Shown piece after piece: positions 1 to 64,000 of a DNA stretch of 64,000 nt. The notes under the pieces were generated by a model. That model saw only the letters and a program-made list of their open reading frames with translations. It made no database searches and was not told the DNA's origin. Within the stretch, counting starts at the first letter, position 1. Every line of letters starts with the position of its first letter. The translations under genes and the position numbers were made by a program. This DNA is from Flavihumibacter petaseus NBRC 106054 (GTDB lineage: Bacteria; Bacteroidota; Bacteroidia; Chitinophagales; Chitinophagaceae): contig NZ_BBWV01000007.1 of NCBI RefSeq assembly GCF_000974785.1, positions 1 to 64,000 of the forward strand, in the 5' to 3' direction.

Positions 1-984
1 GGTACCGCCATTGAGGCGGAACTCATATTCACCGCTACCGCCGGTCGGGCTGGATACAGTGATCTTGCCATTGGCTGCATTGAAGCAGGTTACGTCATCA
101 CCAGCTGCAGATGCTGAGAGCACAGCAGGCTGATCGATGGTCACCGTGCCAGGCAGGGTGATGATACAAGCCGGGTTGTTTTTATCGCGGATATCGATGT
201 TATAAGTATCCGGTGCCAGGTTGCTGAACACCAGGCCTTCCTGCCAGGTACCGCCGTTGATGCGGAATTCGAATTCTCCACTGCCGCCGGTCGGGCTGGA
301 TATAGTGATCTTACCGTTGGCTGCATTGTAGCAGGTTACGTCATCGCCAGCTGCAGCTGCGGACAGCACTGCAGGCTGATCGATGGTAACCGTACCAGGC
401 AGTGTTACGATACAGGTCGGAACATTCTTATCGCGGATATCGATGGTATAGGTATCCGGAGCCAGGTTGCTGAACACCAGGCCTTCCTGCCAGGTACCGC
501 CATTGATGCGGAATTCGTATTCGCCGCTGCCGCCCGCCGGGCTGGAAACAGTGATCGAACCATTGGCTGCATTGTAGCAGGTTACATCATCACCAGCTGC
601 AGATGCAGAGAGCACGGCAGGCTGACCGATGGTTACCGTACCTGGCAATGTCACGATACATGCTGGGTTGTTCTTATCGCGTACGTCAATAGTGTAGGTG
701 TTGGGAGCCAGGTTACTGAACACCAGGCCTTCCTGCCATGTACCGCCATTGATGCGGAACTCATATTCACCGCTACCACCGGCCGGGCTGGACACCGTGA
801 TCTTACCGTTGGCTGCGTTGAAGCAGGTAATGTTATCACCACTTGCTGCTGCGGTAAGGGCCACAGGCTCATGGACAGTATAAGTTGTTGAATTGGAGCA
901 ACCACCCAATGCAGTAACCTGGATGACATAATCACCAGCCTTCAGGTTGGAAAGGTTAGCAGTTCCGGGATTGGTAAATCCAGC
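1..984 (-). repeat. Tandem 246-bp (82-aa) SprB-type repeats
   Basis: The motif ggtaccgcc (third variant gtaccgcc) recurs at 1, 247, 493 and 739, an exact 246-bp period. Each unit encodes 82 residues containing SGEYEFRINGGTW, LAPDTYNIDIRDKN and GDDVTCFNAANGKI. The first three units are very similar at DNA level; the fourth diverges after about position 840, and a further related copy without close DNA identity lies at about 890-1100. The array continues past the left edge, so the copy number is unknown. Confidence 0.9.
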
Positions 985-3900
985 CACAGCAGAAGACCAA
1001 ACATAGGTGAAAGGTCCAACGCCGCCGGTTGTCACCAGGGTGAGAGAGCCATCATTGCCTCCGTTGCAGGTAACATCATTTACAGTGGTTGCACCGAATT
1101 GAGGCGCACTGCAATCACCAAACTGGAAGTCGCTCATGCTGGTCAACCCCAGTACCTGGGCACTCGAACCATTGCGAATGCCCATAGAAAGGTTTTGCCA
1201 GCTGCTGCCGGAGTACTTGCTGCCGTATACGAATGCGGGCGTTACACCGGCATCCACGTCACCCGGTACCCAGGTGAAGGTGGCATCAAAAGTAGTAAAA
1301 CCGACGCCACCAGAGCTGTTGTCCAGCGTCCAGTAGCGGCTGACAGTTTTATTAGGATCAAATGTGGAAGTAGCGATCTGGGGATGATCACCACCGGTAG
1401 TATGAATGGTAAGTCCGCCTTGTGAAGTCACACTGGCGAAAGATACTGTAGCAGGCGTGTAGTTTGTTGCATCACCAACATCAAATGTCTTGCTCACGTT
1501 GCTTCCTGTATTGTAGATGCGGCGGAGGTTTCCGAATACATATTTGCCCGGACCGGCATTGGTCACGCTGGCGAGGCCGCCCAGAACCAATGAATTAGCA
1601 CCGGTAGTGATCTTGCCGCTGGCAAAATTCAGGACACCGTTGATGGAGACATTGGTGCTGATCGTAGCGCCTGCAGCATTGGTCAGCGTCAGGTTGTTGA
1701 AAGCACCAGGAGCGAGAGATGGGATATCCTGCACTGAAGTGCCATTAAAATTGACTGTGTTGTTTGTAACAATATAGCTTCCACTGGTAAAGGTTGCCGG
1801 TGTAGTGAAAGTGCCGGCTATTCCGATCGTTCCTCCGTTGGCCAGGGTCACGCTATTGGTTGTACGCGCCCCGCTGATTCTTAGATTATTGTAGTTAAGC
1901 GCATTCACTGTTTGCGCACCTGTTGCGTTATAGTCAACAGTGAGGCCGGTCAAAGTTTTGGTGGTGATGGTGTATTGTGACAGGAAATCAGGTGTTGCAG
2001 CGGTGCGGGTTACCAGTACGGTACCAGCACCGGTAAGTGTTCCGGAACCGCCAACTGTGTTTGCCGCAGCAGGAACAAGGGCTACGCCGGCATTGACATT
2101 AAGTTGTCCGTTTGCCGTAATATTTGCAGCTGTTGTTTTATTGCCAGAACCACTGAGAATCAGGTTGAAATATGTTGTAGCAAAAATTTGCTGGTCACCG
2201 CTCCGATTATAGTTTACTGTTGCTGCGGAACCATTGGCGGTAAAGGTATTGGTGTTGACACCTGAAACAGTTACAGGAGTCGCGCCTCCCAGAAACAGGG
2301 TGCCATTCTGGGACCCGGTTGCCATAGTAAACAACGCTGTCGAATTACCGGATGAGGTGGCATTAAGCACCAGCGATCCACCAACGGTTATGGAGCCGGT
2401 ACTGAAATTAAACGTACCATGGTTAATGGAGCCACCTCCACCACTGGTGTTCGCATTAACAGTCAGGTTGCCGGTAATGTTTATTGTTGCAACAGAAGAT
2501 GTAAGCGTAGTAGTTCGCGTATTGTTTCCACTGGCAGCACCAGTCTGGCCAAGTGTTAATGCACCGGTATTGACAGTTCCCGCACCAGTCAGCACTGCCG
2601 TTACGCTCCGGGTTGTTCCCAGATCGCTCTGCACAGTAATTGAATTTGCTGTAAGCGTGACACCGTTGCTTACTGTAAGCGTGTTCGTATTGGTGCTTGC
2701 ATTACTGAATGTGATAGCAGTTGCAGTTGTATTGATATCTGCGGATACACCGGTACCGGTATTGTTCAGTGTGATATTGTTAAATGTAGTTGGCTGGCTT
2801 CCACCAATAGATTGACTGCCTGTACCGGCAAACGTAATCGTATTGGTGCCTGGCGTGAATACACCGCCGTTGTTCACCCAGTTACCGGAAAGGCTGAAGG
2901 TTCCGGATGGTGCAGTAAGTGCACCACTACTCATTGTCAGGTTGGTTACGGTCAGGTTACCGGTATTGCCGGTAAATGTTCCGCCGGAGATGGTCAATCC
3001 ACCATTAAAAGTCTGCGTATTTGAACCCGCAGCATAATTACCTCCGGAGACCGTAGCCAGGCCTGTAACCGTATGGGTACTGGTGTTGGCATTGAAAGTT
3101 CCTGCTGTGTTCTGGAATGTACCGGTGGTGGTCATATTTGCACTAAGCTGAACCGTACCGGCGCTATTATGCAAAACATTGGCAAAACTCTGGCTGGTAC
3201 TGATGGTCTGGGTACCGGTTGAAATAAAGGTTACGGTGTTGCCGCCGGCAGTGAAGGTACCGTTAGTACGGCTCCAGTTGCCGTTCACGGTAAAGGTTCC
3301 GGAAGGGGCAATCAACGTACCGCCGGACTGCGTTACGTTACCCGCTGCAACTGTTCCGGTGCTTCCGGTAAAGGTGCCGCCGGCAACGGTCAGTCCGCCG
3401 GTGAAGGTTTGCGTTCCCGTACTGGCGAGATAGTTGCCACTGTTTACAGTAGTTACGCCAGTGACGGATACAGCCTGGGTATTGGCATCGAAATTACCGG
3501 TACCGTTGGTGAGGGTACCGTTCACGACCAATGCAGTGCCGGTAACCTGAAGCGTTCCGGCTGTATTATGAAGAATATTATTAAATGAGGCTCCGCCATT
3601 GTTGAGCGTTTGTGTGCCTGCAGCTGCATTAAAGGTTACAGTACCTCCCTGGGCGATGAATCCGCCACTGCCATTGTTGTTGACAAAATTGCCACCGATG
3701 GTGAGGCCATAGTTGTTGGAAGTCACATCCAGGTTGGCAGACGCATTGATAGTCAGCGTGCCGTTAACGGTAGTGATGGCCGTTAGAGACTTTGTACCGC
3801 TGTTGCTTACCGTAAGACCGCCGTAGCCATTGGTAAGTGCAGGTATATTTTGTGCACCGCTGCCATTGAAATCAACCGTACTTCCGGTTGATGTATAGGC

Positions 3901-6900
3901 ACCGGAACCGGCAGTAAATATATTGCTTACGCCGATTGTACCGGTACCAGACAGGGTACGGGCACCATTTCCGCTGTTACTGAGATTAATATAATTAAAT
4001 GGTGTAATAGTCTGTCCACTAGCTGAAACATAGTCAACAACTGAAGATGCTCCCAGGGATATGGATCCGTTGGGTATTGAGAATGCAGTGGCTGCTCCAC
4101 CGTTGAATCCGTTCGTATTGGCAGTACTGAAAGTGCCGAGAATAGTGGCAAATCCCGAACCGCTGATCGTTCCATCGTCGCGGAGATTTGCGCCGGCATT
4201 TACTTTCAATTCCTGACCGCTGTTCAGGGCAAACGATGGCAAGGTCACTACACCGCCGATCGTTACTTTCTTGCCAACTACCAGTGTGCCTGACAGGGCA
4301 AAGGTATTACTGCCACCCAGGGCAATAATCTCAAGGTTGCCGCCAAGGCTCAGGTTATTGGTTGTTGTTACTGAACCTGCCAGTCCGGTTATCCTTACAT
4401 CTCCGAATGTGCTGGCTGGCCAGGTGGGCATTGACGTAATTCCGGTAATTTCAAGCAAACCGGGCGTGACATCGTTTGGCGTCCAGAAAGCAGCCGGGAT
4501 AGTTCCCCCGAGCTGGTTATGGCGATAGGTTGCCGCTGAAGACACGGTAAGATTAGATGTGCCGTCGGTAACAATTTCTCCGCGATTTTCGAATTCACCG
4601 AAGGATTCCACCTTCAATACACCACCATTCTCAATCTTCAGGTCTACACCAGTACCATTCACTACGGTGAGTGATCCGGACAATACATCCGGCACGTGGA
4701 GTATCGACCCGCTTCCCGTGATGGTTGTCTGGTCTATTTCGATATTGGCGAAGCCGTCTATCGTAACATCTGCTGAGAATCCTGCAGCATACAGCAATAT
4801 TGATGAGCTTGTTGTTGCAGTGGGATAGGTAACCGCCGGAACCCAGTTGGTTCCATCATGGGACTGTTCCCAGATACCCGGATCTGTCCAGTTACCCGTT
4901 TGATTGGTCCGGAACTTGTCATTGACATCGCCGGCAAATCCGTTCACGGCAAAATTGTCACTAACCGGAGAAGTGTTATTGGCCAGACCGGTGGTGGTTG
5001 CCGTTAGTGTAACTGACAGCGACTGAGCGGAGAATGCGGGATGGAAGGTCGCCACACCCTGAACCGCTGAAACCACCTGGGGATTGATAAACGTTCCTCC
5101 GGTAGCATTCAGTGTGACCGAAGAGGTGAATTGCTTATCCAGGTTGTTGTAAATATCCACAGCAATCACTTCAACCGGTTGGGTCTCGCCAATCTCTACA
5201 TCACTGAGCGTTTGGGATGCTGCAGAGAATTTAATTTCAGAAGCATAAACCTGGATGGTATTGTTGTTGGATGACAGTGAAGAACTGGTTGTAGCAAATG
5301 AAGGATTAAACAGCGATCCGGCAGCTGATGCCGTTGCATTGGCATTGCCGATGGCGAACTGGAATCTTTCACCGTCGTTGACGGTAGTTTTGAAAGTAAT
5401 ATAAAGATCCAGTGTTTTTGCTGCGCCGTCTGCCGCAACCGCATTGCTGATAGCGGTGAAGTCGATCTGTTGACCGGTCACTGTACCATCAGCAATTTTG
5501 GTGGAGCCATCAAATAAGGCTACATGTTCAATCGTGTTTGACCAGCTTGCTACAGTATTGTTCGCACCAGCCACAATCGTCAGGCTGGAAAGAATTGTAG
5601 AAAGGTTATCAGGATCATTGAGGCTGGCACCACCGTCGCGGATATCGAAGGACCAGACTTTAAAACCATCGCTGGCTTGTGTAATGGTGCCTAATTTTGT
5701 TTTATAATCGATATCGCCGGCTTCTCCACCCTGGGCAGCCAGGTCAGAACCGGAAGAGGCGATCACGTTGAATGCCGTGCTGGTTCCCGCGTTGGGGATC
5801 TCATCTTCACCAGGATTGTCTGTTGCTGTGATCGTTACACCTGTACCTAATTCAGTAAGTATTACATTATTCACTACCACAGAATTCAGGCCTGCCGGGA
5901 TGGAACCAATAACGGTGCCACCCATCGAACCACCGCCTGTGTTCGAAAGTGTAAAGCTGGTAGTTTCGTTTACATTACTTAGTTCATTAAAGTTATTGTA
6001 TGCAGTAACCGTAACACTAAAAGGTGCTCCGGAAGTTACAGTAGTGGGGTTGTTTACCGTGACTGTAAACTTGTTTGGCGCGGCAACAAAACCGTAATCC
6101 TTACCGATTGCGATGTACTGGCCCCCAGATGTTAGGTCAGCTGAGACAAGTGGATTAGTTGCGCTAAAAGTATAGGGAGCAACGTTGTTATAGGTCGCGT
6201 TCACCTTTATCCAGGTGGACCCGGTATACAAACCAATCAGGTCTGTTCCGGTACTAAAATTCGCAGATGTTTCCAGGTCGTTAAACTGAACCGGATCAAC
6301 CACCAATTGGCTACCGCCGGGAGTGGCCTCAGTGATCCGCCAGATCCTGTTGACCGTCAGCGCCGAAGAGGCAGCATTGGGAACAGCTCCATCTTCAACG
6401 CGGATACCATAAGTATCGGAAGGAAGGGATGAGTTTTTGAACGTGATCGGGTTGTACGCACTGTTACCTACCGGGAAGGTCACGAATGAAGTTCCGACCG
6501 ATCGCTTCAGCTGCCCGGTTCCATCCGTTACAATATATTGGCTGGCTCCGGCGCCGATTACTGCGCCTGAGAAACCCAGGCTCAGATCGGCATTGACCAG
6601 GTGAAGCTTGCTGGATAGCGAGAGACCGTTGCTGACCGTTGAACTGCCGGTCAGGGTAGCCCCTGCTGTGTTGGAAAGAATGATTGATTCATAGGTTCCC
6701 TGCGGAATCGTTTGTGAACCGCTGCCATAAAACTCAACTGCTCCAAGCCAGTTTTTACCGGATGGGAGAGGGGTGTTGCTGGTGTTTTGTGTTTTGATCG
6801 TTCCTGAATTACTGATAGCGGTCAGGCTGCCAGACAGAGCAAAAGTGCTCAGATCAAAAGTTGCTGTACTGCTGGACTGGGTTAACGTGCCATTTACGGT

Positions 6901-8853
6901 AAGGTCGCCACCTGCTGTGCTTGTACTGCCACTATGATCCAGACGGAGATTATTATAGGTTCCGGCTACAATAGTTTGTGTGCCACCGGGTGCTATATAG
7001 GAAACCGTTCCGCCCCAGGTTTTTCCAGCGGGAATTGGCAGGGAGGTAGTATTGGTGGTGGTGATTGTTCCGTTACTGGTAATTGAACTGAGTGTTCCGG
7101 TCAGCAGATTGTTACCCAGCACAAATGTGCCTCCAGCCGTGGTCGTCAATGCGCCGGCGACTGATATGTTTCCGTTTGCAGTGTTACTGCCACTGGTATT
7201 GAGCAGCTGGAGATTATTATAAGTAGTTGTACCACCCATAATTACCTGGCTGCCGCTAAGTGCGGAATAAATAAATGTTCCACCCCAGGTAATGCCTGCA
7301 GGCACAGGTGCAGTAGTGATAAAGCTGGTATTGAAAGTTCCGGTATTGGTTACCGAACCATTCAGCGTAAGTGCTCCTGAACCGGCAACAAATGTCCCGG
7401 CGTTGGATAGCCCATTACTAAGCGTTGTAGATGTTGTAGAACTATTCGTCCAGCTGGCTCCATTTAACAACGTGACAGCCCCTGTGAAAGTTTTGGTTCC
7501 GGTAGTTGACCCAAAGACGAGTGTTCCGCTTGTTCCGCCACCAATAGTTGTGGTACCGCCAACGGAAAAAGTAAATCCACCAATAGTCAGCGTTGTTCCA
7601 TCACCAATTACCAGGTTCTGACCAACAGCAAGGTTAGCTGCCGTGGTAGCAGTGGCTGTTCCGCCCAGGGTGAGCGTTCCGGTGACACTGCTGATAGATG
7701 TCAGTGTTTTAATACCGCTTCCGGATAAGGTAAGGTTGCTATAGGCTCGCGGATTCACCGTTTGCGCAGTACCATTGTATTCCACTGTGCTACCTGCACC
7801 TAAAACAACTGAAGTATAGTTGGAAGGAAAGTTAGCTGCGCCTACTTTAAGTGTTCCTGAACCGCTGACAGTAAACGTACTGGTATTGTTACCGTTCACT
7901 GTATTTGAGGTCAGGTCAAGCGTTCCGTTTACAGTTACAGTAGCTAATGCGGCTGAACTTACATTCGCCGTTACAGTATGTGTTGCGGCAATGATTACTG
8001 TACTACCCGCTACCGGAACAGCATTTGCATCCCAAACAGTTGGGTCATTCCAGTTGCCCGTCTTTGTTGATGTATAGGGAGGTAATGTATAGGTCACAAT
8101 TACCCGGCCATTACCGCCGTTTCCCCCACGTCTGGTTGCGTTATTGGAGCCATTACCGCGGCCACCACCGCCACCGCCGGCCAGGCCGGTTACATCCCCG
8201 CCGTTACCTGCTCCCTGCGTCAATCCATCGCCACCGGCTGCTCCTCCAACAGTACCTCCACCACCATTACCACCTGCGTCCTGGTTACCCGCAGAGCCAT
8301 TTCCGTTGTTGCCTGCACCACCACCACCACCACCACTATAGGTGTTACTTGTGCTTCCCGCAATACCTGCACCACCATTAAAGGTTCCCGTAGCTGCAGC
8401 ACCGGCACTACCAGCCTGAGCTGTATTGTTTGTATTCAATGCTCCGCCACCACCGCCACCACCATTTGCGGTAACTGGCGATGCTGATGCGAAAGTAGAC
8501 GCTTCACCGGCGGGTCCATTGGCATTTAACACACCCTGGCCACCCCGTCCTACAGTTACAGTTATACTACTGCCAGGTGTCACCACCACAGACGTTGCCC
8601 TGAAATAGGCTCCACCACCACCACCACCGGCATATTTATTTTGATTGGCACTGGTGCCACCTCCGGCACCACCACCGCCCCATAACTCCACTTGAACAGA
8701 AGTAACACCTGCGGGTACCACAAATGTTTGCGCTGAACCAGTCCAGTTATAAGTTTGTGTCGTCACCTGGGCGAACGCTTCGGGTACGCATAGAGCTTGC
8801 AGCAGCAACAAGACAATTCCGACTGCTGACCACTTTTGTACAACTGTTTTCAT
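1..8853 (-). CDS. Giant secreted adhesin with beta-strand repeats and SprB repeats (partial, C-terminus beyond window)
   Basis: An open frame of 2951 codons runs from the ATG at 8853 to the left edge with no stop in any stretch I read. Residues 1-28 form a signal peptide (MKTVVQKW, then a Leu-rich core, cut near AFA|Q). Residues about 50-245 are glycine-rich (GGGGAGGG and similar). Residues about 245-2450 are Ser/Thr/Asn/Gly-rich repeats of the type TLTVNGTF..., GTQTI..., FNNILHNTAG, resembling beta-helix or autotransporter-style repeats. From about 2585 (position 1100) come SprB-type repeats (PTGGSGEYEFRINGGTW, TCFNAANGKI). SprB is the gliding and surface adhesin of flavobacteria, exported by T9SS. 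The T9SS sorting domain would lie past position 1 and is not seen. An in-frame ATG at 8967 would add 38 residues before the signal peptide. Role as a cell-surface adhesin is inferred from architecture. Confidence 0.85.
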   Translation of the reverse strand, partial: MKTVVQKWSAVGIVLLLLQALCVPEAFAQVTTQTYNWTGSAQTFVVPAGVTSVQVELWGGGGAGGGTSANQNKYAGGGGGGAYFRATSVVVTPGSSITVTVGRGGQGVLNANGPAGEASTFASASPVTANGGGGGGGALNTNNTAQAGSAGAAATGTFNGGAGIAGSTSNTYSGGGGGGAGNNGNGSAGNQDAGGNGGGGTVGGAAGGDGLTQGAGNGGDVTGLAGGGGGGRGNGSNNATRRGGNGGNGRVIVTYTLPPYTSTKTGNWNDPTVWDANAVPVAGSTVIIAATHTVTANVSSAALATVTVNGTLDLTSNTVNGNNTSTFTVSGSGTLKVGAANFPSNYTSVVLGAGSTVEYNGTAQTVNPRAYSNLTLSGSGIKTLTSISSVTGTLTLGGTATATTAANLAVGQNLVIGDGTTLTIGGFTFSVGGTTTIGGGTSGTLVFGSTTGTKTFTGAVTLLNGASWTNSSTTSTTLSNGLSNAGTFVAGSGALTLNGSVTNTGTFNTSFITTAPVPAGITWGGTFIYSALSGSQVIMGGTTTYNNLQLLNTSGSNTANGNISVAGALTTTAGGTFVLGNNLLTGTLSSITSNGTITTTNTTSLPIPAGKTWGGTVSYIAPGGTQTIVAGTYNNLRLDHSGSTSTAGGDLTVNGTLTQSSSTATFDLSTFALSGSLTAISNSGTIKTQNTSNTPLPSGKNWLGAVEFYGSGSQTIPQGTYESIILSNTAGATLTGSSTVSNGLSLSSKLHLVNADLSLGFSGAVIGAGASQYIVTDGTGQLKRSVGTSFVTFPVGNSAYNPITFKNSSLPSDTYGIRVEDGAVPNAASSALTVNRIWRITEATPGGSQLVVDPVQFNDLETSANFSTGTDLIGLYTGSTWIKVNATYNNVAPYTFSATNPLVSADLTSGGQYIAIGKDYGFVAAPNKFTVTVNNPTTVTSGAPFSVTVTAYNNFNELSNVNETTSFTLSNTGGGSMGGTVIGSIPAGLNSVVVNNVILTELGTGVTITATDNPGEDEIPNAGTSTAFNVIASSGSDLAAQGGEAGDIDYKTKLGTITQASDGFKVWSFDIRDGGASLNDPDNLSTILSSLTIVAGANNTVASWSNTIEHVALFDGSTKIADGTVTGQQIDFTAISNAVAADGAAKTLDLYITFKTTVNDGERFQFAIGNANATASAAGSLFNPSFATTSSSLSSNNNTIQVYASEIKFSAASQTLSDVEIGETQPVEVIAVDIYNNLDKQFTSSVTLNATGGTFINPQVVSAVQGVATFHPAFSAQSLSVTLTATTTGLANNTSPVSDNFAVNGFAGDVNDKFRTNQTGNWTDPGIWEQSHDGTNWVPAVTYPTATTSSSILLYAAGFSADVTIDGFANIEIDQTTITGSGSILHVPDVLSGSLTVVNGTGVDLKIENGGVLKVESFGEFENRGEIVTDGTSNLTVSSAATYRHNQLGGTIPAAFWTPNDVTPGLLEITGITSMPTWPASTFGDVRITGLAGSVTTTNNLSLGGNLEIIALGGSNTFALSGTLVVGKKVTIGGVVTLPSFALNSGQELKVNAGANLRDDGTISGSGFATILGTFSTANTNGFNGGAATAFSIPNGSISLGASSVVDYVSASGQTITPFNYINLSNSGNGARTLSGTGTIGVSNIFTAGSGAYTSTGSTVDFNGSGAQNIPALTNGYGGLTVSNSGTKSLTAITTVNGTLTINASANLDVTSNNYGLTIGGNFVNNNGSGGFIAQGGTVTFNAAAGTQTLNNGGASFNNILHNTAGTLQVTGTALVVNGTLTNGTGNFDANTQAVSVTGVTTVNSGNYLASTGTQTFTGGLTVAGGTFTGSTGTVAAGNVTQSGGTLIAPSGTFTVNGNWSRTNGTFTAGGNTVTFISTGTQTISTSQSFANVLHNSAGTVQLSANMTTTGTFQNTAGTFNANTSTHTVTGLATVSGGNYAAGSNTQTFNGGLTISGGTFTGNTGNLTVTNLTMSSGALTAPSGTFSLSGNWVNNGGVFTPGTNTITFAGTGSQSIGGSQPTTFNNITLNNTGTGVSADINTTATAITFSNASTNTNTLTVSNGVTLTANSITVQSDLGTTRSVTAVLTGAGTVNTGALTLGQTGAASGNNTRTTTLTSSVATINITGNLTVNANTSGGGGSINHGTFNFSTGSITVGGSLVLNATSSGNSTALFTMATGSQNGTLFLGGATPVTVSGVNTNTFTANGSAATVNYNRSGDQQIFATTYFNLILSGSGNKTTAANITANGQLNVNAGVALVPAAANTVGGSGTLTGAGTVLVTRTAATPDFLSQYTITTKTLTGLTVDYNATGAQTVNALNYNNLRISGARTTNSVTLANGGTIGIAGTFTTPATFTSGSYIVTNNTVNFNGTSVQDIPSLAPGAFNNLTLTNAAGATISTNVSINGVLNFASGKITTGANSLVLGGLASVTNAGPGKYVFGNLRRIYNTGSNVSKTFDVGDATNYTPATVSFASVTSQGGLTIHTTGGDHPQIATSTFDPNKTVSRYWTLDNSSGGVGFTTFDATFTWVPGDVDAGVTPAFVYGSKYSGSSWQNLSMGIRNGSSAQVLGLTSMSDFQFGDCSAPQFGATTVNDVTCNGGNDGSLTLVTTGGVGPFTYVWSSAVAGFTNPGTANLSNLKAGDYVIQVTALGGCSNSTTYTVHEPVALTAAASGDNITCFNAANGKITVSSPAGGSGEYEFRINGGTWQEGLVFSNLAPNTYTIDVRDKNNPACIVTLPGTVTIGQPAVLSASAAGDDVTCYNAANGSITVSSPAGGSGEYEFRINGGTWQEGLVFSNLAPDTYTIDIRDKNVPTCIVTLPGTVTIDQPAVLSAAAAGDDVTCYNAANGKITISSPTGGSGEFEFRINGGTWQEGLVFSNLAPDTYNIDIRDKNNPACIITLPGTVTIDQPAVLSASAAGDDVTCFNAANGKITVSSPTGGSGEYEFRLNGGT
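2840..3640 (-). repeat. Two successive ~400-bp units inside the adhesin gene
   Basis: The blocks around 2840-3240 and 3240-3640 share the same order of elements: a TFTVNGNWSR-like strand, GTF/GGN turns, a TGLATV or TGVTTV strand, and a NxLHNTAGT strand (compare gtattatg near 3165 and 3569). The period is about 400 bp (133 residues). Divergence is much greater than in the SprB array, indicating older duplications. Similar but looser repeats continue to about 7900. Confidence 0.6.
8120..8700 (-). repeat. Glycine-rich low-complexity segment of the adhesin
   Basis: The stretch encodes runs of five to seven glycines separated by Ala, Asn, Ser and Asp (for example GGGGGGGAGNNGNGSAGNQ), written mostly as GGT/GGC codons. 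It lies directly after the signal peptide and a short beta-rich segment. Such segments form flexible or polyglycine-type spacers in other surface proteins; the role here is inference. Confidence 0.75.
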
Positions 8854-8963
8854 GATGCTAGGTTTACCGGTGAGGGGATTCAGGGTATATGCAGAAACAC
8901 CAAATGCCTTCCGGGGAAGGCCTTGTTTGGCAGAGAAATTTGCAAGGTTTTGTGTAGAAGTTT

Positions 8964-9293
8964 TCATAGGCGGGTTCGGTTGTGTTGAAATTGCAGGTAT
9001 ACTTCTTCGTCAGGCTCAGGCCTGGCCGTCCACCCCACACCAATTGGCATTTTAAACCAATCCGGCAGATAGGGCAGTTGCCACACCGAACGAAACAGAA
9101 ATAATAATGGAGAATCGAAGCAGCTACCGGTTACCAGGAACCGAAAATATTGATCGTTACTGGCACTAAATTTGCAGCCTGATAACCAGGCGAAAATCAG
9201 CTTCACGACAACGGTTACGCTGTTCAGGGGCACAAGCAGCCATAACAATGGCGCTGAACCATCAGGTTTAGGAGGCACACCGGGTGCTTTCAT
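8964..9293 (-). CDS. Possible small membrane protein upstream of the adhesin
   Basis: A 109-residue frame with ATG at 9293. Residues 15-38 are hydrophobic (LLWLLVPLNSVTVVVKLIFAW), and a second hydrophobic patch lies near residues 58-72; the C-terminus is polar (PEPDEEVYLQ). I recognise no family. Its TGA overlaps by four bases (ATGA at 8964-8967) an in-frame ATG that would extend the giant adhesin, a layout typical of translationally coupled genes. Against it: no homology I can name, no clear -7 box upstream, and the arrangement could be chance. Treat as a candidate only. Confidence 0.3.
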   Translation of the reverse strand: MKAPGVPPKPDGSAPLLWLLVPLNSVTVVVKLIFAWLSGCKFSASNDQYFRFLVTGSCFDSPLLFLFRSVWQLPYLPDWFKMPIGVGWTARPEPDEEVYLQFQHNRTRL

Positions 9294-9423
9294 AAGTGAT
9301 CTGTTAAATTTTCTACGGGCAGATCTTATCGTAATTGCATAGGAGTACAGATATGCTGCTTCACAGCAACATGCAGGTTGATAACACCATGTGATATCGG
9401 ATTTCCGGAATGTATTTTGATAC

Positions 9424-9448
9424 CAGGCGGAAATAGCCCATCCGCCTG
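9424..9448. other. Perfect 8-bp stem hairpin
   Basis: caggcgga pairs with tccgcctg across a 9-nt loop. No T-run follows on either strand, so it is not a conventional intrinsic terminator. It could be an RNA leader structure or a protein-binding inverted repeat. Confidence 0.5.
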
Positions 9449-9510
9449 AATTTCAGGCCAGTGAATTAATCAGTAATAACTAAAAAAAGTAGATACAACA
9501 AGAAGGGTGG

Positions 9511-9522
9511 TCTTTCGAAAGA
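9511..9522. promoter_or_regulatory. 12-bp perfect palindrome, possible operator
   Basis: tctttcgaaaga is a perfect palindrome about 230 bp upstream of the efflux operon. The symmetry suits a dimeric regulator, but no regulator gene lies beside it, and a 12-bp palindrome can occur by chance. Confidence 0.25.
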
Positions 9523-9749
9523 AGTGGCAAGTGTAAGCAGTGGATCAATGAGCAATATCTGATCCTGCAGACAAGATAGAAAGTGTTTTTTTCAAATGCA
9601 AGTAATCCTGATTAAAAAATTTTTTTGAATTTCAGGTTACTTGTTTACCCCGATGCCGTATTTCCTCATCCCTTATTTCCACCTTAATATATAGCTTCAA
9701 AATTGCTTCAAATTCAATTGCAAGCTTTGTGTCAGCAAGCAAGCAGGAT

Positions 9750-11132
9750 ATGAGCAGAAGCAGTATAGTACTCTTCCTGGCACTTTTTTCCCTTCCGGGA
9801 ATGGCCCAGGAAAAACTCAGCATCAGGGATGCTGTTGACATGGCCCTCAGGAATTTTCCCGCCATCAAGGCCAAACAAGCCTATCTCCAGGCCTCGCAGG
9901 CGGGCATTCAAACCGCCAGAAAGGAAGCACTTCCCAATTTCGTGGTATCCCTACAGCAAGACTATGGCACCGTCAACGGTCAGAACGGACCGCTTTACGG
10001 ATTGGGTGGGTACGGGGTGGCATCCAGCGGCCTGCCACTTCCGGAACAAAACTGGAATGCCGCATTCGGGGCATTATATCTCGCCAATGTCAACTGGGAC
10101 GTGTTCACGTTTGGCAGGAATAAACAAAAGGTCAGGACGGCCGGAAGTATCGCCGAACGCGACCGGGCCGACTACAGCCAGGAAATCTTCCAGCACGAGA
10201 TCAGGGTTGCCGGTGCCTACCTGAACCTGGTCGCCGCGCAACGCCTCCGGATATCCCAGGAACAAAACCTTAACCGTGCTGACACCTTCAGGAACGTGGT
10301 TATCCGTAAAGCGATCAACGGACTTGTTGCCGGCGTGGATTCTTCCCAGGCCAATGCGGAGTTCTCCAATGCCCGATCAGCCCTTATCCTCGCCCGCGAC
10401 GCAGAACAGGAACGAGCCAACCAACTGGCCTTCCTGGTAGGCATTCAATCGCAGGATTTCATCCTGGATACCACCTTGTTTTCCAGCAAACCGGATGTAA
10501 ACAGGCAACCTGCCGCGGCTACCGAACATCCGACCCTTCAATTTTATCAGACCCGCATCAACCAGAACGAGGAACAGACAAAGTTGGTTAATGCTGCAAA
10601 ATTTCCCGCTATCTCCGTTTTCGGGATTTACCAGACACGCGGGTCAGGTTTTGACTTCGGTTATTCGGCGGACCAGAAAGCCTATACCCAGTCGTACCTG
10701 GACGGCGTTAAACCCACCAGAAGCAATTACCTGTTCGGTGTTGGCATGTTCTGGAATATTACCTCACTAACGAGAGTCAAACAACAGGTCAACAGTCAGC
10801 AATACATTTCTGCAGCTCTTCAACAGGAATACAATGTTGCTGCTTCTCAGCTTAATGCACAGCAAGCACTCGCAGCAAATAAGTTGAGTAATGCCCTGGC
10901 AAACTACCAGGAAGCACCCATCCAGGTAAAGGCAGCTGCTGATGCCTATCTCCAGAAAAGCGTCCTTTATCATAATGGCCTCGCTACTATCATTGATGTT
11001 ACACAGGCCCTCTATACACTGAACCGTGCCGAGACCACCCGTGATGTCGCCACCAGTAATGTGTGGCAGGCCCTGTTGCTTAAAGCAGCAGCGACAGGCG
11101 ACTTCAACCTTTTTCTGAATCAATTGCAATAA
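9750..11132 (+). CDS. TolC-family outer-membrane efflux protein
   Basis: This 460-residue protein is the outer-membrane channel of a tripartite pump. A signal peptide MSRSSIVLFLALFSLPGMAQ starts at the ATG at 9750; the GTG at 9729 would only add MSASKQD, so I prefer 9750. The mature part has the TolC pattern: long heptad-like helices rich in Ala, Gln and Asn (SIRDAVDMALRNFPAIKAKQ at the N-terminus, then two homologous halves), with beta segments between, such as QQDYGTVNG. The length fits the family (about 430-490). It is followed after one base by the RND pump gene, so the three genes form one operon in the order channel, pump, adaptor. Substrate unknown. Confidence 0.9.
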   Translation: MSRSSIVLFLALFSLPGMAQEKLSIRDAVDMALRNFPAIKAKQAYLQASQAGIQTARKEALPNFVVSLQQDYGTVNGQNGPLYGLGGYGVASSGLPLPEQNWNAAFGALYLANVNWDVFTFGRNKQKVRTAGSIAERDRADYSQEIFQHEIRVAGAYLNLVAAQRLRISQEQNLNRADTFRNVVIRKAINGLVAGVDSSQANAEFSNARSALILARDAEQERANQLAFLVGIQSQDFILDTTLFSSKPDVNRQPAAATEHPTLQFYQTRINQNEEQTKLVNAAKFPAISVFGIYQTRGSGFDFGYSADQKAYTQSYLDGVKPTRSNYLFGVGMFWNITSLTRVKQQVNSQQYISAALQQEYNVAASQLNAQQALAANKLSNALANYQEAPIQVKAAADAYLQKSVLYHNGLATIIDVTQALYTLNRAETTRDVATSNVWQALLLKAAATGDFNLFLNQLQ

Positions 11133-11133
11133 C

Positions 11134-14100
11134 ATGAAACTGATCAGGTTAGCCCTAAGGAAACCCATCTCTATATTGGTACTCGTAGCTGGACTGCTCT
11201 TCTTTGGAATCGGTGCGATCCGCGATATCAAAGTAGACATCCTGCCGAAAATGAACCTGCCGGTCATTTATATCGCGCATCCGTTTGGCGGCTATACGCC
11301 CAACCAGATGGAATCCTATTTCGGGAAACAATATGTGAACATCCTTTTGTTCGCAAATGGCATCAAAAGCATCGAAACCAAAAACACCCAGGGCCTGATG
11401 CTGATGAAACTAACCTACTATGAGGGGACCAATATGGCGCAGGCGGCTTCAGAGCTCAGTGCCCTGTCCAACCGCGCGCAGGCCATTTTTCCGCCGGGAA
11501 CGCAACCACCCTTCATTATCCGGTTTGACGCATCGAGTCTGCCAGTAGGTCAATTGGTGTTAAGCAGCGCACAAAGAAGCAATAACGAATTACAGGACCT
11601 TGCGAATGTTTACGTACGGGCGTCATTTACTTCCATTCCCGGCCTGCTGGCACCTCCGCCTTTCGGTGGCAATATCCGCACGGTAGAGATCAATGTTGAT
11701 CCGGAAGCGTTGCGGGCACACAACATCACTCCCGACCAGGTGGTGGAAGCCATCCGCATCAATAACCAGACAGCACCTTCAGGAAATATCAGGGTAGGAG
11801 ATAAACAATACATTACGCCTACCAATAATACTATCAAACAAATTAAAGATTTCGAAAACATTCCACTCTTTAAAGGCGGGGTCAGCAATGTTTACCTCCG
11901 TGACATTGCAACCGTGAAGGATGGTGCTGATGTCACATCGGGTTATGCCCTGATCAACGGAAAACGGTCTGTTTATATCAGTATTGCCAAATCTGCTGAC
12001 GCCTCTACCTGGGAGGTGGTGAACAATCTCAAAGCCAGCCTCCCAAGAATACAAAGCACCCTCCCTGAAGACGTAAAACTGTCCTACGAATTTGATCAGT
12101 CCGTTTATGTCATCAACGCCGTTAAAAGCCTGATCAGTGAAGGTGTGATCGGCGCACTGTTGACCGGCCTGATGGTATTGTTGTTCCTCGGCGACCGGCG
12201 GGCAGCCCTTATCGTTATCCTGACTATTCCGGTGTCGATCATATCGGGGGTGCTGTTCCTCAAGTTATTTGGACAAACCATCAACATCATGTCACTCAGT
12301 GGCCTGGCATTGGCCATCGGCATCCTCGTTGATGAAAGCACGGTTACCATTGAGAACATTCACCAGCACTTCGATATGGGAAAACCCAAAGCACTGGCCA
12401 TATGGGATGCGTGTAAGGAGATCGCCCTGCCCAAACTGCTGATCCTCGTCTGTATCCTGGCGGTATTTGCCCCTGCTTTTACGATGTCAGGTATCCCGGG
12501 TGCATTGTTCCTGCCTTTGGCACTGGCCATCGGATGCTCTATGTTCATCTCCTTTCTGCTTAGCCAAACTTTTGTACCCATCATGGCGAACTGGATCATG
12601 AAACCGCATCCCCATGCGATGACTGCGCCGGAAGGGGAGGAGGATACTATGGCGCAGAAGCGGGTGCTGGTGGAAAGAGAAGATTTCAACAACAATGGAA
12701 AGGTTGGTCCTTTTGAAAAGTTCCGGAACCGGTTCATGCGTTTCATAGACCGCATGATGCCTGCCAGGCGATTCGTGGTTGTCGCATACCTGGTTGTTGC
12801 CTCCGCCGCAGCCGTTCTGTTACTGGATCACATTGGCAAAGATGTTCTGCCGAAAGTGAATTCCAGCCAGTTCCAGGTAAGGATGCGTGCGCCGCAGGGC
12901 ACAAGGATTGAACGAACAGAAGAAAAAGCACTTTCTTTCCTGCATGAGCTGGAAAAGATGGTTGGCAAAGAGCATATCGCCATTTCATCGGTTTACGTAG
13001 GACAACATCCCTCACAGTTTTCCGTGAGCCCGATCTACCTGTTTATGGCCGGGCCACATGAGGCAGTTTTCCAGGTAAGCCTGAAAGACTACCATACAGA
13101 CATGGATGAATTCAAGGATAAAATCAGGGAGAGGATGCACCAGGTGATTCCGGATGTCCGCCTCAGTTTTGAGCCCATTGAACTTACCGATAAAGTGCTG
13201 AGCCAGGGTTCACCAACACCGGTCGAGGTACGTATTTCCGGTAAAAACAAAATCCAGAATGAGGTCTATGCCAACAAGGTGATTGATCAGATGAAAAACA
13301 TTTCCTACTTGCGCGATGTACAGTTATCGCAACCCACCAAATATCCTGCACTGAACATCAATATTGATCGTGTCAAAGCGGCGCAGCTGGGAGTGGATAT
13401 GAATGAAATCTCCCGTTCCCTGATTGCAGCGACGTCTTCGTCAAGATATACTGAAAAAAATAACTGGCTGGATGAAAAGATCGGTTTGTCATACAGCGTT
13501 CAGGTACAGGTGCCGCTGAACGAAATGACTACTGAACAGGACATCCAGGAGATCCCCCTGCTCAGAAACAGCAATCGCCCTGTATTGGGGGATGTAGCTA
13601 CGATTACCCGTGACACCACCTACGGCGAAAACGACAACCTTGGCGCTATGCCTTACGTAAGTGTAACTGCCAACCTGTATAAAACTGACCTGGGTACTGC
13701 GGCAAAAGATATTGACAAGATGATATCCGGACTTGGTGAACTTCCCCGGGGATTGTTCGTGGACCGGATCGGGTTAAGCACCGTCTTATCAGAAACACTC
13801 AGTAACCTGCAGGCGGGTCTTCTCGTCGCCATAGTGGTGATTTTCCTGCTGCTTGCTGCAAATTTCCAATCCTTCCGCGTTCCCATGATTATTCTCACTG
13901 CGATACCTGCTGTTGTACTCGGAGCATTATTATTGTTGTGGCTGACGGGATCAACCCTCAACCTGCAGTCTTATATGGGCATCATCATGTCGGTGGGTGT
14001 ATCTATTGCCAATGCTGTACTGATGGTCACCAATGCCGAACAATTGCGCCTTCAAAATCATGATGCCCTGAAAAGCGCCAGGGAAGCAGCTGCTTTAAGA

Positions 14101-14370
14101 ATTCGTCCCATCATCATGACCAGCCTTGCAATGGTTGCGGGGATGTTGCCCATGGCTATCGGCCACGGCGAAGGTGGTGACCAGGTGTCACCATTAGGAC
14201 GCGCCGTGATCGGCGGACTGATCGCATCGACAGTTGCTGTTTTATGTATTCTTCCACTGGTATTCGCCTGGGTGCAGGGAAAAAACAGTACAGATTCTGT
14301 TTCACTGGACCCCGAAGACCCGCAGAGCAAATTTTATCAACCCAAACATTCTAGTCACCATGAAATATAA
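11134..14370 (+). CDS. RND-family efflux pump (AcrB/HAE1-like)
   Basis: A 1078-residue inner-membrane proton-driven transporter. The N-terminal helix, the large periplasmic domain (residues about 35-330), a cluster of helices (about 335-490), a cytoplasmic linker, then a second set of the same elements match the duplicated RND plan. TM4 carries GILVDESTVTIENI, where AcrB has two adjacent aspartates; here the pair is Asp-Glu, a variant I believe is shared by one RND subgroup. The linker after TM6 contains a 12-residue EF-hand-like loop at residues 517-528. The C-terminus is short and polar (SHHEI). The gene overlaps the adaptor gene by 11 bases. Substrate (drug, metal or lipid) cannot be told from sequence. 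Confidence 0.93.
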   Translation: MKLIRLALRKPISILVLVAGLLFFGIGAIRDIKVDILPKMNLPVIYIAHPFGGYTPNQMESYFGKQYVNILLFANGIKSIETKNTQGLMLMKLTYYEGTNMAQAASELSALSNRAQAIFPPGTQPPFIIRFDASSLPVGQLVLSSAQRSNNELQDLANVYVRASFTSIPGLLAPPPFGGNIRTVEINVDPEALRAHNITPDQVVEAIRINNQTAPSGNIRVGDKQYITPTNNTIKQIKDFENIPLFKGGVSNVYLRDIATVKDGADVTSGYALINGKRSVYISIAKSADASTWEVVNNLKASLPRIQSTLPEDVKLSYEFDQSVYVINAVKSLISEGVIGALLTGLMVLLFLGDRRAALIVILTIPVSIISGVLFLKLFGQTINIMSLSGLALAIGILVDESTVTIENIHQHFDMGKPKALAIWDACKEIALPKLLILVCILAVFAPAFTMSGIPGALFLPLALAIGCSMFISFLLSQTFVPIMANWIMKPHPHAMTAPEGEEDTMAQKRVLVEREDFNNNGKVGPFEKFRNRFMRFIDRMMPARRFVVVAYLVVASAAAVLLLDHIGKDVLPKVNSSQFQVRMRAPQGTRIERTEEKALSFLHELEKMVGKEHIAISSVYVGQHPSQFSVSPIYLFMAGPHEAVFQVSLKDYHTDMDEFKDKIRERMHQVIPDVRLSFEPIELTDKVLSQGSPTPVEVRISGKNKIQNEVYANKVIDQMKNISYLRDVQLSQPTKYPALNINIDRVKAAQLGVDMNEISRSLIAATSSSRYTEKNNWLDEKIGLSYSVQVQVPLNEMTTEQDIQEIPLLRNSNRPVLGDVATITRDTTYGENDNLGAMPYVSVTANLYKTDLGTAAKDIDKMISGLGELPRGLFVDRIGLSTVLSETLSNLQAGLLVAIVVIFLLLAANFQSFRVPMIILTAIPAVVLGALLLLWLTGSTLNLQSYMGIIMSVGVSIANAVLMVTNAEQLRLQNHDALKSAREAAALRIRPIIMTSLAMVAGMLPMAIGHGEGGDQVSPLGRAVIGGLIASTVAVLCILPLVFAWVQGKNSTDSVSLDPEDPQSKFYQPKHSSHHEI

Positions 14371-15460
14371 TCCTATCAACCTCATAATTGCCGGAGGAAT
14401 GCTGATCTTGATGAACAGTTCCTGTCAATCTTCAGCCAAACCGGCTGATCCTGCACTGGCTGGTAAAAAAGCTATGCCGGAAACTTTCGTACTGGAAAAA
14501 GGAGTGTTGTCAACTACCCTGCAACTTCCGGGGGAACTGCAGGCTTTTGAAAAAGTGGACCTGTATGCCAAAGTGAACAGCTTTGTGAAAAAAATCCTCG
14601 TGGATGTCGGTTCAGAAGTGAAACAGGGGCAACTGCTGGCCATTCTTGAAGCGCCGGAGATCAATGCACAATTAAACGGAGCCTCTTCCCGGCTCAAAGC
14701 CGCTGAAGCGGTCCATCTCAACAGCAAAGCCTACTACAACAGGCTGCTGGAAACCAGCAAAACACCAGGCACCATTTCTCCAACCGACCTGGACCTTGCG
14801 CTGGCCAGGGAACAAAGCGATGCTGCCAACCTCGCTGCTGCCCGGGCCGCCTATACAGAAGTCAACAATAACCGTGACTACCTGACGATCCGTGCTGCTT
14901 TTGACGGCGTGATATCAGCGAGAAATGTCAATACAGGCGCCTATGTTGGTCCGGCAGGCAAAGGGTCAGAGTTGCCGATGTTTACCCTGCAGCAACAGAA
15001 AAAACTGCGTTTGATCATTGCCGTTCCTGAAGCGTATTCCGGACTGGTCAACCAGCAGAACGCCCTGACTTTTACCGTTCGGTCTTTACCTGGACAAACC
15101 TTCGAAGGGAAATTGGTCCGTTTGGCCGGCGCCCTGGATGCCCGTTTGCGATCACAGCATGTTGAAATGGATGTGATCAACAATGACAAGAAACTGCTTC
15201 CCGGTATGGTGGCGGAAATTTCCTTACCGCTGCCGGCCAGTGACAGCAGTTTTGTTATTCCGGAAACTGCGCTGATCAACGGCGCCGAAGGCAATTATGT
15301 GATCCTTTCCCGGTCAGGAAAAGCAAAAAAAGCCGAAGTCAAGAAAGGCCGGAACAGCGGCGGAAAATGGGAAATCTATGGCCAATTGCAGGCAGGCGAT
15401 ACGCTCGTAACCTCTGCAAGTGAGGAATACCGTGAAGGTACTCCGCTGTTGCCCTTATGA
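14360..15460 (+). CDS. RND efflux periplasmic adaptor lipoprotein (HlyD/MFP family)
   Basis: The 366-residue protein links the RND pump to the TolC channel. The N-terminus MKYNPINLIIAGG...LMNSSC is a lipoprotein signal with the lipobox cysteine near residue 22. Then come a lipoyl-like half (GELQAFEKVDLYAKV, VDVGSEVKQGQLLAILEAPE), a helical hairpin (residues about 95-170), the second lipoyl half (IRAAFDGVISARNVNTGAYV), a beta-barrel, and a membrane-proximal domain ending in EEYREGTPLLPL. The start at 14360 overlaps the pump gene, which supports translational coupling. The stop is 2 bp from the end of the convergent glycosidase gene, so no separate terminator fits between. Confidence 0.92.
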   Translation: MKYNPINLIIAGGMLILMNSSCQSSAKPADPALAGKKAMPETFVLEKGVLSTTLQLPGELQAFEKVDLYAKVNSFVKKILVDVGSEVKQGQLLAILEAPEINAQLNGASSRLKAAEAVHLNSKAYYNRLLETSKTPGTISPTDLDLALAREQSDAANLAAARAAYTEVNNNRDYLTIRAAFDGVISARNVNTGAYVGPAGKGSELPMFTLQQQKKLRLIIAVPEAYSGLVNQQNALTFTVRSLPGQTFEGKLVRLAGALDARLRSQHVEMDVINNDKKLLPGMVAEISLPLPASDSSFVIPETALINGAEGNYVILSRSGKAKKAEVKKGRNSGGKWEIYGQLQAGDTLVTSASEEYREGTPLLPL

Positions 15461-15462
15461 CT

Positions 15463-17736
15463 TTACTCGAATGCATTTTTAAAGGTGATCTCCTGTCCGG
15501 CGGTCATATTGAAGGAAATAATTCCTTTTTCCTCCTGCAGAATGCTGTCCCGGGAAATTCCCTGCTGGATGAATGTGCGGAAAGGCAGGCGAATCCTGAC
15601 TTTTCCGGCTTTCTCCGCCTTGAGCACTACTTCTTGCGGAACACCATTTGTTTTGACCGCATCCACCAGGATAGCGCCCGTGGCTCTGAGCTGGTGAAAG
15701 GAGCAATCCGCCCACGTAGACGGCAATGCAGGGAAAATGTCAATGAATCCCTGCTCTGAGCGGATCAGGAGTTCATGAATGCCTTGTGCAAATGCAAAGT
15801 TTCCCTCAAGCGTAAAAGGCCGGTAAGTAAAATTGGAGTATTGCCCTTTCTTCTGATCACCATTCAGGTGAAAACTGTTGGATGAGCAAAAGTTCTCCGC
15901 AAAAATGTGCAGGTATCGCAAGGCGCTGTCGCCCATTCCGGCGCTGGCATATAGGGACGCCGCCCAGCTGAAAGAGTAGCCACACCAGGCCCGGGTTCCC
16001 AGTTTCTGCAAATTGGCAAATGAGTTTTGCATGATGACTTTATCATCTTGTTTGTCTTTTGACAAAAGCTGGAGCGGATAAATCGCCATCAGGTTGCTGT
16101 GATGCCGGTGAGATTCCTTTAGCGGATAACCAGGAGCAACCGTGAGTCCGCTCGGGTCGGTATCAAGCGGCATAAAACTTTCTCCCTTTTCAAGAAGCTG
16201 CCCGGCAGCTTTGCCGGTTGCTGCTGAGTCCAGTTCTGCGAACCTGCGGTAAAAGTTGTGGATCAGGGCCAGGTCGTAATTGGTTGTTCGCTGGAACCAG
16301 GCATCGATGCTGTTGTCATTGATTTCCGGCGATGCACTGAGGGGCAACTGGCGTTTCCCTTTGTCGTTGGTAATTGCAATTCCATTCAGAAACTGATCAA
16401 TCTGGCGGAAATATGGCAGACAATTTTCCTTCAAAAACTTTTCGTCTCCTGTATAGGCATATTGCTGGTAGAAGTGCTGCGCCAGCCATGCGGAAACGGT
16501 CGGACTCATCGAATACTGGATCCAGCCACCCATTTCTTTTCCATTAAGCGTAGTTACTCCCGGCACATTCAGGCCTTTCGTACCGAAGTAGCGTTCTGTC
16601 CAGTTTTCGTTCACCTTCTTCACCTTAAGCAACCAGTTCGTGAAAGATGCGGTGAGGTCGGTATGATTGGATACATATCCCGGCCAGTAACTCAGCTGGG
16701 TATTCAGGTCATGGTGAAAATCGCCCTTCCAGGGTGGAAGATTGCCGTTGTCCGCTGTCCATACAGCCTGCAGGGAAATGGGAGGCGTGTTGGCCCTGGC
16801 CACTGAACCGAACTTGTACATTTCCAGGTAATACTGTCTGCTCAGGAGGGTGTCAGGGATCTGTACGGAAGACCTATTCCAATAGTCCTGCCACCAGGCA
16901 ATATGCGAAGGCCAGAATGTTGGCTCTTTTGACCGGGTATCTAAGGCCGGAAGGGAGGCTTTTGCATCCACAGTGATTGTCCAGGCACCGATCATACCAT
17001 CTTTACCCATGCGTTGCCATTGCACGAGTACTTCATAATAATGGCCCTTCCAGGTTGGTTGGTGGTACCTGATTTCGCCATTCTTTTTCTGAATTGCCCC
17101 TGCGGCATAACCCAGCTGCTCGAGGCCCTGTCCGTCGACAACCATATTGCCTCCTACGGGAATGTTTTTCTTGTTATATCCGGGAATAATCAGTTGCGGT
17201 GTAACCACAGTACCTGCCGGAAGTTTTTCGAATGCGAAATAGCCTGTCATGCGATCAGCATGTACATAGCTGAGGAAACGGGTACCATTGGGATAAGTTA
17301 ATGTAGCAAGGGCGGTACTGATATCCAGTTCGGCGGTTGCCGTTTTACCGAGGAAGGAACAGTTAAACTCTAGTGCCGCGCCGGGTATTTTGGTGGGAGC
17401 GGGGGAATTGTCATAAGGCACATCACCTACTGACTGAACAGTGTCATAATCCTTTTTCTTCACCTGATCGATCACCCAGCTGAATTTCAGCTGATCGATC
17501 TTGGGCATAGGCCGTTCGTCCCAAAGATCAACGTGGTCAAGTGATAACCTGAGGTTATCACCTTTCTGCCAGACCAATGCACCCATCCAACCATTACCCA
17601 GGGGAAGGGCTTCGTCCCACCGTGCAGGGATATTGTCAAAAATCAGGTTGTGTGAAGGTTTCGGTTGGGCGTTTACGTGAGCAAATGCAAGAAGGGCAGC
17701 AATTGCGGTCACCAGGCATAGCAGCGTTTGTTTCAT
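15463..17736 (-). CDS. Glycoside hydrolase family 95-like protein (alpha-L-fucosidase clan)
   Basis: About 757 residues, signal peptide MKQTLLCLVTAIAALLAFAHVNAQ. I chose the ATG at 17736 because it begins the signal peptide; upstream in-frame starts only add MPPRKMLIFSM. GH95 landmarks: RWDEALPLGNGWMGALVW near the N-terminus (beta-sandwich), AVWTADNGNLPPWKGDFHHD and LSYWPG in the (alpha/alpha)6 barrel, LPLSASPEIND containing the likely acid Glu, and SHRHHSNLMAIYPLQL near the C-terminus. Family members act on terminal alpha-L-fucose or alpha-L-galactose. The motif normally written NxN before the YWP element appears here as DLN, so the first Asn may be replaced by Asp. No SusC/SusD genes or other polysaccharide-utilisation genes are adjacent. 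Probably periplasmic or surface-exposed. Confidence 0.82.
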   Translation of the reverse strand: MKQTLLCLVTAIAALLAFAHVNAQPKPSHNLIFDNIPARWDEALPLGNGWMGALVWQKGDNLRLSLDHVDLWDERPMPKIDQLKFSWVIDQVKKKDYDTVQSVGDVPYDNSPAPTKIPGAALEFNCSFLGKTATAELDISTALATLTYPNGTRFLSYVHADRMTGYFAFEKLPAGTVVTPQLIIPGYNKKNIPVGGNMVVDGQGLEQLGYAAGAIQKKNGEIRYHQPTWKGHYYEVLVQWQRMGKDGMIGAWTITVDAKASLPALDTRSKEPTFWPSHIAWWQDYWNRSSVQIPDTLLSRQYYLEMYKFGSVARANTPPISLQAVWTADNGNLPPWKGDFHHDLNTQLSYWPGYVSNHTDLTASFTNWLLKVKKVNENWTERYFGTKGLNVPGVTTLNGKEMGGWIQYSMSPTVSAWLAQHFYQQYAYTGDEKFLKENCLPYFRQIDQFLNGIAITNDKGKRQLPLSASPEINDNSIDAWFQRTTNYDLALIHNFYRRFAELDSAATGKAAGQLLEKGESFMPLDTDPSGLTVAPGYPLKESHRHHSNLMAIYPLQLLSKDKQDDKVIMQNSFANLQKLGTRAWCGYSFSWAASLYASAGMGDSALRYLHIFAENFCSSNSFHLNGDQKKGQYSNFTYRPFTLEGNFAFAQGIHELLIRSEQGFIDIFPALPSTWADCSFHQLRATGAILVDAVKTNGVPQEVVLKAEKAGKVRIRLPFRTFIQQGISRDSILQEEKGIISFNMTAGQEITFKNAFE

Positions 17737-17863
17737 CATGCTAAAAATCAACATTTTCCGTGGAGGCATCCACTTGATATTTGTTCATTTCTGACTAATA
17801 ATGAACAGGTTGCCATTGACCGGAATTCACTAATTTACCTATTCAAATAACAAATCGCCAATA

Positions 17864-18328
17864 ATGACTGCAGAAGAACGGTTGTTGTCACTCGGGGTGG
17901 AACTTCCACCGGCGCCGATGCCCGTGGGCGTTTATAAACCATTGCTGATCGTCGGAAACCAGGTCTTTGTCTCGGGGCATGGTCCCGTCAGAACTGACAA
18001 AACCCTGATTACGGGAAGGGTAGGAGAGCAGCTTACCAAAGAGGAGGGCAAAATTGCAGCGCGACAGGTCGGACTCACTATATTGGCTACTTTGAGGACC
18101 CAGTTAGGCAGCCTGGACAGGGTTGGCCGGGTGATCAAGGTACTGGGCATGGTAGGGTGTACGCCTGATTTTGGCGAACATCCGTTTGTGATCAACGGGT
18201 GCAGTGAGTTATTTGCAGCCATTTGGGGAGAAGAAAGGGGGATCGGTGTCAGAAGCGCTGTTGGCATGGGTTCACTACCGGGGAATATTCCCGTTGAAAT
18301 AGAAGCGCTGTTTGAATTGAATAGCTAA
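17864..18328 (+). CDS. RidA/YjgF-family enamine/imine deaminase
   Basis: This 154-residue protein belongs to the longer RidA subgroup. RidA proteins hydrolyse reactive enamines and imines such as 2-aminoacrylate released by PLP enzymes. Visible family marks: VFVSGHGPVR at the start of the core, a helix KIAARQVGLTILATLRTQLG, HPFVINGCSELFAAIWG, and the C-terminal RSAVGMGSLPGNIPVEIEAL, whose Arg and Glu match the catalytic Arg and Glu positions of RidA. The stop TAA shares its final A with the ATG of the next gene, a PLP enzyme predicted to act on D-amino acids. That pairing suggests this RidA clears the imine product of its neighbour. A weak -7-like element (taatttac at 17831) with ttg 18 bp upstream may drive the operon. 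Confidence 0.9.
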   Translation: MTAEERLLSLGVELPPAPMPVGVYKPLLIVGNQVFVSGHGPVRTDKTLITGRVGEQLTKEEGKIAARQVGLTILATLRTQLGSLDRVGRVIKVLGMVGCTPDFGEHPFVINGCSELFAAIWGEERGIGVRSAVGMGSLPGNIPVEIEALFELNS

Positions 18329-19440
18329 TGAGCAACTTTGCATTTGACTGGTACATGCTGCAACAACCAGAACTTGTTGCAAGTCCGGCGTTGCTGGTTT
18401 CACCGGAAGTCGTGCGGGACAATATCCGGAAACTGATCGGGATGGCCGGAAGTGCAGAAAAACTTCGTCCGCATGTGAAGACCTGCAAGGCCGCGGAACC
18501 GATAAAACTGATGATTTCAGAGGGGATACGTCAATTCAAGTGTGCCACTATTGCTGAAGCCGAGCTGCTGGCAACTTGTGGCGCCAGCGATATCCTGCTG
18601 GCATACCCGCTGACGGGGCCGGCGATCAGCAGATTTTTACGCCTTCGTGATGAATTTCCGGAAAGTGATTTTTCCTGCCTGGTTGACAATAGTGCGGGTG
18701 CATTGTCTTTAAACGAAGCTGTCAGGACCGGAAATCCTGTTCCTGTATGGATAGACCTGAATGTGGGCATGAACCGGACCGGAATTCTGCCTTCTCATGC
18801 GCGCGCTTTATATGATGAAATAAATGCCATGCAGAGCCTTCAATTCAGGGGACTACACGCTTATGATGGTCATATCCACCAGGACTGGCTTGGCGAGCGG
18901 CAGGAAGCGCTGGCAACGGCTTTCGCGCCGGTCTGGGAATTACGCGCCACCCTTGAAATGCTGGAAGGTGCACCTGTTAAACTGGTTGCAGGCGGAACGC
19001 CATCTTTCCCGTATCACCTCCAGCACAATCACGTGGAATGCAGCCCCGGCACTTTTGTGTATTGGGACCGGGGTTATGAAGGTTTCCAGGAACAACCTTT
19101 CCAACAGGCCGCTGTTTTGCTTTGCCGCATAGTTTCACTTCCTGCTGAAAACAGGATCTGTGTTGATCTCGGCCACAAGGCAGTTGCCGCTGAAAATGAA
19201 CTTAGCCGGCGGGTCACTTTTTTAAATGCCGCCGACCTCAGGCCGGTATCACAGAGTGAAGAGCACCTGGTGCTGGAAATCAATCCAGGCCATGGCTACC
19301 AGGTGGGTGATGTTTTGTATGGAGTTCCGTATCATATATGCCCTACTGTTGCTTTGCATGAATCGGCAGTCTGCGTTCATGAAGGCATTCCGGCAGGGGA
19401 GTGGCTGACGGTGGCCAGAAAACGAAAAATCAGTATCTGA
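18328..19440 (+). CDS. DSD1-type PLP enzyme (D-serine dehydratase / D-threonine aldolase-like)
   Basis: A 370-residue fold-type III PLP enzyme (alanine-racemase-like barrel plus C-terminal domain). RPHVKTCK near residue 50 holds the PLP lysine. GDVLYGVPYHICPTVALHE near the C-terminus has the His and Cys that bind zinc in D-serine dehydratase and a metal in D-threonine aldolase. The reaction is either D-Ser to pyruvate and ammonia through 2-aminoacrylate, or D-Thr to Gly and acetaldehyde; the sequence alone does not decide. The upstream RidA favours a dehydratase. The frame overlaps upstream by 1 base and is followed after 5 bases by an M19 dipeptidase. Confidence 0.85.
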   Translation: MSNFAFDWYMLQQPELVASPALLVSPEVVRDNIRKLIGMAGSAEKLRPHVKTCKAAEPIKLMISEGIRQFKCATIAEAELLATCGASDILLAYPLTGPAISRFLRLRDEFPESDFSCLVDNSAGALSLNEAVRTGNPVPVWIDLNVGMNRTGILPSHARALYDEINAMQSLQFRGLHAYDGHIHQDWLGERQEALATAFAPVWELRATLEMLEGAPVKLVAGGTPSFPYHLQHNHVECSPGTFVYWDRGYEGFQEQPFQQAAVLLCRIVSLPAENRICVDLGHKAVAAENELSRRVTFLNAADLRPVSQSEEHLVLEINPGHGYQVGDVLYGVPYHICPTVALHESAVCVHEGIPAGEWLTVARKRKISI

Positions 19441-19445
19441 AACAG

Positions 19446-20528
19446 ATGTTTTTGATAGACGCTCATCTTGACCTGGCCATGAATGCGCTGGAGTGGAACC
19501 GGGATCTGAGGCTTCCCGTGAACAAGATCAATGAAAGAGAGGAGGGGTTAAGCGACAAACCGGATCGCGGGAAGGCGACCGTATCCCTTCCGGAGTTGAG
19601 AAAAGGAGGTGTGGCACTGGTGGTTGCTACCCAGATCGGCAGGTATGTGGCTCCCGGTAACCCGCTATCCGGCTGGCATTCGCCGGAACAGGCCTGGGCT
19701 CAGACACAGGGACAGCTCGCATGGTATAAAGCCATGGAAGCGGCCGGAGAAATGCGGATGATAACGGATTTGGTTACACTGGATGCACATTTACTGGAAT
19801 GGACACAAACCACAGCAACGGAATCATTGCCGGTTGGATATATCCTTAGCCTGGAAGGTGCCGATTCTCTGATTGATGTCAGTTACCTGGAAAAAGCCTG
19901 GCAATATGGATTGCGGGCAGTAGGCCCGGCCCATTATGGGCCAGGCCGTTATGCACCGGGTACAGATGCCACCGGTCCGCTGGAAAAGGATGGCCCGGCA
20001 TTGCTCAGGGAAATGGAACGCCTGAATATGATCCTTGACGCCACGCATCTCTGCGACGAAAGTTTTTGGGAAGCGTTGTCCATATTTCATGGAAGCATCT
20101 GGGCCAGCCACAACAATTGCCGTGCATTGGTAGATCATAACCGCCAATACAGCGACGAACAAATCAAAGCACTGATCGAAAAGAATGCGGTGATCGGAGG
20201 CGCACTCGATGCCTGGATGATGGTGCCAGGCTGGGAGCGTGGGAAATCTACGCCACAGGCGATGAACTGTAATATAGACAGCATGATCGACCACATCGTA
20301 CACATTTGTTCCATTGCAGGGAACAGCTTGCATGTAGGGATCGGCTCTGATCTTGATGGTGCATTCGGCAGGGAGCAATGCCCTTATGACCTGGAAACAA
20401 TAGCCGATCTGAATAAACTGGCCGGCCTGCTCAGCAAACGGAATTTCACTGAAACAGATATTGACAACATACTGAGGGGAAACTGGCTGCGCTTCCTGCG
20501 GGAGACCTGGGCTAGTCCTCAAACTTAA
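19446..20528 (+). CDS. Membrane-dipeptidase family zinc peptidase (M19)
   Basis: 360 residues starting at ATG 19446 (MFLIDAHLDLAMN); in-frame codons upstream overlap the previous gene and are unlikely to be used. M19 metal ligands are visible: DAHLDL (His and Asp), SLEGAD (Glu), then the His residues in ILDATHLCDE and WASHNNCRALVDHNR, and IGSDLDGAFG near the end. No signal peptide is seen, so it is probably cytoplasmic. M19 enzymes cleave dipeptides and tolerate a D-residue at the C-terminal position. Together with the RidA and DSD1 genes it suggests release and breakdown of D-amino acids, for instance from peptidoglycan peptides; that is inference. It is probably the third gene of this operon. 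Confidence 0.9.
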   Translation: MFLIDAHLDLAMNALEWNRDLRLPVNKINEREEGLSDKPDRGKATVSLPELRKGGVALVVATQIGRYVAPGNPLSGWHSPEQAWAQTQGQLAWYKAMEAAGEMRMITDLVTLDAHLLEWTQTTATESLPVGYILSLEGADSLIDVSYLEKAWQYGLRAVGPAHYGPGRYAPGTDATGPLEKDGPALLREMERLNMILDATHLCDESFWEALSIFHGSIWASHNNCRALVDHNRQYSDEQIKALIEKNAVIGGALDAWMMVPGWERGKSTPQAMNCNIDSMIDHIVHICSIAGNSLHVGIGSDLDGAFGREQCPYDLETIADLNKLAGLLSKRNFTETDIDNILRGNWLRFLRETWASPQT

Positions 20529-20538
20529 ATGCCAACAC

Positions 20539-21585
20539 ATGCCAACCAGCTTCCACGACCGGCTGCGCCAACTCTCCTTACTGGCCATTATCCTGTTGCT
20601 TATCTTCCTGCTGTTTCATTCACTGAGCGTATTTCTTCCCGGAATACTGGGGGCTGTAACACTCTACATTCTCAGCAGGAAAAGATATTTCCATCTGATT
20701 ATGATTGAAAAGTGGCGGAAGGGGTGGACTGCCGGATTATTTTTATTATTCTACCTGATCATCCTTGGTGTTCCCATTTATATCGTTATTGCGTTGCTTC
20801 AGCCGAAAGTTCATGAATTCCTGACTAACCCGCAACAGTATGTCGACATGTTCAAAAATGCCGTCGAAACAATAGAAAAACGGTACAATTATGATGTGAT
20901 GGGCCCCAATACCCTCAATGCAATATTTGAAAAGATCTCCACGATTGTTCCCAGGCTGCTGAACAGCACCACCAATATCCTGTTCAATCTTGCGATCATG
21001 CTTTTTTTGCTTTATTACCTGTTGATCAACGGGCAGGAGATTGAAAAATACAGTCGTAAAATAACACCGCTGAAAGCCCGGAACATCGACTTGCTGGTTA
21101 CAGAAACACAAAACAACATTAAAGCCAATGCAATCGGGATTCCCCTGATTTCCATCATCCAGGGCATGACTGCCATGCTGGGTTATTATATTTTTGGCGT
21201 GCCTGAATTTGCCATCTGGGGCGTACTTACCGGTCTGTTTGCTTTTTTCCCGATGGTAGGTACTATGATCATCTGGGTGCCGGTTGTAGTTTTCATGTAT
21301 GCAAGCGGAGAAACCTGGCCGGCAACGGGGGTATTGCTATACAGCCTGCTCGTTACCGGAAATGTGGACACACTGGCCAGAATGACGCTGCTGAAAAGAA
21401 TCGGCAATGTTCATCCTGTCGTGACCATTCTGGGTGTGATTTCCGGGTTGAGTCTGTTTGGCTTTATCGGGCTGATTTTCGGGCCGTTGCTGATTAACTA
21501 CATCATTGTATTGTTTCAGATCTACTTAAATGAATTCGTGCCGGGATTTGAAGATGAAGACGTTACAGATAAAGTCAGCCATTGA
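20539..21585 (+). CDS. AI-2E family (PerM-like) membrane permease
   Basis: 348 residues with the AI-2E transporter layout: two N-terminal helices (SLLAIILLLIFLLFHSL, then a short second one), a third at about residues 67-90, a soluble region (KVHEFLTNPQQYVDMFKNAV), and five C-terminal helices. FAIWGVLTGLFAFFPMVGTM and GFIGLIFGPLLINYIIVLF are typical of the family. Members export or exchange small molecules or ions; substrates vary and the family name should not be read as proof of autoinducer export. The start lies 10 bp after the dipeptidase stop, so it may be cotranscribed. Confidence 0.85.
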   Translation: MPTSFHDRLRQLSLLAIILLLIFLLFHSLSVFLPGILGAVTLYILSRKRYFHLIMIEKWRKGWTAGLFLLFYLIILGVPIYIVIALLQPKVHEFLTNPQQYVDMFKNAVETIEKRYNYDVMGPNTLNAIFEKISTIVPRLLNSTTNILFNLAIMLFLLYYLLINGQEIEKYSRKITPLKARNIDLLVTETQNNIKANAIGIPLISIIQGMTAMLGYYIFGVPEFAIWGVLTGLFAFFPMVGTMIIWVPVVVFMYASGETWPATGVLLYSLLVTGNVDTLARMTLLKRIGNVHPVVTILGVISGLSLFGFIGLIFGPLLINYIIVLFQIYLNEFVPGFEDEDVTDKVSH

Positions 21586-21671
21586 TACAACATACCCTGC
21601 CGTTAAGGCTTCGATTTTCGCTGTTCATCATATCGCTTTACTGTTAGCAAATATTCTCGAATTTTATCACG

Positions 21672-22733
21672 GTGAAACGCTGGTGGCTACATATTCTCTT
21701 TTGGGTGATCTACCTGATCCAGGATGCCTTATTGCAAATGATCTGGGTAGCTCCGTCCGTATCCCAATGGTCTGATAACAAGCAGTTTTGGGTAGCTTTT
21801 CTTACTGCAACGGTGGCACTGATTCCGAAGGCTGGCCTGGCCTATTTCATTATGTATCGTCTTCTGTCGCAGTTTGTCGCCGGACCTGCTGAGCGGCGCA
21901 GCGCACTGGTGTCGCTGGCAATTGCATCTGCGATTTCCGTCTTCATTTCGCGCACTATTTATGCCTATGTTACTTTGCCCGTATTTTATGAAGGGCTGAT
22001 CAAAACATATCATCCCTATTCGTTGCTGGGAATACTAATTTCGGTAATGGATACCGGCTTTGTTGCCGGCACAGCCACGGCAATCAAATTGCTGGTTGGG
22101 CAACTCAGGAGCAAAGAGCGGGAAAAAGAACTGGTGCGCGATAAACTGGAGACAGAACTGAAATTCCTGCGGCAGCAGACAAGCCCGCATTTTCTGTTCA
22201 ACACACTGAACAATATTTATGCACTTGCCAGAAAGAAATCAGACAATACCGCTGATGTGGTGCTACGGTTGTCATCGTTGCTACGATTTATGTTGTACGA
22301 GTCGCGCCAGCCGGTGATCCGGATTGCCGATGAGCTGAATATTCTGGATGGCTATATAGAATTGGAGCGGATCAGGTATAATCACCGTTTGTCCATTGCA
22401 TTTAACCGGGAAATAGATGACCCCAATCAGAAATTAGCGCCGTTGATCCTGTTGCCATTTGTTGAAAATGCTTTTAAACATGGTATCAGCGAGAGCAGAT
22501 TTGACTCCTTTATTCATATGAACCTGCAGTTGAAAGGGGAGAAGCTGGAGTTCAGAATTGAGAATTCAAAAGAAAATGGAGAAGCTGAGAAACTCCGTGA
22601 AAATATAGGATTAAGCAACGTAAGGCGGCAACTTGAGTTGCTGTACCCCGAACATGAGTTACGGGTAAATAATCATACAGACCGGTTCGAAATTCACCTG
22701 AGTGTAAACCTGAATAGCCATGCAAAAATTTAA
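21672..22733 (+). CDS. LytS/YehU-type sensor histidine kinase
   Basis: 353 residues beginning with a GTG codon (MKRWWLHILFWVIYLIQ). The N-terminal half has four predicted membrane helices (residues about 5-25, 38-60, 72-95 and 113-138) with no large extracellular domain, so the signal is probably sensed in or at the membrane. A short coiled coil (KEREKELVRDKLETELKFL) leads to the His_kinase core with the phosphoacceptor in QTSPHFLFNTLNNIY. The ATP-binding part shows LLPFVENAFKHG and IGLSNVRRQLELLY. It overlaps the regulator gene by 14 bases, an arrangement typical of a two-component pair. Confidence 0.93.
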   Translation: MKRWWLHILFWVIYLIQDALLQMIWVAPSVSQWSDNKQFWVAFLTATVALIPKAGLAYFIMYRLLSQFVAGPAERRSALVSLAIASAISVFISRTIYAYVTLPVFYEGLIKTYHPYSLLGILISVMDTGFVAGTATAIKLLVGQLRSKEREKELVRDKLETELKFLRQQTSPHFLFNTLNNIYALARKKSDNTADVVLRLSSLLRFMLYESRQPVIRIADELNILDGYIELERIRYNHRLSIAFNREIDDPNQKLAPLILLPFVENAFKHGISESRFDSFIHMNLQLKGEKLEFRIENSKENGEAEKLRENIGLSNVRRQLELLYPEHELRVNNHTDRFEIHLSVNLNSHAKI

Positions 22734-23403
22734 TTGCCTCATTGTAGAAGATGAGCCGTTGGCTGCAGAAGTGCTGCAGGACTACATCAGTCAGGTGCCC
22801 TTCCTGACATTAAAAGCTACCTGCACCGATGCGATCTATGCACTGGACATCCTGCAACAGCAAAAAATAGATTGCATATTCCTGGACATACACCTTCCGA
22901 AACTTAAAGGACTGGATTTTATCAAAACGCTGAAACATCCGCCCCATGTGATCATCACTACCGCTTACCAGGAATATGCGCTGGATGGCTACGAACTTGA
23001 TGTCGTTGACTATCTCATGAAACCGATTTCATTCAGCCGTTTCCTCATGGCAGTGAACAAATTGCAACAAATCAATTCCGTAGCGGAGCGTCAGCATATC
23101 CTTTTTAATGTCAACAAAAAGAAAATTCGGGTATACCTGGATGAGATCCTGTACATTGAAAGTTTGAAAGAATATATCAAAGTCACTACAACTGACAAGG
23201 TAGTACACACGAAATTTCAGATTGGCCAGATTGAAGAAATGCTGACTATGAATAACTTCCTGCGCATCCACCGGTCCTTTCTTGTTGCCCGCAACCGTGT
23301 GGATGCATTCTCCGCGACAGAGGTGGAGATTGGAAGCTACGTTTTGCCGATCGGGCGATCCTATAAGGAAGCGGTGATGCACGCTTTGGAAGCGACCGGA
23401 TGA
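22720..23403 (+). CDS. LytTR-family response regulator
   Basis: 227 residues. The receiver domain (residues 1-120) starts NCLIVEDEPLAAEVL with the acidic pocket, has the phosphoacceptor Asp in CIFLDIHLP and the conserved Lys in DYLMKPISF. The LytTR DNA-binding domain (about 130-225) shows YIESLKEYIKV and FLRIHRSFLVARNRVDAF. It is paired with the overlapping upstream kinase. LytTR regulators bind imperfect direct repeats of about 9-10 bp in promoters; I found none I can assign with confidence here. The nearest likely target is the membrane-protein gene 125 bp downstream. Confidence 0.95.
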   Translation: MQKFNCLIVEDEPLAAEVLQDYISQVPFLTLKATCTDAIYALDILQQQKIDCIFLDIHLPKLKGLDFIKTLKHPPHVIITTAYQEYALDGYELDVVDYLMKPISFSRFLMAVNKLQQINSVAERQHILFNVNKKKIRVYLDEILYIESLKEYIKVTTTDKVVHTKFQIGQIEEMLTMNNFLRIHRSFLVARNRVDAFSATEVEIGSYVLPIGRSYKEAVMHALEATG

Positions 23404-23528
23404 CCGGCCGGAAGACGATAAGTGCTATCAGTGGGTAGTTGGTTGCTATCAGGTTGCAGTACCGATATCAGCCGGAATCAATTAGTAAATTCAATTCCGG
23501 CATTTGCTCGCTGCCAGTTCTGAGCACC

Positions 23529-23987
23529 ATGAAAAATAAAACAGGAAAAATCCTCAAGGCAGGAATAATAGTAGGTTGCCTCGACCTGGCAGCAGCTTTT
23601 GTGATGGCCTGGTTCAGAAGCGGGGCCAGTCCGCTGGCGGTGTTGCGCTATATCGCCGCGGGACTTTTAGGGCCGGCTGCATTTAAAGGGGGGGCTGGCA
23701 CAGCTTTGCTCGGCCTGTTGATTCATTTTTGCATTGCGCTTGCATTTACCTGGATCTTTTTTCAATTGCTGAAATACCTGCGAAAATGGGTCCCTTCACC
23801 AATTTTGCTCGGAATCCTGTTTGGGGTATTGGTGTGGACAGTCATGAACCTGCTTGTATTACCGGTATCACAGCTGCCATCCCGTCCGTTCAGATGGAAA
23901 GGAGCGTTGGAAGGAATGGCGATCCTGATCCTGGCAATCGGAATACCGTTAAGTTTTCTCAGCAGGAAAAACTACAATACGGATTGA
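23529..23987 (+). CDS. Small membrane protein, YagU/DUF1440-like
   Basis: 152 residues from ATG 23529 (MKNKTGKILKAGIIVG); a longer frame to 23439 would put a polar tail before the first helix and is unlikely. Four hydrophobic helices (about residues 10-30, 55-85, 94-115 and 126-145) and the motif GVLVWTVMNLLVLPVS resemble the YagU/DUF1440 family of inner-membrane proteins, whose function is not established. It follows the LytTR pair on the same strand and could be its target. Its TGA abuts directly the stop of the convergent MATE gene (tgatta at 23985-23990). Confidence 0.7.
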   Translation: MKNKTGKILKAGIIVGCLDLAAAFVMAWFRSGASPLAVLRYIAAGLLGPAAFKGGAGTALLGLLIHFCIALAFTWIFFQLLKYLRKWVPSPILLGILFGVLVWTVMNLLVLPVSQLPSRPFRWKGALEGMAILILAIGIPLSFLSRKNYNTD

Positions 23988-25313
23988 TTACCTGATGCGG
24001 GTTTGGCTCAGAAACCTGCTGATCAGGAATACAGAGGCAAGGGTGAGACCGGCGATCAGCCCGATCCAGATGCCATAAGGTCCCCACCCAAAATGAATTC
24101 CCAACAGATAACCCACGGGCAGGCCAACAACCCAATAGGCGATACCAACCAGGATGGTAGGTAATTTTACGTCCTTAATTCCTCTCAGTAACCCTGCACC
24201 AATTGCCTGGGTGCTGTCTGATATCTGGAAAACTGCGGCACAAAGCAGCAGTCCTGCAGCAGTTTCTATCACTGCCTGATTATCGTTAAAGAGTGTAGGG
24301 AGGATGTTGCGGAACAGGGTAAATCCGATAGCGCATAGGATGCCGTATAAAAGAGCAGTGGCCAGCGTGCTTTTGCCGATGACGATGATTTTTTGTCGCT
24401 CATTGGCACCAAATGCATTACTCACACGAATGGAACCTGCCTGCGCGAGCCCCATGGAAACCATGAAAGTAAAAGAGGCGCAGCTGAGGGCGATCTGATG
24501 AGCGGCTTGTGGTACGGCGCCCAGGGTTCCGATGATAATGCCGGAAACAGCAAAAGCGCCCGCTTCCATACCAATCTGGAGACTGCTGGGAATGCCGATG
24601 TGGAGCAGTTCATAAATCGTTTTGGATTTGAATTTCCACTGCGTTTTACCTACAGCAATATATGGCCGGAACTGCCGGTTTCGGAAGATCACGATCCCCA
24701 GAATCAGGCAGATGATCGAACGGGTAATCAGCGTAGACCAACCTGCGCCGACCAATTCCAGTCGTGGAAAACCTGCGTTTCCAAAAATCAGCAGCCAGTT
24801 AAGAAACACATTGAGCGGCAGTGCCAATAACGACAGGGCCATGGCCATTTTGGTGAACTGGAGACCATCAGCGAATTGTTTCAGCGTCATAAACAACAGC
24901 ATCGGAACTATGCTGATGGCCATCAGTTTCATAAATGGAATGGCCAACCGCACTACTTCAGGGTCCTGGCCAAGGCTTTCCAAAAACGGCGTGCCCCAAA
25001 GCAATAATCCCGCAATAACGAGTGCCGTAACGGCACATAAAATAAATCCGTTGAAAAAATAATGGGAAACAAGTTGGCGATCCCGCTTTCCATGAGCCAG
25101 TGACACCATCTGGGAGACGGAAATCGTCATTCCGATCCCAATCACAAATGGAATATTCATGGCATTGAGTACCAACGCCGAAGCAGCCAGTTGTTTATAG
25201 CTGATCGCACCTACCATTGCTGCGTCAATCAGGTGCAGCGCCATTTGAGCAATTTCTCCGATCACAATGGGAAATGCCAGGGCAAGGGTCCTTTTCGCTT
25301 CAGTTCTTAACAT
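23988..25313 (-). CDS. MATE-family multidrug/cation exporter
   Basis: About 441 residues. The start at ATG 25313 (MLRTEAKRTLALAFPIVIGE) is preferred to upstream starts because a -7 box lies at 25331-25338, which would leave the longer form untranscribed. The protein has about 12 membrane helices in two homologous halves, with MATE features such as ALHLIDAAMVGAISYKQLAA in the first half and SMGLAQAGSIRVSNAFGAN in the second, the internal repeat expected for the family. MATE proteins use Na+ or H+ gradients to expel organic cations. It lies divergent to the DEAD-box gene. Confidence 0.92.
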   Translation of the reverse strand: MLRTEAKRTLALAFPIVIGEIAQMALHLIDAAMVGAISYKQLAASALVLNAMNIPFVIGIGMTISVSQMVSLAHGKRDRQLVSHYFFNGFILCAVTALVIAGLLLWGTPFLESLGQDPEVVRLAIPFMKLMAISIVPMLLFMTLKQFADGLQFTKMAMALSLLALPLNVFLNWLLIFGNAGFPRLELVGAGWSTLITRSIICLILGIVIFRNRQFRPYIAVGKTQWKFKSKTIYELLHIGIPSSLQIGMEAGAFAVSGIIIGTLGAVPQAAHQIALSCASFTFMVSMGLAQAGSIRVSNAFGANERQKIIVIGKSTLATALLYGILCAIGFTLFRNILPTLFNDNQAVIETAAGLLLCAAVFQISDSTQAIGAGLLRGIKDVKLPTILVGIAYWVVGLPVGYLLGIHFGWGPYGIWIGLIAGLTLASVFLISRFLSQTRIR

Positions 25314-25330
25314 ATCACATGATGAAGGCG

Positions 25331-25338
25331 CAAAGCTA
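25331..25338 (-). promoter_or_regulatory. -7 box for the MATE gene
   Basis: TAGCTTTG on the minus strand fits the Bacteroidota -7 consensus TAnnTTTG. The ATG at 25313 is 17 bp downstream, giving a very short leader. No clear -33 TTTG was found at the usual distance. Confidence 0.5.
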
Positions 25339-25348
25339 GTATCTTTCA

Positions 25349-25356
25349 TACCTTTG
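25349..25356 (+). promoter_or_regulatory. -7 box for the DEAD-box helicase gene
   Basis: TACCTTTG fits TAnnTTTG and ends only 6 bp before the ATG at 25363, so the transcript would be leaderless or nearly so. It lies 10 bp from the divergent MATE -7 box, so the two promoters must occupy overlapping DNA. Confidence 0.5.
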
Positions 25357-25362
25357 CTGCAC

Positions 25363-26604
25363 ATGAAATTCCAGCAATATCACATATCTGAGGATATTAA
25401 GGAAAGTCTCGATGAACTGGGCTTCCGTAAACCTACCGATATTCAGTACAAGGCGATTCCGTCGATCTTAAAGGGAGAGGACGTTCTTGCAATAGCCCAG
25501 ACAGGTACCGGAAAAACAGCAGCTTTTGCCATTCCGATTCTGCATCATCTGCAGGCTAAACTGGAAAGATCGAGGGGTCAACATCGGTTACGCTGCCTGG
25601 TTATGGTGCCCACCAGGGAGCTGGCACTTCAGATCGCCGAAGTATTTATCCGTATTGGTCAGTTTACTGGTTTACGTGTATTAGGACTTCATGGCGGAGT
25701 TGACCAGGAGAGCCAGGTCCGCCAATTGGCAATGGGTGTAGATATTCTTGTTGCCACACCGGGGCGGATGTTTGATTTGTATGCCCAGGGAAAACTTCCT
25801 TTGGAAACAGTGGAGATCCTGGTGCTGGATGAAGCAGATCACATGCTAGACCTTGGATTCCTGACAGACATCAACGATGTTATCAGGAAGTTGCCTTCGC
25901 GGCGACAGACACTTTTCTTTTCTGCGACGATCACAGACAAGATCAAAGAGCTTTGCTATGGCATCTCCAATAAACCTGTCAGGATTCAGCTGTCACCCAA
26001 AGATCCGGTATCGAAGAACGTGGATCATATGGTTGCGCATGTTGGTATGGATGATAAACGCTTTTTCCTGGAACGGCTGCTACGTGAATTGCCTGATAAA
26101 AAAGTGCTCGTTTTTGTTCGGACAAAAGTGAGAGCTGAAAGAGTTCAGGCTGCTATGGCCAGGGTTGGCATCACGAGCCTCGTTATGCACAGCGGAAGAG
26201 AGCAGGATGACCGGCTCAAAGACCTGGAGGCATTCCGAACCGGAGCGTCGAGGCTCCTGATTGCAACAGACGTTAATGCGAGGGGTATCGATATACCTGA
26301 TGTGGACTATGTGGTAAATTATGACCTGCCGGAACTGCCTGAAAATTATGTACACCGTGTAGGACGCACCGGCCGTGGCATGAAACGGGGGCAAGCTGTT
26401 GCGTTTTGCAGCCCCGAAGAAGAAAAATTGCTGGCTGCCATTCAGGCTTATACGGGAACCACAATCAGGGAAATGCAGATTGAAAAGGAAGACTACCGCC
26501 TGACGCTTGCCGGATCTGAAGACACGCCTAACGACAACTGGCGAAAACTCCTGGAAGATGATGAAAAGGAAAAGGTAGAAGTCAAGAAAAGGAAAAAGAA
26601 ATAA
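25363..26604 (+). CDS. DEAD-box ATP-dependent RNA helicase (RhlE-like)
   Basis: 413 residues from ATG 25363 (MKFQQYHISEDIKESLDELG). Helicase motifs in order: Q-motif region (GFRKPTDIQYKAIP), motif I AQTGTGKTAA, Ia VPTRELALQ, Ib ATPGRM, II VLDEADHMLD, III FFSATI, IV KVLVFVRTK, V ATDVNARGIDIP, VI HRVGRTGRG. The C-terminus is short and highly basic (EKVEVKKRKKK), as in RhlE-type proteins. Likely roles are ribosome assembly or RNA turnover, in the cytoplasm. Its TAA abuts the stop of the convergent nnr gene (taatca at 26602-26607). Confidence 0.95.
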   Translation: MKFQQYHISEDIKESLDELGFRKPTDIQYKAIPSILKGEDVLAIAQTGTGKTAAFAIPILHHLQAKLERSRGQHRLRCLVMVPTRELALQIAEVFIRIGQFTGLRVLGLHGGVDQESQVRQLAMGVDILVATPGRMFDLYAQGKLPLETVEILVLDEADHMLDLGFLTDINDVIRKLPSRRQTLFFSATITDKIKELCYGISNKPVRIQLSPKDPVSKNVDHMVAHVGMDDKRFFLERLLRELPDKKVLVFVRTKVRAERVQAAMARVGITSLVMHSGREQDDRLKDLEAFRTGASRLLIATDVNARGIDIPDVDYVVNYDLPELPENYVHRVGRTGRGMKRGQAVAFCSPEEEKLLAAIQAYTGTTIREMQIEKEDYRLTLAGSEDTPNDNWRKLLEDDEKEKVEVKKRKKK

Positions 26605-28113
26605 TCAGGAAGATATCTCCATAAACGCATTGCCGATCTGATCGATGATATCACCAGCAAGAACTGATTCCATTCCCCATTCTGACGCTGCAAAGTCACC
26701 TGCACGGCCATGCAACCAAACGCCAAGCAGTGCCGCTTTTTCAGGAGTGTATCCCCTGGCAATCAGGCCGGTTAACAGACCTGTGAGCACATCGCCGCTG
26801 CCGCCTTTGGCCATAGCAGCATTACCACTGGTATTAAAATAAGCTTTCCCGCCCGGCATGGCGATCAACGTATGGTGTCCTTTGAGGATAATTATCCATT
26901 GTTTGCTGATGGCCAATGCCCTCGCGCTATTCCAGCGTTCGCTTTCATTGATGGAAATACCCGCAAGCCGGTCAAATTCCTTTGGGTGCGGCGTGAGGAT
27001 TGTAAATGGAGGAATCTTTTTTTGCCATTCTGTTTGTACTGCCAGCAAGTTAATGGCGTCGGCGTCCCAAACCATTGGCCTTTTCACTTCATTCAATATT
27101 TGCTCCAATAAGGTTGCTGCAGCAGCCGATTGTCCTAGTCCCGGGCCACACCCAATCGAGCGATAATAGTTGGCGTCGATATGCCCGGTAAGCAGCATCG
27201 CTTCAGGAAGGCCTGTTTGCAATATTGATCTTTCGGTTTCCGGAGATTGAAAAGTCAGAAGCCCGCAACCTGCGCGTAAACAGGCTTTGCCGGCGAGTAA
27301 TGCAGCACCCATTTTTCCGACTGATCCGGCAATCAACAATGCATGTCCAAAATTACCTTTATGTGCAAAAGGAGATCTGGGTTCGATAATCCCGGAAGCC
27401 ATTTCCTGATCCACGCCTTCGAAATCGGGGTCAGTTGATTTCAGGAAAGCCGACGACAAACCAATATCGAGCAAATGCACCAGGCCGGTATAAGCAGCAT
27501 TTTCCGCGAAAAGCAGGGCGGGTTTATAGGACTGAAAGCTGAGGGTAACTTTTGCGCGAACGGATGGAAAGTATGGTTGGCCTTCGCTGTTAAAAGGACC
27601 TATCGAAAAATCTGCAGGCATACCGCTCGGCAAGTCAATACTGCAAACCGGGCATCCTGACCGGTTAATAAAATCGATCAGTATTTCAAGACGGCCGGTT
27701 GCTGGCCTGCTCGTACCAGTACCCAGAAGGGCATCGATTATCCAGGAATCCGGGAATATTTCTGGTAAATCACCACCTTCCTGCAAATACTGAATATCCA
27801 CTTCACTTCCGTGCAGCCGTTGCAGGTTAGTCTGGAAATCGGCCGTACCCGGTTGTCCGAATTCCAGTATGAAAACCTGTACTTTTTTGTTTCTTTCTCC
27901 CAGCAGCCTGGCAATGGCAAGTCCATCACCGCCATTATTTCCTTTCCCGCAAAAGATGGTGAATTTTTCAGAGTACAGAAATTCATGATCCTCCAGCCAG
28001 GTTACGCACGCCCTGGCAGCATTTTCCATCAGGTCAATGGATGAGATGGGTAAATTGGAAATGGTGAAAGCATCCCAATCCCGCATTTGATGTGCCCTGA
28101 AGGCTGAGTTCAT
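26605..28113 (-). CDS. nnr: Bifunctional NAD(P)H-hydrate epimerase / ADP-dependent dehydratase
   Basis: 502 residues. The N-terminal YjeF epimerase domain (about 1-215) shows MENAARACVTWL and the loop CGKGNNGGDGLAIARLL. The C-terminal ribokinase-like dehydratase (about 225-500) shows GSVGKMGAALLAGKACLRAG, VWDADAINLLA, TPHPKEFDRL and GGSGDVLTGLLTGL. Together they repair hydrated NADH and NADPH: the epimerase interconverts R and S forms and the dehydratase restores the S form using ADP. The fused form is the common bacterial arrangement. It lies 24 bp downstream of the class C hydrolase gene on the same strand. Confidence 0.95.
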   Translation of the reverse strand: MNSAFRAHQMRDWDAFTISNLPISSIDLMENAARACVTWLEDHEFLYSEKFTIFCGKGNNGGDGLAIARLLGERNKKVQVFILEFGQPGTADFQTNLQRLHGSEVDIQYLQEGGDLPEIFPDSWIIDALLGTGTSRPATGRLEILIDFINRSGCPVCSIDLPSGMPADFSIGPFNSEGQPYFPSVRAKVTLSFQSYKPALLFAENAAYTGLVHLLDIGLSSAFLKSTDPDFEGVDQEMASGIIEPRSPFAHKGNFGHALLIAGSVGKMGAALLAGKACLRAGCGLLTFQSPETERSILQTGLPEAMLLTGHIDANYYRSIGCGPGLGQSAAAATLLEQILNEVKRPMVWDADAINLLAVQTEWQKKIPPFTILTPHPKEFDRLAGISINESERWNSARALAISKQWIIILKGHHTLIAMPGGKAYFNTSGNAAMAKGGSGDVLTGLLTGLIARGYTPEKAALLGVWLHGRAGDFAASEWGMESVLAGDIIDQIGNAFMEISS

Positions 28114-28137
28114 ACGGGAAAGTACAAAAAAATGGAA

Positions 28138-29367
28138 TCAACGTGGCCCGCCGGCAGCGATGTGGTCGTTGGTATCAGACTCAAATTCCTGGAAGCGGTT
28201 GTTGCTTTGACGGTAATCACCAAATAGGTCACAAAGCATTTTTGCCCGGTAAATCCCACGATTGTATTTATTACCAAGTAAGATAATCGTTGCCTTTTCT
28301 TCTATAAGACGGATAAATACAGTATTGTTCCCGTGCCACCAACCGTTGTGGTAGACAATCTTTTTTCCATTTTCGAGCTCATTGAGGCGCCATCCCAAAC
28401 CGTAATTACGCTGACCGGCTTTCTCATAGCTATATCCGGTGAAGGCAGCCTGTAAAGTGGTGTCTCGCAACAGGCCGTTATATAAGGCCTGATCCCATTT
28501 CAACATATCATGAGTGGTGCTGTACACGTTTTTATCGCCATAAACGAGATCCATAAACTCCAGGCCATACCTACGGTTATTCCATTCGAAGGAAGGCAGA
28601 CTCCTGGTTTCATCCTGCGGTTGGAAAATGTAGGTTTTTGTCATTTGCAGGGGTTGAAAAAACGTTTCCTGCATAAAATCGGGAAAGGATTTTCCGGAAA
28701 CTTTCTCTACAATCAATGCCAGAAGTGCATAGTTGGTGTTGCAATACGCGAAACGTTTTCCTGTAGGAAACTGCAATGGCGGATGGATAGTATAAAGTGA
28801 CGAAAGAACATCGAGGTTCGTAACCAGCTTTTTCTTGTCCCAATGATAAGCATCAAGGTAATTCGTATAGTTCGGAAGACCGCTTCTGTGGCTCAGAAGC
28901 ATTTTTATTGTTGTGCCCGGATAGGGGAAGTTTTCAAAATAATGGGAAATGTCTTCATTAATATCCAGTTTTCCATTTTCCCATAGTTTTAAAACCGCAA
29001 CTGCTGTAAAGGTTTTGGATACCGAGGCAAGGTGGAAGGCGTCATTTTCTGACAGCGGGTTGGCTCTTTGGGCAGGATCCCGGAAACCTTCATATCCCTC
29101 AGCGATAATAGCTCCATCCTTCGCGACGAGGTAACTGCCGTTGAACCCGGAGCGACCAAAATTCTTCTCAAAAAATGAATGGATAGCTGATTGATATTTT
29201 TCAGTTGTTGCCTTATCGGCGTAGTGGTATGCTGCGGGGATAACGCTTGAAGCAACGGCAACTGAGGACTGCCCGTCCTTCTTGTGGGCAGGATTTTGTC
29301 TGCAGCCCGTGATTACGGCCAGCAGTAGGAATGGGATTACTACAAAACTGTTTTTCAAAAGGCTCAA
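28138..29367 (-). CDS. Beta-lactamase class C-like serine hydrolase, lipoprotein
   Basis: 409 residues with a TTG start at 29367 (MSLLKNSFVVIPFLLLAVITGC); the cysteine at residue 22 makes it a likely lipoprotein. Family motifs: SVSKTFTAVAVL (SxxK nucleophile), YCNTNYALL (YxN), and HNGWWHG near the C-terminus (HxG, the counterpart of KTG). These place it in the PF00144 group of penicillin-binding-protein-like hydrolases, which includes DD-peptidases, esterases and beta-lactamases. Substrate unknown; true AmpC activity is not implied. A -7 box at 29395-29402 lies 28 bp upstream. Confidence 0.9.
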   Translation of the reverse strand: MSLLKNSFVVIPFLLLAVITGCRQNPAHKKDGQSSVAVASSVIPAAYHYADKATTEKYQSAIHSFFEKNFGRSGFNGSYLVAKDGAIIAEGYEGFRDPAQRANPLSENDAFHLASVSKTFTAVAVLKLWENGKLDINEDISHYFENFPYPGTTIKMLLSHRSGLPNYTNYLDAYHWDKKKLVTNLDVLSSLYTIHPPLQFPTGKRFAYCNTNYALLALIVEKVSGKSFPDFMQETFFQPLQMTKTYIFQPQDETRSLPSFEWNNRRYGLEFMDLVYGDKNVYSTTHDMLKWDQALYNGLLRDTTLQAAFTGYSYEKAGQRNYGLGWRLNELENGKKIVYHNGWWHGNNTVFIRLIEEKATIILLGNKYNRGIYRAKMLCDLFGDYRQSNNRFQEFESDTNDHIAAGGPR

Positions 29368-29394
29368 TTTTGTCTTATAAGGATCTGGATTTCA

Positions 29395-29402
29395 CAAATA
29401 TA
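29395..29402 (-). promoter_or_regulatory. -7 box for the class C hydrolase-nnr pair
   Basis: TATATTTG on the minus strand matches TAnnTTTG. A TTTG lies 15 bp further upstream, somewhat closer than the usual 19-21 bp. It supports the TTG start at 29367. Confidence 0.45.
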
Positions 29403-29499
29403 ACGTATTCATAAGTCCAAATTGTATGCCGTAACCCTTTTTCGCACAAGTTTTTATGATGAAAATGGGAGATATTTGCAAATAGCAAGCAAACGAAAC

Positions 29500-30732
29500 A
29501 TGGAACCAACAACTAGCTATCCAAAAGAAAAGATCAACATTCTGCTACTGGAGAACATCAGCGAAAAAGCCGTTAAACATTTTCAGCAATTGGGTTACAG
29601 TTCTGTACGGAAGGTCGGCGGTGCTTTATCTGAGGAAGAATTAATCCGGGAGATAAAGGACGTTCACCTGTTAGGGATCCGTTCAAAGACCCAAATCACT
29701 GAAAAAGTGCTGGCTGCTGCGACCAAACTTCAGGCAATCGGCTGTTTTTGCATCGGTGTAAATCAGGTAGATCTGAAATCCGCTACCAAAGAAGGTGTGG
29801 CGGTATTCAACGCTCCGTATTCCAATACAAGGTCAGTAGCCGAACTGGTTATCGGCCTGTCCATCATGCTCATCCGGAGAATTCCGGATAAAAATAAAGC
29901 AGCGCATGACGGGATCTGGATGAAAGATGCAAAGGGCAGTTTCGAATTGCGGGGTAAGACACTGGGAATTATCGGCTATGGGAATATTGGTTCCCAGGTC
30001 AGTGTGCTCGCAGAAGCATTGGGTATGCGGGTACTTTTTTACGATACGTTGACCAAGCTGCCTTTAGGGAACGCCATGTCGGGAAAAAACCTGAAGGATG
30101 TACTTGGGCAGTCAGATATCGTAACGTTACATGTACCTGAAAATCAGGCTACAAAAAATCTGATCAACAAATCCAACCTCAAATATTTCAAGAAAGGTTC
30201 AATCCTGATTAATTATGCCAGAGGTGAGGTTGTAGACCTCGGTGACCTTCGGAAATTCCTGGAAGATGGACATTTATCCGGGGCAGCCATTGATGTTTTT
30301 CCCTGGGAACCGGAGAAAAACGGGGACAGGTTCGAAACGCCATTACAAAACCTTTCGAATGTTATTCTGACTCCCCATATTGGAGGATCTACCGAAGAAG
30401 CACAGCAGAATATCGGCGACGACGTAAGCGTAAAGTTGAGCCAATACCTCGAGGCAGGCAATAGTTTCGGATCCCATACCGTTCCGCCATTGAGCCTGCC
30501 GCCACAGGAAGGAGCGCACCGGATTCTGCATGTCCACAGGAATGTTCCCGGCGTTCTCAGTGCTATCAATACGGAACTCTCCAAACACAAAATAAACATC
30601 CTCGGGCAGTACCTTAAAACGAATGAGGAAATTGGTTACGTTGTACTTGACGTGGATAAAAAGCTATCCACCCAGGCGCAAAAACTTTTACGCGAAATCC
30701 CGGAAACTATTAAAGTCCGCCTGTTATACTGA
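29500..30732 (+). CDS. serA: D-3-phosphoglycerate dehydrogenase
   Basis: 410 residues from ATG 29500 (MEPTTSYPKEKINILLLENI), the same length as E. coli SerA. It catalyses the first step of serine synthesis, oxidation of 3-phosphoglycerate with NAD+. The sequence follows SerA closely: AIGCFCIGVNQVDL, FNAPYSNTRSVAELVIG, the Rossmann motif GIIGYGNIGSQ, LHVPENQATKNL, catalytic region AAIDVFPWEPE, LTPHIGGSTEEAQ, and a C-terminal ACT domain ending VRLLY as in E. coli, which binds serine for feedback control. A strong terminator follows directly. Confidence 0.97.
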   Translation: MEPTTSYPKEKINILLLENISEKAVKHFQQLGYSSVRKVGGALSEEELIREIKDVHLLGIRSKTQITEKVLAAATKLQAIGCFCIGVNQVDLKSATKEGVAVFNAPYSNTRSVAELVIGLSIMLIRRIPDKNKAAHDGIWMKDAKGSFELRGKTLGIIGYGNIGSQVSVLAEALGMRVLFYDTLTKLPLGNAMSGKNLKDVLGQSDIVTLHVPENQATKNLINKSNLKYFKKGSILINYARGEVVDLGDLRKFLEDGHLSGAAIDVFPWEPEKNGDRFETPLQNLSNVILTPHIGGSTEEAQQNIGDDVSVKLSQYLEAGNSFGSHTVPPLSLPPQEGAHRILHVHRNVPGVLSAINTELSKHKINILGQYLKTNEEIGYVVLDVDKKLSTQAQKLLREIPETIKVRLLY

Positions 30733-30748
30733 CCATAATACAGAAATT

Positions 30749-30779
30749 CAAAGGGAGCTTGCTGAAGGCTCCCTTTTTT
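30749..30779 (+). terminator. Intrinsic terminator after serA
   Basis: aaagggagc (30750-30758) pairs with gctcccttt (30768-30776) over a 9-nt loop, and the stem runs into a T-tract ending at 30779. It lies 17 bp after the serA stop. Confidence 0.85.
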
Positions 30780-30873
30780 ATTGGGATTGGAAAGTGCCGA
30801 TCATAGGACAGGAGTTTCAGACTTTTAGTGAAATAGTATTTAACATAACATAAATTATTCGTGGAAGTGGGTA

Positions 30874-30900
30874 TAAAAAAAGCCGCATCGCTGCGGCTTT
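30874..30900 (-). terminator. Intrinsic terminator after the TPR gene
   Basis: On the minus strand aaagccgca and tgcggcttt form a 9-bp stem with a 4-nt loop, followed by a run of six T (30880 down). It sits 18 bp after the stop of the minus-strand TPR gene. Confidence 0.85.
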
Positions 30901-30918
30901 CAATTCTGTAAGTCTGTA

Positions 30919-32196
30919 TTAGTGGACTTTATCCACGTTATTGAATTTCTCTTCGTAAACCTTCAGCTTGTCTTTGTTGCCTTTGTTGTCATAAATGGTA
31001 ATCAACAGGTCATAAGCATCTTTCAGGTATCCTTTTTCCTCCATTTTCAGTTTTCCCTGGCTTCCGAGCAGTTGGTCAACTTTTTCAAAGTAAGGTACAG
31101 CTGCATCGAACTTGGTAGCAATCTGCGTCCGGTATTCTTCTTTTTTCTTCAGTTCTTCCGGAGTCAGTTTTTTGCCGCCAGCGGGTTTAATCAGCTTATT
31201 CTGATTGTTCAGGTCTACCCCCTGGTTATACTGGATCTGACCCAAAACCAGGTACGCAGCTGCATAATCAGGCTTTGCTTCAATCACTTTTTTAAGGTTT
31301 TCATCAGCCTTTGCAATGAGCTCAGCGGAATTGGCCGGACGGGCTGCGATATCAGCCTTATATCCTTCCTGGTACAATTCTACAGCATAATTATACCTGA
31401 CTGAATAGTTGGTTGGATCTGAGGCAAGTACCGATTCGTACTTCTTGAACAGCTCAGGTTTATTGCCATTGTCACGGGCCATATCGAGTTCATAAGCTGC
31501 CCAGAATGTGTCTTTAGGATATACTTCTTTTCCAAGTGCCAGATACTTTTCTGCTGATGCAACATCTTTTTTCTGATTGTAGTAATGATCAACCAGCCAT
31601 TTGTAGATTTCCACCATTCCTTCGCCACTTACCTTGGCATCAGCAAGTTTTCCATAAAAGAATGCAGCCTCATCCCGCTTATTTGATTTCTCAGCACTGA
31701 TACCACTATATAGAATTACAGTCGTATCCAGGGCAACATTGCTCCATTTTTTGGAATACATGTATTCGCTGACAGCGAGGCAGTTTTTGAAATTGCCGAA
31801 TGCAGGTTCAAAACGGCTTGCATTGTAATCATCAGCGCCTGCTTTAAAATATCCCTGGTAGACATCCATAATTGGCTTGTAATTATCTATCTGCAGGGAT
31901 AACATTTTATCATCCAGGGTTACATATTGTTTCAACGCTTCAAAGGACGTCCATCTAGCATCAGGGGTTGAAGCCGCCAGACTGGCGTCCTGTGCAATTT
32001 CTCCGTAGATTTTTGCCTTTGTATACCATCCTTCAGCATTTTTGGCATTTTTCTCATTTGCCAGGAACTGATCAATCTGCGTTTTCGCTTCGGGCAGTTT
32101 TTTTGCCTTCAGATTATCTTTGATTTTGTCCAGGTTTTGTGCAGAAACGACCAGTATAGCTGAAGCAAGCAAGGATGTCAGTAAGAGCTTTTTCAT
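30919..32196 (-). CDS. Secreted tetratricopeptide-repeat protein
   Basis: 425 residues with signal peptide MKKLLLTSLLASAILVVSAQ; the ATG at 32196 is chosen because it begins this peptide. The mature part is almost wholly alpha-helical with TPR-like pairs (AEGWYTKAKIYGEIAQD, AAFFYGKLADA, SVRYNYAVELYQEGYKADI, AAYLVLGQIQYNQGVDL). Such periplasmic TPR proteins are common in Bacteroidota and act as scaffolds; no partner is evident. It lies 76 bp downstream of gyrA on the same strand and has its own terminator. Confidence 0.85.
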   Translation of the reverse strand: MKKLLLTSLLASAILVVSAQNLDKIKDNLKAKKLPEAKTQIDQFLANEKNAKNAEGWYTKAKIYGEIAQDASLAASTPDARWTSFEALKQYVTLDDKMLSLQIDNYKPIMDVYQGYFKAGADDYNASRFEPAFGNFKNCLAVSEYMYSKKWSNVALDTTVILYSGISAEKSNKRDEAAFFYGKLADAKVSGEGMVEIYKWLVDHYYNQKKDVASAEKYLALGKEVYPKDTFWAAYELDMARDNGNKPELFKKYESVLASDPTNYSVRYNYAVELYQEGYKADIAARPANSAELIAKADENLKKVIEAKPDYAAAYLVLGQIQYNQGVDLNNQNKLIKPAGGKKLTPEELKKKEEYRTQIATKFDAAVPYFEKVDQLLGSQGKLKMEEKGYLKDAYDLLITIYDNKGNKDKLKVYEEKFNNVDKVH

Positions 32197-32272
32197 CAGT
32201 CTTATGTTTATGTTTGAGGTTTGACGCAAAAAAAGGTTCAAAGTTTGATTCGACCGGCAAAATCAGATTTTA

Positions 32273-34885
32273 TTATTCAATAGACTGCGGCTGCTCATCT
32301 GCACCCTCAGTGTTTCCACCTGTAGTGCCTTCCGTTGATTCCTCACCAGCCGCGCTGCCCTGCAATCCCTCTTCAATTTCCGGGCCTTCACCTGCCAGTT
32401 CTTCCTCAACCTCCCGGATTGTAGTCAGTGAAGCGATAGCATCCTTTTCCTGGAGATTGATCAGTTTAACACCCTGTGTAGCTCTTCCGGCTTCACGGAT
32501 ATCGCTGATAGCGGTTCGGATAGTAAGTCCGCTTTTGCAGGAAATCATCAGATCCTGTTTTTCAGTAACATCCAGAATGCCTACCAGCGGACCGGTCTTG
32601 TCGGTAATATTGATTGTCTTAACACCTTTGCCGCCCCGGTTGGTAACTCTGTATTCGTCGATTGGCGTACGTTTACCAAATCCTTTCTCACTGACAACCA
32701 ATACTGTTTTATCGGCTTCGTCAGTCTTGACACATATCATGCCAATTACTTCGTCGCTGGTTTCATCTACTTCAATTGCAGTTACACCAATGGCGCCTCT
32801 GCCGGTTGGCCGGACTTTACCCTCAGGGAAGCGGATCGCACGACCGCTTTTAACTGCCATCATGATTTCACAATCACCGTCTGTAAGGCGGGCATCCAAC
32901 AACTGATCACCTTCCACAATGGTAATCGCGTTTACACCGGTCTGTCTCGGTCGGCTGAAATCCGCCAGTTCTGTTTTCTTAATTATTCCCTGCTTCGTAC
33001 AAAGTATAATATAGTGCTTTTCCACGAATTCCCTGTCCTCCAGTTTCGGAATGTCAATTACCGCGCGCACCTTGTCGTCAGATGGCAATTGCATCAGGTT
33101 CTGGATCGCACGTCCCTTACTGTTCTTTTCACCTTCCGGAATTTCATGCACTTTGAGCCAGTAACAACGCCCTTTTTCTGTAAAGAATAACAATGTATGG
33201 TGCGTTGAAGCGACGAAAATATGTTCAATAAAGTCCTCGTCGCGGGTCTTGCTGCCAATAGCTCCACGGCCACCGCGACGCTGCTGGCGGTATTCTGTTG
33301 CTGATGTCCGCTTGATATATCCCAGATGTGAAACAGTGATGACAACATCTTCTTCAGGAATGAAATCAAGAATATTCATTTCGTCAGCGAGATAGGTGAT
33401 CTCAGACTTCCTCGGCGTTGCGAATTTCTCCTTAACCTCTGCAAGTTCCTTCTTGATCAGGTCATAGCGGAGTCCTTCGTTGGACAGCAATTCTTCCAGG
33501 TGTGCAATGAGCTTCATCAGATTATCGTACTCCTCCCTGATTTTATCCCGCTCCATGCCTGTCAGACGCTGCAACCTCAACTCGAGTATTGCTTTTGCCT
33601 GGATCTCATCAAGGCCCCATCCAGCATTAACCAGGTTATCCTTGGCAATTTCCGGAGTTGCAGAACTCCTGATCATTGCGATCACCTCATCAAGGTGGTC
33701 CAGTGCAATCAAATATCCTTTAAGCAAATGCGCACGTTTCTGCGCTTCCTTCAATTCAAATTTAGTCCGCCGAACTACCACCTCATGACGAAAATCTACA
33801 AACTCATAAATGAGTTCACGAAGATTAAGCGTCTTTGGCCGCCCCTTGACCAGCGCCACGTTGTTGATACCAAACGACGTCTGCAGTTCGGTAAACTTGT
33901 ACAGCTGGTTCATGACGATATTGGCAACCGCGTCGCGTTTTAGATCAATTACGATCCTGGTGCCTTCCTTCTGGTTGGACTCGTTATTGACATGCGCAAT
34001 TCCTTCAATGGTTTTAGCAATGACGAGTTGACCGATCTTGTCGCACAAGGTATCCCGGTTAACCTGGTACGGTACCTCTGTAATGATGATCTGCTCGCGG
34101 CCACTGGGTTTTGTGTCTATGTGCATTTTTCCGCGGAGTACTACCCGGCCATGCCCTGTAGCAAGTCCCTGTCTTACACCATCCATTCCGTAAATGATCC
34201 CTCCCGTCGGAAAATCAGGTGCCTTCACATACTTCATCAGCTCTTCCACCGTAATTTCCCGGTTGTCTATAAAGGCAATACATCCGTCTATGACTTCTCC
34301 CAGATTATGGGGGAGCATATTGGTCGCCATACCGACTGCAATTCCGGTAGATCCGTTTACCAGAAGTTGTGGAATACGGGTGGGAAGAACAGTAGGTTCT
34401 TCCAGGGAATCGTCGAAATTGAGTTGAAAGTCAACGGTATCCTTTTCGATATCCTCCAGCATCGCCTCTGCGAACTTCTGTAAACGCACTTCGGTATAAC
34501 GCATGGCTGCCGGACCATCCCCATCCTGGCTGCCGAAGTTACCCTGACCATCTATCATGGTATGACGCATGCTCCAGTCCTGGGCCATCCTGACCATTGT
34601 GAAGTAAACCGAGGCATCTCCGTGGGGGTGATACTTACCTAGAACCTCACCAACCACCCTGGCAGATTTCTTATATGGCTTGCCAGAGGTAATCCCGAGG
34701 TCATTCATCGCATAAAGTACCCGGCGATGAACGGGCTTTAGTCCATCCCGGACGTCGGGTAAAGCACGACCTACTATTACCGACATGGAATAGTCGATAT
34801 AGGCCGTCTTCATTTGTTCTTCAATATTGATGAGAATAGTCCTGTTGGAGTCGTTGGTTTCCAGTGGCGTCAGATTTTCTTCCAT
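32273..34885 (-). CDS. gyrA: DNA gyrase subunit A
   Basis: 870 residues. Gyrase A breaks and rejoins DNA while GyrB supplies ATP-driven motion, giving negative supercoils. The N-terminal winged-helix region has the active-site Tyr in PAAMRYTEVRL; the C-terminal beta-pinwheel holds the GyrA-box RQQRRGGRGAIG, which separates GyrA from ParC. The acidic tail (EEELAGEGPEIEEG...) resembles other GyrA tails. In the quinolone region HPHGDASVYF, Ala91 and Phe95 occupy the places of E. coli Ser83 and Asp87. A good -33/-7 promoter lies upstream. gyrB is not in the window. Confidence 0.97.
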   Translation of the reverse strand: MEENLTPLETNDSNRTILINIEEQMKTAYIDYSMSVIVGRALPDVRDGLKPVHRRVLYAMNDLGITSGKPYKKSARVVGEVLGKYHPHGDASVYFTMVRMAQDWSMRHTMIDGQGNFGSQDGDGPAAMRYTEVRLQKFAEAMLEDIEKDTVDFQLNFDDSLEEPTVLPTRIPQLLVNGSTGIAVGMATNMLPHNLGEVIDGCIAFIDNREITVEELMKYVKAPDFPTGGIIYGMDGVRQGLATGHGRVVLRGKMHIDTKPSGREQIIITEVPYQVNRDTLCDKIGQLVIAKTIEGIAHVNNESNQKEGTRIVIDLKRDAVANIVMNQLYKFTELQTSFGINNVALVKGRPKTLNLRELIYEFVDFRHEVVVRRTKFELKEAQKRAHLLKGYLIALDHLDEVIAMIRSSATPEIAKDNLVNAGWGLDEIQAKAILELRLQRLTGMERDKIREEYDNLMKLIAHLEELLSNEGLRYDLIKKELAEVKEKFATPRKSEITYLADEMNILDFIPEEDVVITVSHLGYIKRTSATEYRQQRRGGRGAIGSKTRDEDFIEHIFVASTHHTLLFFTEKGRCYWLKVHEIPEGEKNSKGRAIQNLMQLPSDDKVRAVIDIPKLEDREFVEKHYIILCTKQGIIKKTELADFSRPRQTGVNAITIVEGDQLLDARLTDGDCEIMMAVKSGRAIRFPEGKVRPTGRGAIGVTAIEVDETSDEVIGMICVKTDEADKTVLVVSEKGFGKRTPIDEYRVTNRGGKGVKTINITDKTGPLVGILDVTEKQDLMISCKSGLTIRTAISDIREAGRATQGVKLINLQEKDAIASLTTIREVEEELAGEGPEIEEGLQGSAAGEESTEGTTGGNTEGADEQPQSIE

Positions 34886-34924
34886 GCTTTATTTGTTAAT
34901 CTTCCACGGTTTTCGGAAAGTGGG

Positions 34925-34958
34925 CAAATCTACCGTTTTTGGGCTTTAAAACCGCAAA
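34925..34958 (-). promoter_or_regulatory. gyrA promoter (-33 and -7)
   Basis: On the minus strand TTTG (34958-34955) is followed after 22 bp by TAGATTTG (34932-34925), close to the Bacteroidota TTTG-N19-21-TAnnTTTG pattern. Expected transcription start near 34919, giving a leader of about 35 nt to the ATG at 34885. Confidence 0.65.
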
Positions 34959-35073
34959 AAAACGGTCAATTTTGGCCCAATTTTTCCACCCTATTCAGTT
35001 GATTTTTCGGTATTTTTAGTGCCCGGATATCCGGATGGCTTGCCGGATTGTTTCATTGCAAAACTGGACGGAA

Positions 35074-36000
35074 ATGCAGCAGTATCGGTTACTCAGGAAC
35101 AACAAGGAATCTGGCCCATTTTCCTGGCAGGATTTGGTTGATATACCCCTCAGGGCGTATGACCTTGTATGGGTGGAAGGAAAGAGTATTTCCTGGAAAT
35201 ACCCCAGTGAGTTGGATGAACTCAGGCCTTTTGCGCCACCCGCTCCGGACGATCTATATGTTCAGTTCCATACTCCATCGCAAACTCCGGGCTCGAACGT
35301 CAGCACCACTACGCAATCCGGGGAGAAAAAGCTACATAAAAAATATGTGTCCGTAATATTACCCGCCGGCCGCCTTGAACGACCCGCAATCAATGAAGAG
35401 ATTCCTCCCGTCAACCAGCTCCTGGTAGAAAATACAATCGCATATACGCCAACGTATACACCCCGGCAATATCATCGGTATTACATAGCCGGAGCATTAC
35501 TGATCCTGCTTGCAGGCGGAATCTATTTTGGTACCCGGGGAAGGGAAAAAAACAATCTTCCTGTTATAGCATCTGAAGCCAGCACGGCAAGCACGGCACT
35601 TACATCATTATCTGTCCCGGTGTCCGGAAACACTGTAAATACGGTATCCGGAAATACCGGAGTCACCAGCAGTACGCTTCGTCCTATACATGCCAGCCCG
35701 CTGGAGTTTGCCGCCCTTAAACGACACCTGGATGTGCTGAGCAGCAAGTACTCAGTTGGTGTTTTCGGGGGAATATCCAATCTTGAAATAACGGTGATGA
35801 ATACCGGAAAATCCGCATTCCGGAATATAGTGGTGGCAGTTGACTACCTGAAAAAGGATAAGACAATTTACCATACCGAAAAATTAACTATCTCCTATCT
35901 GGCTGCTGGAAGTACCAGAAAAATTAACCCTCCCCCTTCGGCCGGTGGTATTGCGTTTCAAACAAGAATTGTTGAAATTGATGGCCTTACATCAAGGTAA
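35074..36000 (+). CDS. Single-pass membrane protein with GYF_2-like N-terminal domain
   Basis: 308 residues from ATG 35074 (MQQYRLLRNNKESGPFSW); an in-frame ATG at 35035 would add 13 residues. The first 55 residues resemble GYF_2/DUF4339 modules (GPFSWQDLVD, YDLVWVEGKSISWKYPSEL). A proline-rich linker follows, then one membrane helix near residues 136-155 (YYIAGALLILLAGGIYFG) and a Ser/Thr-rich outer region. The C-terminal 90 residues look like a beta-sandwich (VFGGISNLEITVMNTGKSAF, VVAVDYLKK). The likely topology is N-in, C-out. Function unknown. It is divergent to gyrA. Confidence 0.7.
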   Translation: MQQYRLLRNNKESGPFSWQDLVDIPLRAYDLVWVEGKSISWKYPSELDELRPFAPPAPDDLYVQFHTPSQTPGSNVSTTTQSGEKKLHKKYVSVILPAGRLERPAINEEIPPVNQLLVENTIAYTPTYTPRQYHRYYIAGALLILLAGGIYFGTRGREKNNLPVIASEASTASTALTSLSVPVSGNTVNTVSGNTGVTSSTLRPIHASPLEFAALKRHLDVLSSKYSVGVFGGISNLEITVMNTGKSAFRNIVVAVDYLKKDKTIYHTEKLTISYLAAGSTRKINPPPSAGGIAFQTRIVEIDGLTSR

Positions 36001-36091
36001 TTTTTCCACCATGAACAGATTTGGCATGGTGATTGGGTTGATTTTTGCATATGTCCGTACCCGTTAGCAAAAACTAATGGGGGAATTTTTT

Positions 36092-36409
36092 ATGACGAAA
36101 TCAGCATGGGTACTATTGGGTACTGTTACCGCCGTATTTTTCCTGGAAGCATCCAAGAAAAGGGCGGTTTGTACTATTCAGGGGGAGATTCACCCTGTAA
36201 AAGCTTTAAGGAAAGTATGGCTTATCCAGAACGGTGATACTGTGCCGGCGAACAATCTGGGCAGCCGTTTCAAAATCGCAGTAAAGCCTGGTGAATACAG
36301 CGTATGGATCGATGCCATCGCACCCTACCAGGATCACCTGGTGGAGGGAATCCGGCTTCTGGATGAACAAACTGATGATCTGGGCGGGATTGAATTAATC
36401 CAAAATTGA
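36092..36409 (+). CDS. Small secreted protein with transthyretin-like fold
   Basis: 105 residues from ATG 36092 (MTKSAWVLLGTVTAVFFLEA), a likely signal peptide or anchor; an in-frame ATG at 36077 adds 5 residues. The rest reads like a carboxypeptidase-regulatory/transthyretin-like beta-sandwich: CTIQGEIHPVKALRKVWLIQ, SRFKIAVKPGEYSVWIDA, GGIELIQN. No catalytic residues are seen. It follows the GYF_2-like gene and may be cotranscribed. Its TGA abuts the convergent gene's stop (tgatca at 36407-36412). The convergent protein also ends in a similar beta module (DGYYWLYLLPGKYRLIF). Confidence 0.6.
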   Translation: MTKSAWVLLGTVTAVFFLEASKKRAVCTIQGEIHPVKALRKVWLIQNGDTVPANNLGSRFKIAVKPGEYSVWIDAIAPYQDHLVEGIRLLDEQTDDLGGIELIQN

Positions 36410-37714
36410 TCAACCGGCAACGTCCAGCTCCTTTTCAGCAATAACCACATAATCCATATCACGGAAAATGAGGCGGTACTTGCCAGGTAACAGGTAGAGC
36501 CAGTAATAACCGTCTTCGTCAGTTACATATGTCTGATCGGCAGGAATAAGGATAGGAAGCGGTTTTTGTATTGTCTCATTGTTATAATAGGCCTGTACGA
36601 GAAATAGTGTTTTTTCAGTCGGCCGGACAGAAACACTTTTCCTTTTTCCATTGAGATCAAGCCAGGATGGTCTCCGGTGAGACCAGACCGTCGGCGGCAG
36701 GATTACCTGCAGATCATACTGATCGTTTTCCAATAAACTATAAGGAGCTTTATCCCTGAAAGCTATCGAAGGCTGTGAAATGGAATTCTTTTTTGACCAG
36801 ACTGTGAAGAAATAACGGCCATACTCAAAAGCACTTCCTTCACAAACTTCTGTCAGGTCAATGGTTAACGGATCAATTCCACTGAAGCGTTTGAAAAATA
36901 CTGCCATCGGCGTATAGCTGTTGCCAATCTTCTTTTCACTGATGTGACCACCTCCTGCAATAAGTATGCATTTTGCAGCGCTGTCATGTTTGTATAAATT
37001 AGCCAGTGTCGCCGCTTGCATGGCATCCCGCCCCGAACCATCCTGACGTTCAGAAAGACTATCTTCATAGGCGACTATCCTGAAGCCTAACTGTAGTGCT
37101 TTACGCATTATTTCTCCTGCAACCGGTTCAGCCGCAAAATATCCATTGAACATGTCCACCGAAGTAACATTTCTGTTCTTCCTGCTGTTCAACCATTCTA
37201 AAGCGAGATAGCGAAAGCCCTGATTATAGAGATCATCCAGAAGCGAATAAATGAAAGCGCGTTGCTGTGAATATGCCGGCGAAGCATTCAGCATTACCAT
37301 GCGTTCATGCTTTGTTCTTTCGGTAATTACATCTTTTGCTGAATGAAGGGTTACAGCTTTCAATGTATCCACAAACCGATCTACCTCTTTATAGGCAGGA
37401 ACGGGTAAAGAATCATAATAATCAGAAGCCAGCTGAATTGCTGTTTTATGATCGCCGGCTAAACAGAATTCATTTGCGGGAACCTGATAATTGACCAGGG
37501 CATTCTTTTTTCCAGGCTGAAAGTTTAATACATTACGGTAGACGGGCCCCAGGTAGTTTAATCCCCTCATATCATACAAGGGAGTTTTGCCGGCTGCGGA
37601 ATCTTTCCATCCTTTTTGTAACAGATACGATTTTAATCCTGACAGCGGACCTGACCATTGTGCACTAAGTGACAAGGTGCAACAGGTCAACAGAATGGAG
37701 ACGTAAAATTTCAT
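36410..37714 (-). CDS. Secreted ChaN/EreA-like protein with degenerate active-site motif
   Basis: 434 residues with signal peptide MKFYVSILLTCCTLSLSAQ from ATG 37714. Residues about 120-300 resemble the erythromycin-esterase/ChaN-like fold: QQRAFIYSLLDDLYNQGFRYLALEWL, RKALQLGFRIVAYED, AAKCILIAGGGHISEKKIG. In related proteins the first motif begins with an NEAHH-type catalytic segment; here the place reads NASPAYS, so the usual Glu and His seem lost. The C-terminal 80 residues form a beta module (TYVTDEDGYYWLYLLPGKYR). Function unknown, perhaps non-catalytic. It lies 46 bp downstream of the sirtuin gene. Confidence 0.6.
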   Translation of the reverse strand: MKFYVSILLTCCTLSLSAQWSGPLSGLKSYLLQKGWKDSAAGKTPLYDMRGLNYLGPVYRNVLNFQPGKKNALVNYQVPANEFCLAGDHKTAIQLASDYYDSLPVPAYKEVDRFVDTLKAVTLHSAKDVITERTKHERMVMLNASPAYSQQRAFIYSLLDDLYNQGFRYLALEWLNSRKNRNVTSVDMFNGYFAAEPVAGEIMRKALQLGFRIVAYEDSLSERQDGSGRDAMQAATLANLYKHDSAAKCILIAGGGHISEKKIGNSYTPMAVFFKRFSGIDPLTIDLTEVCEGSAFEYGRYFFTVWSKKNSISQPSIAFRDKAPYSLLENDQYDLQVILPPTVWSHRRPSWLDLNGKRKSVSVRPTEKTLFLVQAYYNNETIQKPLPILIPADQTYVTDEDGYYWLYLLPGKYRLIFRDMDYVVIAEKELDVAG

Positions 37715-37760
37715 GTTGCAAATTGAGCAGAAAGCCGGATATGATCCTGTTAGAAAAAGT

Positions 37761-38450
37761 CTAAAATAAGTCTGCCAGAAGCAACTCCTTAAGCTTCGCA
37801 ACACCTTCCGTAGCCGGGGCTTCAATTGACCTGACGCCCGGCCGGCTGATCAATGGCAGTTTCCGGTCTACCACATAAACAGTTACATCCGGCTGTACAT
37901 AGTCCACAAGCCCCGCTGCCGGGTAAACCACCAGCGAAGTTCCCACCACTACAAAAATATCCGCAGCCCTGACGATTTCAGCTGCTTCAATAATCAGCGG
38001 CACCGGTTCTTCAAACCAAACAATATCCGGACGCCATACACCACCATCTGGCGCAAGGTCGCCGGGTAACATGTCACCGGTGATACGGTCTTTTAACCAG
38101 CCATCCCGATCGCTTTTCCTGCCAAAAATTTCACCATGCAGGTGCAGAACGCTGGAAGAACCGCCACGTTCATGCAAATCATCGATATTCTGGGTAATGA
38201 TCTGCACCTCAAAGAACTCTTCCAGTGCAGCAAGACCAATATGCGCCGCATTCGGCGATGCACCCAGCACGTTCCGACGTCTTTCATTATAAAAAGAAAG
38301 TACCAGTTCAGGATTCTTTCCCCAGGCCCGCGGCGTTGCTACATCTTCTATTGCATATCCTTCCCACAACCCGTCGCTATCCCGGAAAGTCTTCAGACCA
38401 CTTTCGGCGCTGATTCCTGCACCAGTCAAAACAACCAGTCTTTTTTTCAT
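37761..38450 (-). CDS. cobB: Sirtuin-type NAD-dependent deacylase
   Basis: 229 residues from ATG 38450 (MKKRLVVLTGAGISAESGL); an ATG at 38459 is an alternative. Sirtuin motifs: GAGISAESG, FRDSDGLWEGY, TQNIDDLHERGG and catalytic His in HLHGEIFG, then DIVWFEEPVP and VVGTSLVVYPAAGLVDY. The Tyr and Arg of FYNERRR match the YxxR pair of class III sirtuins (SIRT5, CobB), which bind succinyl and malonyl lysine. The four zinc cysteines are absent between HGEI and DIVW, a form seen in some Bacteroidota. It follows the EVE-domain gene by 11 bp. Confidence 0.9.
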   Translation of the reverse strand: MKKRLVVLTGAGISAESGLKTFRDSDGLWEGYAIEDVATPRAWGKNPELVLSFYNERRRNVLGASPNAAHIGLAALEEFFEVQIITQNIDDLHERGGSSSVLHLHGEIFGRKSDRDGWLKDRITGDMLPGDLAPDGGVWRPDIVWFEEPVPLIIEAAEIVRAADIFVVVGTSLVVYPAAGLVDYVQPDVTVYVVDRKLPLISRPGVRSIEAPATEGVAKLKELLLADLF

Positions 38451-38461
38451 TCCTCCCATGA

Positions 38462-38875
38462 TCAGCTTTTTTCTCCTGCCAGGGAAAGCACCTTCTTCCA
38501 TTCACTTTCTGTAACAGGTTGCACACTAAGTCTGCCCAATCGCACCAATGCCATTTCGGCTAATGATTTCTCCCCTTTTATTGTAGCCAGTGAAACCGGC
38601 TGTTTTAATTTCCTCACAGGTTTAAGGTCAACCACCACCCACGCTTCTTCGGTCGTTGTCGGATCCTGGTAAAACTCTTTAGCAACTTCTGCTATGCCTA
38701 CGATTTCAGTCCCTTCATTGCTGTGATAATACAACACCTGATCGCCTTTTTTCATGCTTTTGAGGTTGTTCCTCGCTGCATAATTCCTTACTCCCTCCCA
38801 CATTGTTTTCTTGTCTTTTACCAACTGATCCCAACTATAAACACCTGGTTCTGATTTAACCAACCAATAAGCCAT
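38462..38875 (-). CDS. EVE-domain protein
   Basis: 137 residues, full length for the family. Landmarks are MAYWLVKSEPGVYSWDQL, WEGVRNYAARNNLKSMKKGD, VLYYHSNEGTEIVGIAEV, and DLKPVRKLKQPVSLATIK. EVE domains have a PUA-like fold and are thought to recognise modified bases in DNA or RNA; some are part of restriction systems against modified phage DNA, but the stand-alone housekeeping form is widespread. No restriction or nuclease gene is adjacent here. The sirtuin gene follows by 11 bp. Confidence 0.92.
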   Translation of the reverse strand: MAYWLVKSEPGVYSWDQLVKDKKTMWEGVRNYAARNNLKSMKKGDQVLYYHSNEGTEIVGIAEVAKEFYQDPTTTEEAWVVVDLKPVRKLKQPVSLATIKGEKSLAEMALVRLGRLSVQPVTESEWKKVLSLAGEKS

Positions 38876-38959
38876 ACACGAAATTTAATACTGTAAATTA
38901 ACCAACTGCCGGGAATCCGGACACCGTTATTTGACCCGATAACAGAATTATCATGTTCT

Positions 38960-39682
38960 TTACCAGCCACTTGCCAGCACGTCTGCAAGATGCATGGTTT
39001 TCAGGGGGACACCCTTCTGACGGATATATCCTTCCAGGTGCATCAGGCAGGAAAGATCGGTAGAAACAATTACTTCGGCCCCTGTTTGTAAAGCATGCTG
39101 AACTTTCTGATCAGCCATCGCGATCGAGATGGCTTCATATTTAATGGCAAAGGTGCCGCCAAAGCCACAACAGGTTTCCACATCGGCCATTTCGATCAGT
39201 TCCAGACCGCGCACCTGTTCCAGTAATTTCCTTGGTTCCGATTTGATCCTGCACTCACGCAACGCAGCGCAGGAGTCGTGATAGGTTGCTTTAACAGGAA
39301 GGCTGGCTCCGGTATCTGTCACCTTCAATACATTTACCAGGAATTCCGAGAATTCATAGCTCCGCGACCTGAGATCCTTTACATCATTATGCAATGAAGA
39401 ATTGTCGAATATTTTTGGATAGTAGTTCCTTACAAAACCAATACAGGAAGCACTGGGAGCAACAACGAGATTGTCTGAGCCCCTGTTCTCCTTCACAAAC
39501 TTTTCGCACACAGCTTTGCTTTCATCCCAAAACCCGGCATTGAAAGCAGGCTGACCACAACAGGTTTGCTCCGGATCATAGTCCACCGAACAACCAAACT
39601 TTTCCAGGACGCGCACCATATTCATCGCTGTTTTGGGAAACAGCTGATCAACAAAACAAGGTATAAAAAGCTGGACTTGCAT
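38960..39682 (-). CDS. CCG-domain iron-sulfur oxidoreductase subunit (LutA/YkgE-like)
   Basis: 240 residues with two cysteine-rich CCG domains: IPCFVDQL...QTCCGQPAFN in the first half and YHDSCAALRE...ETCCGFGGTF in the second. This is the LutA (YkgE) pattern, a subunit of the LutABC L-lactate oxidation complex, also related to the C-terminal part of GlpC and heterodisulfide reductase subunit B. No lutB or lutC is adjacent, so the assignment to lactate oxidation is tentative. Its ATG shares one base with the ribH stop. Confidence 0.85.
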   Translation of the reverse strand: MQVQLFIPCFVDQLFPKTAMNMVRVLEKFGCSVDYDPEQTCCGQPAFNAGFWDESKAVCEKFVKENRGSDNLVVAPSASCIGFVRNYYPKIFDNSSLHNDVKDLRSRSYEFSEFLVNVLKVTDTGASLPVKATYHDSCAALRECRIKSEPRKLLEQVRGLELIEMADVETCCGFGGTFAIKYEAISIAMADQKVQHALQTGAEVIVSTDLSCLMHLEGYIRQKGVPLKTMHLADVLASGW

Positions 39683-40182
39683 TATCGTTTGAGTTGCTGC
39701 TGCAGGGAGATCATTTTAATCGCGGTGATGGCTGCCTCCTCCCCTTTATGCCCATGTATACCGCCTATCCGTTCGTGCGCCTGCTGTTCAGTATTCACTG
39801 TCAGTATGCCGAATATGACCGGCACAGGCATCTGAATATTCAATTGGGTAATGCCGTAAGTTACCGATTGGCAGACATAGTCGAAATGCGGTGTATCTCC
39901 TTTGATAACACAACCGAGAGCTATGTAGGCCAACGGCCGGATGTCCCTGTATTTTCTGGATTCCCAGCAGTTTTTTATTCCGAAAGGAATTTCGACGGCT
40001 CCGGGCACCACCAGTGTCTCTATATTGCTGATGCCCTGTGCCTCAAATACCCTTCGGCACCCAGCCTCCAATTCATCCACAATTGCAGCATTCCACTCCG
40101 TTTTCACAATAACAACACAGGCATCCGGTGGAAGGATGCCTGTTGCTAAATGTTGTAATTGCGTGTTACCCTGACTGGCCAT
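39682..40182 (-). CDS. ribH: 6,7-dimethyl-8-ribityllumazine synthase
   Basis: 166 residues. The enzyme condenses 5-amino-6-ribitylaminouracil with dihydroxybutanone phosphate in riboflavin synthesis and assembles into pentamers or 60-mers. Family marks: VVIVKTEWNAAIVDELEAG, VPGAVEIPFGIKN, ALGCVIKGDTPHFDYVC with the catalytic His, and PVIFGILTVNTEQQAHER. The C-terminus is short and basic. Other rib genes are not present in the window. Confidence 0.97.
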   Translation of the reverse strand: MASQGNTQLQHLATGILPPDACVVIVKTEWNAAIVDELEAGCRRVFEAQGISNIETLVVPGAVEIPFGIKNCWESRKYRDIRPLAYIALGCVIKGDTPHFDYVCQSVTYGITQLNIQMPVPVIFGILTVNTEQQAHERIGGIHGHKGEEAAITAIKMISLQQQLKR

Positions 40183-40199
40183 TTGTTACAACAGTTCAA

Positions 40200-40880
40200 T
40201 TATTTCACCTCTCCCAAACGAGCGAGATATTTATCAACTTCAAATCCCCTTTCACTACGCGGAAACTTGTCTTTGATGAGTTTGTAAGCATCAATGGCTT
40301 CTTTCTTTTTGCCAAGGCTCTCATAGAGATAACCCGCGCGGAAATAGTATTCCGGAGAATTGAATTCATCCTTGTCAAACAGGTTTCCGGCTTCGAGGTA
40401 AAGCTTTGCAGCCTCTTCTTTTTTACCCTGTTCTGCCAATGCATCTGCCAAAAGGCTTTTTGCACGGGCATTGATCTGGGTTGCATCTGTTTTAAACTCT
40501 TTCAGGTGCTTTTCCGCATTTTTGAAATCACCCAGTTTCAGGTAGCATGAACCGGCATAAAACCGGGCCAGGTTAGCTGCTGGTGTGCCGCTGTATTTGT
40601 CAATGATCTTGATGAAGCCGGGATTCAATGCGTCACCGTTCAATGCCAGCTGCAAAGAATCCATCCGAAAATAATTCTCTGCACGGAACAGGGCCTCATT
40701 TGATTTCTGCGTCTTTGGTCCTGAGATAAAATATTTATAACCTGCAATACCACCAGCGATAAGAAGTACCGCCACCAGGCCGAAAACAATATTTTTACTG
40801 TTTTGTTGCCAGAAGCCGGTGACCTTTTCTACCACTTCGTTGTCGTTGCTTTCTACGGGAATGTTCTTGGTTTCAGACAT
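40200..40880 (-). CDS. Membrane-anchored tetratricopeptide protein (YfgM-like)
   Basis: 226 residues. A cytoplasmic N-terminal tail of about 30 residues (MSETKNIPVESNDNEVVEK) precedes one membrane helix (NIVFGLVAVLLIAGGIAGY). TPR-like helices follow: AANLARFYAGSCYLKLGDFKNAEKHLKEF, AKSLLADALAEQGKKEEAAKLY, EYYFRAGYLYESLGKKKEAI. The layout matches YfgM-like proteins, which sit at the translocon and interact with periplasmic chaperones. It lies between pdhA and ribH on the same strand with small gaps, so cotranscription is likely. Confidence 0.8.
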   Translation of the reverse strand: MSETKNIPVESNDNEVVEKVTGFWQQNSKNIVFGLVAVLLIAGGIAGYKYFISGPKTQKSNEALFRAENYFRMDSLQLALNGDALNPGFIKIIDKYSGTPAANLARFYAGSCYLKLGDFKNAEKHLKEFKTDATQINARAKSLLADALAEQGKKEEAAKLYLEAGNLFDKDEFNSPEYYFRAGYLYESLGKKKEAIDAYKLIKDKFPRSERGFEVDKYLARLGEVK

Positions 40881-40901
40881 GATCGTTAAATAGGGATTTT
40901 A

Positions 40902-41897
40902 TTAGTCTACGATGAAGGGATACTGCTCATCAACATATATATCCTTCAATACTTCGTCGTCACTGGGCCATGGGCTCTCTTCTGCAAATTTCACAGATTC
41001 ATCTACCTCAGCTTCTACACGCTTGTCAATTGCCTGGATTTCCTCGGCAGTGGCAAACTTATTGTCAATAAGGGTCTTTCTCACCATTTCAATGGGATCA
41101 CGGCCCTTATATTCTTCAACTTCTTCTTTTGTACGGTATTTCTGGGGATCAGATATGGAGTGCCCCTTGTAACGATAAGTTTTTATTTCGATCAGGGTCG
41201 GACCATCGCCCTCCCTGGCACGTTTTACTGCTCTCGCGATACTCTCGTGAACAGCTTCCGGACTCATGCCATCGATAGAATCGGCAGGCATTTCATATGC
41301 GTCTGCAAGTTTATAGATATCATGCACGTTGGAAGTCCGCTCCACAGAAGTACCCATTGCATAATTGTTGTTCTCACAAATGAAAATAACCGGCAACTTC
41401 CACAACATGGCAAGGTTGAAGGTCTCGTGCAACATGCCCTGACGGGCTGCACCGTCACCAAAAAACGTAAGGCAGACAGCATCAGTTCCCCGATATTTCT
41501 CCGCGAAGGCAATCCCCGCTCCCGTTCCGATCTGTGCACCTACAATTCCGTGACCACCGAAAAACCTCTCCTTTTTTCCAAAAAAGTGCATACTGCCACC
41601 TTTTCCCTTAGCACAGCCCGTTGCTTTGCCATACAATTCTGCCATACACGACTTGGCACTGATACCCTTTGCGAGGGCCAGACCGTGATCACGATAAGCC
41701 GTAATAAATGCATCTTCGGGTTTGGTAGCAGTCATACATCCGGCGGCAATCGCTTCCTGCCCAACATAGGCATGGAAAAAGCCCCGGATCTTACCTTCCA
41801 TTTTATATTTCTCTTCAGCCTTCAGCTCGAACTGGCGAATCAGCTGCATCAGCTCGTACCAGTACAGATAGGTCTCTTTTGAAAATTTTATTGCCAC
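40902..41897 (-). CDS. pdhA: Pyruvate dehydrogenase E1 component, alpha subunit
   Basis: 331 residues. With the beta subunit it decarboxylates pyruvate on thiamine diphosphate and passes the acetyl group to E2. The TPP motif is TFFGDGAARQGMLHE through IFICENNNYAMGT (GDG to NN). Other marks: FFHAYVGQEAIAAG, AYRDHGLALAKG, GHGIVGAQIGTGAG, and TYRYKGHSISDPQKYR with the phosphorylation-loop region of the eukaryotic homologue. The beta-subunit gene is not adjacent. A -7 box at 41918-41925 gives a leader of about 16 nt. Confidence 0.95.
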   Translation of the reverse strand: MAIKFSKETYLYWYELMQLIRQFELKAEEKYKMEGKIRGFFHAYVGQEAIAAGCMTATKPEDAFITAYRDHGLALAKGISAKSCMAELYGKATGCAKGKGGSMHFFGKKERFFGGHGIVGAQIGTGAGIAFAEKYRGTDAVCLTFFGDGAARQGMLHETFNLAMLWKLPVIFICENNNYAMGTSVERTSNVHDIYKLADAYEMPADSIDGMSPEAVHESIARAVKRAREGDGPTLIEIKTYRYKGHSISDPQKYRTKEEVEEYKGRDPIEMVRKTLIDNKFATAEEIQAIDKRVEAEVDESVKFAEESPWPSDDEVLKDIYVDEQYPFIVD

Positions 41898-41917
41898 TGG
41901 ATTAGTTTTGAGACGGG

Positions 41918-41925
41918 CAAAGATA
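41918..41925 (-). promoter_or_regulatory. -7 box for pdhA
   Basis: TATCTTTG on the minus strand fits TAnnTTTG, 20 bp before the ATG. A TTG occurs 15 bp upstream, closer than usual. Confidence 0.5.
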
Positions 41926-41959
41926 AGGGAAAAGGGGAAACAATTATATTGCAGACGCT

Positions 41960-43051
41960 TTGTTATCCATCCAATCTATATCGGTTTTCCAGTATAAGAA
42001 CTACGGGAACCAATCCTGGGATTTTAAGGAGAAAATTGTAGGAATTTCAGGCCGGAACGGTATCGGAAAAACCAACCTGCTTGATGCTGTTTACTATTGC
42101 TGTTTCACGAAAAGCTATTTTGCCAAGTCTGATACCCAACTGGTCACCCACGGCGCTCAGGGCCTCCGGGTAGCAGCCGAATTCCTCCGGAACGGCAGTC
42201 CATATTCCGTTACGGCCATAATCAGGGAAAACGGCAAAAAGGAATTCCGGGTGAATGACACCCTTTGCGAGAAAATGGCAGACCATATCGGCCAGCTTCC
42301 CGCTGTTATGGTAGCCCCCGATGACGTACAGATCATTACCGATGGCAGCGAAGAACGCCGGAGGTTCATGGACAGCCTCTTTTCCCAGTTCGACCACCAC
42401 TACCTGCTGCAACTCATGGCTTACAACCGGCTGTTGCTGCAGCGAAACGGCCTGTTGCGCCAGCTCAGTGAAAATGGCAGAAAAGGATTGGACCTGCTGG
42501 ACGTCATCGACGCACAGCTGCTAGCACCTGCACAATATGTTCATAATCAACGTAAAACATACCTGGCGCAGCTTATCGAAATTATAAAAAAACAATACGC
42601 AGGAATTGCAGGGGAAGACTATTTTCCCGATCTCAGTTACGAGAGCCCGCTTCTTGAAGACAGCCTCGCAAAATGGCTGGAAAAAAACCGTGATAAAGAC
42701 ATTTTTGCACAACGGACGACTACCGGGCTGCACCGGGACGATCTGGCCATTAAGCTTGACGACAAACTGTTTCGTCTGACAGCATCCCAGGGCCAAAGAA
42801 AAAGCCTGCTCTTCGCTTTAAAACTGGCCGCCTTTGAAATGCTAAAAAACTTTAAGGGATTTGCTCCCCTCCTGCTCTTGGACGATGTTTTTGAAAAACT
42901 GGATGAAACCCGCATGCAAAACCTGCTCACGGAAGTTTGTGTACGAAATGACGGACAGGTGTTCCTAACGGATACCCACCCGGAGAGAATAAAAAAAAGC
43001 CTGGAAAGGCTTCATTCTGGATTCCAGCTACTGGAATTAGGGAAGGGTTAA
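41960..43051 (+). CDS. recF: DNA replication and repair protein RecF
   Basis: 363 residues from a TTG codon at 41960 (MLSIQSISVFQYKNYGNQSW); no ATG fits the start of the fold. RecF is an SMC-like ATPase that with RecO and RecR loads RecA at gapped DNA. Walker A is SGRNGIGKTNLLDAVYY, the ABC signature is ASQGQRKSLLFALKLA, and Walker B is LLLLDDVFEKLDETR followed by the D-loop and QVFLTDTHPERI. The family length is about 360. It is divergent to pdhA (62 bp) and is not next to dnaA or dnaN here. Confidence 0.96.
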   Translation: MLSIQSISVFQYKNYGNQSWDFKEKIVGISGRNGIGKTNLLDAVYYCCFTKSYFAKSDTQLVTHGAQGLRVAAEFLRNGSPYSVTAIIRENGKKEFRVNDTLCEKMADHIGQLPAVMVAPDDVQIITDGSEERRRFMDSLFSQFDHHYLLQLMAYNRLLLQRNGLLRQLSENGRKGLDLLDVIDAQLLAPAQYVHNQRKTYLAQLIEIIKKQYAGIAGEDYFPDLSYESPLLEDSLAKWLEKNRDKDIFAQRTTTGLHRDDLAIKLDDKLFRLTASQGQRKSLLFALKLAAFEMLKNFKGFAPLLLLDDVFEKLDETRMQNLLTEVCVRNDGQVFLTDTHPERIKKSLERLHSGFQLLELGKG

Positions 43052-43276
43052 AACGGGTACGGCTAACTTGTGTGTGTATACGCGGGTTACCGGAGTGACT
43101 TTCAAAAGGGTACGGATCTTTTCGGTAAACATTAGGATCTTAGGATGGATATAAAAACGGGACCTTAACCGCAATAAAGACTTGCAATGTTACGATTTGG
43201 TTGCAACAACAACTTGTGAAAAGGCCCGCTACCGCTATATTCCAGCCTTTCAGGGCATCAAGCTTTCTAAATCGGT

Positions 43277-43284
43277 TATATTTG
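43277..43284 (+). promoter_or_regulatory. -7 box for the dciA-like gene
   Basis: TATATTTG matches TAnnTTTG and ends 4 bp before the ATG at 43289, so the transcript is likely leaderless. No clear -33 TTTG at the usual distance. The remaining sequence from 43052 to 43276 holds no gene I can support. Confidence 0.5.
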
Positions 43285-43288
43285 CACG

Positions 43289-43570
43289 ATGGGAGAATAT
43301 TCACTAGCCGAAGCAATTCAGCAATTCCTCAGGAAGAGCCGTTTGAAATCGCCGGTGCAGGCATTACAGATAACGGATGTGTGGGAACAGCTCATGGGTA
43401 AAACGATTGCCAAGTATACGGACAGCATTAAAATATATGGTGATAAATTATATATCACAACCGCAGTTGCTCCCCTTAAACAGGAACTTTTGTTCCAGAA
43501 AGACCAGATACTCCAACGCGTAAACGAAGCGCTCGGCGAAAAGACCATCCGTGAAGTAATCATTACCTGA
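43289..43570 (+). CDS. dciA: DUF721/DciA-like protein
   Basis: 93 residues. The core SLAEAIQQFLRKSRLKSPVQALQI, VWEQLMGKTIAKYTDSIKIYGDKLYITTAVAPLKQELLFQKDQIL matches DUF721, whose members include DciA, the loader or operator of the replicative helicase DnaB in bacteria lacking DnaC. The KH-like fold is expected to cover residues 30-93; the extension present in longer DciA proteins is missing. The position after recF fits a replication role, inferred from family knowledge. The end overlaps the convergent permease gene by 8 bp. Confidence 0.85.
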   Translation: MGEYSLAEAIQQFLRKSRLKSPVQALQITDVWEQLMGKTIAKYTDSIKIYGDKLYITTAVAPLKQELLFQKDQILQRVNEALGEKTIREVIIT

Positions 43571-44609
43571 TCTCCCGCATCCGCGGATCCACCCATCGGT
43601 ACAACACGTCAGCCAGAAAATTCACCAAAACAAAAAAACAGGCGGATACCAGAACGGCTCCCATCACCACCGGAAAATCCAGCTGGGCCAAAGCATCAAC
43701 AGTTAGCTTACCCAACCCCTTCCAGCCGAAAATGTATTCTACAAAAAAAGCTCCGGCAAGTAATTCGGCAAACCACCCTGTAATTGCTGTAATCACCGGA
43801 TTCAGCGCATTCCGGAGCGCATGTTTCCAGATCACTTTCCATCGTGGCAGTCCCTTGGCTACAGCAGTGCGTACATAATCCTGCTGCAGGGTGTCCAGCA
43901 GCGACGCACGGGTCAGCTGGGCAATGATCGCCAGCGGACGTATACCCAGTGTAATCGCAGGTAACCAGAGGTTACCCAAGCTCAGAAATGGTTTGCCGGT
44001 GGTGGAATCCAGATCGAACCAGCTACCAGTCATATATAGTCCGGTGATGTCATGCAGGAGGAATCCGAATAAATAAGCAATAGCAATTGCCATAAAAAAC
44101 GATGGAGCAGAAATACCCAAAATGCTGGCAAATATCGTGGTCCCGTCCACCCAGGTATCCTTATAAACAGCTGACAATACCCCGGCAGCAATTCCCATTA
44201 TCGTGGCAAATATTATTGCAGCGCTCGCCAGCAGCAGGGTGCCTGGCAATGCGCCCGCAATCATCTCCCCTACTTCTCTTCTTGTTTGGTAGGATCGCCG
44301 CAGATATGGTCTTTTGAATCCGAATTTCCAGTCCCCATTTCCAAAAAATATTCCCTTTAATTGTTTGTCGCGGATGGTATTCCCATGGTGTACACATATG
44401 GGGGAGATATCATTCACATAATACAGGAACTGTTTCCAGCGGGGTTGATCCAACCCCAGGTCCTTGCGGATATTCTCCCGCGTTTTCTGATCCGCCCGTT
44501 GCCCCATCACCAGGCGAGCAGGATCTCCAAAGCCCTGAAACAGCAGGAATACCAGCACGACCACCCCGAGCAGGACGAACATCGAATAGGTAAACCTCCG
44601 GAAGAACAT
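43563..44609 (-). CDS. ABC transporter permease (DppB/OppB-like)
   Basis: 348 residues of the dipeptide/oligopeptide permease type. The N-terminal MFFRRFTYSMFVLLGVVVLVFLLFQ helix, an extended periplasmic loop (about 35-110), then five more helices. The cytoplasmic EAA loop is visible as DYVRTAVAKGLPRWKVIWKHALRNALNPVITAI, and FFVEYIFGWKGLG is typical. No partner permease, ATPase or binding protein gene is adjacent, so the rest of the transporter must be encoded elsewhere. It lies 18 bp downstream of the DoxX/MauE-like gene on the same strand. Confidence 0.9.
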   Translation of the reverse strand: MFFRRFTYSMFVLLGVVVLVFLLFQGFGDPARLVMGQRADQKTRENIRKDLGLDQPRWKQFLYYVNDISPICVHHGNTIRDKQLKGIFFGNGDWKFGFKRPYLRRSYQTRREVGEMIAGALPGTLLLASAAIIFATIMGIAAGVLSAVYKDTWVDGTTIFASILGISAPSFFMAIAIAYLFGFLLHDITGLYMTGSWFDLDSTTGKPFLSLGNLWLPAITLGIRPLAIIAQLTRASLLDTLQQDYVRTAVAKGLPRWKVIWKHALRNALNPVITAITGWFAELLAGAFFVEYIFGWKGLGKLTVDALAQLDFPVVMGAVLVSACFFVLVNFLADVLYRWVDPRMREIR

Positions 44610-44627
44610 ACTTTAAGATTAAAGCGA

Positions 44628-45701
44628 TTAGCGCAGTTTATCTTTCAAAGCCCACTTATCCAGGATAACCCCCTGGTTTATCTTGTAAAGTGTCAGATTG
44701 TTCCGGGCCGCCGTTTTCACGGCCACCACATCGCACCGGAGCACCGGAACACCATTCAATTTTTCACCCAGCTGCTCTTCAACACTGCCGGCAACCGGAC
44801 TAACAATATACATGGGCCTGAACTGGCTGAGTGCCCGGGTAACAGCATCCACATCATTTTTTTCGAGTTCCTTAATGAACAACCAGTATGCTTCACCAGG
44901 CTGTGACAACAACTCTCTGGTCGTATCAGTGCCGGTAGCAGAAAGTAATACAAAGTCCTTGATGGCTGGCTCTGCATTGCCTTTTCTGATCAGCTTGTCA
45001 TACCTTCTGATAAAAGTGTACTGCTCATCTGAAAAATCTTCGGGAAATTTATCTGCCGTGAACTCCACCTCCTTACCTGCTTTCTGATAAACAAAACTGA
45101 TTACTGAACTATCAGGAATTGAACCGGCGGGAATCCGCATCTGGTCCTGGATACGCTTACCCTCCTTGTAGGGAAGGCAATCAACCAGCGGAAGATGATA
45201 CAGTACATGCCCCTGTAACGCAAAGCTGAAAACCGTAGTGACCGAAAGCAGTATTAACGATGCCCTGGTACTGAAACCTGGTTGAATCCTGTTTCTGTTC
45301 AGGAACAGGAATAGTATCAAAGCCAGCAAAAACAGGTCTTTCATGAACGACTGGTCAGCTGTAAGCGGGATACAATCACCGAAACAGCCACAGGTTTTAA
45401 TCTTGCCGCTGAAAAGTGCATATCCCGTCAGGAATGTAAAAAACAGGATAAGGCCAAGCAAGAGCCAACTGAACAAACGCATCTGCCAGCCGAGTATGAC
45501 CGCTACTCCGGCAATGATTTCAAAAGCGATCATCAGTATACTCAGTGCCAGTGTATACTGTTCCAAACCGGTCCAGTGCCATACTTCAAAAAATTCCTGC
45601 ATCTTATAACTCAACCCAAGCGGGTCATTCGCTTTGATCAGGCCACTGAAGATGAACAACAGTCCGACTATATACCGGCAGATGATTAATAATGTTTTCA
45701 T
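44628..45701 (-). CDS. DoxX/MauE-like membrane protein (BT_3928-type)
   Basis: 357 residues. The N-terminal half has four membrane helices in the DoxX/MauE pattern (IICRYIVGLLFIFSGLIKA, LSILMIAFEIIAGVAVILG, LLLGLILFFTFLTGYALFSG), then the Cys-containing KTCGCFGDCIPL and another helix. MauE-type proteins support disulfide or redox maturation. The C-terminal 200 residues are outside and beta-rich (SVISFVYQKAGKEVEFTADKF, VVAVKTAARNNLTLYKINQ); similar proteins in Bacteroides are named BT_3928 family, without known function. It overlaps the DUF1599 gene by 4 bases (ATGA). Confidence 0.8.
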   Translation of the reverse strand: MKTLLIICRYIVGLLFIFSGLIKANDPLGLSYKMQEFFEVWHWTGLEQYTLALSILMIAFEIIAGVAVILGWQMRLFSWLLLGLILFFTFLTGYALFSGKIKTCGCFGDCIPLTADQSFMKDLFLLALILFLFLNRNRIQPGFSTRASLILLSVTTVFSFALQGHVLYHLPLVDCLPYKEGKRIQDQMRIPAGSIPDSSVISFVYQKAGKEVEFTADKFPEDFSDEQYTFIRRYDKLIRKGNAEPAIKDFVLLSATGTDTTRELLSQPGEAYWLFIKELEKNDVDAVTRALSQFRPMYIVSPVAGSVEEQLGEKLNGVPVLRCDVVAVKTAARNNLTLYKINQGVILDKWALKDKLR

Positions 45702-46249
45702 GATTTGTGTTTGCCTTCCCCGATCATAATAAGGGCAAAGGCTGCATAATTAAAAATGTCAAGATAATTGGCGTCAATCCCCTCACTCACCAGCGTTAAC
45801 CCGTCATTTGCCAGGATCTGCCTGATCCGGAGCAGTTTGGCCAGGATCAAATCAGTATAACTTTCCTGGCTCATTTCCCTCCAGGCTTCGCCATAGTCAT
45901 GATTCTTCCTGGCAAACAGGTCCGCAGCCTTTTTTACCTGCTCATCATAAAGCGTTTCAACCCTTTCAAAATCCAGGTCATTGCTGTTTTCAGACGGGAT
46001 TGAAAGCTGTATCAGTCCAATAACGGCATAATTGAGGATACCGGTGAATTCACCGTCAATACTGTCATTGATAAGCTGACGGCCGGCCTCCTGTATCGTT
46101 CGTATCCGTTTTGCTTTGATAAATATCTGGTCGACAACTGAAATTGGCCGGTAAACCCGCCATGAGCTTCCATAGTCGCGTGTCTTCTGCAGAAAAAGAT
46201 TTCTGCACTGGGATACTACACTGGTGTATTGGTCTTGGGTGCTTTTCAT
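45698..46249 (-). CDS. DUF1599-family protein
   Basis: 183 residues with two similar halves: FLQKTRDYGSSWRVYRPISVVDQIFIKAKRIRTIQEAG in the first and FARKNHDYGEAWREMSQESYTDLILAKLLRIRQI in the second. This duplicated DYGxxW pattern is DUF1599 (nucleotide-modification-associated domain 1). The function is unknown; a link to nucleotide handling is only suggested by domain name. It is first of the three-gene run with the DoxX/MauE-like and permease genes, and is divergent to folP (52 bp). Confidence 0.85.
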   Translation of the reverse strand: MKSTQDQYTSVVSQCRNLFLQKTRDYGSSWRVYRPISVVDQIFIKAKRIRTIQEAGRQLINDSIDGEFTGILNYAVIGLIQLSIPSENSNDLDFERVETLYDEQVKKAADLFARKNHDYGEAWREMSQESYTDLILAKLLRIRQILANDGLTLVSEGIDANYLDIFNYAAFALIMIGEGKHKS

Positions 46250-46301
46250 GTAGATGCTGAAAAATGATCATCTTTAACGCCAAAAATAAGGATTCGTTGT
46301 T

Positions 46302-47138
46302 ATGTACACTTTGAATTGCAGGGGCAGGTTACTGAACCTCTCCAAACCGGTGATCATGGGAATTTTGAACCTCACGCCAGATTCTTTTTTTAGTGGCAGC
46401 CGGGTTGCAGATGAAAAACAACTCATATCCCGCGCTGCTGAGATGATCAGTGAAGGCGCAGAAATACTCGATATCGGTGGTCAGAGTACAAGGCCCGGAA
46501 GTGAATTCCTGAGTGCCGCAGAAGAATGGGAAAGACTTGCACCGGTACTTGAAAAAATTTGCACTGCCTTTCCTGAAACAATCATTTCCATAGACACTTT
46601 TCATCATGAAGTTGCAATGCGGGCGGTTTCGGCCGGTGCTGGAATGGTTAATGATATCAGCGGGGGACAGCTGGATCCGGCAATGCTTGTCACGGTCGGA
46701 GCACTCAACGTGCCTTATGTATGTATGCACAGCAGGGGTACTCCTCAAACCATGACAGGATTGACCAGCTACAATGACCTCGTACCCGACGTAACCGATT
46801 ATTTTATTGAACGCATTGCAGCCTGCCGCGCAGCAGGAATTAAAGACATCATTCTTGATCCGGGCTTTGGATTTGCGAAAACAACGAAACAGAATTTCGA
46901 TCTGCTTCGCCAGATGGATTCTTTTCAGATACTGGGCTTTCCCCTGCTACTGGGGATCTCGCGGAAAGGAATGATCTGGAAAACACTGAATTCTTCTCCG
47001 GATCAGGCTTTGAATGGTACAACCGTATTAAACACTATCGGGTTATGCAAAGGAGCCAGCCTGTTGCGTGTACACGATGTTGCCCCGGCCCGGGAAGCCA
47101 TACAATTATGGGAAACCCTGAATGGTAACGCATACTGA
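46302..47138 (+). CDS. folP: Dihydropteroate synthase
   Basis: 278 residues, the normal length. It joins p-aminobenzoate to the pterin diphosphate in folate synthesis and is the sulfonamide target. Signatures: MGILNLTPDSFFSGS, GAEILDIGGQSTRPGSE, ISIDTFHHEVA, VNDISGGQLDP, the catalytic-region DIILDPGFGFAKT, and LLLGISRKGMIW near the pterin site. The C-terminal RVHDVAPAREAI is also conserved. No other folate gene is adjacent. Confidence 0.97.
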   Translation: MYTLNCRGRLLNLSKPVIMGILNLTPDSFFSGSRVADEKQLISRAAEMISEGAEILDIGGQSTRPGSEFLSAAEEWERLAPVLEKICTAFPETIISIDTFHHEVAMRAVSAGAGMVNDISGGQLDPAMLVTVGALNVPYVCMHSRGTPQTMTGLTSYNDLVPDVTDYFIERIAACRAAGIKDIILDPGFGFAKTTKQNFDLLRQMDSFQILGFPLLLGISRKGMIWKTLNSSPDQALNGTTVLNTIGLCKGASLLRVHDVAPAREAIQLWETLNGNAY

Positions 47139-47169
47139 AAAAAGAACCGGCAGCCTGTTGGCTGCCGGT
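47139..47169 (-). terminator. Terminator of the FKBP gene (possibly bidirectional)
   Basis: accggcagcc (47146-47155) pairs with ggctgccggt (47160-47169), 10 bp perfect, 4-nt loop. On the minus strand it is followed by a T-rich tract, so it serves the FKBP gene that ends at 47176. It may also stop folP transcripts, though without a T-run on that side. Confidence 0.8.
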
Positions 47170-47175
47170 GTCTGG

Positions 47176-48090
47176 TTATTTATGTGCAGGTTGCGAAGCT
47201 GCAGGTGGAATAAGCGGATTCTGTTTGGGTGCAGGTGCACTGTCTGAAATGTTTACCATTTCCACATCAAACATCAAAGCTTCGTTCTGGGAACCACCAG
47301 GACCGGGTCGCATGCCATAAGCAAGAAAACCTGGAATATAGAGTGTTCCTTTCCCTCCCTTTGCAAATTTTGTCAGGCCTTCGTCCCAACCCGGGATAAC
47401 AGCGTGCTGACCAAGCGGGAAAGAAATGGGATCCTTTCCGGCTTCCATAGTTGATTCAAACTCCTTTCCTGTAGTGAGCAGTTTACCCCTGTATTTCACG
47501 GAAACAAATTTTCCGGAATCAGCCGTTGCCCCTGTGCCGGGTTCAGTTACTACCACATAGGTACCTTTACCGATCTTTTCTGCCTTGATGCTGTTTTTCT
47601 GAAGATATGCTTCCACCACTGCGAGATCGCGGGCTTCCTGACCTTTCATTTCCTCAGCCTGGTTTGCTTTCACTGCATCTTCATTTTCGAGCACATCCAC
47701 CACTTTCAGGTAGAGTTTCATCTTGTCACCCTTTTTCATGAAGGGAGGCAGCATGGGGTTTCTTTTCAGGATGGTATCAACTTCCTGTACCACGATCACA
47801 CTGTCACCTTTATGGAGCAGTTCAAATACTTCAGCCGGACTGTAAACCGGTCCGATGCTGTCGGCTTTAACATATGCCGGCATACCGCCGATGGATGTCT
47901 GAAGCGTGGAGTCATTAATTTTCTGTGTGTAGGACACTTTCAGAAACTGACCTCTTTTTACCTGAGGCCCGTCACCTTTTTTTACAATTTTGTAAGCAAG
48001 ACCGCTTTTAGTTTTGTTGTAATCACCGCTGTTGCCGCAAGCAGCCAGTAAGCCAGCAGCCGCAATTACCAATAGAGACGTTTTTGTCAT
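47176..48090 (-). CDS. FKBP-type peptidyl-prolyl isomerase lipoprotein, two FKBP domains
   Basis: 304 residues with lipoprotein signal MTKTSLLVIAAAGLLAACG (lipobox Cys 18). Two FKBP-like domains: residues about 30-135 (KIVKKGDGPQVKRGQFLKV) lacking many core residues, and about 165-290 with TEPGTGATADSGKFVSVKY, EFESTMEAGKDPISFPLG, VIPGWDEGLTKFAKGGKGT and the aromatic segment FLAYGMRPGPGG. The second is likely active; the first may be structural. The C-terminus is proline-rich. Expected in the periplasm, folding exported proteins. It lies immediately after nrnA (1 bp gap). Confidence 0.92.
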   Translation of the reverse strand: MTKTSLLVIAAAGLLAACGNSGDYNKTKSGLAYKIVKKGDGPQVKRGQFLKVSYTQKINDSTLQTSIGGMPAYVKADSIGPVYSPAEVFELLHKGDSVIVVQEVDTILKRNPMLPPFMKKGDKMKLYLKVVDVLENEDAVKANQAEEMKGQEARDLAVVEAYLQKNSIKAEKIGKGTYVVVTEPGTGATADSGKFVSVKYRGKLLTTGKEFESTMEAGKDPISFPLGQHAVIPGWDEGLTKFAKGGKGTLYIPGFLAYGMRPGPGGSQNEALMFDVEMVNISDSAPAPKQNPLIPPAASQPAHK

Positions 48091-48091
48091 T

Positions 48092-49105
48092 TTATACTAG
48101 TTGAAATTCTGAGGCATGTTCCTTTAATACCTTTTTGAAGGTTTTGACGGTGTCATCCAGTGAGGCACTGCTACGACCGCCGGCAGCATTAAAATGGCCA
48201 CCACCTTCAAAAAAGCGACGGGCAAAGGTATTGACATCCACCATTCCCTTACTCCGGAAGCTCCATTTTCTTTCCTCATCCCGGTCAATAACAATGGCAG
48301 CCATCTTAATCCCTTGAATACTAAGGGGATAGTTCACCAGACCTTCGGTATCGCCAGTCTTGATATCATATCTCAAAAGATCTGCTTTTGTTACGAAGAT
48401 CAAAGCTGAATTGTATTCATAAAAAACCTCCAGCCGGTTCAGCAGTACATGGCCGATAAACCTTAACCGGTTTTCCAGGAAGTTATCGTAAATATTCTCA
48501 TGTACCTGCGTATGGTGCAATCCGGCTGCTTTCAGGTGGGCAGCCATTTTATGCACATCTGCATTGGCAGCCGGGAACCGGAATGAACCGGTATCCCCGA
48601 TCAGGCCGGCGTACAGGCACTGGGCGATAGAGGCATCGATCCACTCGTCTTTACCGGCAGCAATAATGAAATCGTAAACCATTTCACAGGTGCTGCTTTT
48701 TGCCGTATCACTGATCCCATAGTCAAAACTTTCGGTCGCTGGTTGCTGGTGGTGATCGATAAGTACTTTGGTTCCGGTCGCTTTGTCAACCACAGGCGCC
48801 AGGTGTTTGGCACGAATAAGCGTATTGAAATCGAGACAGAAAATCCATTCCGCATCACGGATGATCGCCTCTGATTTTTCCCTGGTGATCTCATAATTCA
48901 ACACTTTCTCTGCACCAGGCATCCAGTCAAGGAATGCCGCCCAGTTCGTGGGAGAGATAACGGTAACCTGGTGGCCCCAACGAACCAGCAGGTGATATAA
49001 CGCCAGACTCGACCCCATCGCATCAGGATCAGGCTTCTGGTGTGTCGTGATCACGATGCGCGCAGGCTGGTTCAGCTGCTGAAATATAAGATGGATTGGT
49101 TGCAT
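48092..49105 (-). CDS. nrnA: Bifunctional oligoribonuclease / PAP phosphatase (DHH family)
   Basis: 337 residues. DHH motifs: HQKPDPDAMGSSLALY, IFCLDFNTLIRAKHL, LIDHHQQPATESF (the DHH), GLIGDTGSFRF; DHHA1 domain near the C-terminus with GMVDVNTFARRFFEGGGHFNAAGG. NrnA trims short RNAs to nucleotides and hydrolyses pAp, with Mn2+. It starts at ATG 49105, only a few bases after the predicted transcription start, and is divergent to ndk. Confidence 0.95.
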   Translation of the reverse strand: MQPIHLIFQQLNQPARIVITTHQKPDPDAMGSSLALYHLLVRWGHQVTVISPTNWAAFLDWMPGAEKVLNYEITREKSEAIIRDAEWIFCLDFNTLIRAKHLAPVVDKATGTKVLIDHHQQPATESFDYGISDTAKSSTCEMVYDFIIAAGKDEWIDASIAQCLYAGLIGDTGSFRFPAANADVHKMAAHLKAAGLHHTQVHENIYDNFLENRLRFIGHVLLNRLEVFYEYNSALIFVTKADLLRYDIKTGDTEGLVNYPLSIQGIKMAAIVIDRDEERKWSFRSKGMVDVNTFARRFFEGGGHFNAAGGRSSASLDDTVKTFKKVLKEHASEFQLV

Positions 49106-49113
49106 AAAGCGGG

Positions 49114-49121
49114 CAAATGTA
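49114..49121 (-). promoter_or_regulatory. -7 box for nrnA
   Basis: TACATTTG on the minus strand, 8 bp before the ATG at 49105; the transcript is nearly leaderless. Confidence 0.5.
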
Positions 49122-49133
49122 AGGAAAATTGGC

Positions 49134-49141
49134 TACCTTTG
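49134..49141 (+). promoter_or_regulatory. -7 box for ndk
   Basis: TACCTTTG on the plus strand, 20 bp before the ATG at 49162. It lies 12 bp from the divergent nrnA box, so the two promoters overlap. It also argues against the longer in-frame start at 49129. Confidence 0.5.
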
Positions 49142-49161
49142 CGGCCCAAATAGCCAAAGAT

Positions 49162-49578
49162 ATGAGCAACAGAACATTTACGATGATCAAGCCCGACGCG
49201 ATGAAAAACGGCCATGCAGGCGCTATCCTGGATCGCTTCATCAAGGAAGGTTTTCGTGTAGTGGCCCTCAAGCAGACGAAGCTGAGTGAAGAAAAAGCGG
49301 GTGAATTTTATGCTATCCACCGGGAACGTCCCTTTTATGGTGAACTGGTTTCCTTTATGAGCAGTGGTGTTATCGTCGCAGCAATCCTTGAAAAAGCGAA
49401 TGCCGTAGCTGATTTCCGCACCCTGATCGGCGCTACTGACCCCGCAAAGGCAGCAGAAGGAACAATCCGTAAGCAATTTGCAAATTCAGTTGGAGAAAAT
49501 GCTGTACACGGCAGCGATAGTGACGAGAATGCAGCTATCGAAGGTGCATTCTTCTTTAGCGGACTGGAACAATACTAA
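49162..49578 (+). CDS. ndk: Nucleoside diphosphate kinase
   Basis: 138 residues from ATG 49162 ([20 protein letters not shown]); the longer frame to 49129 adds an unconserved tail. Ndk transfers gamma phosphate between nucleotides through a phospho-His intermediate. Landmarks: [29 protein letters not shown], the [16 protein letters not shown] segment, and [15 protein letters not shown] with the active-site His. Length matches the family. A terminator follows. Confidence 0.97.
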
Positions 49579-49600
49579 TATCTTTCCATTTTATCAGAGC

Positions 49601-49634
49601 AGTGGGTAGGTTCAAACCTGCCCACTAATTTTTT
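49601..49634 (+). terminator. Intrinsic terminator after ndk
   Basis: agtgggtagg (49601-49610) pairs with cctgcccact (49617-49626), one G-T pair, 6-nt loop, followed by aatttttt. Its 3' part overlaps the end of the convergent TraB/GumN gene, which stops at 49625. Confidence 0.8.
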
Positions 49635-50524
49635 GCCTGAAGACCATGCTGAATCCGATGCGTCATGGGGCGCAAGGTATAACCGGCTTTCTGCAACAAC
49701 CGGAGTACTCCCCTGTCACCTGGCAAATGTGCAGCGCCGACGGCAAATAAGGTGGTACCCTTCTCCATAGCTTTTTTCATCTGGGGAATCCATTTGGCAT
49801 TTCTGCCATAAAGAAACAGGTCGAGATAAGAGGACACCCCGCCATCATCTTCAGTTGTCAGTCGGTCAATTGCCGAAAGATCCTGCGAACGGTATACCGA
49901 TAGCATTTTTGCCGTACTGCTGTCTTCCCTTCCGGCACTGTCAATAGTTTTCAGCAACTCCTTTGCCTGGTCCGCATAGGGAATACTGTCAAACACACTT
50001 GCCTGAAAAGCGACTGTTTCCAGCCCGAGCACTTCTTTCTGTGCCTTTTTAACGGCCTGCAGCATCACCTCCTCCATCCCATTCCTCGCTGCACAAGGCA
50101 TTTTCGATTCGCTGAGCATGGACGCAATAAAATAAGGTTTGAACCGCTCCATCATACTCAGCGGCAGCAACGAATTATTCTCCGCGAAATACTTCTGTAC
50201 CCGCTTATACTCCTCGGGTGTCAGCAGGTCACTTAGTTTCTTGTTATCCTTCATCCGGATGTACTTGAAAACGCCCATCATTTCCGCCGCATTATCCATA
50301 TCTATTTCGAAAAAAACCGTGCCGGATTGATCTATGCAATATTGAAGGCTATCGCTTAAGACGGCATCTTCTGCACAAAGCAGATGCATGGTGCCAAACA
50401 CATAAGACGGTGTTTTCAGCCCGTTACCGGAGATCTCCCAGAGAAGTGTATTGGCCAATGGTCGCTGGGCGCCCGCCGAAATCCAGCTGGTCACCATCGC
50501 TAGCAGAAGTACGAGAATACGCAT
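49625..50524 (-). CDS. TraB/GumN-family protein, secreted
   Basis: 299 residues with signal peptide MRILVLLLAMVTSWISAGAQ from ATG 50524. TraB/GumN marks: SYVFGTMHLLC near the N-terminus, VFFEIDMDN, MEEVMLQAVKKAQKEVLGLET, WIPQMKKAMEKGTTLFAVGAAHLPG with the second conserved His, and DRGVLRLLQKAGYTLRPM. Related proteins (TIKI and PrgY) are metal-dependent proteases or bind peptides; the substrate here is unknown. It follows the UbiD gene with a 1-bp gap. Confidence 0.9.
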   Translation of the reverse strand: MRILVLLLAMVTSWISAGAQRPLANTLLWEISGNGLKTPSYVFGTMHLLCAEDAVLSDSLQYCIDQSGTVFFEIDMDNAAEMMGVFKYIRMKDNKKLSDLLTPEEYKRVQKYFAENNSLLPLSMMERFKPYFIASMLSESKMPCAARNGMEEVMLQAVKKAQKEVLGLETVAFQASVFDSIPYADQAKELLKTIDSAGREDSSTAKMLSVYRSQDLSAIDRLTTEDDGGVSSYLDLFLYGRNAKWIPQMKKAMEKGTTLFAVGAAHLPGDRGVLRLLQKAGYTLRPMTHRIQHGLQAKN

Positions 50525-50525
50525 G

Positions 50526-52463
50526 TTAGTCAATTTTTGCAACCGCCTCCACTCCATAAAGCTGTTCCCGGAATGCCAGAGAGGGAGAAGGCAGAAACGA
50601 ACCCAGACCTAATTTATCCCATTTTTGATCTACCGAAGTTATAGTCGCTTCATCAGCAACAATAATATTTGGCCAGTCCCGCTGGAAATTGTCCCATTGC
50701 TTTGTTTTGGTACTTCCGTCAAGACCCAGACAATGAAACAACTTTCCGCCGCTGGTTGTTGAGGTCGCAGTGTACAAAATCTGGTCCCTCTTGGGATCCA
50801 GGTTATTGCAGAATCGCCACAAAGCCACCGGAAGATTCACTGGATCAACGGTATGCTCCACATACAATACCATCTTGACTCCTTCCATTTCCGGGATCGT
50901 ACTGCACAGATCGTGATGCAATTGCTTAATCTGGTTGTTTCCCGATTTGGCTACAGCGATAATGATGCAGGGAAGCTGGTATTGCTGAATGAGATTCAGA
51001 TTCACGGCATGGATCGCCGGAAATGTGTTGAAATCTTCTATCTTCAGCATCCTGGCCTTATCCAGATCTGTTTGCAGATTCCGATCATCACGCTCTTCCT
51101 CAAATTTCCTGGTACCGTCTATGCACATTTTGCCTCCGAATCCCAGCTTGCTGCAGCTATGATCAAGCACATCCATAGGGCCGGATCCGAAAAAAACATC
51201 TGTCGCCACATCAAGGTTACTGAACACATATTGAGCGAGTCTGGTATAATCCTGGATTACAGTTCCTTCATCAGCCAGTACAAGAATCTTGTTGAACATC
51301 ATCTGTCCGGCACCCCATAAAGCATTCATTACCTTTTGGCCCTGGCCGGCATACTCTTTCTGAATACGCGCAATCACCAGGTTGTGAAACACTCCCTCGA
51401 CGGGCATATCCATATCCGTAATCTCAGGAACCATTGTCATTTTGATCGGTGCCAGGAATATTCGCTCAGTTGCCTTTCCCAACCAGGCATCTTCCTGTGG
51501 GGGAATACCCACGATGGTAGCGGGATAAACTGGCTTTTTCCGATGCGTGACAGCAGTTATATGAAAACGTGGATACCAGTCCGGTAATGAATAATAGCCG
51601 GTATGATCGCCGAATGGACCCTCCCAGATCAGTTCTTCAGCAGGATCAACATAACCTTCGATCACAAAATCTGCATCTGCCGGTACTTCAATTTCCGGCT
51701 GGGTGATGCATTTTACCAGTTCCACTTTCTTTTTACGAAGAAAACCAGCCAGCATGTATTCGTCAACATTTTCAGGGAGTGGTGCTGTCGCAGCATAGGC
51801 ATATACAGGATCTCCACCCAGCGCAACCGCAACCGGCATACGCTTGCCTGCCTTTTTATACGCTTCAAAATGACGCGCACTGACCTTGTGCTTATGCCAG
51901 TGCATAGCGGTTAGTTGCGGCCCGAAAACCTGCATCCGGTACATCCCTACATTCCTGATATGACTGTTGGGATCCTTGGTATGAATGACAGGCAGCGTAA
52001 TAAATGGGCCACCATCTTTAGGCCAGCAGGTGATCACCGGCAACTTCGTGATATCGGGATTCAAATCAATGATTTCCTGGCACTCCCCTTTCCCGCTTTT
52101 CACCTTGGGCATCCAACTGGCGAACTGCCCGAGTTTGGGTAACATGCCCAGTTTGTCCAGCAGGTTTTCCTTTGGCCTGGTAAGTAATTTGAATAAAGAC
52201 TCTATTTCTTTGGTAACATCATCCAGGTGCTGCACTCCCAGTGCCATACACATCCTTCTTTCACTTCCATAGGCATTCATCAATACCGGGTATGCATAAC
52301 CGGTGTTTTCGAACAATAGTGCCTTTCCCCCGTTTCCTGATTTGCTGATCCGATCGGTAATTTCCGCGATTTCAAGATGGGGATCAACATAGCTGGTGAT
52401 CCTGACCAGTTCCCCGGCTTTTTCCAGTGCGTCGATAAATTCCTGTTGATTTTTGTATGCCAT
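50526..52463 (-). CDS. UbiD-family decarboxylase
   Basis: 645 residues, longer than E. coli UbiD (about 500), like the form often annotated as menaquinone-biosynthesis decarboxylase in Bacteroidota. UbiD enzymes use prenylated FMN to remove or add aromatic carboxyl groups. Visible conserved stretches: IRNVGMYRMQVFGPQLTAMH, VALGGDPVYAYAATAPLPE, ELIWEGPFGDHTGYYSLPD, FHNLVIARIQKEYAGQG. Its partner prenyltransferase gene ubiX is not in the window. The exact substrate is uncertain. Confidence 0.88.
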   Translation of the reverse strand: MAYKNQQEFIDALEKAGELVRITSYVDPHLEIAEITDRISKSGNGGKALLFENTGYAYPVLMNAYGSERRMCMALGVQHLDDVTKEIESLFKLLTRPKENLLDKLGMLPKLGQFASWMPKVKSGKGECQEIIDLNPDITKLPVITCWPKDGGPFITLPVIHTKDPNSHIRNVGMYRMQVFGPQLTAMHWHKHKVSARHFEAYKKAGKRMPVAVALGGDPVYAYAATAPLPENVDEYMLAGFLRKKKVELVKCITQPEIEVPADADFVIEGYVDPAEELIWEGPFGDHTGYYSLPDWYPRFHITAVTHRKKPVYPATIVGIPPQEDAWLGKATERIFLAPIKMTMVPEITDMDMPVEGVFHNLVIARIQKEYAGQGQKVMNALWGAGQMMFNKILVLADEGTVIQDYTRLAQYVFSNLDVATDVFFGSGPMDVLDHSCSKLGFGGKMCIDGTRKFEEERDDRNLQTDLDKARMLKIEDFNTFPAIHAVNLNLIQQYQLPCIIIAVAKSGNNQIKQLHHDLCSTIPEMEGVKMVLYVEHTVDPVNLPVALWRFCNNLDPKRDQILYTATSTTSGGKLFHCLGLDGSTKTKQWDNFQRDWPNIIVADEATITSVDQKWDKLGLGSFLPSPSLAFREQLYGVEAVAKID

Positions 52464-52503
52464 ACTGATATGTTCTGCGATACAAATGTAACGCAGAACA
52501 ACC

Positions 52504-53340
52504 TCAATAGACGTCTTTCGGACAGTCTAACTGTCTGCTGCTTTTCTTTCCGGAGCCGCTTTTTTCAAAAACACCACCAAGCTGGTAAATAAGCGTAATG
52601 CCCTGGAAATAATACCAGTCTTTCGCATCGGGCCTCCCTCTTACAGTTCCTGCAACGGGGTAATTAGGATTTCCATCCTTCAGTTCACCACCACGGTAAG
52701 CAAGCTCAACAGCTTTTGCACCTTTCGCGGCAAGTAACTGATCGTGATCTACATACCGGTCACTCAGGTCGTCAAGGTAATCGGTCGTGGTGGCGCGAAT
52801 ACCCACCTCATAGCCCAACGAAAGCAGGCTGGTGACTTTGATTTTGATACCGGCCCCGAATGGAAAAGATAACTGTACCCGGCTGTAGGTTTTGCCTTCA
52901 GTAGTAAGCGGCTGCAGGTAATGCCGCTGACCGGAGGTATCATTGGTATAGGGATCAAAACCGAAAGCGCCGACCCCGGCAAATATATACGGCGTGAATT
53001 TTTTGGTATCCAGGTCAAGAAAGCGGTATTCTGCCAAAAGGGTTCCTTCGAGAAGCTGACTGGAGAAATTCAGGTTACGGGCAATGAGCTGTGAATCCTT
53101 TGCCACTTTATCATCCCCGCTGATTCTGGCATAATAAAGTCCCCCGCGCACTGAAAATTTACTGGAAAAATCATATTGCAGGCCCAATCCGAATGCACCA
53201 TGAGACTGGTTGGTCGTGAACCGCTTTTCCTGCATATCGCCCTGGTAATTGGAAACCCCGCCAAAAGCGGTTATATGCCACTGTTGTGCGAGCAACGGAA
53301 GCGGTAAGGCGGTCAGCAAAAAGAACACAATTCTTTTCAT
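52504..53340 (-). CDS. DUF6089-type outer-membrane beta-barrel protein
   Basis: 278 residues, signal peptide MKRIVFFLLTALPLPLLAQ from ATG 53340. The rest alternates beta strands and turns as in small barrels: WHITAFGGVSNYQGDMQEKR, SHGAFGLGLQYDFSSKFSV, LEGTLLAEYRF, TPYIFAGVGAFGFDPY, VTSLLSLGYEVGIRATTTDY. This is the pattern of DUF6089, found mainly in Bacteroidota. The role is unknown. It lies 40 bp upstream of the UbiD gene on the same strand, and 116 bp downstream of the arginine decarboxylase gene. Confidence 0.85.
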   Translation of the reverse strand: MKRIVFFLLTALPLPLLAQQWHITAFGGVSNYQGDMQEKRFTTNQSHGAFGLGLQYDFSSKFSVRGGLYYARISGDDKVAKDSQLIARNLNFSSQLLEGTLLAEYRFLDLDTKKFTPYIFAGVGAFGFDPYTNDTSGQRHYLQPLTTEGKTYSRVQLSFPFGAGIKIKVTSLLSLGYEVGIRATTTDYLDDLSDRYVDHDQLLAAKGAKAVELAYRGGELKDGNPNYPVAGTVRGRPDAKDWYYFQGITLIYQLGGVFEKSGSGKKSSRQLDCPKDVY

Positions 53341-53456
53341 ATGCGGTATTATGGTGCGTAACCTGCAAGAGTTGAGCCAGAATTCAACGATAAGAACCCC
53401 TTCCAAACCGGTCTTTTCACTTCCCTTAAAGTAGTTCTTTCTTTTCTACATTATTC

Positions 53457-54857
53457 TTAAACGTATCCCAATATTTTAAGCATGCTTTGGGCAGTTTGCT
53501 CTTTTGCGTAAACCCAGTCCACCAGTTTTCCATTTTTGTCGTGACCAACTATGATGTGTTTCGGTGACGGGATCAGGCAATGTTTAATTCCACCATACCC
53601 GCTGATCTGGTCCTGGTAAGCCCCGGTGTGAAAAAATCCGAGGTAAAGCGGTTCGGTGCCACCATTAAGTTTGGGAAGGAAAACTTCGTTGATATGCTCT
53701 TCAGAGTCGTAATAATCGTGACTGTCGCAGGTAATTCCCCCCAGAACCACCCGCTGGTATTCTGCATCCCACTTATTGATCGGTAACAACAGGAAGCGTT
53801 CCCCGATACCCCAGGTATCCGGCAGCGTTGTAATGAACGAAGAGTCGATCATGTACCAGATCTCCCTTTCATTTTGTGTTTTCTGGGAAACAACAGAATA
53901 GATATGTGCCATGCTTTCACCCACCGTATACGAGCCAAATTCTGTGTAGATATTGGGCATGGGTACCTTGGCCTTCTTGCATGCACTCTTGATGTTGCCC
54001 ACGATCTCGTTGATCATGAACTGGTAGTCATACTCAAAACCAAGACTGTGTTTGATGGGGAATCCACCACCAATATTAATGGAATCCAGCTCGGGACAAA
54101 TCTTCTTCAACTGGCAGTAAAGGTTGATCACCTTGTTCAGCTCTGACCAGTAATAAATATCATCCTTGATGCCTTTATTCAGAAAGATATGGAGCATCTT
54201 CAGCTGGAACTTGTTCTCATACCCTTCGATCTGATCAACATAGAATTCCAGGATATCCTTTGCGCGGATACCAAGGCGTGAGGTATAAAACGGGAAAGAA
54301 GGCTCTTCTTCAGCAGCTACCCGGATACCCAGTTTGAAAGGTGCCCGTACAGATTTCCGGTAGTCTTCGAGCTCGCTGATGTTATCAAGCACGGGAATGA
54401 CATTCTTAAACCCGCTGTTGATCAGCCCGGCGATCCGTTTGGTATAAGCTTTTTGCTTAAAGCCATTGCAGATAATAAAGGTTTCTTTATTGATCTTTTT
54501 TTTCGCGTAGAGCTTTTTAATGATCTCAATATCGTAGGCGTAGGAAGTCTCCAGGTGGATATTGTGCTTTAACGCCTCTTCTACCACAAATGAAAAGTGT
54601 GAACTTTTCGTGCAGTAACAATAATAATACTGGCCCTCGTACTTATGTTTCTTAAAGGCATTTGCAAACATCTGCTTTGCCTTATTGATTTGCATCCCGA
54701 TCTTGGGAAGGTAGGTAAGCTTCATCGGCGTACCGTACTTATCGATCAGGTCTTTCAGATTGAGGCCATTGAACTGGAGGTAATCGTTCTTCACCTCGAA
54801 ACCTTCCTGCGGAAAATTGAAGGTTTGATCTACCAGGTCGAAGTAGCTATTGTTCAT
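53457..54857 (-). CDS. speA: Arginine decarboxylase, Bacteroidota type
   Basis: 466 residues of the fold-III (alanine racemase-like) decarboxylase family. YYYCYCTKSSHFSFV near residue 80 holds the PLP lysine. The barrel shows LGIRVAAEEEPSFPFYTSRL, INIGGGFPIKHS, the conserved Gly-rich and E/GSYTVGES segments, and CDSHDYYDSEEH near the C-terminus with the Cys-Asp of the dimer active site. Proteins of this length and sequence are annotated as arginine decarboxylase in Bacteroidota and supply agmatine for polyamines. No other polyamine gene is near. Confidence 0.85.
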   Translation of the reverse strand: MNNSYFDLVDQTFNFPQEGFEVKNDYLQFNGLNLKDLIDKYGTPMKLTYLPKIGMQINKAKQMFANAFKKHKYEGQYYYCYCTKSSHFSFVVEEALKHNIHLETSYAYDIEIIKKLYAKKKINKETFIICNGFKQKAYTKRIAGLINSGFKNVIPVLDNISELEDYRKSVRAPFKLGIRVAAEEEPSFPFYTSRLGIRAKDILEFYVDQIEGYENKFQLKMLHIFLNKGIKDDIYYWSELNKVINLYCQLKKICPELDSINIGGGFPIKHSLGFEYDYQFMINEIVGNIKSACKKAKVPMPNIYTEFGSYTVGESMAHIYSVVSQKTQNEREIWYMIDSSFITTLPDTWGIGERFLLLPINKWDAEYQRVVLGGITCDSHDYYDSEEHINEVFLPKLNGGTEPLYLGFFHTGAYQDQISGYGGIKHCLIPSPKHIIVGHDKNGKLVDWVYAKEQTAQSMLKILGYV

Positions 54858-54931
54858 CTAGTTATGCACGTGGTTGGTTGAGTGATCGTTGCTTTTAACC
54901 TACAAACCTATAAAAAAACCAGAATTATGGA

Positions 54932-54963
54932 CCAAAAAAAACCGGCTCTTTCGGAGCCGGTTT
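54932..54963 (-). terminator. Intrinsic terminator after rplT
   Basis: aaaccggctc (54939-54948) pairs with gagccggttt (54954-54963), 10 bp, 5-nt loop, followed on the minus strand by a run of T. It closes the rpmI-rplT unit. Confidence 0.9.
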
Positions 54964-54979
54964 CCAGGTTATGTTTTCC

Positions 54980-55324
54980 TTACTTTACTGAAGCGATCAA
55001 CGCTTTGAAAGATTCAGGGTTATTCATGGCCAGATCTGCCAGAACTTTACGATCGAGGGTGATTCCTTTTTCATTCAACTTGTGGATGAAAACAGAATAA
55101 GTCAGCCCTTCTTCGCGAACGGCAGCATTGATACGGGCGATCCAAAGTGCGCGGTACTCACGCTTCTTCAGTTTACGGCCTACATAGCTGTAGGTCATAC
55201 CCTTTTCAACAATATTCTTGGCTACTGTATAAACGTTTTTACGCTTGCCATAGTAACCTTTGGCTTGTTTCAGAATTCTTTTACGACGAGCCCGGGAGGC
55301 TACTGCATTTACTGAACGTGGCAT
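54980..55324 (-). CDS. rplT: 50S ribosomal protein L20
   Basis: 114 residues. Early 23S rRNA binder needed for assembly of the large subunit. [37 protein letters not shown] and [21 protein letters not shown] are diagnostic. It is 34 bp downstream of rpmI. In E. coli L20 represses its own operon by binding the leader. Confidence 0.98.
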
Positions 55325-55358
55325 ATGCTAATAAGTTTAAAGTTGTGATTGAATTGGT

Positions 55359-55559
55359 TTATCCCCTCAGGCCCAGCAGGCGTTGAACGAATTCCATATT
55401 GGGTTTTGCAACAACTCCGTCATTCCGCATACCACGCTTGCGCTTGGTTGATTTCTTGGTGAGGATGTGACGCTTAAAAGCTTTCTGGTGGGTGATTTTA
55501 CCAGTACCGGTCACCTTGAAGCGCTTCTTCGCGCTTGAATTAGTTTTTACCTTTGGCAT
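55359..55559 (-). CDS. rpmI: 50S ribosomal protein L35
   Basis: 66 residues, basic, typical L35: [40 protein letters not shown]. It has its own promoter at 55639-55669, which is needed because the 5.2-kb subtilase gene lies between it and infC. Confidence 0.98.
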
Positions 55560-55635
55560 TGTTATAACTATAACAGTTACGCCCTGCCGGCGCTCCGAAC
55601 AGACGGAGACTTATGGAGCCATGTGGGCAAATGGA
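55560..55635 (-). promoter_or_regulatory. rpmI-rplT mRNA leader
   Basis: About 75 nt between the predicted start near 55634 and the rpmI ATG. It can form a CTCCG/CGGAG hairpin and a small TTATA/TATAA palindrome just before the ATG. A leader of this length could carry L20 autoregulation, as in other bacteria, but I cannot match it to a known L20 leader fold. Confidence 0.35.
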
Positions 55636-55638
55636 GCG

Positions 55639-55669
55639 CAAAAGTAGGTCATTTACCTGAAATGACAAA
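55639..55669 (-). promoter_or_regulatory. rpmI-rplT promoter (-33 and -7)
   Basis: TTTG (55669-55666) and TACTTTTG (55646-55639) on the minus strand are 19 bp apart, a full match to the Bacteroidota consensus. The -33 box lies within the last codons of the subtilase gene. Confidence 0.75.
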
Positions 55670-58600
55670 AGGAATCACCTTTTTATGGCCACCGCTTTTC
55701 AGGTTAAGATAATAGACACCCGCCGGTAATCTCCGGGCATCTGCTGAAAGGTCGACTTCAAAGCTAACTGTCTGAGGGTCAATATTTTTAGACCAGAGTA
55801 CCCGCCCTTCAGAACCATACAGAACCAATTGTACCGGCTGACCTTCACTGTTTTGAAGCAACAGTTTCAGATTACCACCGGAATAGGGATTGGGATACAA
55901 AATTGCTTTTACCGCTCCTTCAAAACTGATCGTCCGGACTACTGAATACCGTACGCTGCCATCTTTCATCACCAGCCTGAGACGGTAATGGTACCCGGCC
56001 GGTGGCTTGACCTGCTGATCGCGGTAAGAATAGGAATTACTGCCATCCGCACCCGCCACCGTACCGATCGTTTCGAATACAGGGGCCGTTCCGTTATCCC
56101 GGTTGCCACGCTGAACCTCGTACCGCAACACCTCACCGGCCACAGTCGTGGTCCAGTACAAAACGACCGCTTCGGGCGACTCCTGTTTTTCAGCCCGGAA
56201 ATCCAGTCCCGATCCCGCATTATTCCAGCCGATCACGAATTCGCCATACGCTGCTGCAGGCACCTCTGCATAATAACCGCTATCATAGGGTACCAGGTCA
56301 AAATCACCCGGCGACCAGACAGTTGTATATCCTTCGAGGTTGTTGATATCTGAACCGTCTACACTAAATGACGGTCCTGCATACCGGAAAACAGAAAGTT
56401 CATAAGGTGTAACCGGTCCATGACAGGTGTCGCAGGTTACCGATGCTTTCCAGCTTTCCCATGCAGCATGGGTGAAATAAAGCCGTACCATCGGCGAGCC
56501 GCCTGCCGATGAAACCTGGTCAAGCACCCAGATTTTGGGGAGTACAGCATACCCACTGTACCAGGATCCACCCGTCGGTACCAGCTGCTGAGCTATGGCG
56601 GGCGTTCCGCCATCAGCATTTGACGCCAGCCAGATCTGCCCGTTCCGTACAAACGAATTCCAGGAATCGTCTCGCATAACCGTTGCCGTGTTGATGGCGG
56701 GGCTTCCACTGTAAATGGGATATTTCCTGTCGTAAATATGGATGTCATCGATCATCATGCCTCCGGGAGCCCGGGGCATTTCAGCGGAAAGCGGATTTCT
56801 TCCCAACGTGACTAACCGAAACCGCAACAGCCCCGCCTGTTTCGGCAACGGCGCTGAAACGACTGACCAATAAGGCATCCCGCAATCTGTCCATGCACCT
56901 TTACGCGTAGAATCGTACCAATGCGTTGTGCCGGCCACTGCATCAAAACGGCGCCAGGTCCTGCCGCTGTCCGCTGAAACCTGGAGGAACACGGAATCCT
57001 TCCCATCGCACAGTTGCCGGTTCACACTCATCGACAAATAAGGCTCACGAAGAGCGGACAGGTCAAATGCAGGACTCACCAGTGCGCCAGCCGGAACGAC
57101 ATAAAATATACCCCCTTCCTGGTTAAGGTGTCGCAATGTCCAGAACCTATGTCCGTTTGCCGGCACATAACCACCAGGCAGCACTGTATCTCCGGTATTC
57201 AATGTATAGATGTAGGAAGACGACCAGTTGGCAGCGCCGGATTCAAACCCTTCCCGGTAAGGAAACTGCCGCATAGCCCGTGCATAGTCCACATATACCG
57301 CTGCGGAATCATCAGCATGGTAAAGATCCTGCGGATGATTCACCCATGCCGTTACCCAAACGTCTGCCTCAGGCCATTGCTGAACTGGTACCTTAAAGGA
57401 AACAGCTACTGAGTCAAATGCAGGAATTGAATCCAATAACTGGGTGAGTCCCGGGACGCCGGGAATTGAAATGCCGGTTGTAATCTGGCGTGCAGTTTGT
57501 CCATTCCCGTTATGAACCATTGCTGTCACCATCAGGCTGTCGCCATCCGTTATCACCGATTGAACGGTAGCAGCATGATTTATGGAAACATCCGCCGCCA
57601 CATGGTAGAGGGCGAAACTGTCGATGGCCGCCAGTTGTCGGTTATAACCGGATTCGGTGTAAACCAGTGAAACCTGAAAACTGGAACTGAACTGTTGTTT
57701 TCCGGAAATAAGCAGACTGCTCAGGTTGATATTGTCGGTATCATACCGGTCCCTTGCTGTATCGTAAAGGTTCACTTTTAACCAGCGTGACGTGTCTGAC
57801 CCTCTGAAAAAGCACTCCAGAGATTGTTTTCCCAGTTCGGGCAAACCCAGGCTTGCTTTTATGTTGTCACCAGTGGAGTAGGCAGAGAGATTAAAAGTTC
57901 CCGTTAGCTGGAAAGACTGACCATCTATATTGCTGTATGCTTTCAGGCCCTTTTGGTCCACATTCGCCGGCTTCAGGAAAAGCGATGGCGAAGTGGTTGT
58001 AAAATCCCAGTTTGCAGCCCCGCCAATGCCCATATAACCCGGACGCCCATACGTCGTATCCAGTAAGTCCGGGAATCCGGTTGCATAAGGAAGCGCCAAT
58101 GGCGGATTGGCAAGATAACGCCAGGTAGTATCTCGATTGTCATTGTCCGGCGCCGGATCTCCCTTTCCCCTGATTTTTACGGATACGGGTATCTGATCAC
58201 CCGGCACGCCAGTGATACTGTCCTTTAGATCCAGACTGACAATTCGCCCCGCAGCAATTGCCCTTTTATAACCGGTTGTATGTAAAAAGACACCGCGCAG
58301 GTAAAAATCGATATATAAACTATCGTTAAACGCGACAGAACCACGGTTCTCAACCTGAACACTCACAGGCTGTTTTCCCGATTTTACTGCAGAAGTCCCT
58401 TCCCGGATGGTGACCGGACTGGCGATCCGAACCACCGCCAGATCACGGTCAGCGCCGGTGGGCGGACAGGTAGTAGCGGCCGGCCGAATGAACTTTCCCA
58501 CAGACCTCTCCCCTTCATGGCCGTTCAAAACGGGAGCCAGACTTATCCACGCGCTGACTTTTGCCGGCTGATCATAAAAAATGTGGGAGGTCCCGGTAAA

Positions 58601-60859
58601 TATGCCGACCTCAGCATAGTGGCCATCATCATACCGGAGTAGCATAACCGAATCGATCCCGGCTGGCTTTTCCCAGTTGACCTCCACCGTCGACAAACAG
58701 GGAGACTGGAGTGTAAATGCTACTTCCGGCAGGATGACAAATGGTTCAGAGATCTTCTCGCTTCCCGATCCGGATCGCAGCCGGATCCTGGCTTCGGTTG
58801 AAGTGACGGCAGGAATTTCAATTGCCTGCCAGCCGGATCCTGACTGGCCTGCCGGTAGGTCCGCCCAGGTTACTCCATTGTCAGTACTGATCGAAATAGT
58901 ATAGGTGTCAGCTGGCTGACCCGGATCTGCCCATAAGATACGATGGATGCTGCCCGGCTTCCAGGCTTCCCCACCGGATGGCTGGATCAGCTGAAGGCCC
59001 TTTTGCTGCCGGTACCAGGTGAGCCGGAACGCCTGCGGACCAAAAGGCACAGCAAATCCTTTTAAGCGAATACGGTAGTTTCCTGCAGGCGCCAGCCCGC
59101 TAACCACCTGCTCAATATTATTGATATGATCCACACCTTCGGTCGCCGGTAAAAGAACACCTGCTGCCGACGTATCCAGCACCTGGGGATAATGAATTGA
59201 ACCATCAGGATATTCTACGCTGATATCCAAATCATTAACAAGATTTTTCAGTGTATAAAAAGAAGAAGGATGGTCTGCCCAGTATAGCATGATCCTAAGA
59301 TCTGGCACCTCCTCTTCCAGCCGCAGATCAAATACCTTTTCTTCATCCTGTCCAATTGTGCCAGACTGGTACCAGCCATTATCCAACACTGCCATCGCCT
59401 GCCTGAGATTCATCCACCCGAAACCAAATTCGAAATCAATACCCTTTCTTCCGAGGTCGGTTGCGGTGTTACAGATCACCGCCTTCATCAGGTCCCCCGG
59501 CGGGTTTTGTCCGCCTTTCAATTGCCGGTAACGCTGATACATCAACGCAAGCCCACCCGTTACTTCCGGGGCGGACATGCTTGTACCGGAAAAAGGACCA
59601 TAATCGTTTCCCGGGTAAGTAGACAATATTCCTTCCCCCATTGCAGCAATTTCAGGCTTCAGCCGACCATCCAGAACCGGTCCTTTGGAAAACCAGTTTA
59701 CTCCCTGGCCCATTTTATTGGTACCAGAGACAGTGAGTACATTTTTAGCGGCCTGAAATGAATTATCAATTGTTTTATAACCGGTAGGAAACAGGCCACA
59801 GGTAAGGGTCCCGCTGTTCCCCGCAGCAAAAACATGCATCAGTTCGGGGTAGTCCAGCAACTGCTGGTCTACCTGGGCACAGAACCCCGTGTATTGTCCG
59901 GAATACGGCAAACAGGCGCTGCCTCCGCCATAAGAATTATTGGTAAGCACTAACCCCGCATCCCGTACAAGATTGGGGGCCTTGTAAATGATGTTGTTGT
60001 AATTGTCCACCAGCAATGTGCCCTCCGGTGCAAATCCTTTCATTGCCGGATTCTTGATTCCCGCACCGATCAGGGAGCCGGCGACATGGGTAGCATGCTG
60101 GGCGCCATTATACAACTGGCTCTCCTCATTATACCGGTTGTCGATGTGATATACTTTACCGTTGTCACCCATTCCGATGACCACCCCCTTACCGTCAAGC
60201 TTCGGATCAACCCCATTCCCCTTCTGAACAAGATCGGCCTGAAGCTGCTCCGTGGCATCCTTGTTCAAAACCGCCATTTCCGGCGCAGGCAACAGGTATA
60301 ACAGCTCGGGGCGCTTTACATATCGGGGAAGAGCATCAGGCTTTATCGCTAGTTCTACCACCCTTGCCGACAGGCGTTTTCCGCCTGCCATTTCGAGGCT
60401 ATCAGCACTGGCGACAGTTGCCATCAGCAACTGGTATCTGCCCGTGCCAAAATCCCTGTCGGCTGCAGGTGACCGCTTGTAACTGCTGTCCAATGCAATG
60501 ATGCCCGAAACGCCTAACTGGCGGAGCGCCTGCGCATTCCAGTTTCCCCTGACGGTCGCCAGGAAAGTATTATCAGGAATATATTCGAGTAGTGTTATCC
60601 CACTGGCAGCAATACGCGCTTTCGCACCTTCATTGGGAATTCTGTCAAATTGAAGGAAGTAGAGGTTTTCCAGGTTTCCACCCCTGCGCACCGCTACGGA
60701 AGATCTGAAACGAATGTCCTGCAATCTCGCAGGGAAAGCGGGTATTCCGGCTTTAAAGCGGATGGGTTTCGGACCATTGTGCTGACCCCGTAATGGCGCT
60801 GCTGCAAAAAAAAGCAGGAACACCAACAGCGGCCTGCACCAGGCAGGGATTCTGGTCAT
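55649..60859 (-). CDS. Giant secreted subtilisin-like protease with T9SS sorting domain
   Basis: 1736 residues. Signal peptide MTRIPAWCRPLLVFLLFFAA. Residues about 30-210 look like a propeptide. The S8 domain (about 215-490) has Asp232 (VVIGMGDNGK), His258 (QHATHVAG), the Asn-containing HVFAAGNSG, and Ser427 (FSGTSMSAPE). Then come Ig/FN3-like domains (WADPGQPADTYTISISTDNG; CLSTVEVNWEKPAG), CARDB-like segments (VSVQVENRGSVAFNDSLYID), and MAM-like parts (SPAFDLSALREPYLSMSVNR). The C-terminal 80 residues (ILYPNPYSGG ... LPAGVYYLNL) form a type A T9SS sorting domain, so the protein should cross the outer membrane and be attached or released. It sits between infC and rpmI. Confidence 0.95.
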   Translation of the reverse strand: MTRIPAWCRPLLVFLLFFAAAPLRGQHNGPKPIRFKAGIPAFPARLQDIRFRSSVAVRRGGNLENLYFLQFDRIPNEGAKARIAASGITLLEYIPDNTFLATVRGNWNAQALRQLGVSGIIALDSSYKRSPAADRDFGTGRYQLLMATVASADSLEMAGGKRLSARVVELAIKPDALPRYVKRPELLYLLPAPEMAVLNKDATEQLQADLVQKGNGVDPKLDGKGVVIGMGDNGKVYHIDNRYNEESQLYNGAQHATHVAGSLIGAGIKNPAMKGFAPEGTLLVDNYNNIIYKAPNLVRDAGLVLTNNSYGGGSACLPYSGQYTGFCAQVDQQLLDYPELMHVFAAGNSGTLTCGLFPTGYKTIDNSFQAAKNVLTVSGTNKMGQGVNWFSKGPVLDGRLKPEIAAMGEGILSTYPGNDYGPFSGTSMSAPEVTGGLALMYQRYRQLKGGQNPPGDLMKAVICNTATDLGRKGIDFEFGFGWMNLRQAMAVLDNGWYQSGTIGQDEEKVFDLRLEEEVPDLRIMLYWADHPSSFYTLKNLVNDLDISVEYPDGSIHYPQVLDTSAAGVLLPATEGVDHINNIEQVVSGLAPAGNYRIRLKGFAVPFGPQAFRLTWYRQQKGLQLIQPSGGEAWKPGSIHRILWADPGQPADTYTISISTDNGVTWADLPAGQSGSGWQAIEIPAVTSTEARIRLRSGSGSEKISEPFVILPEVAFTLQSPCLSTVEVNWEKPAGIDSVMLLRYDDGHYAEVGIFTGTSHIFYDQPAKVSAWISLAPVLNGHEGERSVGKFIRPAATTCPPTGADRDLAVVRIASPVTIREGTSAVKSGKQPVSVQVENRGSVAFNDSLYIDFYLRGVFLHTTGYKRAIAAGRIVSLDLKDSITGVPGDQIPVSVKIRGKGDPAPDNDNRDTTWRYLANPPLALPYATGFPDLLDTTYGRPGYMGIGGAANWDFTTTSPSLFLKPANVDQKGLKAYSNIDGQSFQLTGTFNLSAYSTGDNIKASLGLPELGKQSLECFFRGSDTSRWLKVNLYDTARDRYDTDNINLSSLLISGKQQFSSSFQVSLVYTESGYNRQLAAIDSFALYHVAADVSINHAATVQSVITDGDSLMVTAMVHNGNGQTARQITTGISIPGVPGLTQLLDSIPAFDSVAVSFKVPVQQWPEADVWVTAWVNHPQDLYHADDSAAVYVDYARAMRQFPYREGFESGAANWSSSYIYTLNTGDTVLPGGYVPANGHRFWTLRHLNQEGGIFYVVPAGALVSPAFDLSALREPYLSMSVNRQLCDGKDSVFLQVSADSGRTWRRFDAVAGTTHWYDSTRKGAWTDCGMPYWSVVSAPLPKQAGLLRFRLVTLGRNPLSAEMPRAPGGMMIDDIHIYDRKYPIYSGSPAINTATVMRDDSWNSFVRNGQIWLASNADGGTPAIAQQLVPTGGSWYSGYAVLPKIWVLDQVSSAGGSPMVRLYFTHAAWESWKASVTCDTCHGPVTPYELSVFRYAGPSFSVDGSDINNLEGYTTVWSPGDFDLVPYDSGYYAEVPAAAYGEFVIGWNNAGSGLDFRAEKQESPEAVVLYWTTTVAGEVLRYEVQRGNRDNGTAPVFETIGTVAGADGSNSYSYRDQQVKPPAGYHYRLRLVMKDGSVRYSVVRTISFEGAVKAILYPNPYSGGNLKLLLQNSEGQPVQLVLYGSEGRVLWSKNIDPQTVSFEVDLSADARRLPAGVYYLNLKSGGHKKVIPFVISGK

Positions 60860-60880
60860 ACAATGTTTCTACCGAAAAGA

Positions 60881-60910
60881 TAAATAAAAAACCCGCGATT
60901 AAGCGGGTTT
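60881..60910 (-). terminator. Intrinsic terminator after infC
   Basis: aaacccgc (60889-60896) pairs with gcgggttt (60903-60910), 8 bp, 6-nt loop, followed on the minus strand by a T-rich tract. It lies between infC and the subtilase gene, so the two are separate transcription units. A TATCTTTT sequence just downstream, near 60875-60882, is a weak -7 candidate for the subtilase. Confidence 0.85.
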
Positions 60911-60915
60911 CAGAT

Positions 60916-61506
60916 TTATTCAGCGTTTTCTTTCTTCTTCTTCTGGCTTTTCGGCGCCCAGATCGCAAGCATTCTCTTGCCTTCCATTTTCGGCATGCCT
61001 TCCAGTACCCCGAAATCAGACAGGCGTTCGGCAAACTTCAGCAACAGGAGCTCTCCCCTGTCTTTAAACTGAATCGCCCGGCCCCGGAACTGAACATAAG
61101 CTTTTACCTTATTCCCTTCCTTCAGAAACTCTTCGGCATGTTTTGCCTTGAAGTTGAAATCATGGTCATCCGTGTTCGGCGTGAAGCGAATTTCCTTTAC
61201 CTCGGACTGCTTCGCCTTAGCCTTCATCTCCTTTTCCTTCTTCTTCTTCTCGTATAGAAATTTGTTATAATCGATAATCCGGCAAACCGGCGGATCTGCA
61301 TTTGGTGAGATCTCAACCAGGTCTAGCCCCTGTTCCTGCGCCATTCGCTGCGCATCCTGAATCGAATAAACACCCACAGTTACATTATCCCCTACCAGCC
61401 TGACTTGCGGCACGCGGATCATTTGATTGGTGCGGTGTTCCTGTTGCTGTTCTTTTCTGAACCTAGGATTAAAGCCTCCCCTTTGAGGCCTGGGTGGAAA
61501 TGCCAT
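60916..61506 (-). CDS. infC: Translation initiation factor IF-3
   Basis: 196 residues from an ATG (not the AUU seen in E. coli). The N-terminal domain has VRLVGDNVTVGVYSIQDAQRMAQEQGLDLVEI and PPVCRIIDYNKFLYE; after the Lys-rich linker the C-terminal domain has KEIRFTPNTDDHDF and KVKAYVQFRGRAIQF. The N-terminus (MAFPPRPQRGGFNPRF) and the C-terminus (PKSQKKKKENAE) are basic extensions. It is 46 bp downstream of thrS. Confidence 0.98.
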   Translation of the reverse strand: MAFPPRPQRGGFNPRFRKEQQQEHRTNQMIRVPQVRLVGDNVTVGVYSIQDAQRMAQEQGLDLVEISPNADPPVCRIIDYNKFLYEKKKKEKEMKAKAKQSEVKEIRFTPNTDDHDFNFKAKHAEEFLKEGNKVKAYVQFRGRAIQFKDRGELLLLKFAERLSDFGVLEGMPKMEGKRMLAIWAPKSQKKKKENAE

Positions 61507-61552
61507 TTATAAATTTTAATTAATAAATACAGCCCCGAAAATAATAGTTTTT

Positions 61553-63493
61553 TTAATCTTCGTTGCTCCGATTTGTAATCTCCCGTGAAATAACGGTCAG
61601 GAAATCTTCAACCAGTACTACGCCGGAATCGCCCTTCCCCTGGCGGCGGACTGCTACTTTCCCCTCATTCATTTCTTTTTCGCCGATCACCAGCATATAG
61701 GGAATCCGCTGAAGTTCTGTTTCCCGGATTTTCTTCCCGATCTTCTCATTCCTGTCGTCAATAGATGCCCTTACACCGGCTGCTTTCAGCTTTCCCAGTA
61801 CGACTTTAGCGTAATCCATGAACTTGTCGGAAATCGGCAGGACCTTAACCTGGGCCGGCGACAACCATACCGGAAGCTTCCCGGCATAATGTTCCAGCAG
61901 AAATCCGATGAAGCGCTCATGTGTTCCCAGCGGCGCCCGGTGAATGATCAGCGGCACATCTGTCTCATTTTCAGCAGTTGTATACTCCAGCTTAAAGCTC
62001 CGTCCCTGTGAAAAATCCACCTGGTTTGTTGCCAGGGTAAATTCGCGGCCGATTACGCTGAAGATCTGCACATCGATCTTCGGCCCATAAAACGCCGCTT
62101 CATCCTGCACTTCCACAAACGGAATATTGGAATCGATCAATACCTGCCTTACCATCTCCTCGGTCTCTTTCCAAAGCTCCGGATGATTTACATATTTGAT
62201 GCCCAGCTTCTCCGGGGAATGCAGACTCAGACGCATTACATATTTGTCTATCCCGAAGATCTTGAAATACTTCAGGTACATGTCATTTACTGCCCGGAAC
62301 TCCGATTCAAACTGACTTTTGGTACAATAGATATGCGCATCGTTCATATGCAGGCAGCGTACACGCATCAGTCCGAACAACTCGCCACTCTGCTCATACC
62401 GGTACACAGTACCGTATTCAGCCAGGCGGTAAGGAAGATCCCGGTAACTCTTGGGTTCCGCTGCATAAATTTTATGGTGATGCGGACAGTTCATTGACTT
62501 GAGATAGTATTTCTCCCCGTCGAGTTCCATGGGAGGATACATACTATCTGCATAGTAAGGCAGGTGACCGCTGGTGAGGTACATGTTCTCCTTGGCGATA
62601 TGCGGTGTTACCACACGATGATAACCGGCATCTCCTTCTGTTTCCTTAGCGAGCTTTTCCAGTTCCTCAATAATGATGGTTCCATTGGGCATCCACATGA
62701 TCAGCCCCTGTCCCACATCATCATCCATCGTATAAATGCCAAGCTCCTTGCCGAGTTTCCGGTGATCCCTTTTTTTAGCTTCTTCCAGCAGGGTCAGGTA
62801 TTCATCCAGTTCTTTCTGAGAGGGAAAACTGATGCCATATACCCGGGTCAGCTGCTTGTTCTTTTCGTCACCTTTCCAGTAGGCACCGGCAATATTGGTC
62901 AGTTTAACCGCCTTGATCAGCCCTGTGCTGGGGATATGTGGTCCACGGCAGAGGTCAGTGAAATTCCCCTGGGAATACAGGGTGATATTGCCGTCCTCCA
63001 GATTTTGGAGGAGGTCCAGCTTATACTCGTCCCCCTTTTCCGTGAAATAAGCAACGGCATCCGCTTTTGAAATGGCTTTGCGGACGTAGGGATTGTTCTT
63101 TTTGGCAAGTGCTGCCATGTCTGTTTCCAGCGCACGGAGATCTTCTTCCGTAATGGACCTGCCACCGAGGTCGATGTCGTAATAAAATCCGCCGTTGTCA
63201 ATCGGAGGACCTACCCAGAACTTTACACCGGGAAACCGGGCTTCGATAGCCTCAGCCATCAGGTGCGCCGTCGAATGCCAGAAGGTAGACTTGCCGTCCT
63301 TGTCATCCCATGCCAGGAATTTGATCGCCGAATCCTCATAGATCGGACGGTTCAGATCCCACACCTGTCCATTCACAGAAGCAGCAAGGATTCTGCGGGC
63401 AAGGCCTTCACTGATTGAACGCGCAATATCCATCGAGGAGGTACCGGGATCGTACTCCCGCACTGCGCCATCCGGAAAACTAACTTTGATCAT
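61553..63493 (-). CDS. thrS: Threonyl-tRNA synthetase
   Basis: 646 residues from ATG 63493 (MIKVSFPDGAVREYDPGTSS); the -7 box at 63512-63519 rules out the TTG at 63514 as start. Domains in order: TGS (1-60), editing (HSTAHLMAEAIE, GGFYYDIDLGG), class II catalytic core (zinc ligands Cys in MNCPHHHKIY and later His residues; motif 2 YRYEQSGELFGLMRVRCLHM), and anticodon-binding domain (VKVLPISDKFMDYAKVVLGKL). It charges tRNA-Thr in the cytoplasm and hydrolyses mischarged Ser-tRNA. Confidence 0.98.
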   Translation of the reverse strand: MIKVSFPDGAVREYDPGTSSMDIARSISEGLARRILAASVNGQVWDLNRPIYEDSAIKFLAWDDKDGKSTFWHSTAHLMAEAIEARFPGVKFWVGPPIDNGGFYYDIDLGGRSITEEDLRALETDMAALAKKNNPYVRKAISKADAVAYFTEKGDEYKLDLLQNLEDGNITLYSQGNFTDLCRGPHIPSTGLIKAVKLTNIAGAYWKGDEKNKQLTRVYGISFPSQKELDEYLTLLEEAKKRDHRKLGKELGIYTMDDDVGQGLIMWMPNGTIIIEELEKLAKETEGDAGYHRVVTPHIAKENMYLTSGHLPYYADSMYPPMELDGEKYYLKSMNCPHHHKIYAAEPKSYRDLPYRLAEYGTVYRYEQSGELFGLMRVRCLHMNDAHIYCTKSQFESEFRAVNDMYLKYFKIFGIDKYVMRLSLHSPEKLGIKYVNHPELWKETEEMVRQVLIDSNIPFVEVQDEAAFYGPKIDVQIFSVIGREFTLATNQVDFSQGRSFKLEYTTAENETDVPLIIHRAPLGTHERFIGFLLEHYAGKLPVWLSPAQVKVLPISDKFMDYAKVVLGKLKAAGVRASIDDRNEKIGKKIRETELQRIPYMLVIGEKEMNEGKVAVRRQGKGDSGVVLVEDFLTVISREITNRSNED

Positions 63494-63511
63494 CTTGAAC
63501 TTTGAGGGAGG

Positions 63512-63519
63512 CAAAATTA
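63512..63519 (-). promoter_or_regulatory. -7 box for thrS
   Basis: TAATTTTG on the minus strand fits TAnnTTTG, 18 bp before the ATG at 63493. No convincing -33 box. It sets the thrS start. Confidence 0.5.
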
Positions 63520-63601
63520 ACGGAATCTTGCCAGATTAACTGGTTGAACGGTATGAAATTGCGATTCCTTTTTAGTTAACTTGATGTAATATCTTGCAAA
63601 C

Positions 63602-64000
63602 ATGAAGACGGTTTTGCTCCTGTTCGGACTATTCCTGGGATTCCTGGCAAATGCCCAGGACCTCACGGGCGTCTGGCGTGGACAATTCCGTTCCAACGAC
63701 CGGATGATGCAGCTCATGAATGTGGATAACCGGTACAAATTCGAGGTACAGATCGATCAGCGCGGGAAATCCTTCAATGGTGTCACGTATTCCTATAAAA
63801 CCACAGAATTCTATGGGAAAGCCAATGCCAGGGGGACTATCCATACCGGAACCCAGAAAGTGATCCTGGAAGAACTGAAGATCGTGGAAGTCCGGATGGC
63901 AAAAGGCAATGATGCCTGCATCATGACCTGTTTCCTGCAATACAGCAAAAACGAAGAGGAAGAATTTCTCGAAGGATATTATGTGAGCATGAATACCCGC
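63602..64000 (+). CDS. Small secreted protein (partial, runs off the window)
   Basis: 133 codons are present and the frame is open at the right edge. A signal peptide MKTVLLLFGLFLGFLANAQ is followed by DLTGVWRGQFRSNDRM, VDNRYKFEVQIDQRGKSFNG, VTYSYKTTEFYGKANARGT and EEEEFLEGYYVSMNT. The alternation suggests a lipocalin-like or other beta-barrel fold often seen in Bacteroidota exported proteins beginning LTGVWRG. Function unknown. It is divergent to thrS. Confidence 0.75.
   Translation, partial: MKTVLLLFGLFLGFLANAQDLTGVWRGQFRSNDRMMQLMNVDNRYKFEVQIDQRGKSFNGVTYSYKTTEFYGKANARGTIHTGTQKVILEELKIVEVRMAKGNDACIMTCFLQYSKNEEEEFLEGYYVSMNTR

Follow-up and report, generated by a model that had tools for sequence, protein, structure and literature searches.

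Which substrate is degraded by a compact operon that joins a Rid protein, a DSD1-type PLP enzyme and an M19 metallohydrolase? The three genes were analyzed in a 64-kb stretch of DNA from Flavihumibacter petaseus (the window), for which an earlier note had proposed D-amino-acid salvage starting from dipeptides that end in D-Ser. The explanation we favour, with slightly more than even confidence, is that the trio forms the core of a Bacteroidota operon degrading D-2-amino-3-hydroxy acids, with N-acyl/N-acetyl-D-glucosaminate or a closely similar amino-aldonate as the most likely substrate.

Layout of the locus

The features are collected in Table 1, and their Pfam families agree with the identities assigned previously. 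The coordinates bear out the tight spacing that had been described: the Rid and PLP genes overlap by one nucleotide (base 18328), and 5 bp separate the PLP gene from the M19 gene, whose start is a conserved ATG at 19446 (the mechanical open reading frame opens at GTG 19401). A gene for an AI-2E transporter starts 10 bp past the M19 stop on the same strand and is possibly co-transcribed with the trio; it was not seen in 20 loci from the window's taxonomic order, forming a cluster of its own in the neighbour clustering. A consensus scan for promoters and terminators stayed near the shuffle level, with 10 promoter-like sites in the operon region compared to 6.8 (sd 3.0) in shuffles, and thus says little about the promoter.

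Table 1. Features of the operon region, in window coordinates
Feature	Coordinates	Strand	Basis
Rid1-like RidA-family imine/enamine deaminase, 154 aa	17864..18328	+	PF14588, PF01042
DSD1/D-TA-family fold-type III PLP enzyme, 370 aa	18328..19440	+	PF01168, PF14031
M19-family metallohydrolase, 360 aa	19446..20528	+	PF01244
AI-2E family transporter gene	20539..21585	+	PF01594 (1.4e-38)
GH95 gene, divergent from operon	15463..17769	-	ORF list
Presumed promoter region, 94-bp gap between GH95 and operon	17770..17863		position

Conservation of the trio

The order and strand of the three genes are kept in 55/71 close loci that could be read far enough in both directions, and the Rid gene lies upstream of the PLP gene in 66/77 loci. 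A phylum sample contained the trio in 16/27 members of the clade of the PLP enzyme, and a Rid1 partner was found in 17/27 clade loci compared to 0/111 loci outside the clade. Since both the conserved order and this pairing argue against chance adjacency, the trio is a real, conserved Bacteroidota operon. The objection anticipated by the earlier note, that the gene order might be peculiar to this species, therefore falls away.

A plasmid search matched 426 records, of which five were examined. Both Bacteroidota records among these carry the trio, and the matches from Phaeobacter, Nitratireductor and Bradyrhizobium are ~30% relatives in other clusters. A record from the gut species Parabacteroides distasonis holds GntP, one DUF gene, RidA, a 'D-TA' enzyme and a dipeptidase. 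In the open-licence PMC literature, no paper describing the trio operon was recognised among the matches listed, and no biochemistry on its proteins was found.

The Rid protein and the PLP enzyme

The Rid protein matches PF14588 (8.6e-17) better than PF01042 (1.1e-6) and scores 23 bits with TIGR00004, the model of the Rid family detoxifying hydrolases (cut-off 106). Its best solved relatives include 3d01, PA0814 (9bk9, 4.9e-19) and, in fourth place, ACIAD3089 (9bkb, 6.2e-12). Judged by these comparisons, it is closer to the Rid1 proteins PA0814 and ACIAD3089 than to RidA, and it has the PF14588 type and the catalytic arginine in common with this subfamily. Arg130, placed by alignment to the solved relatives and present in 69/69 rows, is by its aligned position the deaminase arginine (RidA Arg105) required for imine hydrolysis. 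Rid1 proteins are reported to deaminate 2-aminoacrylate in vitro (PMC5619798), which agrees with the proposal that the Rid protein hydrolyses the intermediate. PMC4433059 reports clustering of Rid1 genes with several PLP enzymes and states that it is unknown what Rid1-3 act on in vivo; the partners it names there include no D-amino acid enzyme of the alanine-racemase fold.

The PLP enzyme resembles the DSD1-type Zn-dependent D-serine dehydratases (yeast Dsd1p, chicken DSD 3anu) in its PF01168 and PF14031 domains (PF14031, 66 bits; cut-off 22), its PLP lysine and its His-x-Cys motif, although it is only ~26% identical to chicken DSD when the structures are aligned. The metal-site residues H336 and C338 and the PLP lysine K51 occur in 81/81 rows, and His-x-Cys also in 127/127 other clade members. 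Because of this dehydratase-type site, the enzyme is likely to be of the dehydratase type and to release an enamine, as had been suggested for it. Taken together, the His-x-Cys site and the deaminase arginine make a reading as dehydratase plus enamine clean-up well supported at the sequence level. The enzyme is predicted to be a D-glucosaminate (and D-Ser/D-Thr) ammonia-lyase, for which D-Ser may be a side substrate, by analogy with OngC. The metal motif was also considered as a way to separate Rid-linked from unlinked genes, and proved uninformative in Bacteroidota since 110/111 proteins outside the clade carry His-x-Cys as well.

Unlike the DSD1-type enzymes, the clade is marked by Asp180 (127/127 inside, 11/111 outside) and Gln94 (122/127 members). 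The window's enzyme itself lacks Gln94, having the Pro that is found in 91/111 proteins outside, and at nine positions its residue differs from one shared by at least 85% of the clade. The window's own copy of the operon may have drifted towards another substrate.

The M19 protein

The M19 protein matches PF01244 (1.5e-45; 156 bits, cut-off 26). It shares the fold and the presumed metal ligands of the renal/membrane dipeptidases, but differs from them in a weaker Pfam score (158 bits, compared to 340 for the second M19 protein of the genome), the absence of any NCBIfam match and the sugar-acid gene context of some relatives. The ligands of the binuclear metal site, which we take to be H, D, E, H, H and D, would correspond to H7, D9 and E137 (65/65 rows each), H201 (62/62), H222 (61/61) and D302 (61/61), counting the 61 to 65 rows with a letter at the respective position; E137, H201, H222 and D302 align with relatives, and H7 and D9 were placed from the conserved start. 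The best structural matches are 3fdg (VIA Z 38.9, rmsd 2.4 over 318 residues) and 3ly0 (38.6). A signal peptide was not evident by eye.

The protein is predicted to be an amide hydrolase or deacetylase of an N-acylated amino acid, in the role of OngB, or a dipeptidase. To our knowledge, deacetylase activity has not been described for any M19 enzyme. In loci devoid of the M19 gene, no deacetylase replacing it was seen among the scanned neighbours, which included an inositol-phosphate synthase (L062), a TPR protein (L104) and molybdopterin genes (L061).

Sugar-acid genes around the operon in relatives

In relatives, genes of clear function that extend the operon tend towards aldonate or amino-sugar metabolism. 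A GntP permease gene lies upstream of the operon in 32/67 loci. In five genomes of one genus (G391, G505, G360, G468 and G430), the operon comprises six genes in the order GntP-Rid1-kinase-KDPG aldolase-PLP enzyme-M19 and is adjoined by DeoR and GH20 genes; the families were checked in L240, that of the kinase also in L242, and the other genomes were covered by tblastn. The kinase of L240 scores 180 bits with the best KDG-kinase NCBIfam model (cut-off 440), and its aldolase 150.0 with the eda model (cut-off 156.05). The kinase lies on the operon's strand in L065, as do kinase and aldolase in L077, where the contig ends before any Rid gene; in L082 both are found just downstream on the opposite strand. 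GH20 adjoins the trio in L122, L129, L130 and L133. Among the 80 named loci, the kinase occurs in only three, the aldolase in two and GH20 in four. GMC oxidoreductase and gluconate-2-dehydrogenase subunit 3 genes precede GntP in L091 and, by clustering, in L113.

In the phylum sample, the kinase was present in 5/27 clade loci, all nine clade loci with such sugar-acid genes came from one genus, and 0/111 loci outside the clade passed the thresholds for any of these added genes. On a quick tree, where only the other labelled rows serve as reference (106 rows carry no label), the kinase/aldolase label needs five changes, at least three of them forced by starred branches.

No relatives of the kinase, aldolase, GH20 and GntP of L240 were detected in the window by tblastn (1e-3). 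Twenty of the 29 loci found in the window's own taxonomic order, each spanning 9.8-16.5 kb, were sampled; GntP was present in eight of them, and kinase, aldolase and GH20 in none. KDPG aldolases are encoded elsewhere in the F. petaseus genome. Its own GntP genes (C21 and C22) probably serve ordinary gluconate uptake, since they are distant from the operon type (best matches 43-45% and 28-32% identity) and the C21 copy adjoins an FGGY kinase gene. AA10 LPMO genes were found in 0/10 genomes tested, five of them with the full operon; an LPMO was thus rejected as the source of the substrate, and the amino-aldonate would come from elsewhere.

An M19 gene without a PLP gene is surrounded in L336, which was scanned in full, by genes for a PQQ dehydrogenase, a 2-keto-3-deoxy-galactonokinase, a KDPG aldolase and RidA; L337 is arranged alike, as judged from gene lengths and BLAST. 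In a class sample (E up to 1e-25), M19 lies beside a KDPG aldolase gene in only 2/29 places, both devoid of the PLP gene.

Comparison with the ong pathway

According to PMC9537276, the ong cluster serves oxidative chitin utilisation in Pseudoalteromonas prydzensis ACAM 620 and is reported from Gammaproteobacteria and one betaproteobacterium, whereas the trio is found in Bacteroidota. The same text describes OngC as deaminating GlcN1A, D-Ser and D-Thr, and deletion of ongB, ongC, ongD (RidA) or kdgK as abolishing growth on GlcNAc1A. The ong cluster and the trio share a fold-type III PLP deaminase, a RidA protein and an amide hydrolase, the deaminase and RidA protein standing together in the window too; the KDG-type kinase, KDPG aldolase and GH20 of ong are matched in some relatives. 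In contrast to the ong cluster as described there, the operon has M19 in place of the D-aminoacylase-like deacetylase OngB, a Rid1-type protein in place of a 127-aa RidA-domain protein and, in relatives, a GntP permease where ong has the SSS transporter OngIT and a DeoR regulator (nine genomes of one genus) where it has RpiR. The kinase gene that belongs to the ong cluster is absent from the window and from the 20 sampled loci of its taxonomic order.

Among the neighbours scanned, no OngB-type D-aminoacylase deacetylase was seen, and M19 stands in its place. Genome-wide, PF07969, which we take to be the D-aminoacylase family, gave strong matches in 7/10 genomes including G000 and only weak ones in G391 (2.8e-12), G468 (1.7e-15) and G430 (1.9e-15).

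Because the sugar-acid genes in the relatives' operons match the ong pathway, we read the trio as part of an amino-sugar-acid route, an assignment predicted from gene order and likely. The M19 hydrolase would free the amino group, the PLP/metal enzyme would remove the beta-hydroxyl, as its His-x-Cys site suggests, and the Rid1 protein would hydrolyse the resulting enamine/imine, an activity known for Rid1 relatives. The 2-keto-3-deoxy acid would then pass to KDG kinase and KDPG aldolase, which are encoded in the operon in some relatives, and GntP is the likely importer in many of them. Such a route would work like the gammaproteobacterial ong pathway, with M19 replacing OngB and GntP replacing OngIT. 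Several observations count against this reading: kinase, aldolase and GH20 are missing from the window and the sampled loci of its order, are few among the named loci and in the phylum sample come from one genus; the kinase and aldolase of L240 score below the cut-offs; AA10 LPMO genes were not found in the ten genomes tested; M19 seldom adjoins a KDPG aldolase gene in the class sample; and the window's PLP enzyme departs from its clade.

Alternative explanations

The D-Ser route of the earlier note, in which M19 cuts dipeptides ending in D-Ser (or D-Thr), the PLP enzyme dehydrates D-Ser/D-Thr and Rid1 clears 2-aminoacrylate, is in our estimate rather unlikely. It is supported by the His-x-Cys site and by the deamination of 2-aminoacrylate by Rid1 proteins (PMC5619798), and Pro94 is common to the window's enzyme and most general DSD relatives. 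The M19 fold and the nearest M19 structures, which were solved with L-Ala-D-Ala-type mimics, also fit a dipeptidase. DsdX too belongs to the GntP family, which had raised the idea of a D-Ser importer; this was rejected, as the two operon GntP proteins tested exceed the cut-off as gluconate symporters (TIGR00791; 503 and 510 bits) and remain far below that of the DsdX model (225 and 262 bits; cut-off 618). Some relatives have sugar-acid genes within the operon, and in two genomes M19 stands without the PLP gene beside keto-deoxy-aldonate genes. Of the salvage proposal, the conserved gene order, the dehydratase and the imine clean-up are supported, but dipeptides ending in D-Ser are not supported as natural substrates, given the KDG-type kinase, KDPG aldolase, GntP, GH20 and gluconate-2-dehydrogenase subunit in relatives' operons.

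Renal dipeptidase has dehydropeptidase activity, and M19 might similarly release enamines from dehydroamino-acid peptides, with Rid serving M19 and the PLP enzyme supplying such enamines in parallel. Of 13 M19 loci fetched, six (L336, L337, L339, L344, L345, L346) have a Rid gene nearby and no DSD-type match among the listed reading frames; in L344, whose contig is 4.8 kb long, M19 follows immediately after Rid1. However, L339 and L346 encode another PLP enzyme, a class-III aminotransferase (by BLAST), and M19 lies among sugar-acid genes in both L336 and L337. We regard this reading as very unlikely. It is in our view still more improbable that the PLP enzyme acts as an aldolase on D-threonine or 3-hydroxyaspartate and forms no enamine, with the Rid gene as a passenger. 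PGAP names relatives 'D-TA family', and the AlphaFold model (pLDDT 91), which matches D-TA, BhcC, chicken DSD and D-THA dehydratase with VIA Z of 35-38.5, has D-TA and BhcC among its closest folds (Z 38-38.5). The metal ligands tell dehydratases from aldolases, whose metal is held by a His and an Asp and whose base is His193 (PMC4401734); the PLP enzyme has Cys338 instead of this Asp in 81/81 rows. Position 185, aligned to His193, is His in 4/81 rows and Gln in the window. Position 184, one residue off, is His in the window and 32/81 rows, as in the BhcC alignment, but Arg in 47/81.

Implications

The amino-sugar-acid reading makes the trio a predicted variant of an ong-kind pathway with a peptidase-type protein in another enzyme's place. 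More tentatively, it may be an unrecognised N-acetylated amino-aldonate route of the Bacteroidota's own, acting on oxidised chitin ends or other oxidised hexosamines; here the M19 'dipeptidase' would have been recruited as a carbohydrate de-N-acetylase, the 'D-threonine aldolase' would be a D-glucosaminate ammonia-lyase and Rid1 a dedicated imine hydrolase, and M19 would also act in a sister route for galactosaminate-type acids produced by a periplasmic PQQ dehydrogenase.

If the reading is true, many Bacteroidota proteins annotated as 'D-TA family' and 'membrane dipeptidase' would belong to amino-sugar-acid catabolism, and the substrates ascribed to M19 would have to include a new class. A pathway reported from Gammaproteobacteria and one betaproteobacterium would also occur in several orders of Bacteroidota, with a gut species among them, and it would become possible to test directly what Rid1 proteins, and the essential OngD, contribute to such routes.

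Organization and conservation of the operon

Members of the trio are separated by a 1-nt overlap (Rid and PLP enzyme genes) and a 5-bp gap (PLP enzyme and M19 genes), all on the forward strand, which agrees with the earlier note's description of genes overlapping or at most 5 bp apart. The AI-2E family transporter gene apparently shares their transcription unit, and none was seen adjoining the trio in 20 loci of the same order. Upstream lies a divergent GH95 gene. The genome shares family f1 with genome G195, whose PLP enzyme shows zero distance to the Ilyomonas limi one, which makes Chitinophagaceae the probable family.

Genes of the trio and the adjoining transporter gene
Feature	Position	Strand	Basis
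Rid protein, 154 aa	17864-18328, first gene of trio	+	PF14588
Fold-type III PLP enzyme, 370 aa	18328-19440, second gene of trio	+	PF01168 + PF14031
M19 hydrolase, 360 aa	19446-20528, third gene of trio	+	M19 fold, presumed metal ligands
AI-2E family transporter gene	20539-21585, fourth gene, 10 bp past M19		

The trio was also sought in other Bacteroidota, and its gene order extends beyond this species. In a set of 80 named loci, taken as the best hits out of 573 confirmed ones and hence biased to near relatives, the Rid gene lies upstream of the PLP enzyme gene in 66/77, M19 downstream in 61/74 and both in 55/71, with a GntP permease gene further upstream in 32 of the 67 loci with enough sequence. 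Within the order, the PLP enzyme gene was found in 30/198 genomes at E ≤1e-30, and all three genes occur within 1.5-kb flanks in 12 of 29 genomes, the window excluded. A phylum sample of 395 genomes contained PF14031 in 151, and 138 such places were read: 27 in the clade of close PLP enzyme relatives (profile score >400) and 111 outside it. The clade places have Rid1 in 17, M19 in 17, both in 16 and GntP in 11. No Rid1 partner was found at the 111 outside places with a profile built from Rid1 rows, which could miss canonical RidA neighbours (Fisher 3.5e-15 for Rid1 in the clade versus outside, relatedness not discounted), and a more distant M19 lies beside nine of them. The trio is likewise present in two annotated records, one from Hymenobacter volaticus and one from Parabacteroides distasonis.

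Catalytic residues of the three proteins

The Rid protein matches PF14588, and its solved relatives include, in order, 3d01, PA0814 and, in fourth place, ACIAD3089, the latter two being described as Rid1 proteins. It scores 23 bits on TIGR00004 against a cut-off of 106 and, judged by sequence, is Rid1-like. Rid1 proteins are reported to deaminate 2-aminoacrylate (PMC5619798), and the arginine on which the deaminase activity of Rid proteins is reported to depend (PMC4433059, PMC5619798) corresponds to Arg130, present in 69/69 aligned rows. Since two further Rid genes in the genome score far higher on PF01042 (139 and 105 vs 27 bits), the window gene is an extra copy. The M19 protein aligns with its presumed metal ligands in place, and its fold matches 3fdg with Z 38.9, followed by M19 chains down to 34.6 and, as the next fold, phosphotriesterase at 16.9.

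For the PLP enzyme, structural comparison of the model (pLDDT 91) gives Z 35-38.5 to D-TA, BhcC, chicken D-serine dehydratase and D-THA dehydratase, so the fold leaves aldolase versus dehydratase undecided. As described in PMC4401734, the aldolase binds its metal by His and Asp, with His193 proposed as base, whereas the dehydratase uses His and Cys. His336 and Cys338 are present in the window enzyme and throughout the 81/81 aligned rows. A His aligned to His193 occurs in 4/81, and one at the neighbouring position 184 in 32/81, the window among them. The metal site would thus settle the matter in favour of the His-x-Cys dehydratase type, and the PGAP name 'D-TA family' is probably misleading for these enzymes.

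A sugar-acid gene set in relatives

In genome G391 (locus L240), the operon reads GntP, Rid1, PfkB kinase, KDPG aldolase, PLP enzyme and M19; next to it lie a DeoR regulator gene, divergently oriented, and one for a GH20 hexosaminidase. Four more genomes of its genus share this arrangement; four others of the genus have the operon with DeoR and GH20 and without kinase and aldolase. Kinase or aldolase also lies within the operon in loci L065 and L077, and directly downstream on the opposite strand in L082. Two loci each from Flectobacillus and Pedobacter have GH20 next to the trio, and in L091 GntP is preceded by a GMC oxidoreductase together with a subunit of gluconate-2-dehydrogenase. Neighbours of these kinds passed thresholds at none of the 111 outside loci, compared with 9/27 in the clade (Fisher 1.2e-7), all nine being of one genus and so not independent of each other. 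The kinase/aldolase label requires five changes on a quick tree, at least three of them forced, in a count against the other labelled rows only.

As separate observations, L347 (genome G881, family f23; outside the counts) has a GH20-like gene three genes past the trio, 36% alike to the L240 one. In L055 and other Mucilaginibacter loci, where GntP is absent, Rid1 is directly preceded by a conserved 362-aa protein with no match in Pfam, which often stands behind a PAP2 protein; M19 is followed by a GH63/MGH1-like protein.

Relatives with kinase, aldolase and GH20 correspond in gene set to the ong pathway for N-acetyl-D-glucosaminate (GlcNAc1A). As described for ong (PMC9537276), OngB deacetylates GlcNAc1A, the fold-type III PLP enzyme OngC deaminates D-glucosaminate to 2-keto-3-deoxygluconate (KDG) and has D-Ser and D-Thr as further substrates, KDG is phosphorylated by KdgK, and OngD, a RidA protein, is essential, with no role assigned. 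The hydrolase slot differs: OngB is described as a D-aminoacylase-like amidohydrolase (PMC12017989), whereas the Bacteroidota operon has M19. Families, catalytic residues and conserved gene order are what the sequences provide; by inference, M19 would strip the N-acyl group, the PLP enzyme would act as a glucosaminate ammonia-lyase and Rid1 would hydrolyse its imine. As the L240 kinase (180 vs 440) and aldolase (150.0 vs 156.05) both fall below NCBIfam cut-offs, KDG is the most likely but unproven substrate of both. The same logic is seen in L141 (Phaeobacter gallaeciensis plasmid pP128_c), with an RpiR regulator, TRAP transporter, His-x-Cys 'D-TA' enzyme, sugar kinase and RidA, although the hydrolase slot is taken by a metallopeptidase of another family, M81.

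Alternative substrates

The earlier note had proposed D-Ser dipeptides as the trio's substrate, a proposal that now appears unlikely because the operons of some relatives hold kinase and KDPG aldolase, with GntP and GH20 in or beside them. In its favour, the branch of the window PLP enzyme is long (1.07), the enzyme differs at nine clade-conserved positions, and position 94 is Pro, as in 91/111 outside relatives, against Gln in 122/127 clade members; the window enzyme may therefore use a substrate nearer to D-Ser than its relatives do. The enzyme is ~50% alike to relatives, compared with ~70% for its two partners. Against the ong-type reading, relatives of GntP, kinase, aldolase and GH20 are absent from the 64-kb window, although KDPG aldolase and GntP genes are present elsewhere in the genome, and none of kinase, aldolase and GH20 occurs in the 20 order loci read. 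All 10 of the genomes tried lack AA10 LPMOs, so LPMO-oxidised chitin is not self-made in these. That M19 is a dehydropeptidase seems very unlikely, but it is supported by 6/13 further M19 loci, which have a Rid protein and no DSD-type PLP gene.

M19 loci and implications

The sugar-acid reading of M19 draws on further loci. L336, lacking the PLP gene, contains a PQQ dehydrogenase, 2-keto-3-deoxy-galactonokinase, KDPG aldolase, MFS permease, 3HCDH-type dehydrogenase, M19, FecR, TonB receptor and RidA; gene lengths and BLAST give an identical layout for L337, families having been scanned mainly in L336. A class sample had 29 places with M19, and at these two of them the tie of M19 to aldonates recurs without the PLP gene; they are possibly galactosaminate utilisation loci.

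M19 also belongs to a second cluster type, identified by Pfam in L036 and by BLAST in L339 and L346, whose other members are canonical RidA, dehydrogenases of the 3HCDH type and an aminotransferase of class III. The aminotransferase is glutamate-semialdehyde-aminomutase-like (L036, L044, L047, L339, L346), a neutral-ceramidase-like protein is present except in L339, and a DSD-type gene lies inside the cluster in L036, L044 and L047. Canonical RidA was found in L036 (Pfam), L044 (same cluster), L339 and L346 (BLAST), and not in L047.

Among the open-licence PMC papers listed in literature searches, we recognized no account of this operon. Its logic is that of ong; the role of M19 would be new.
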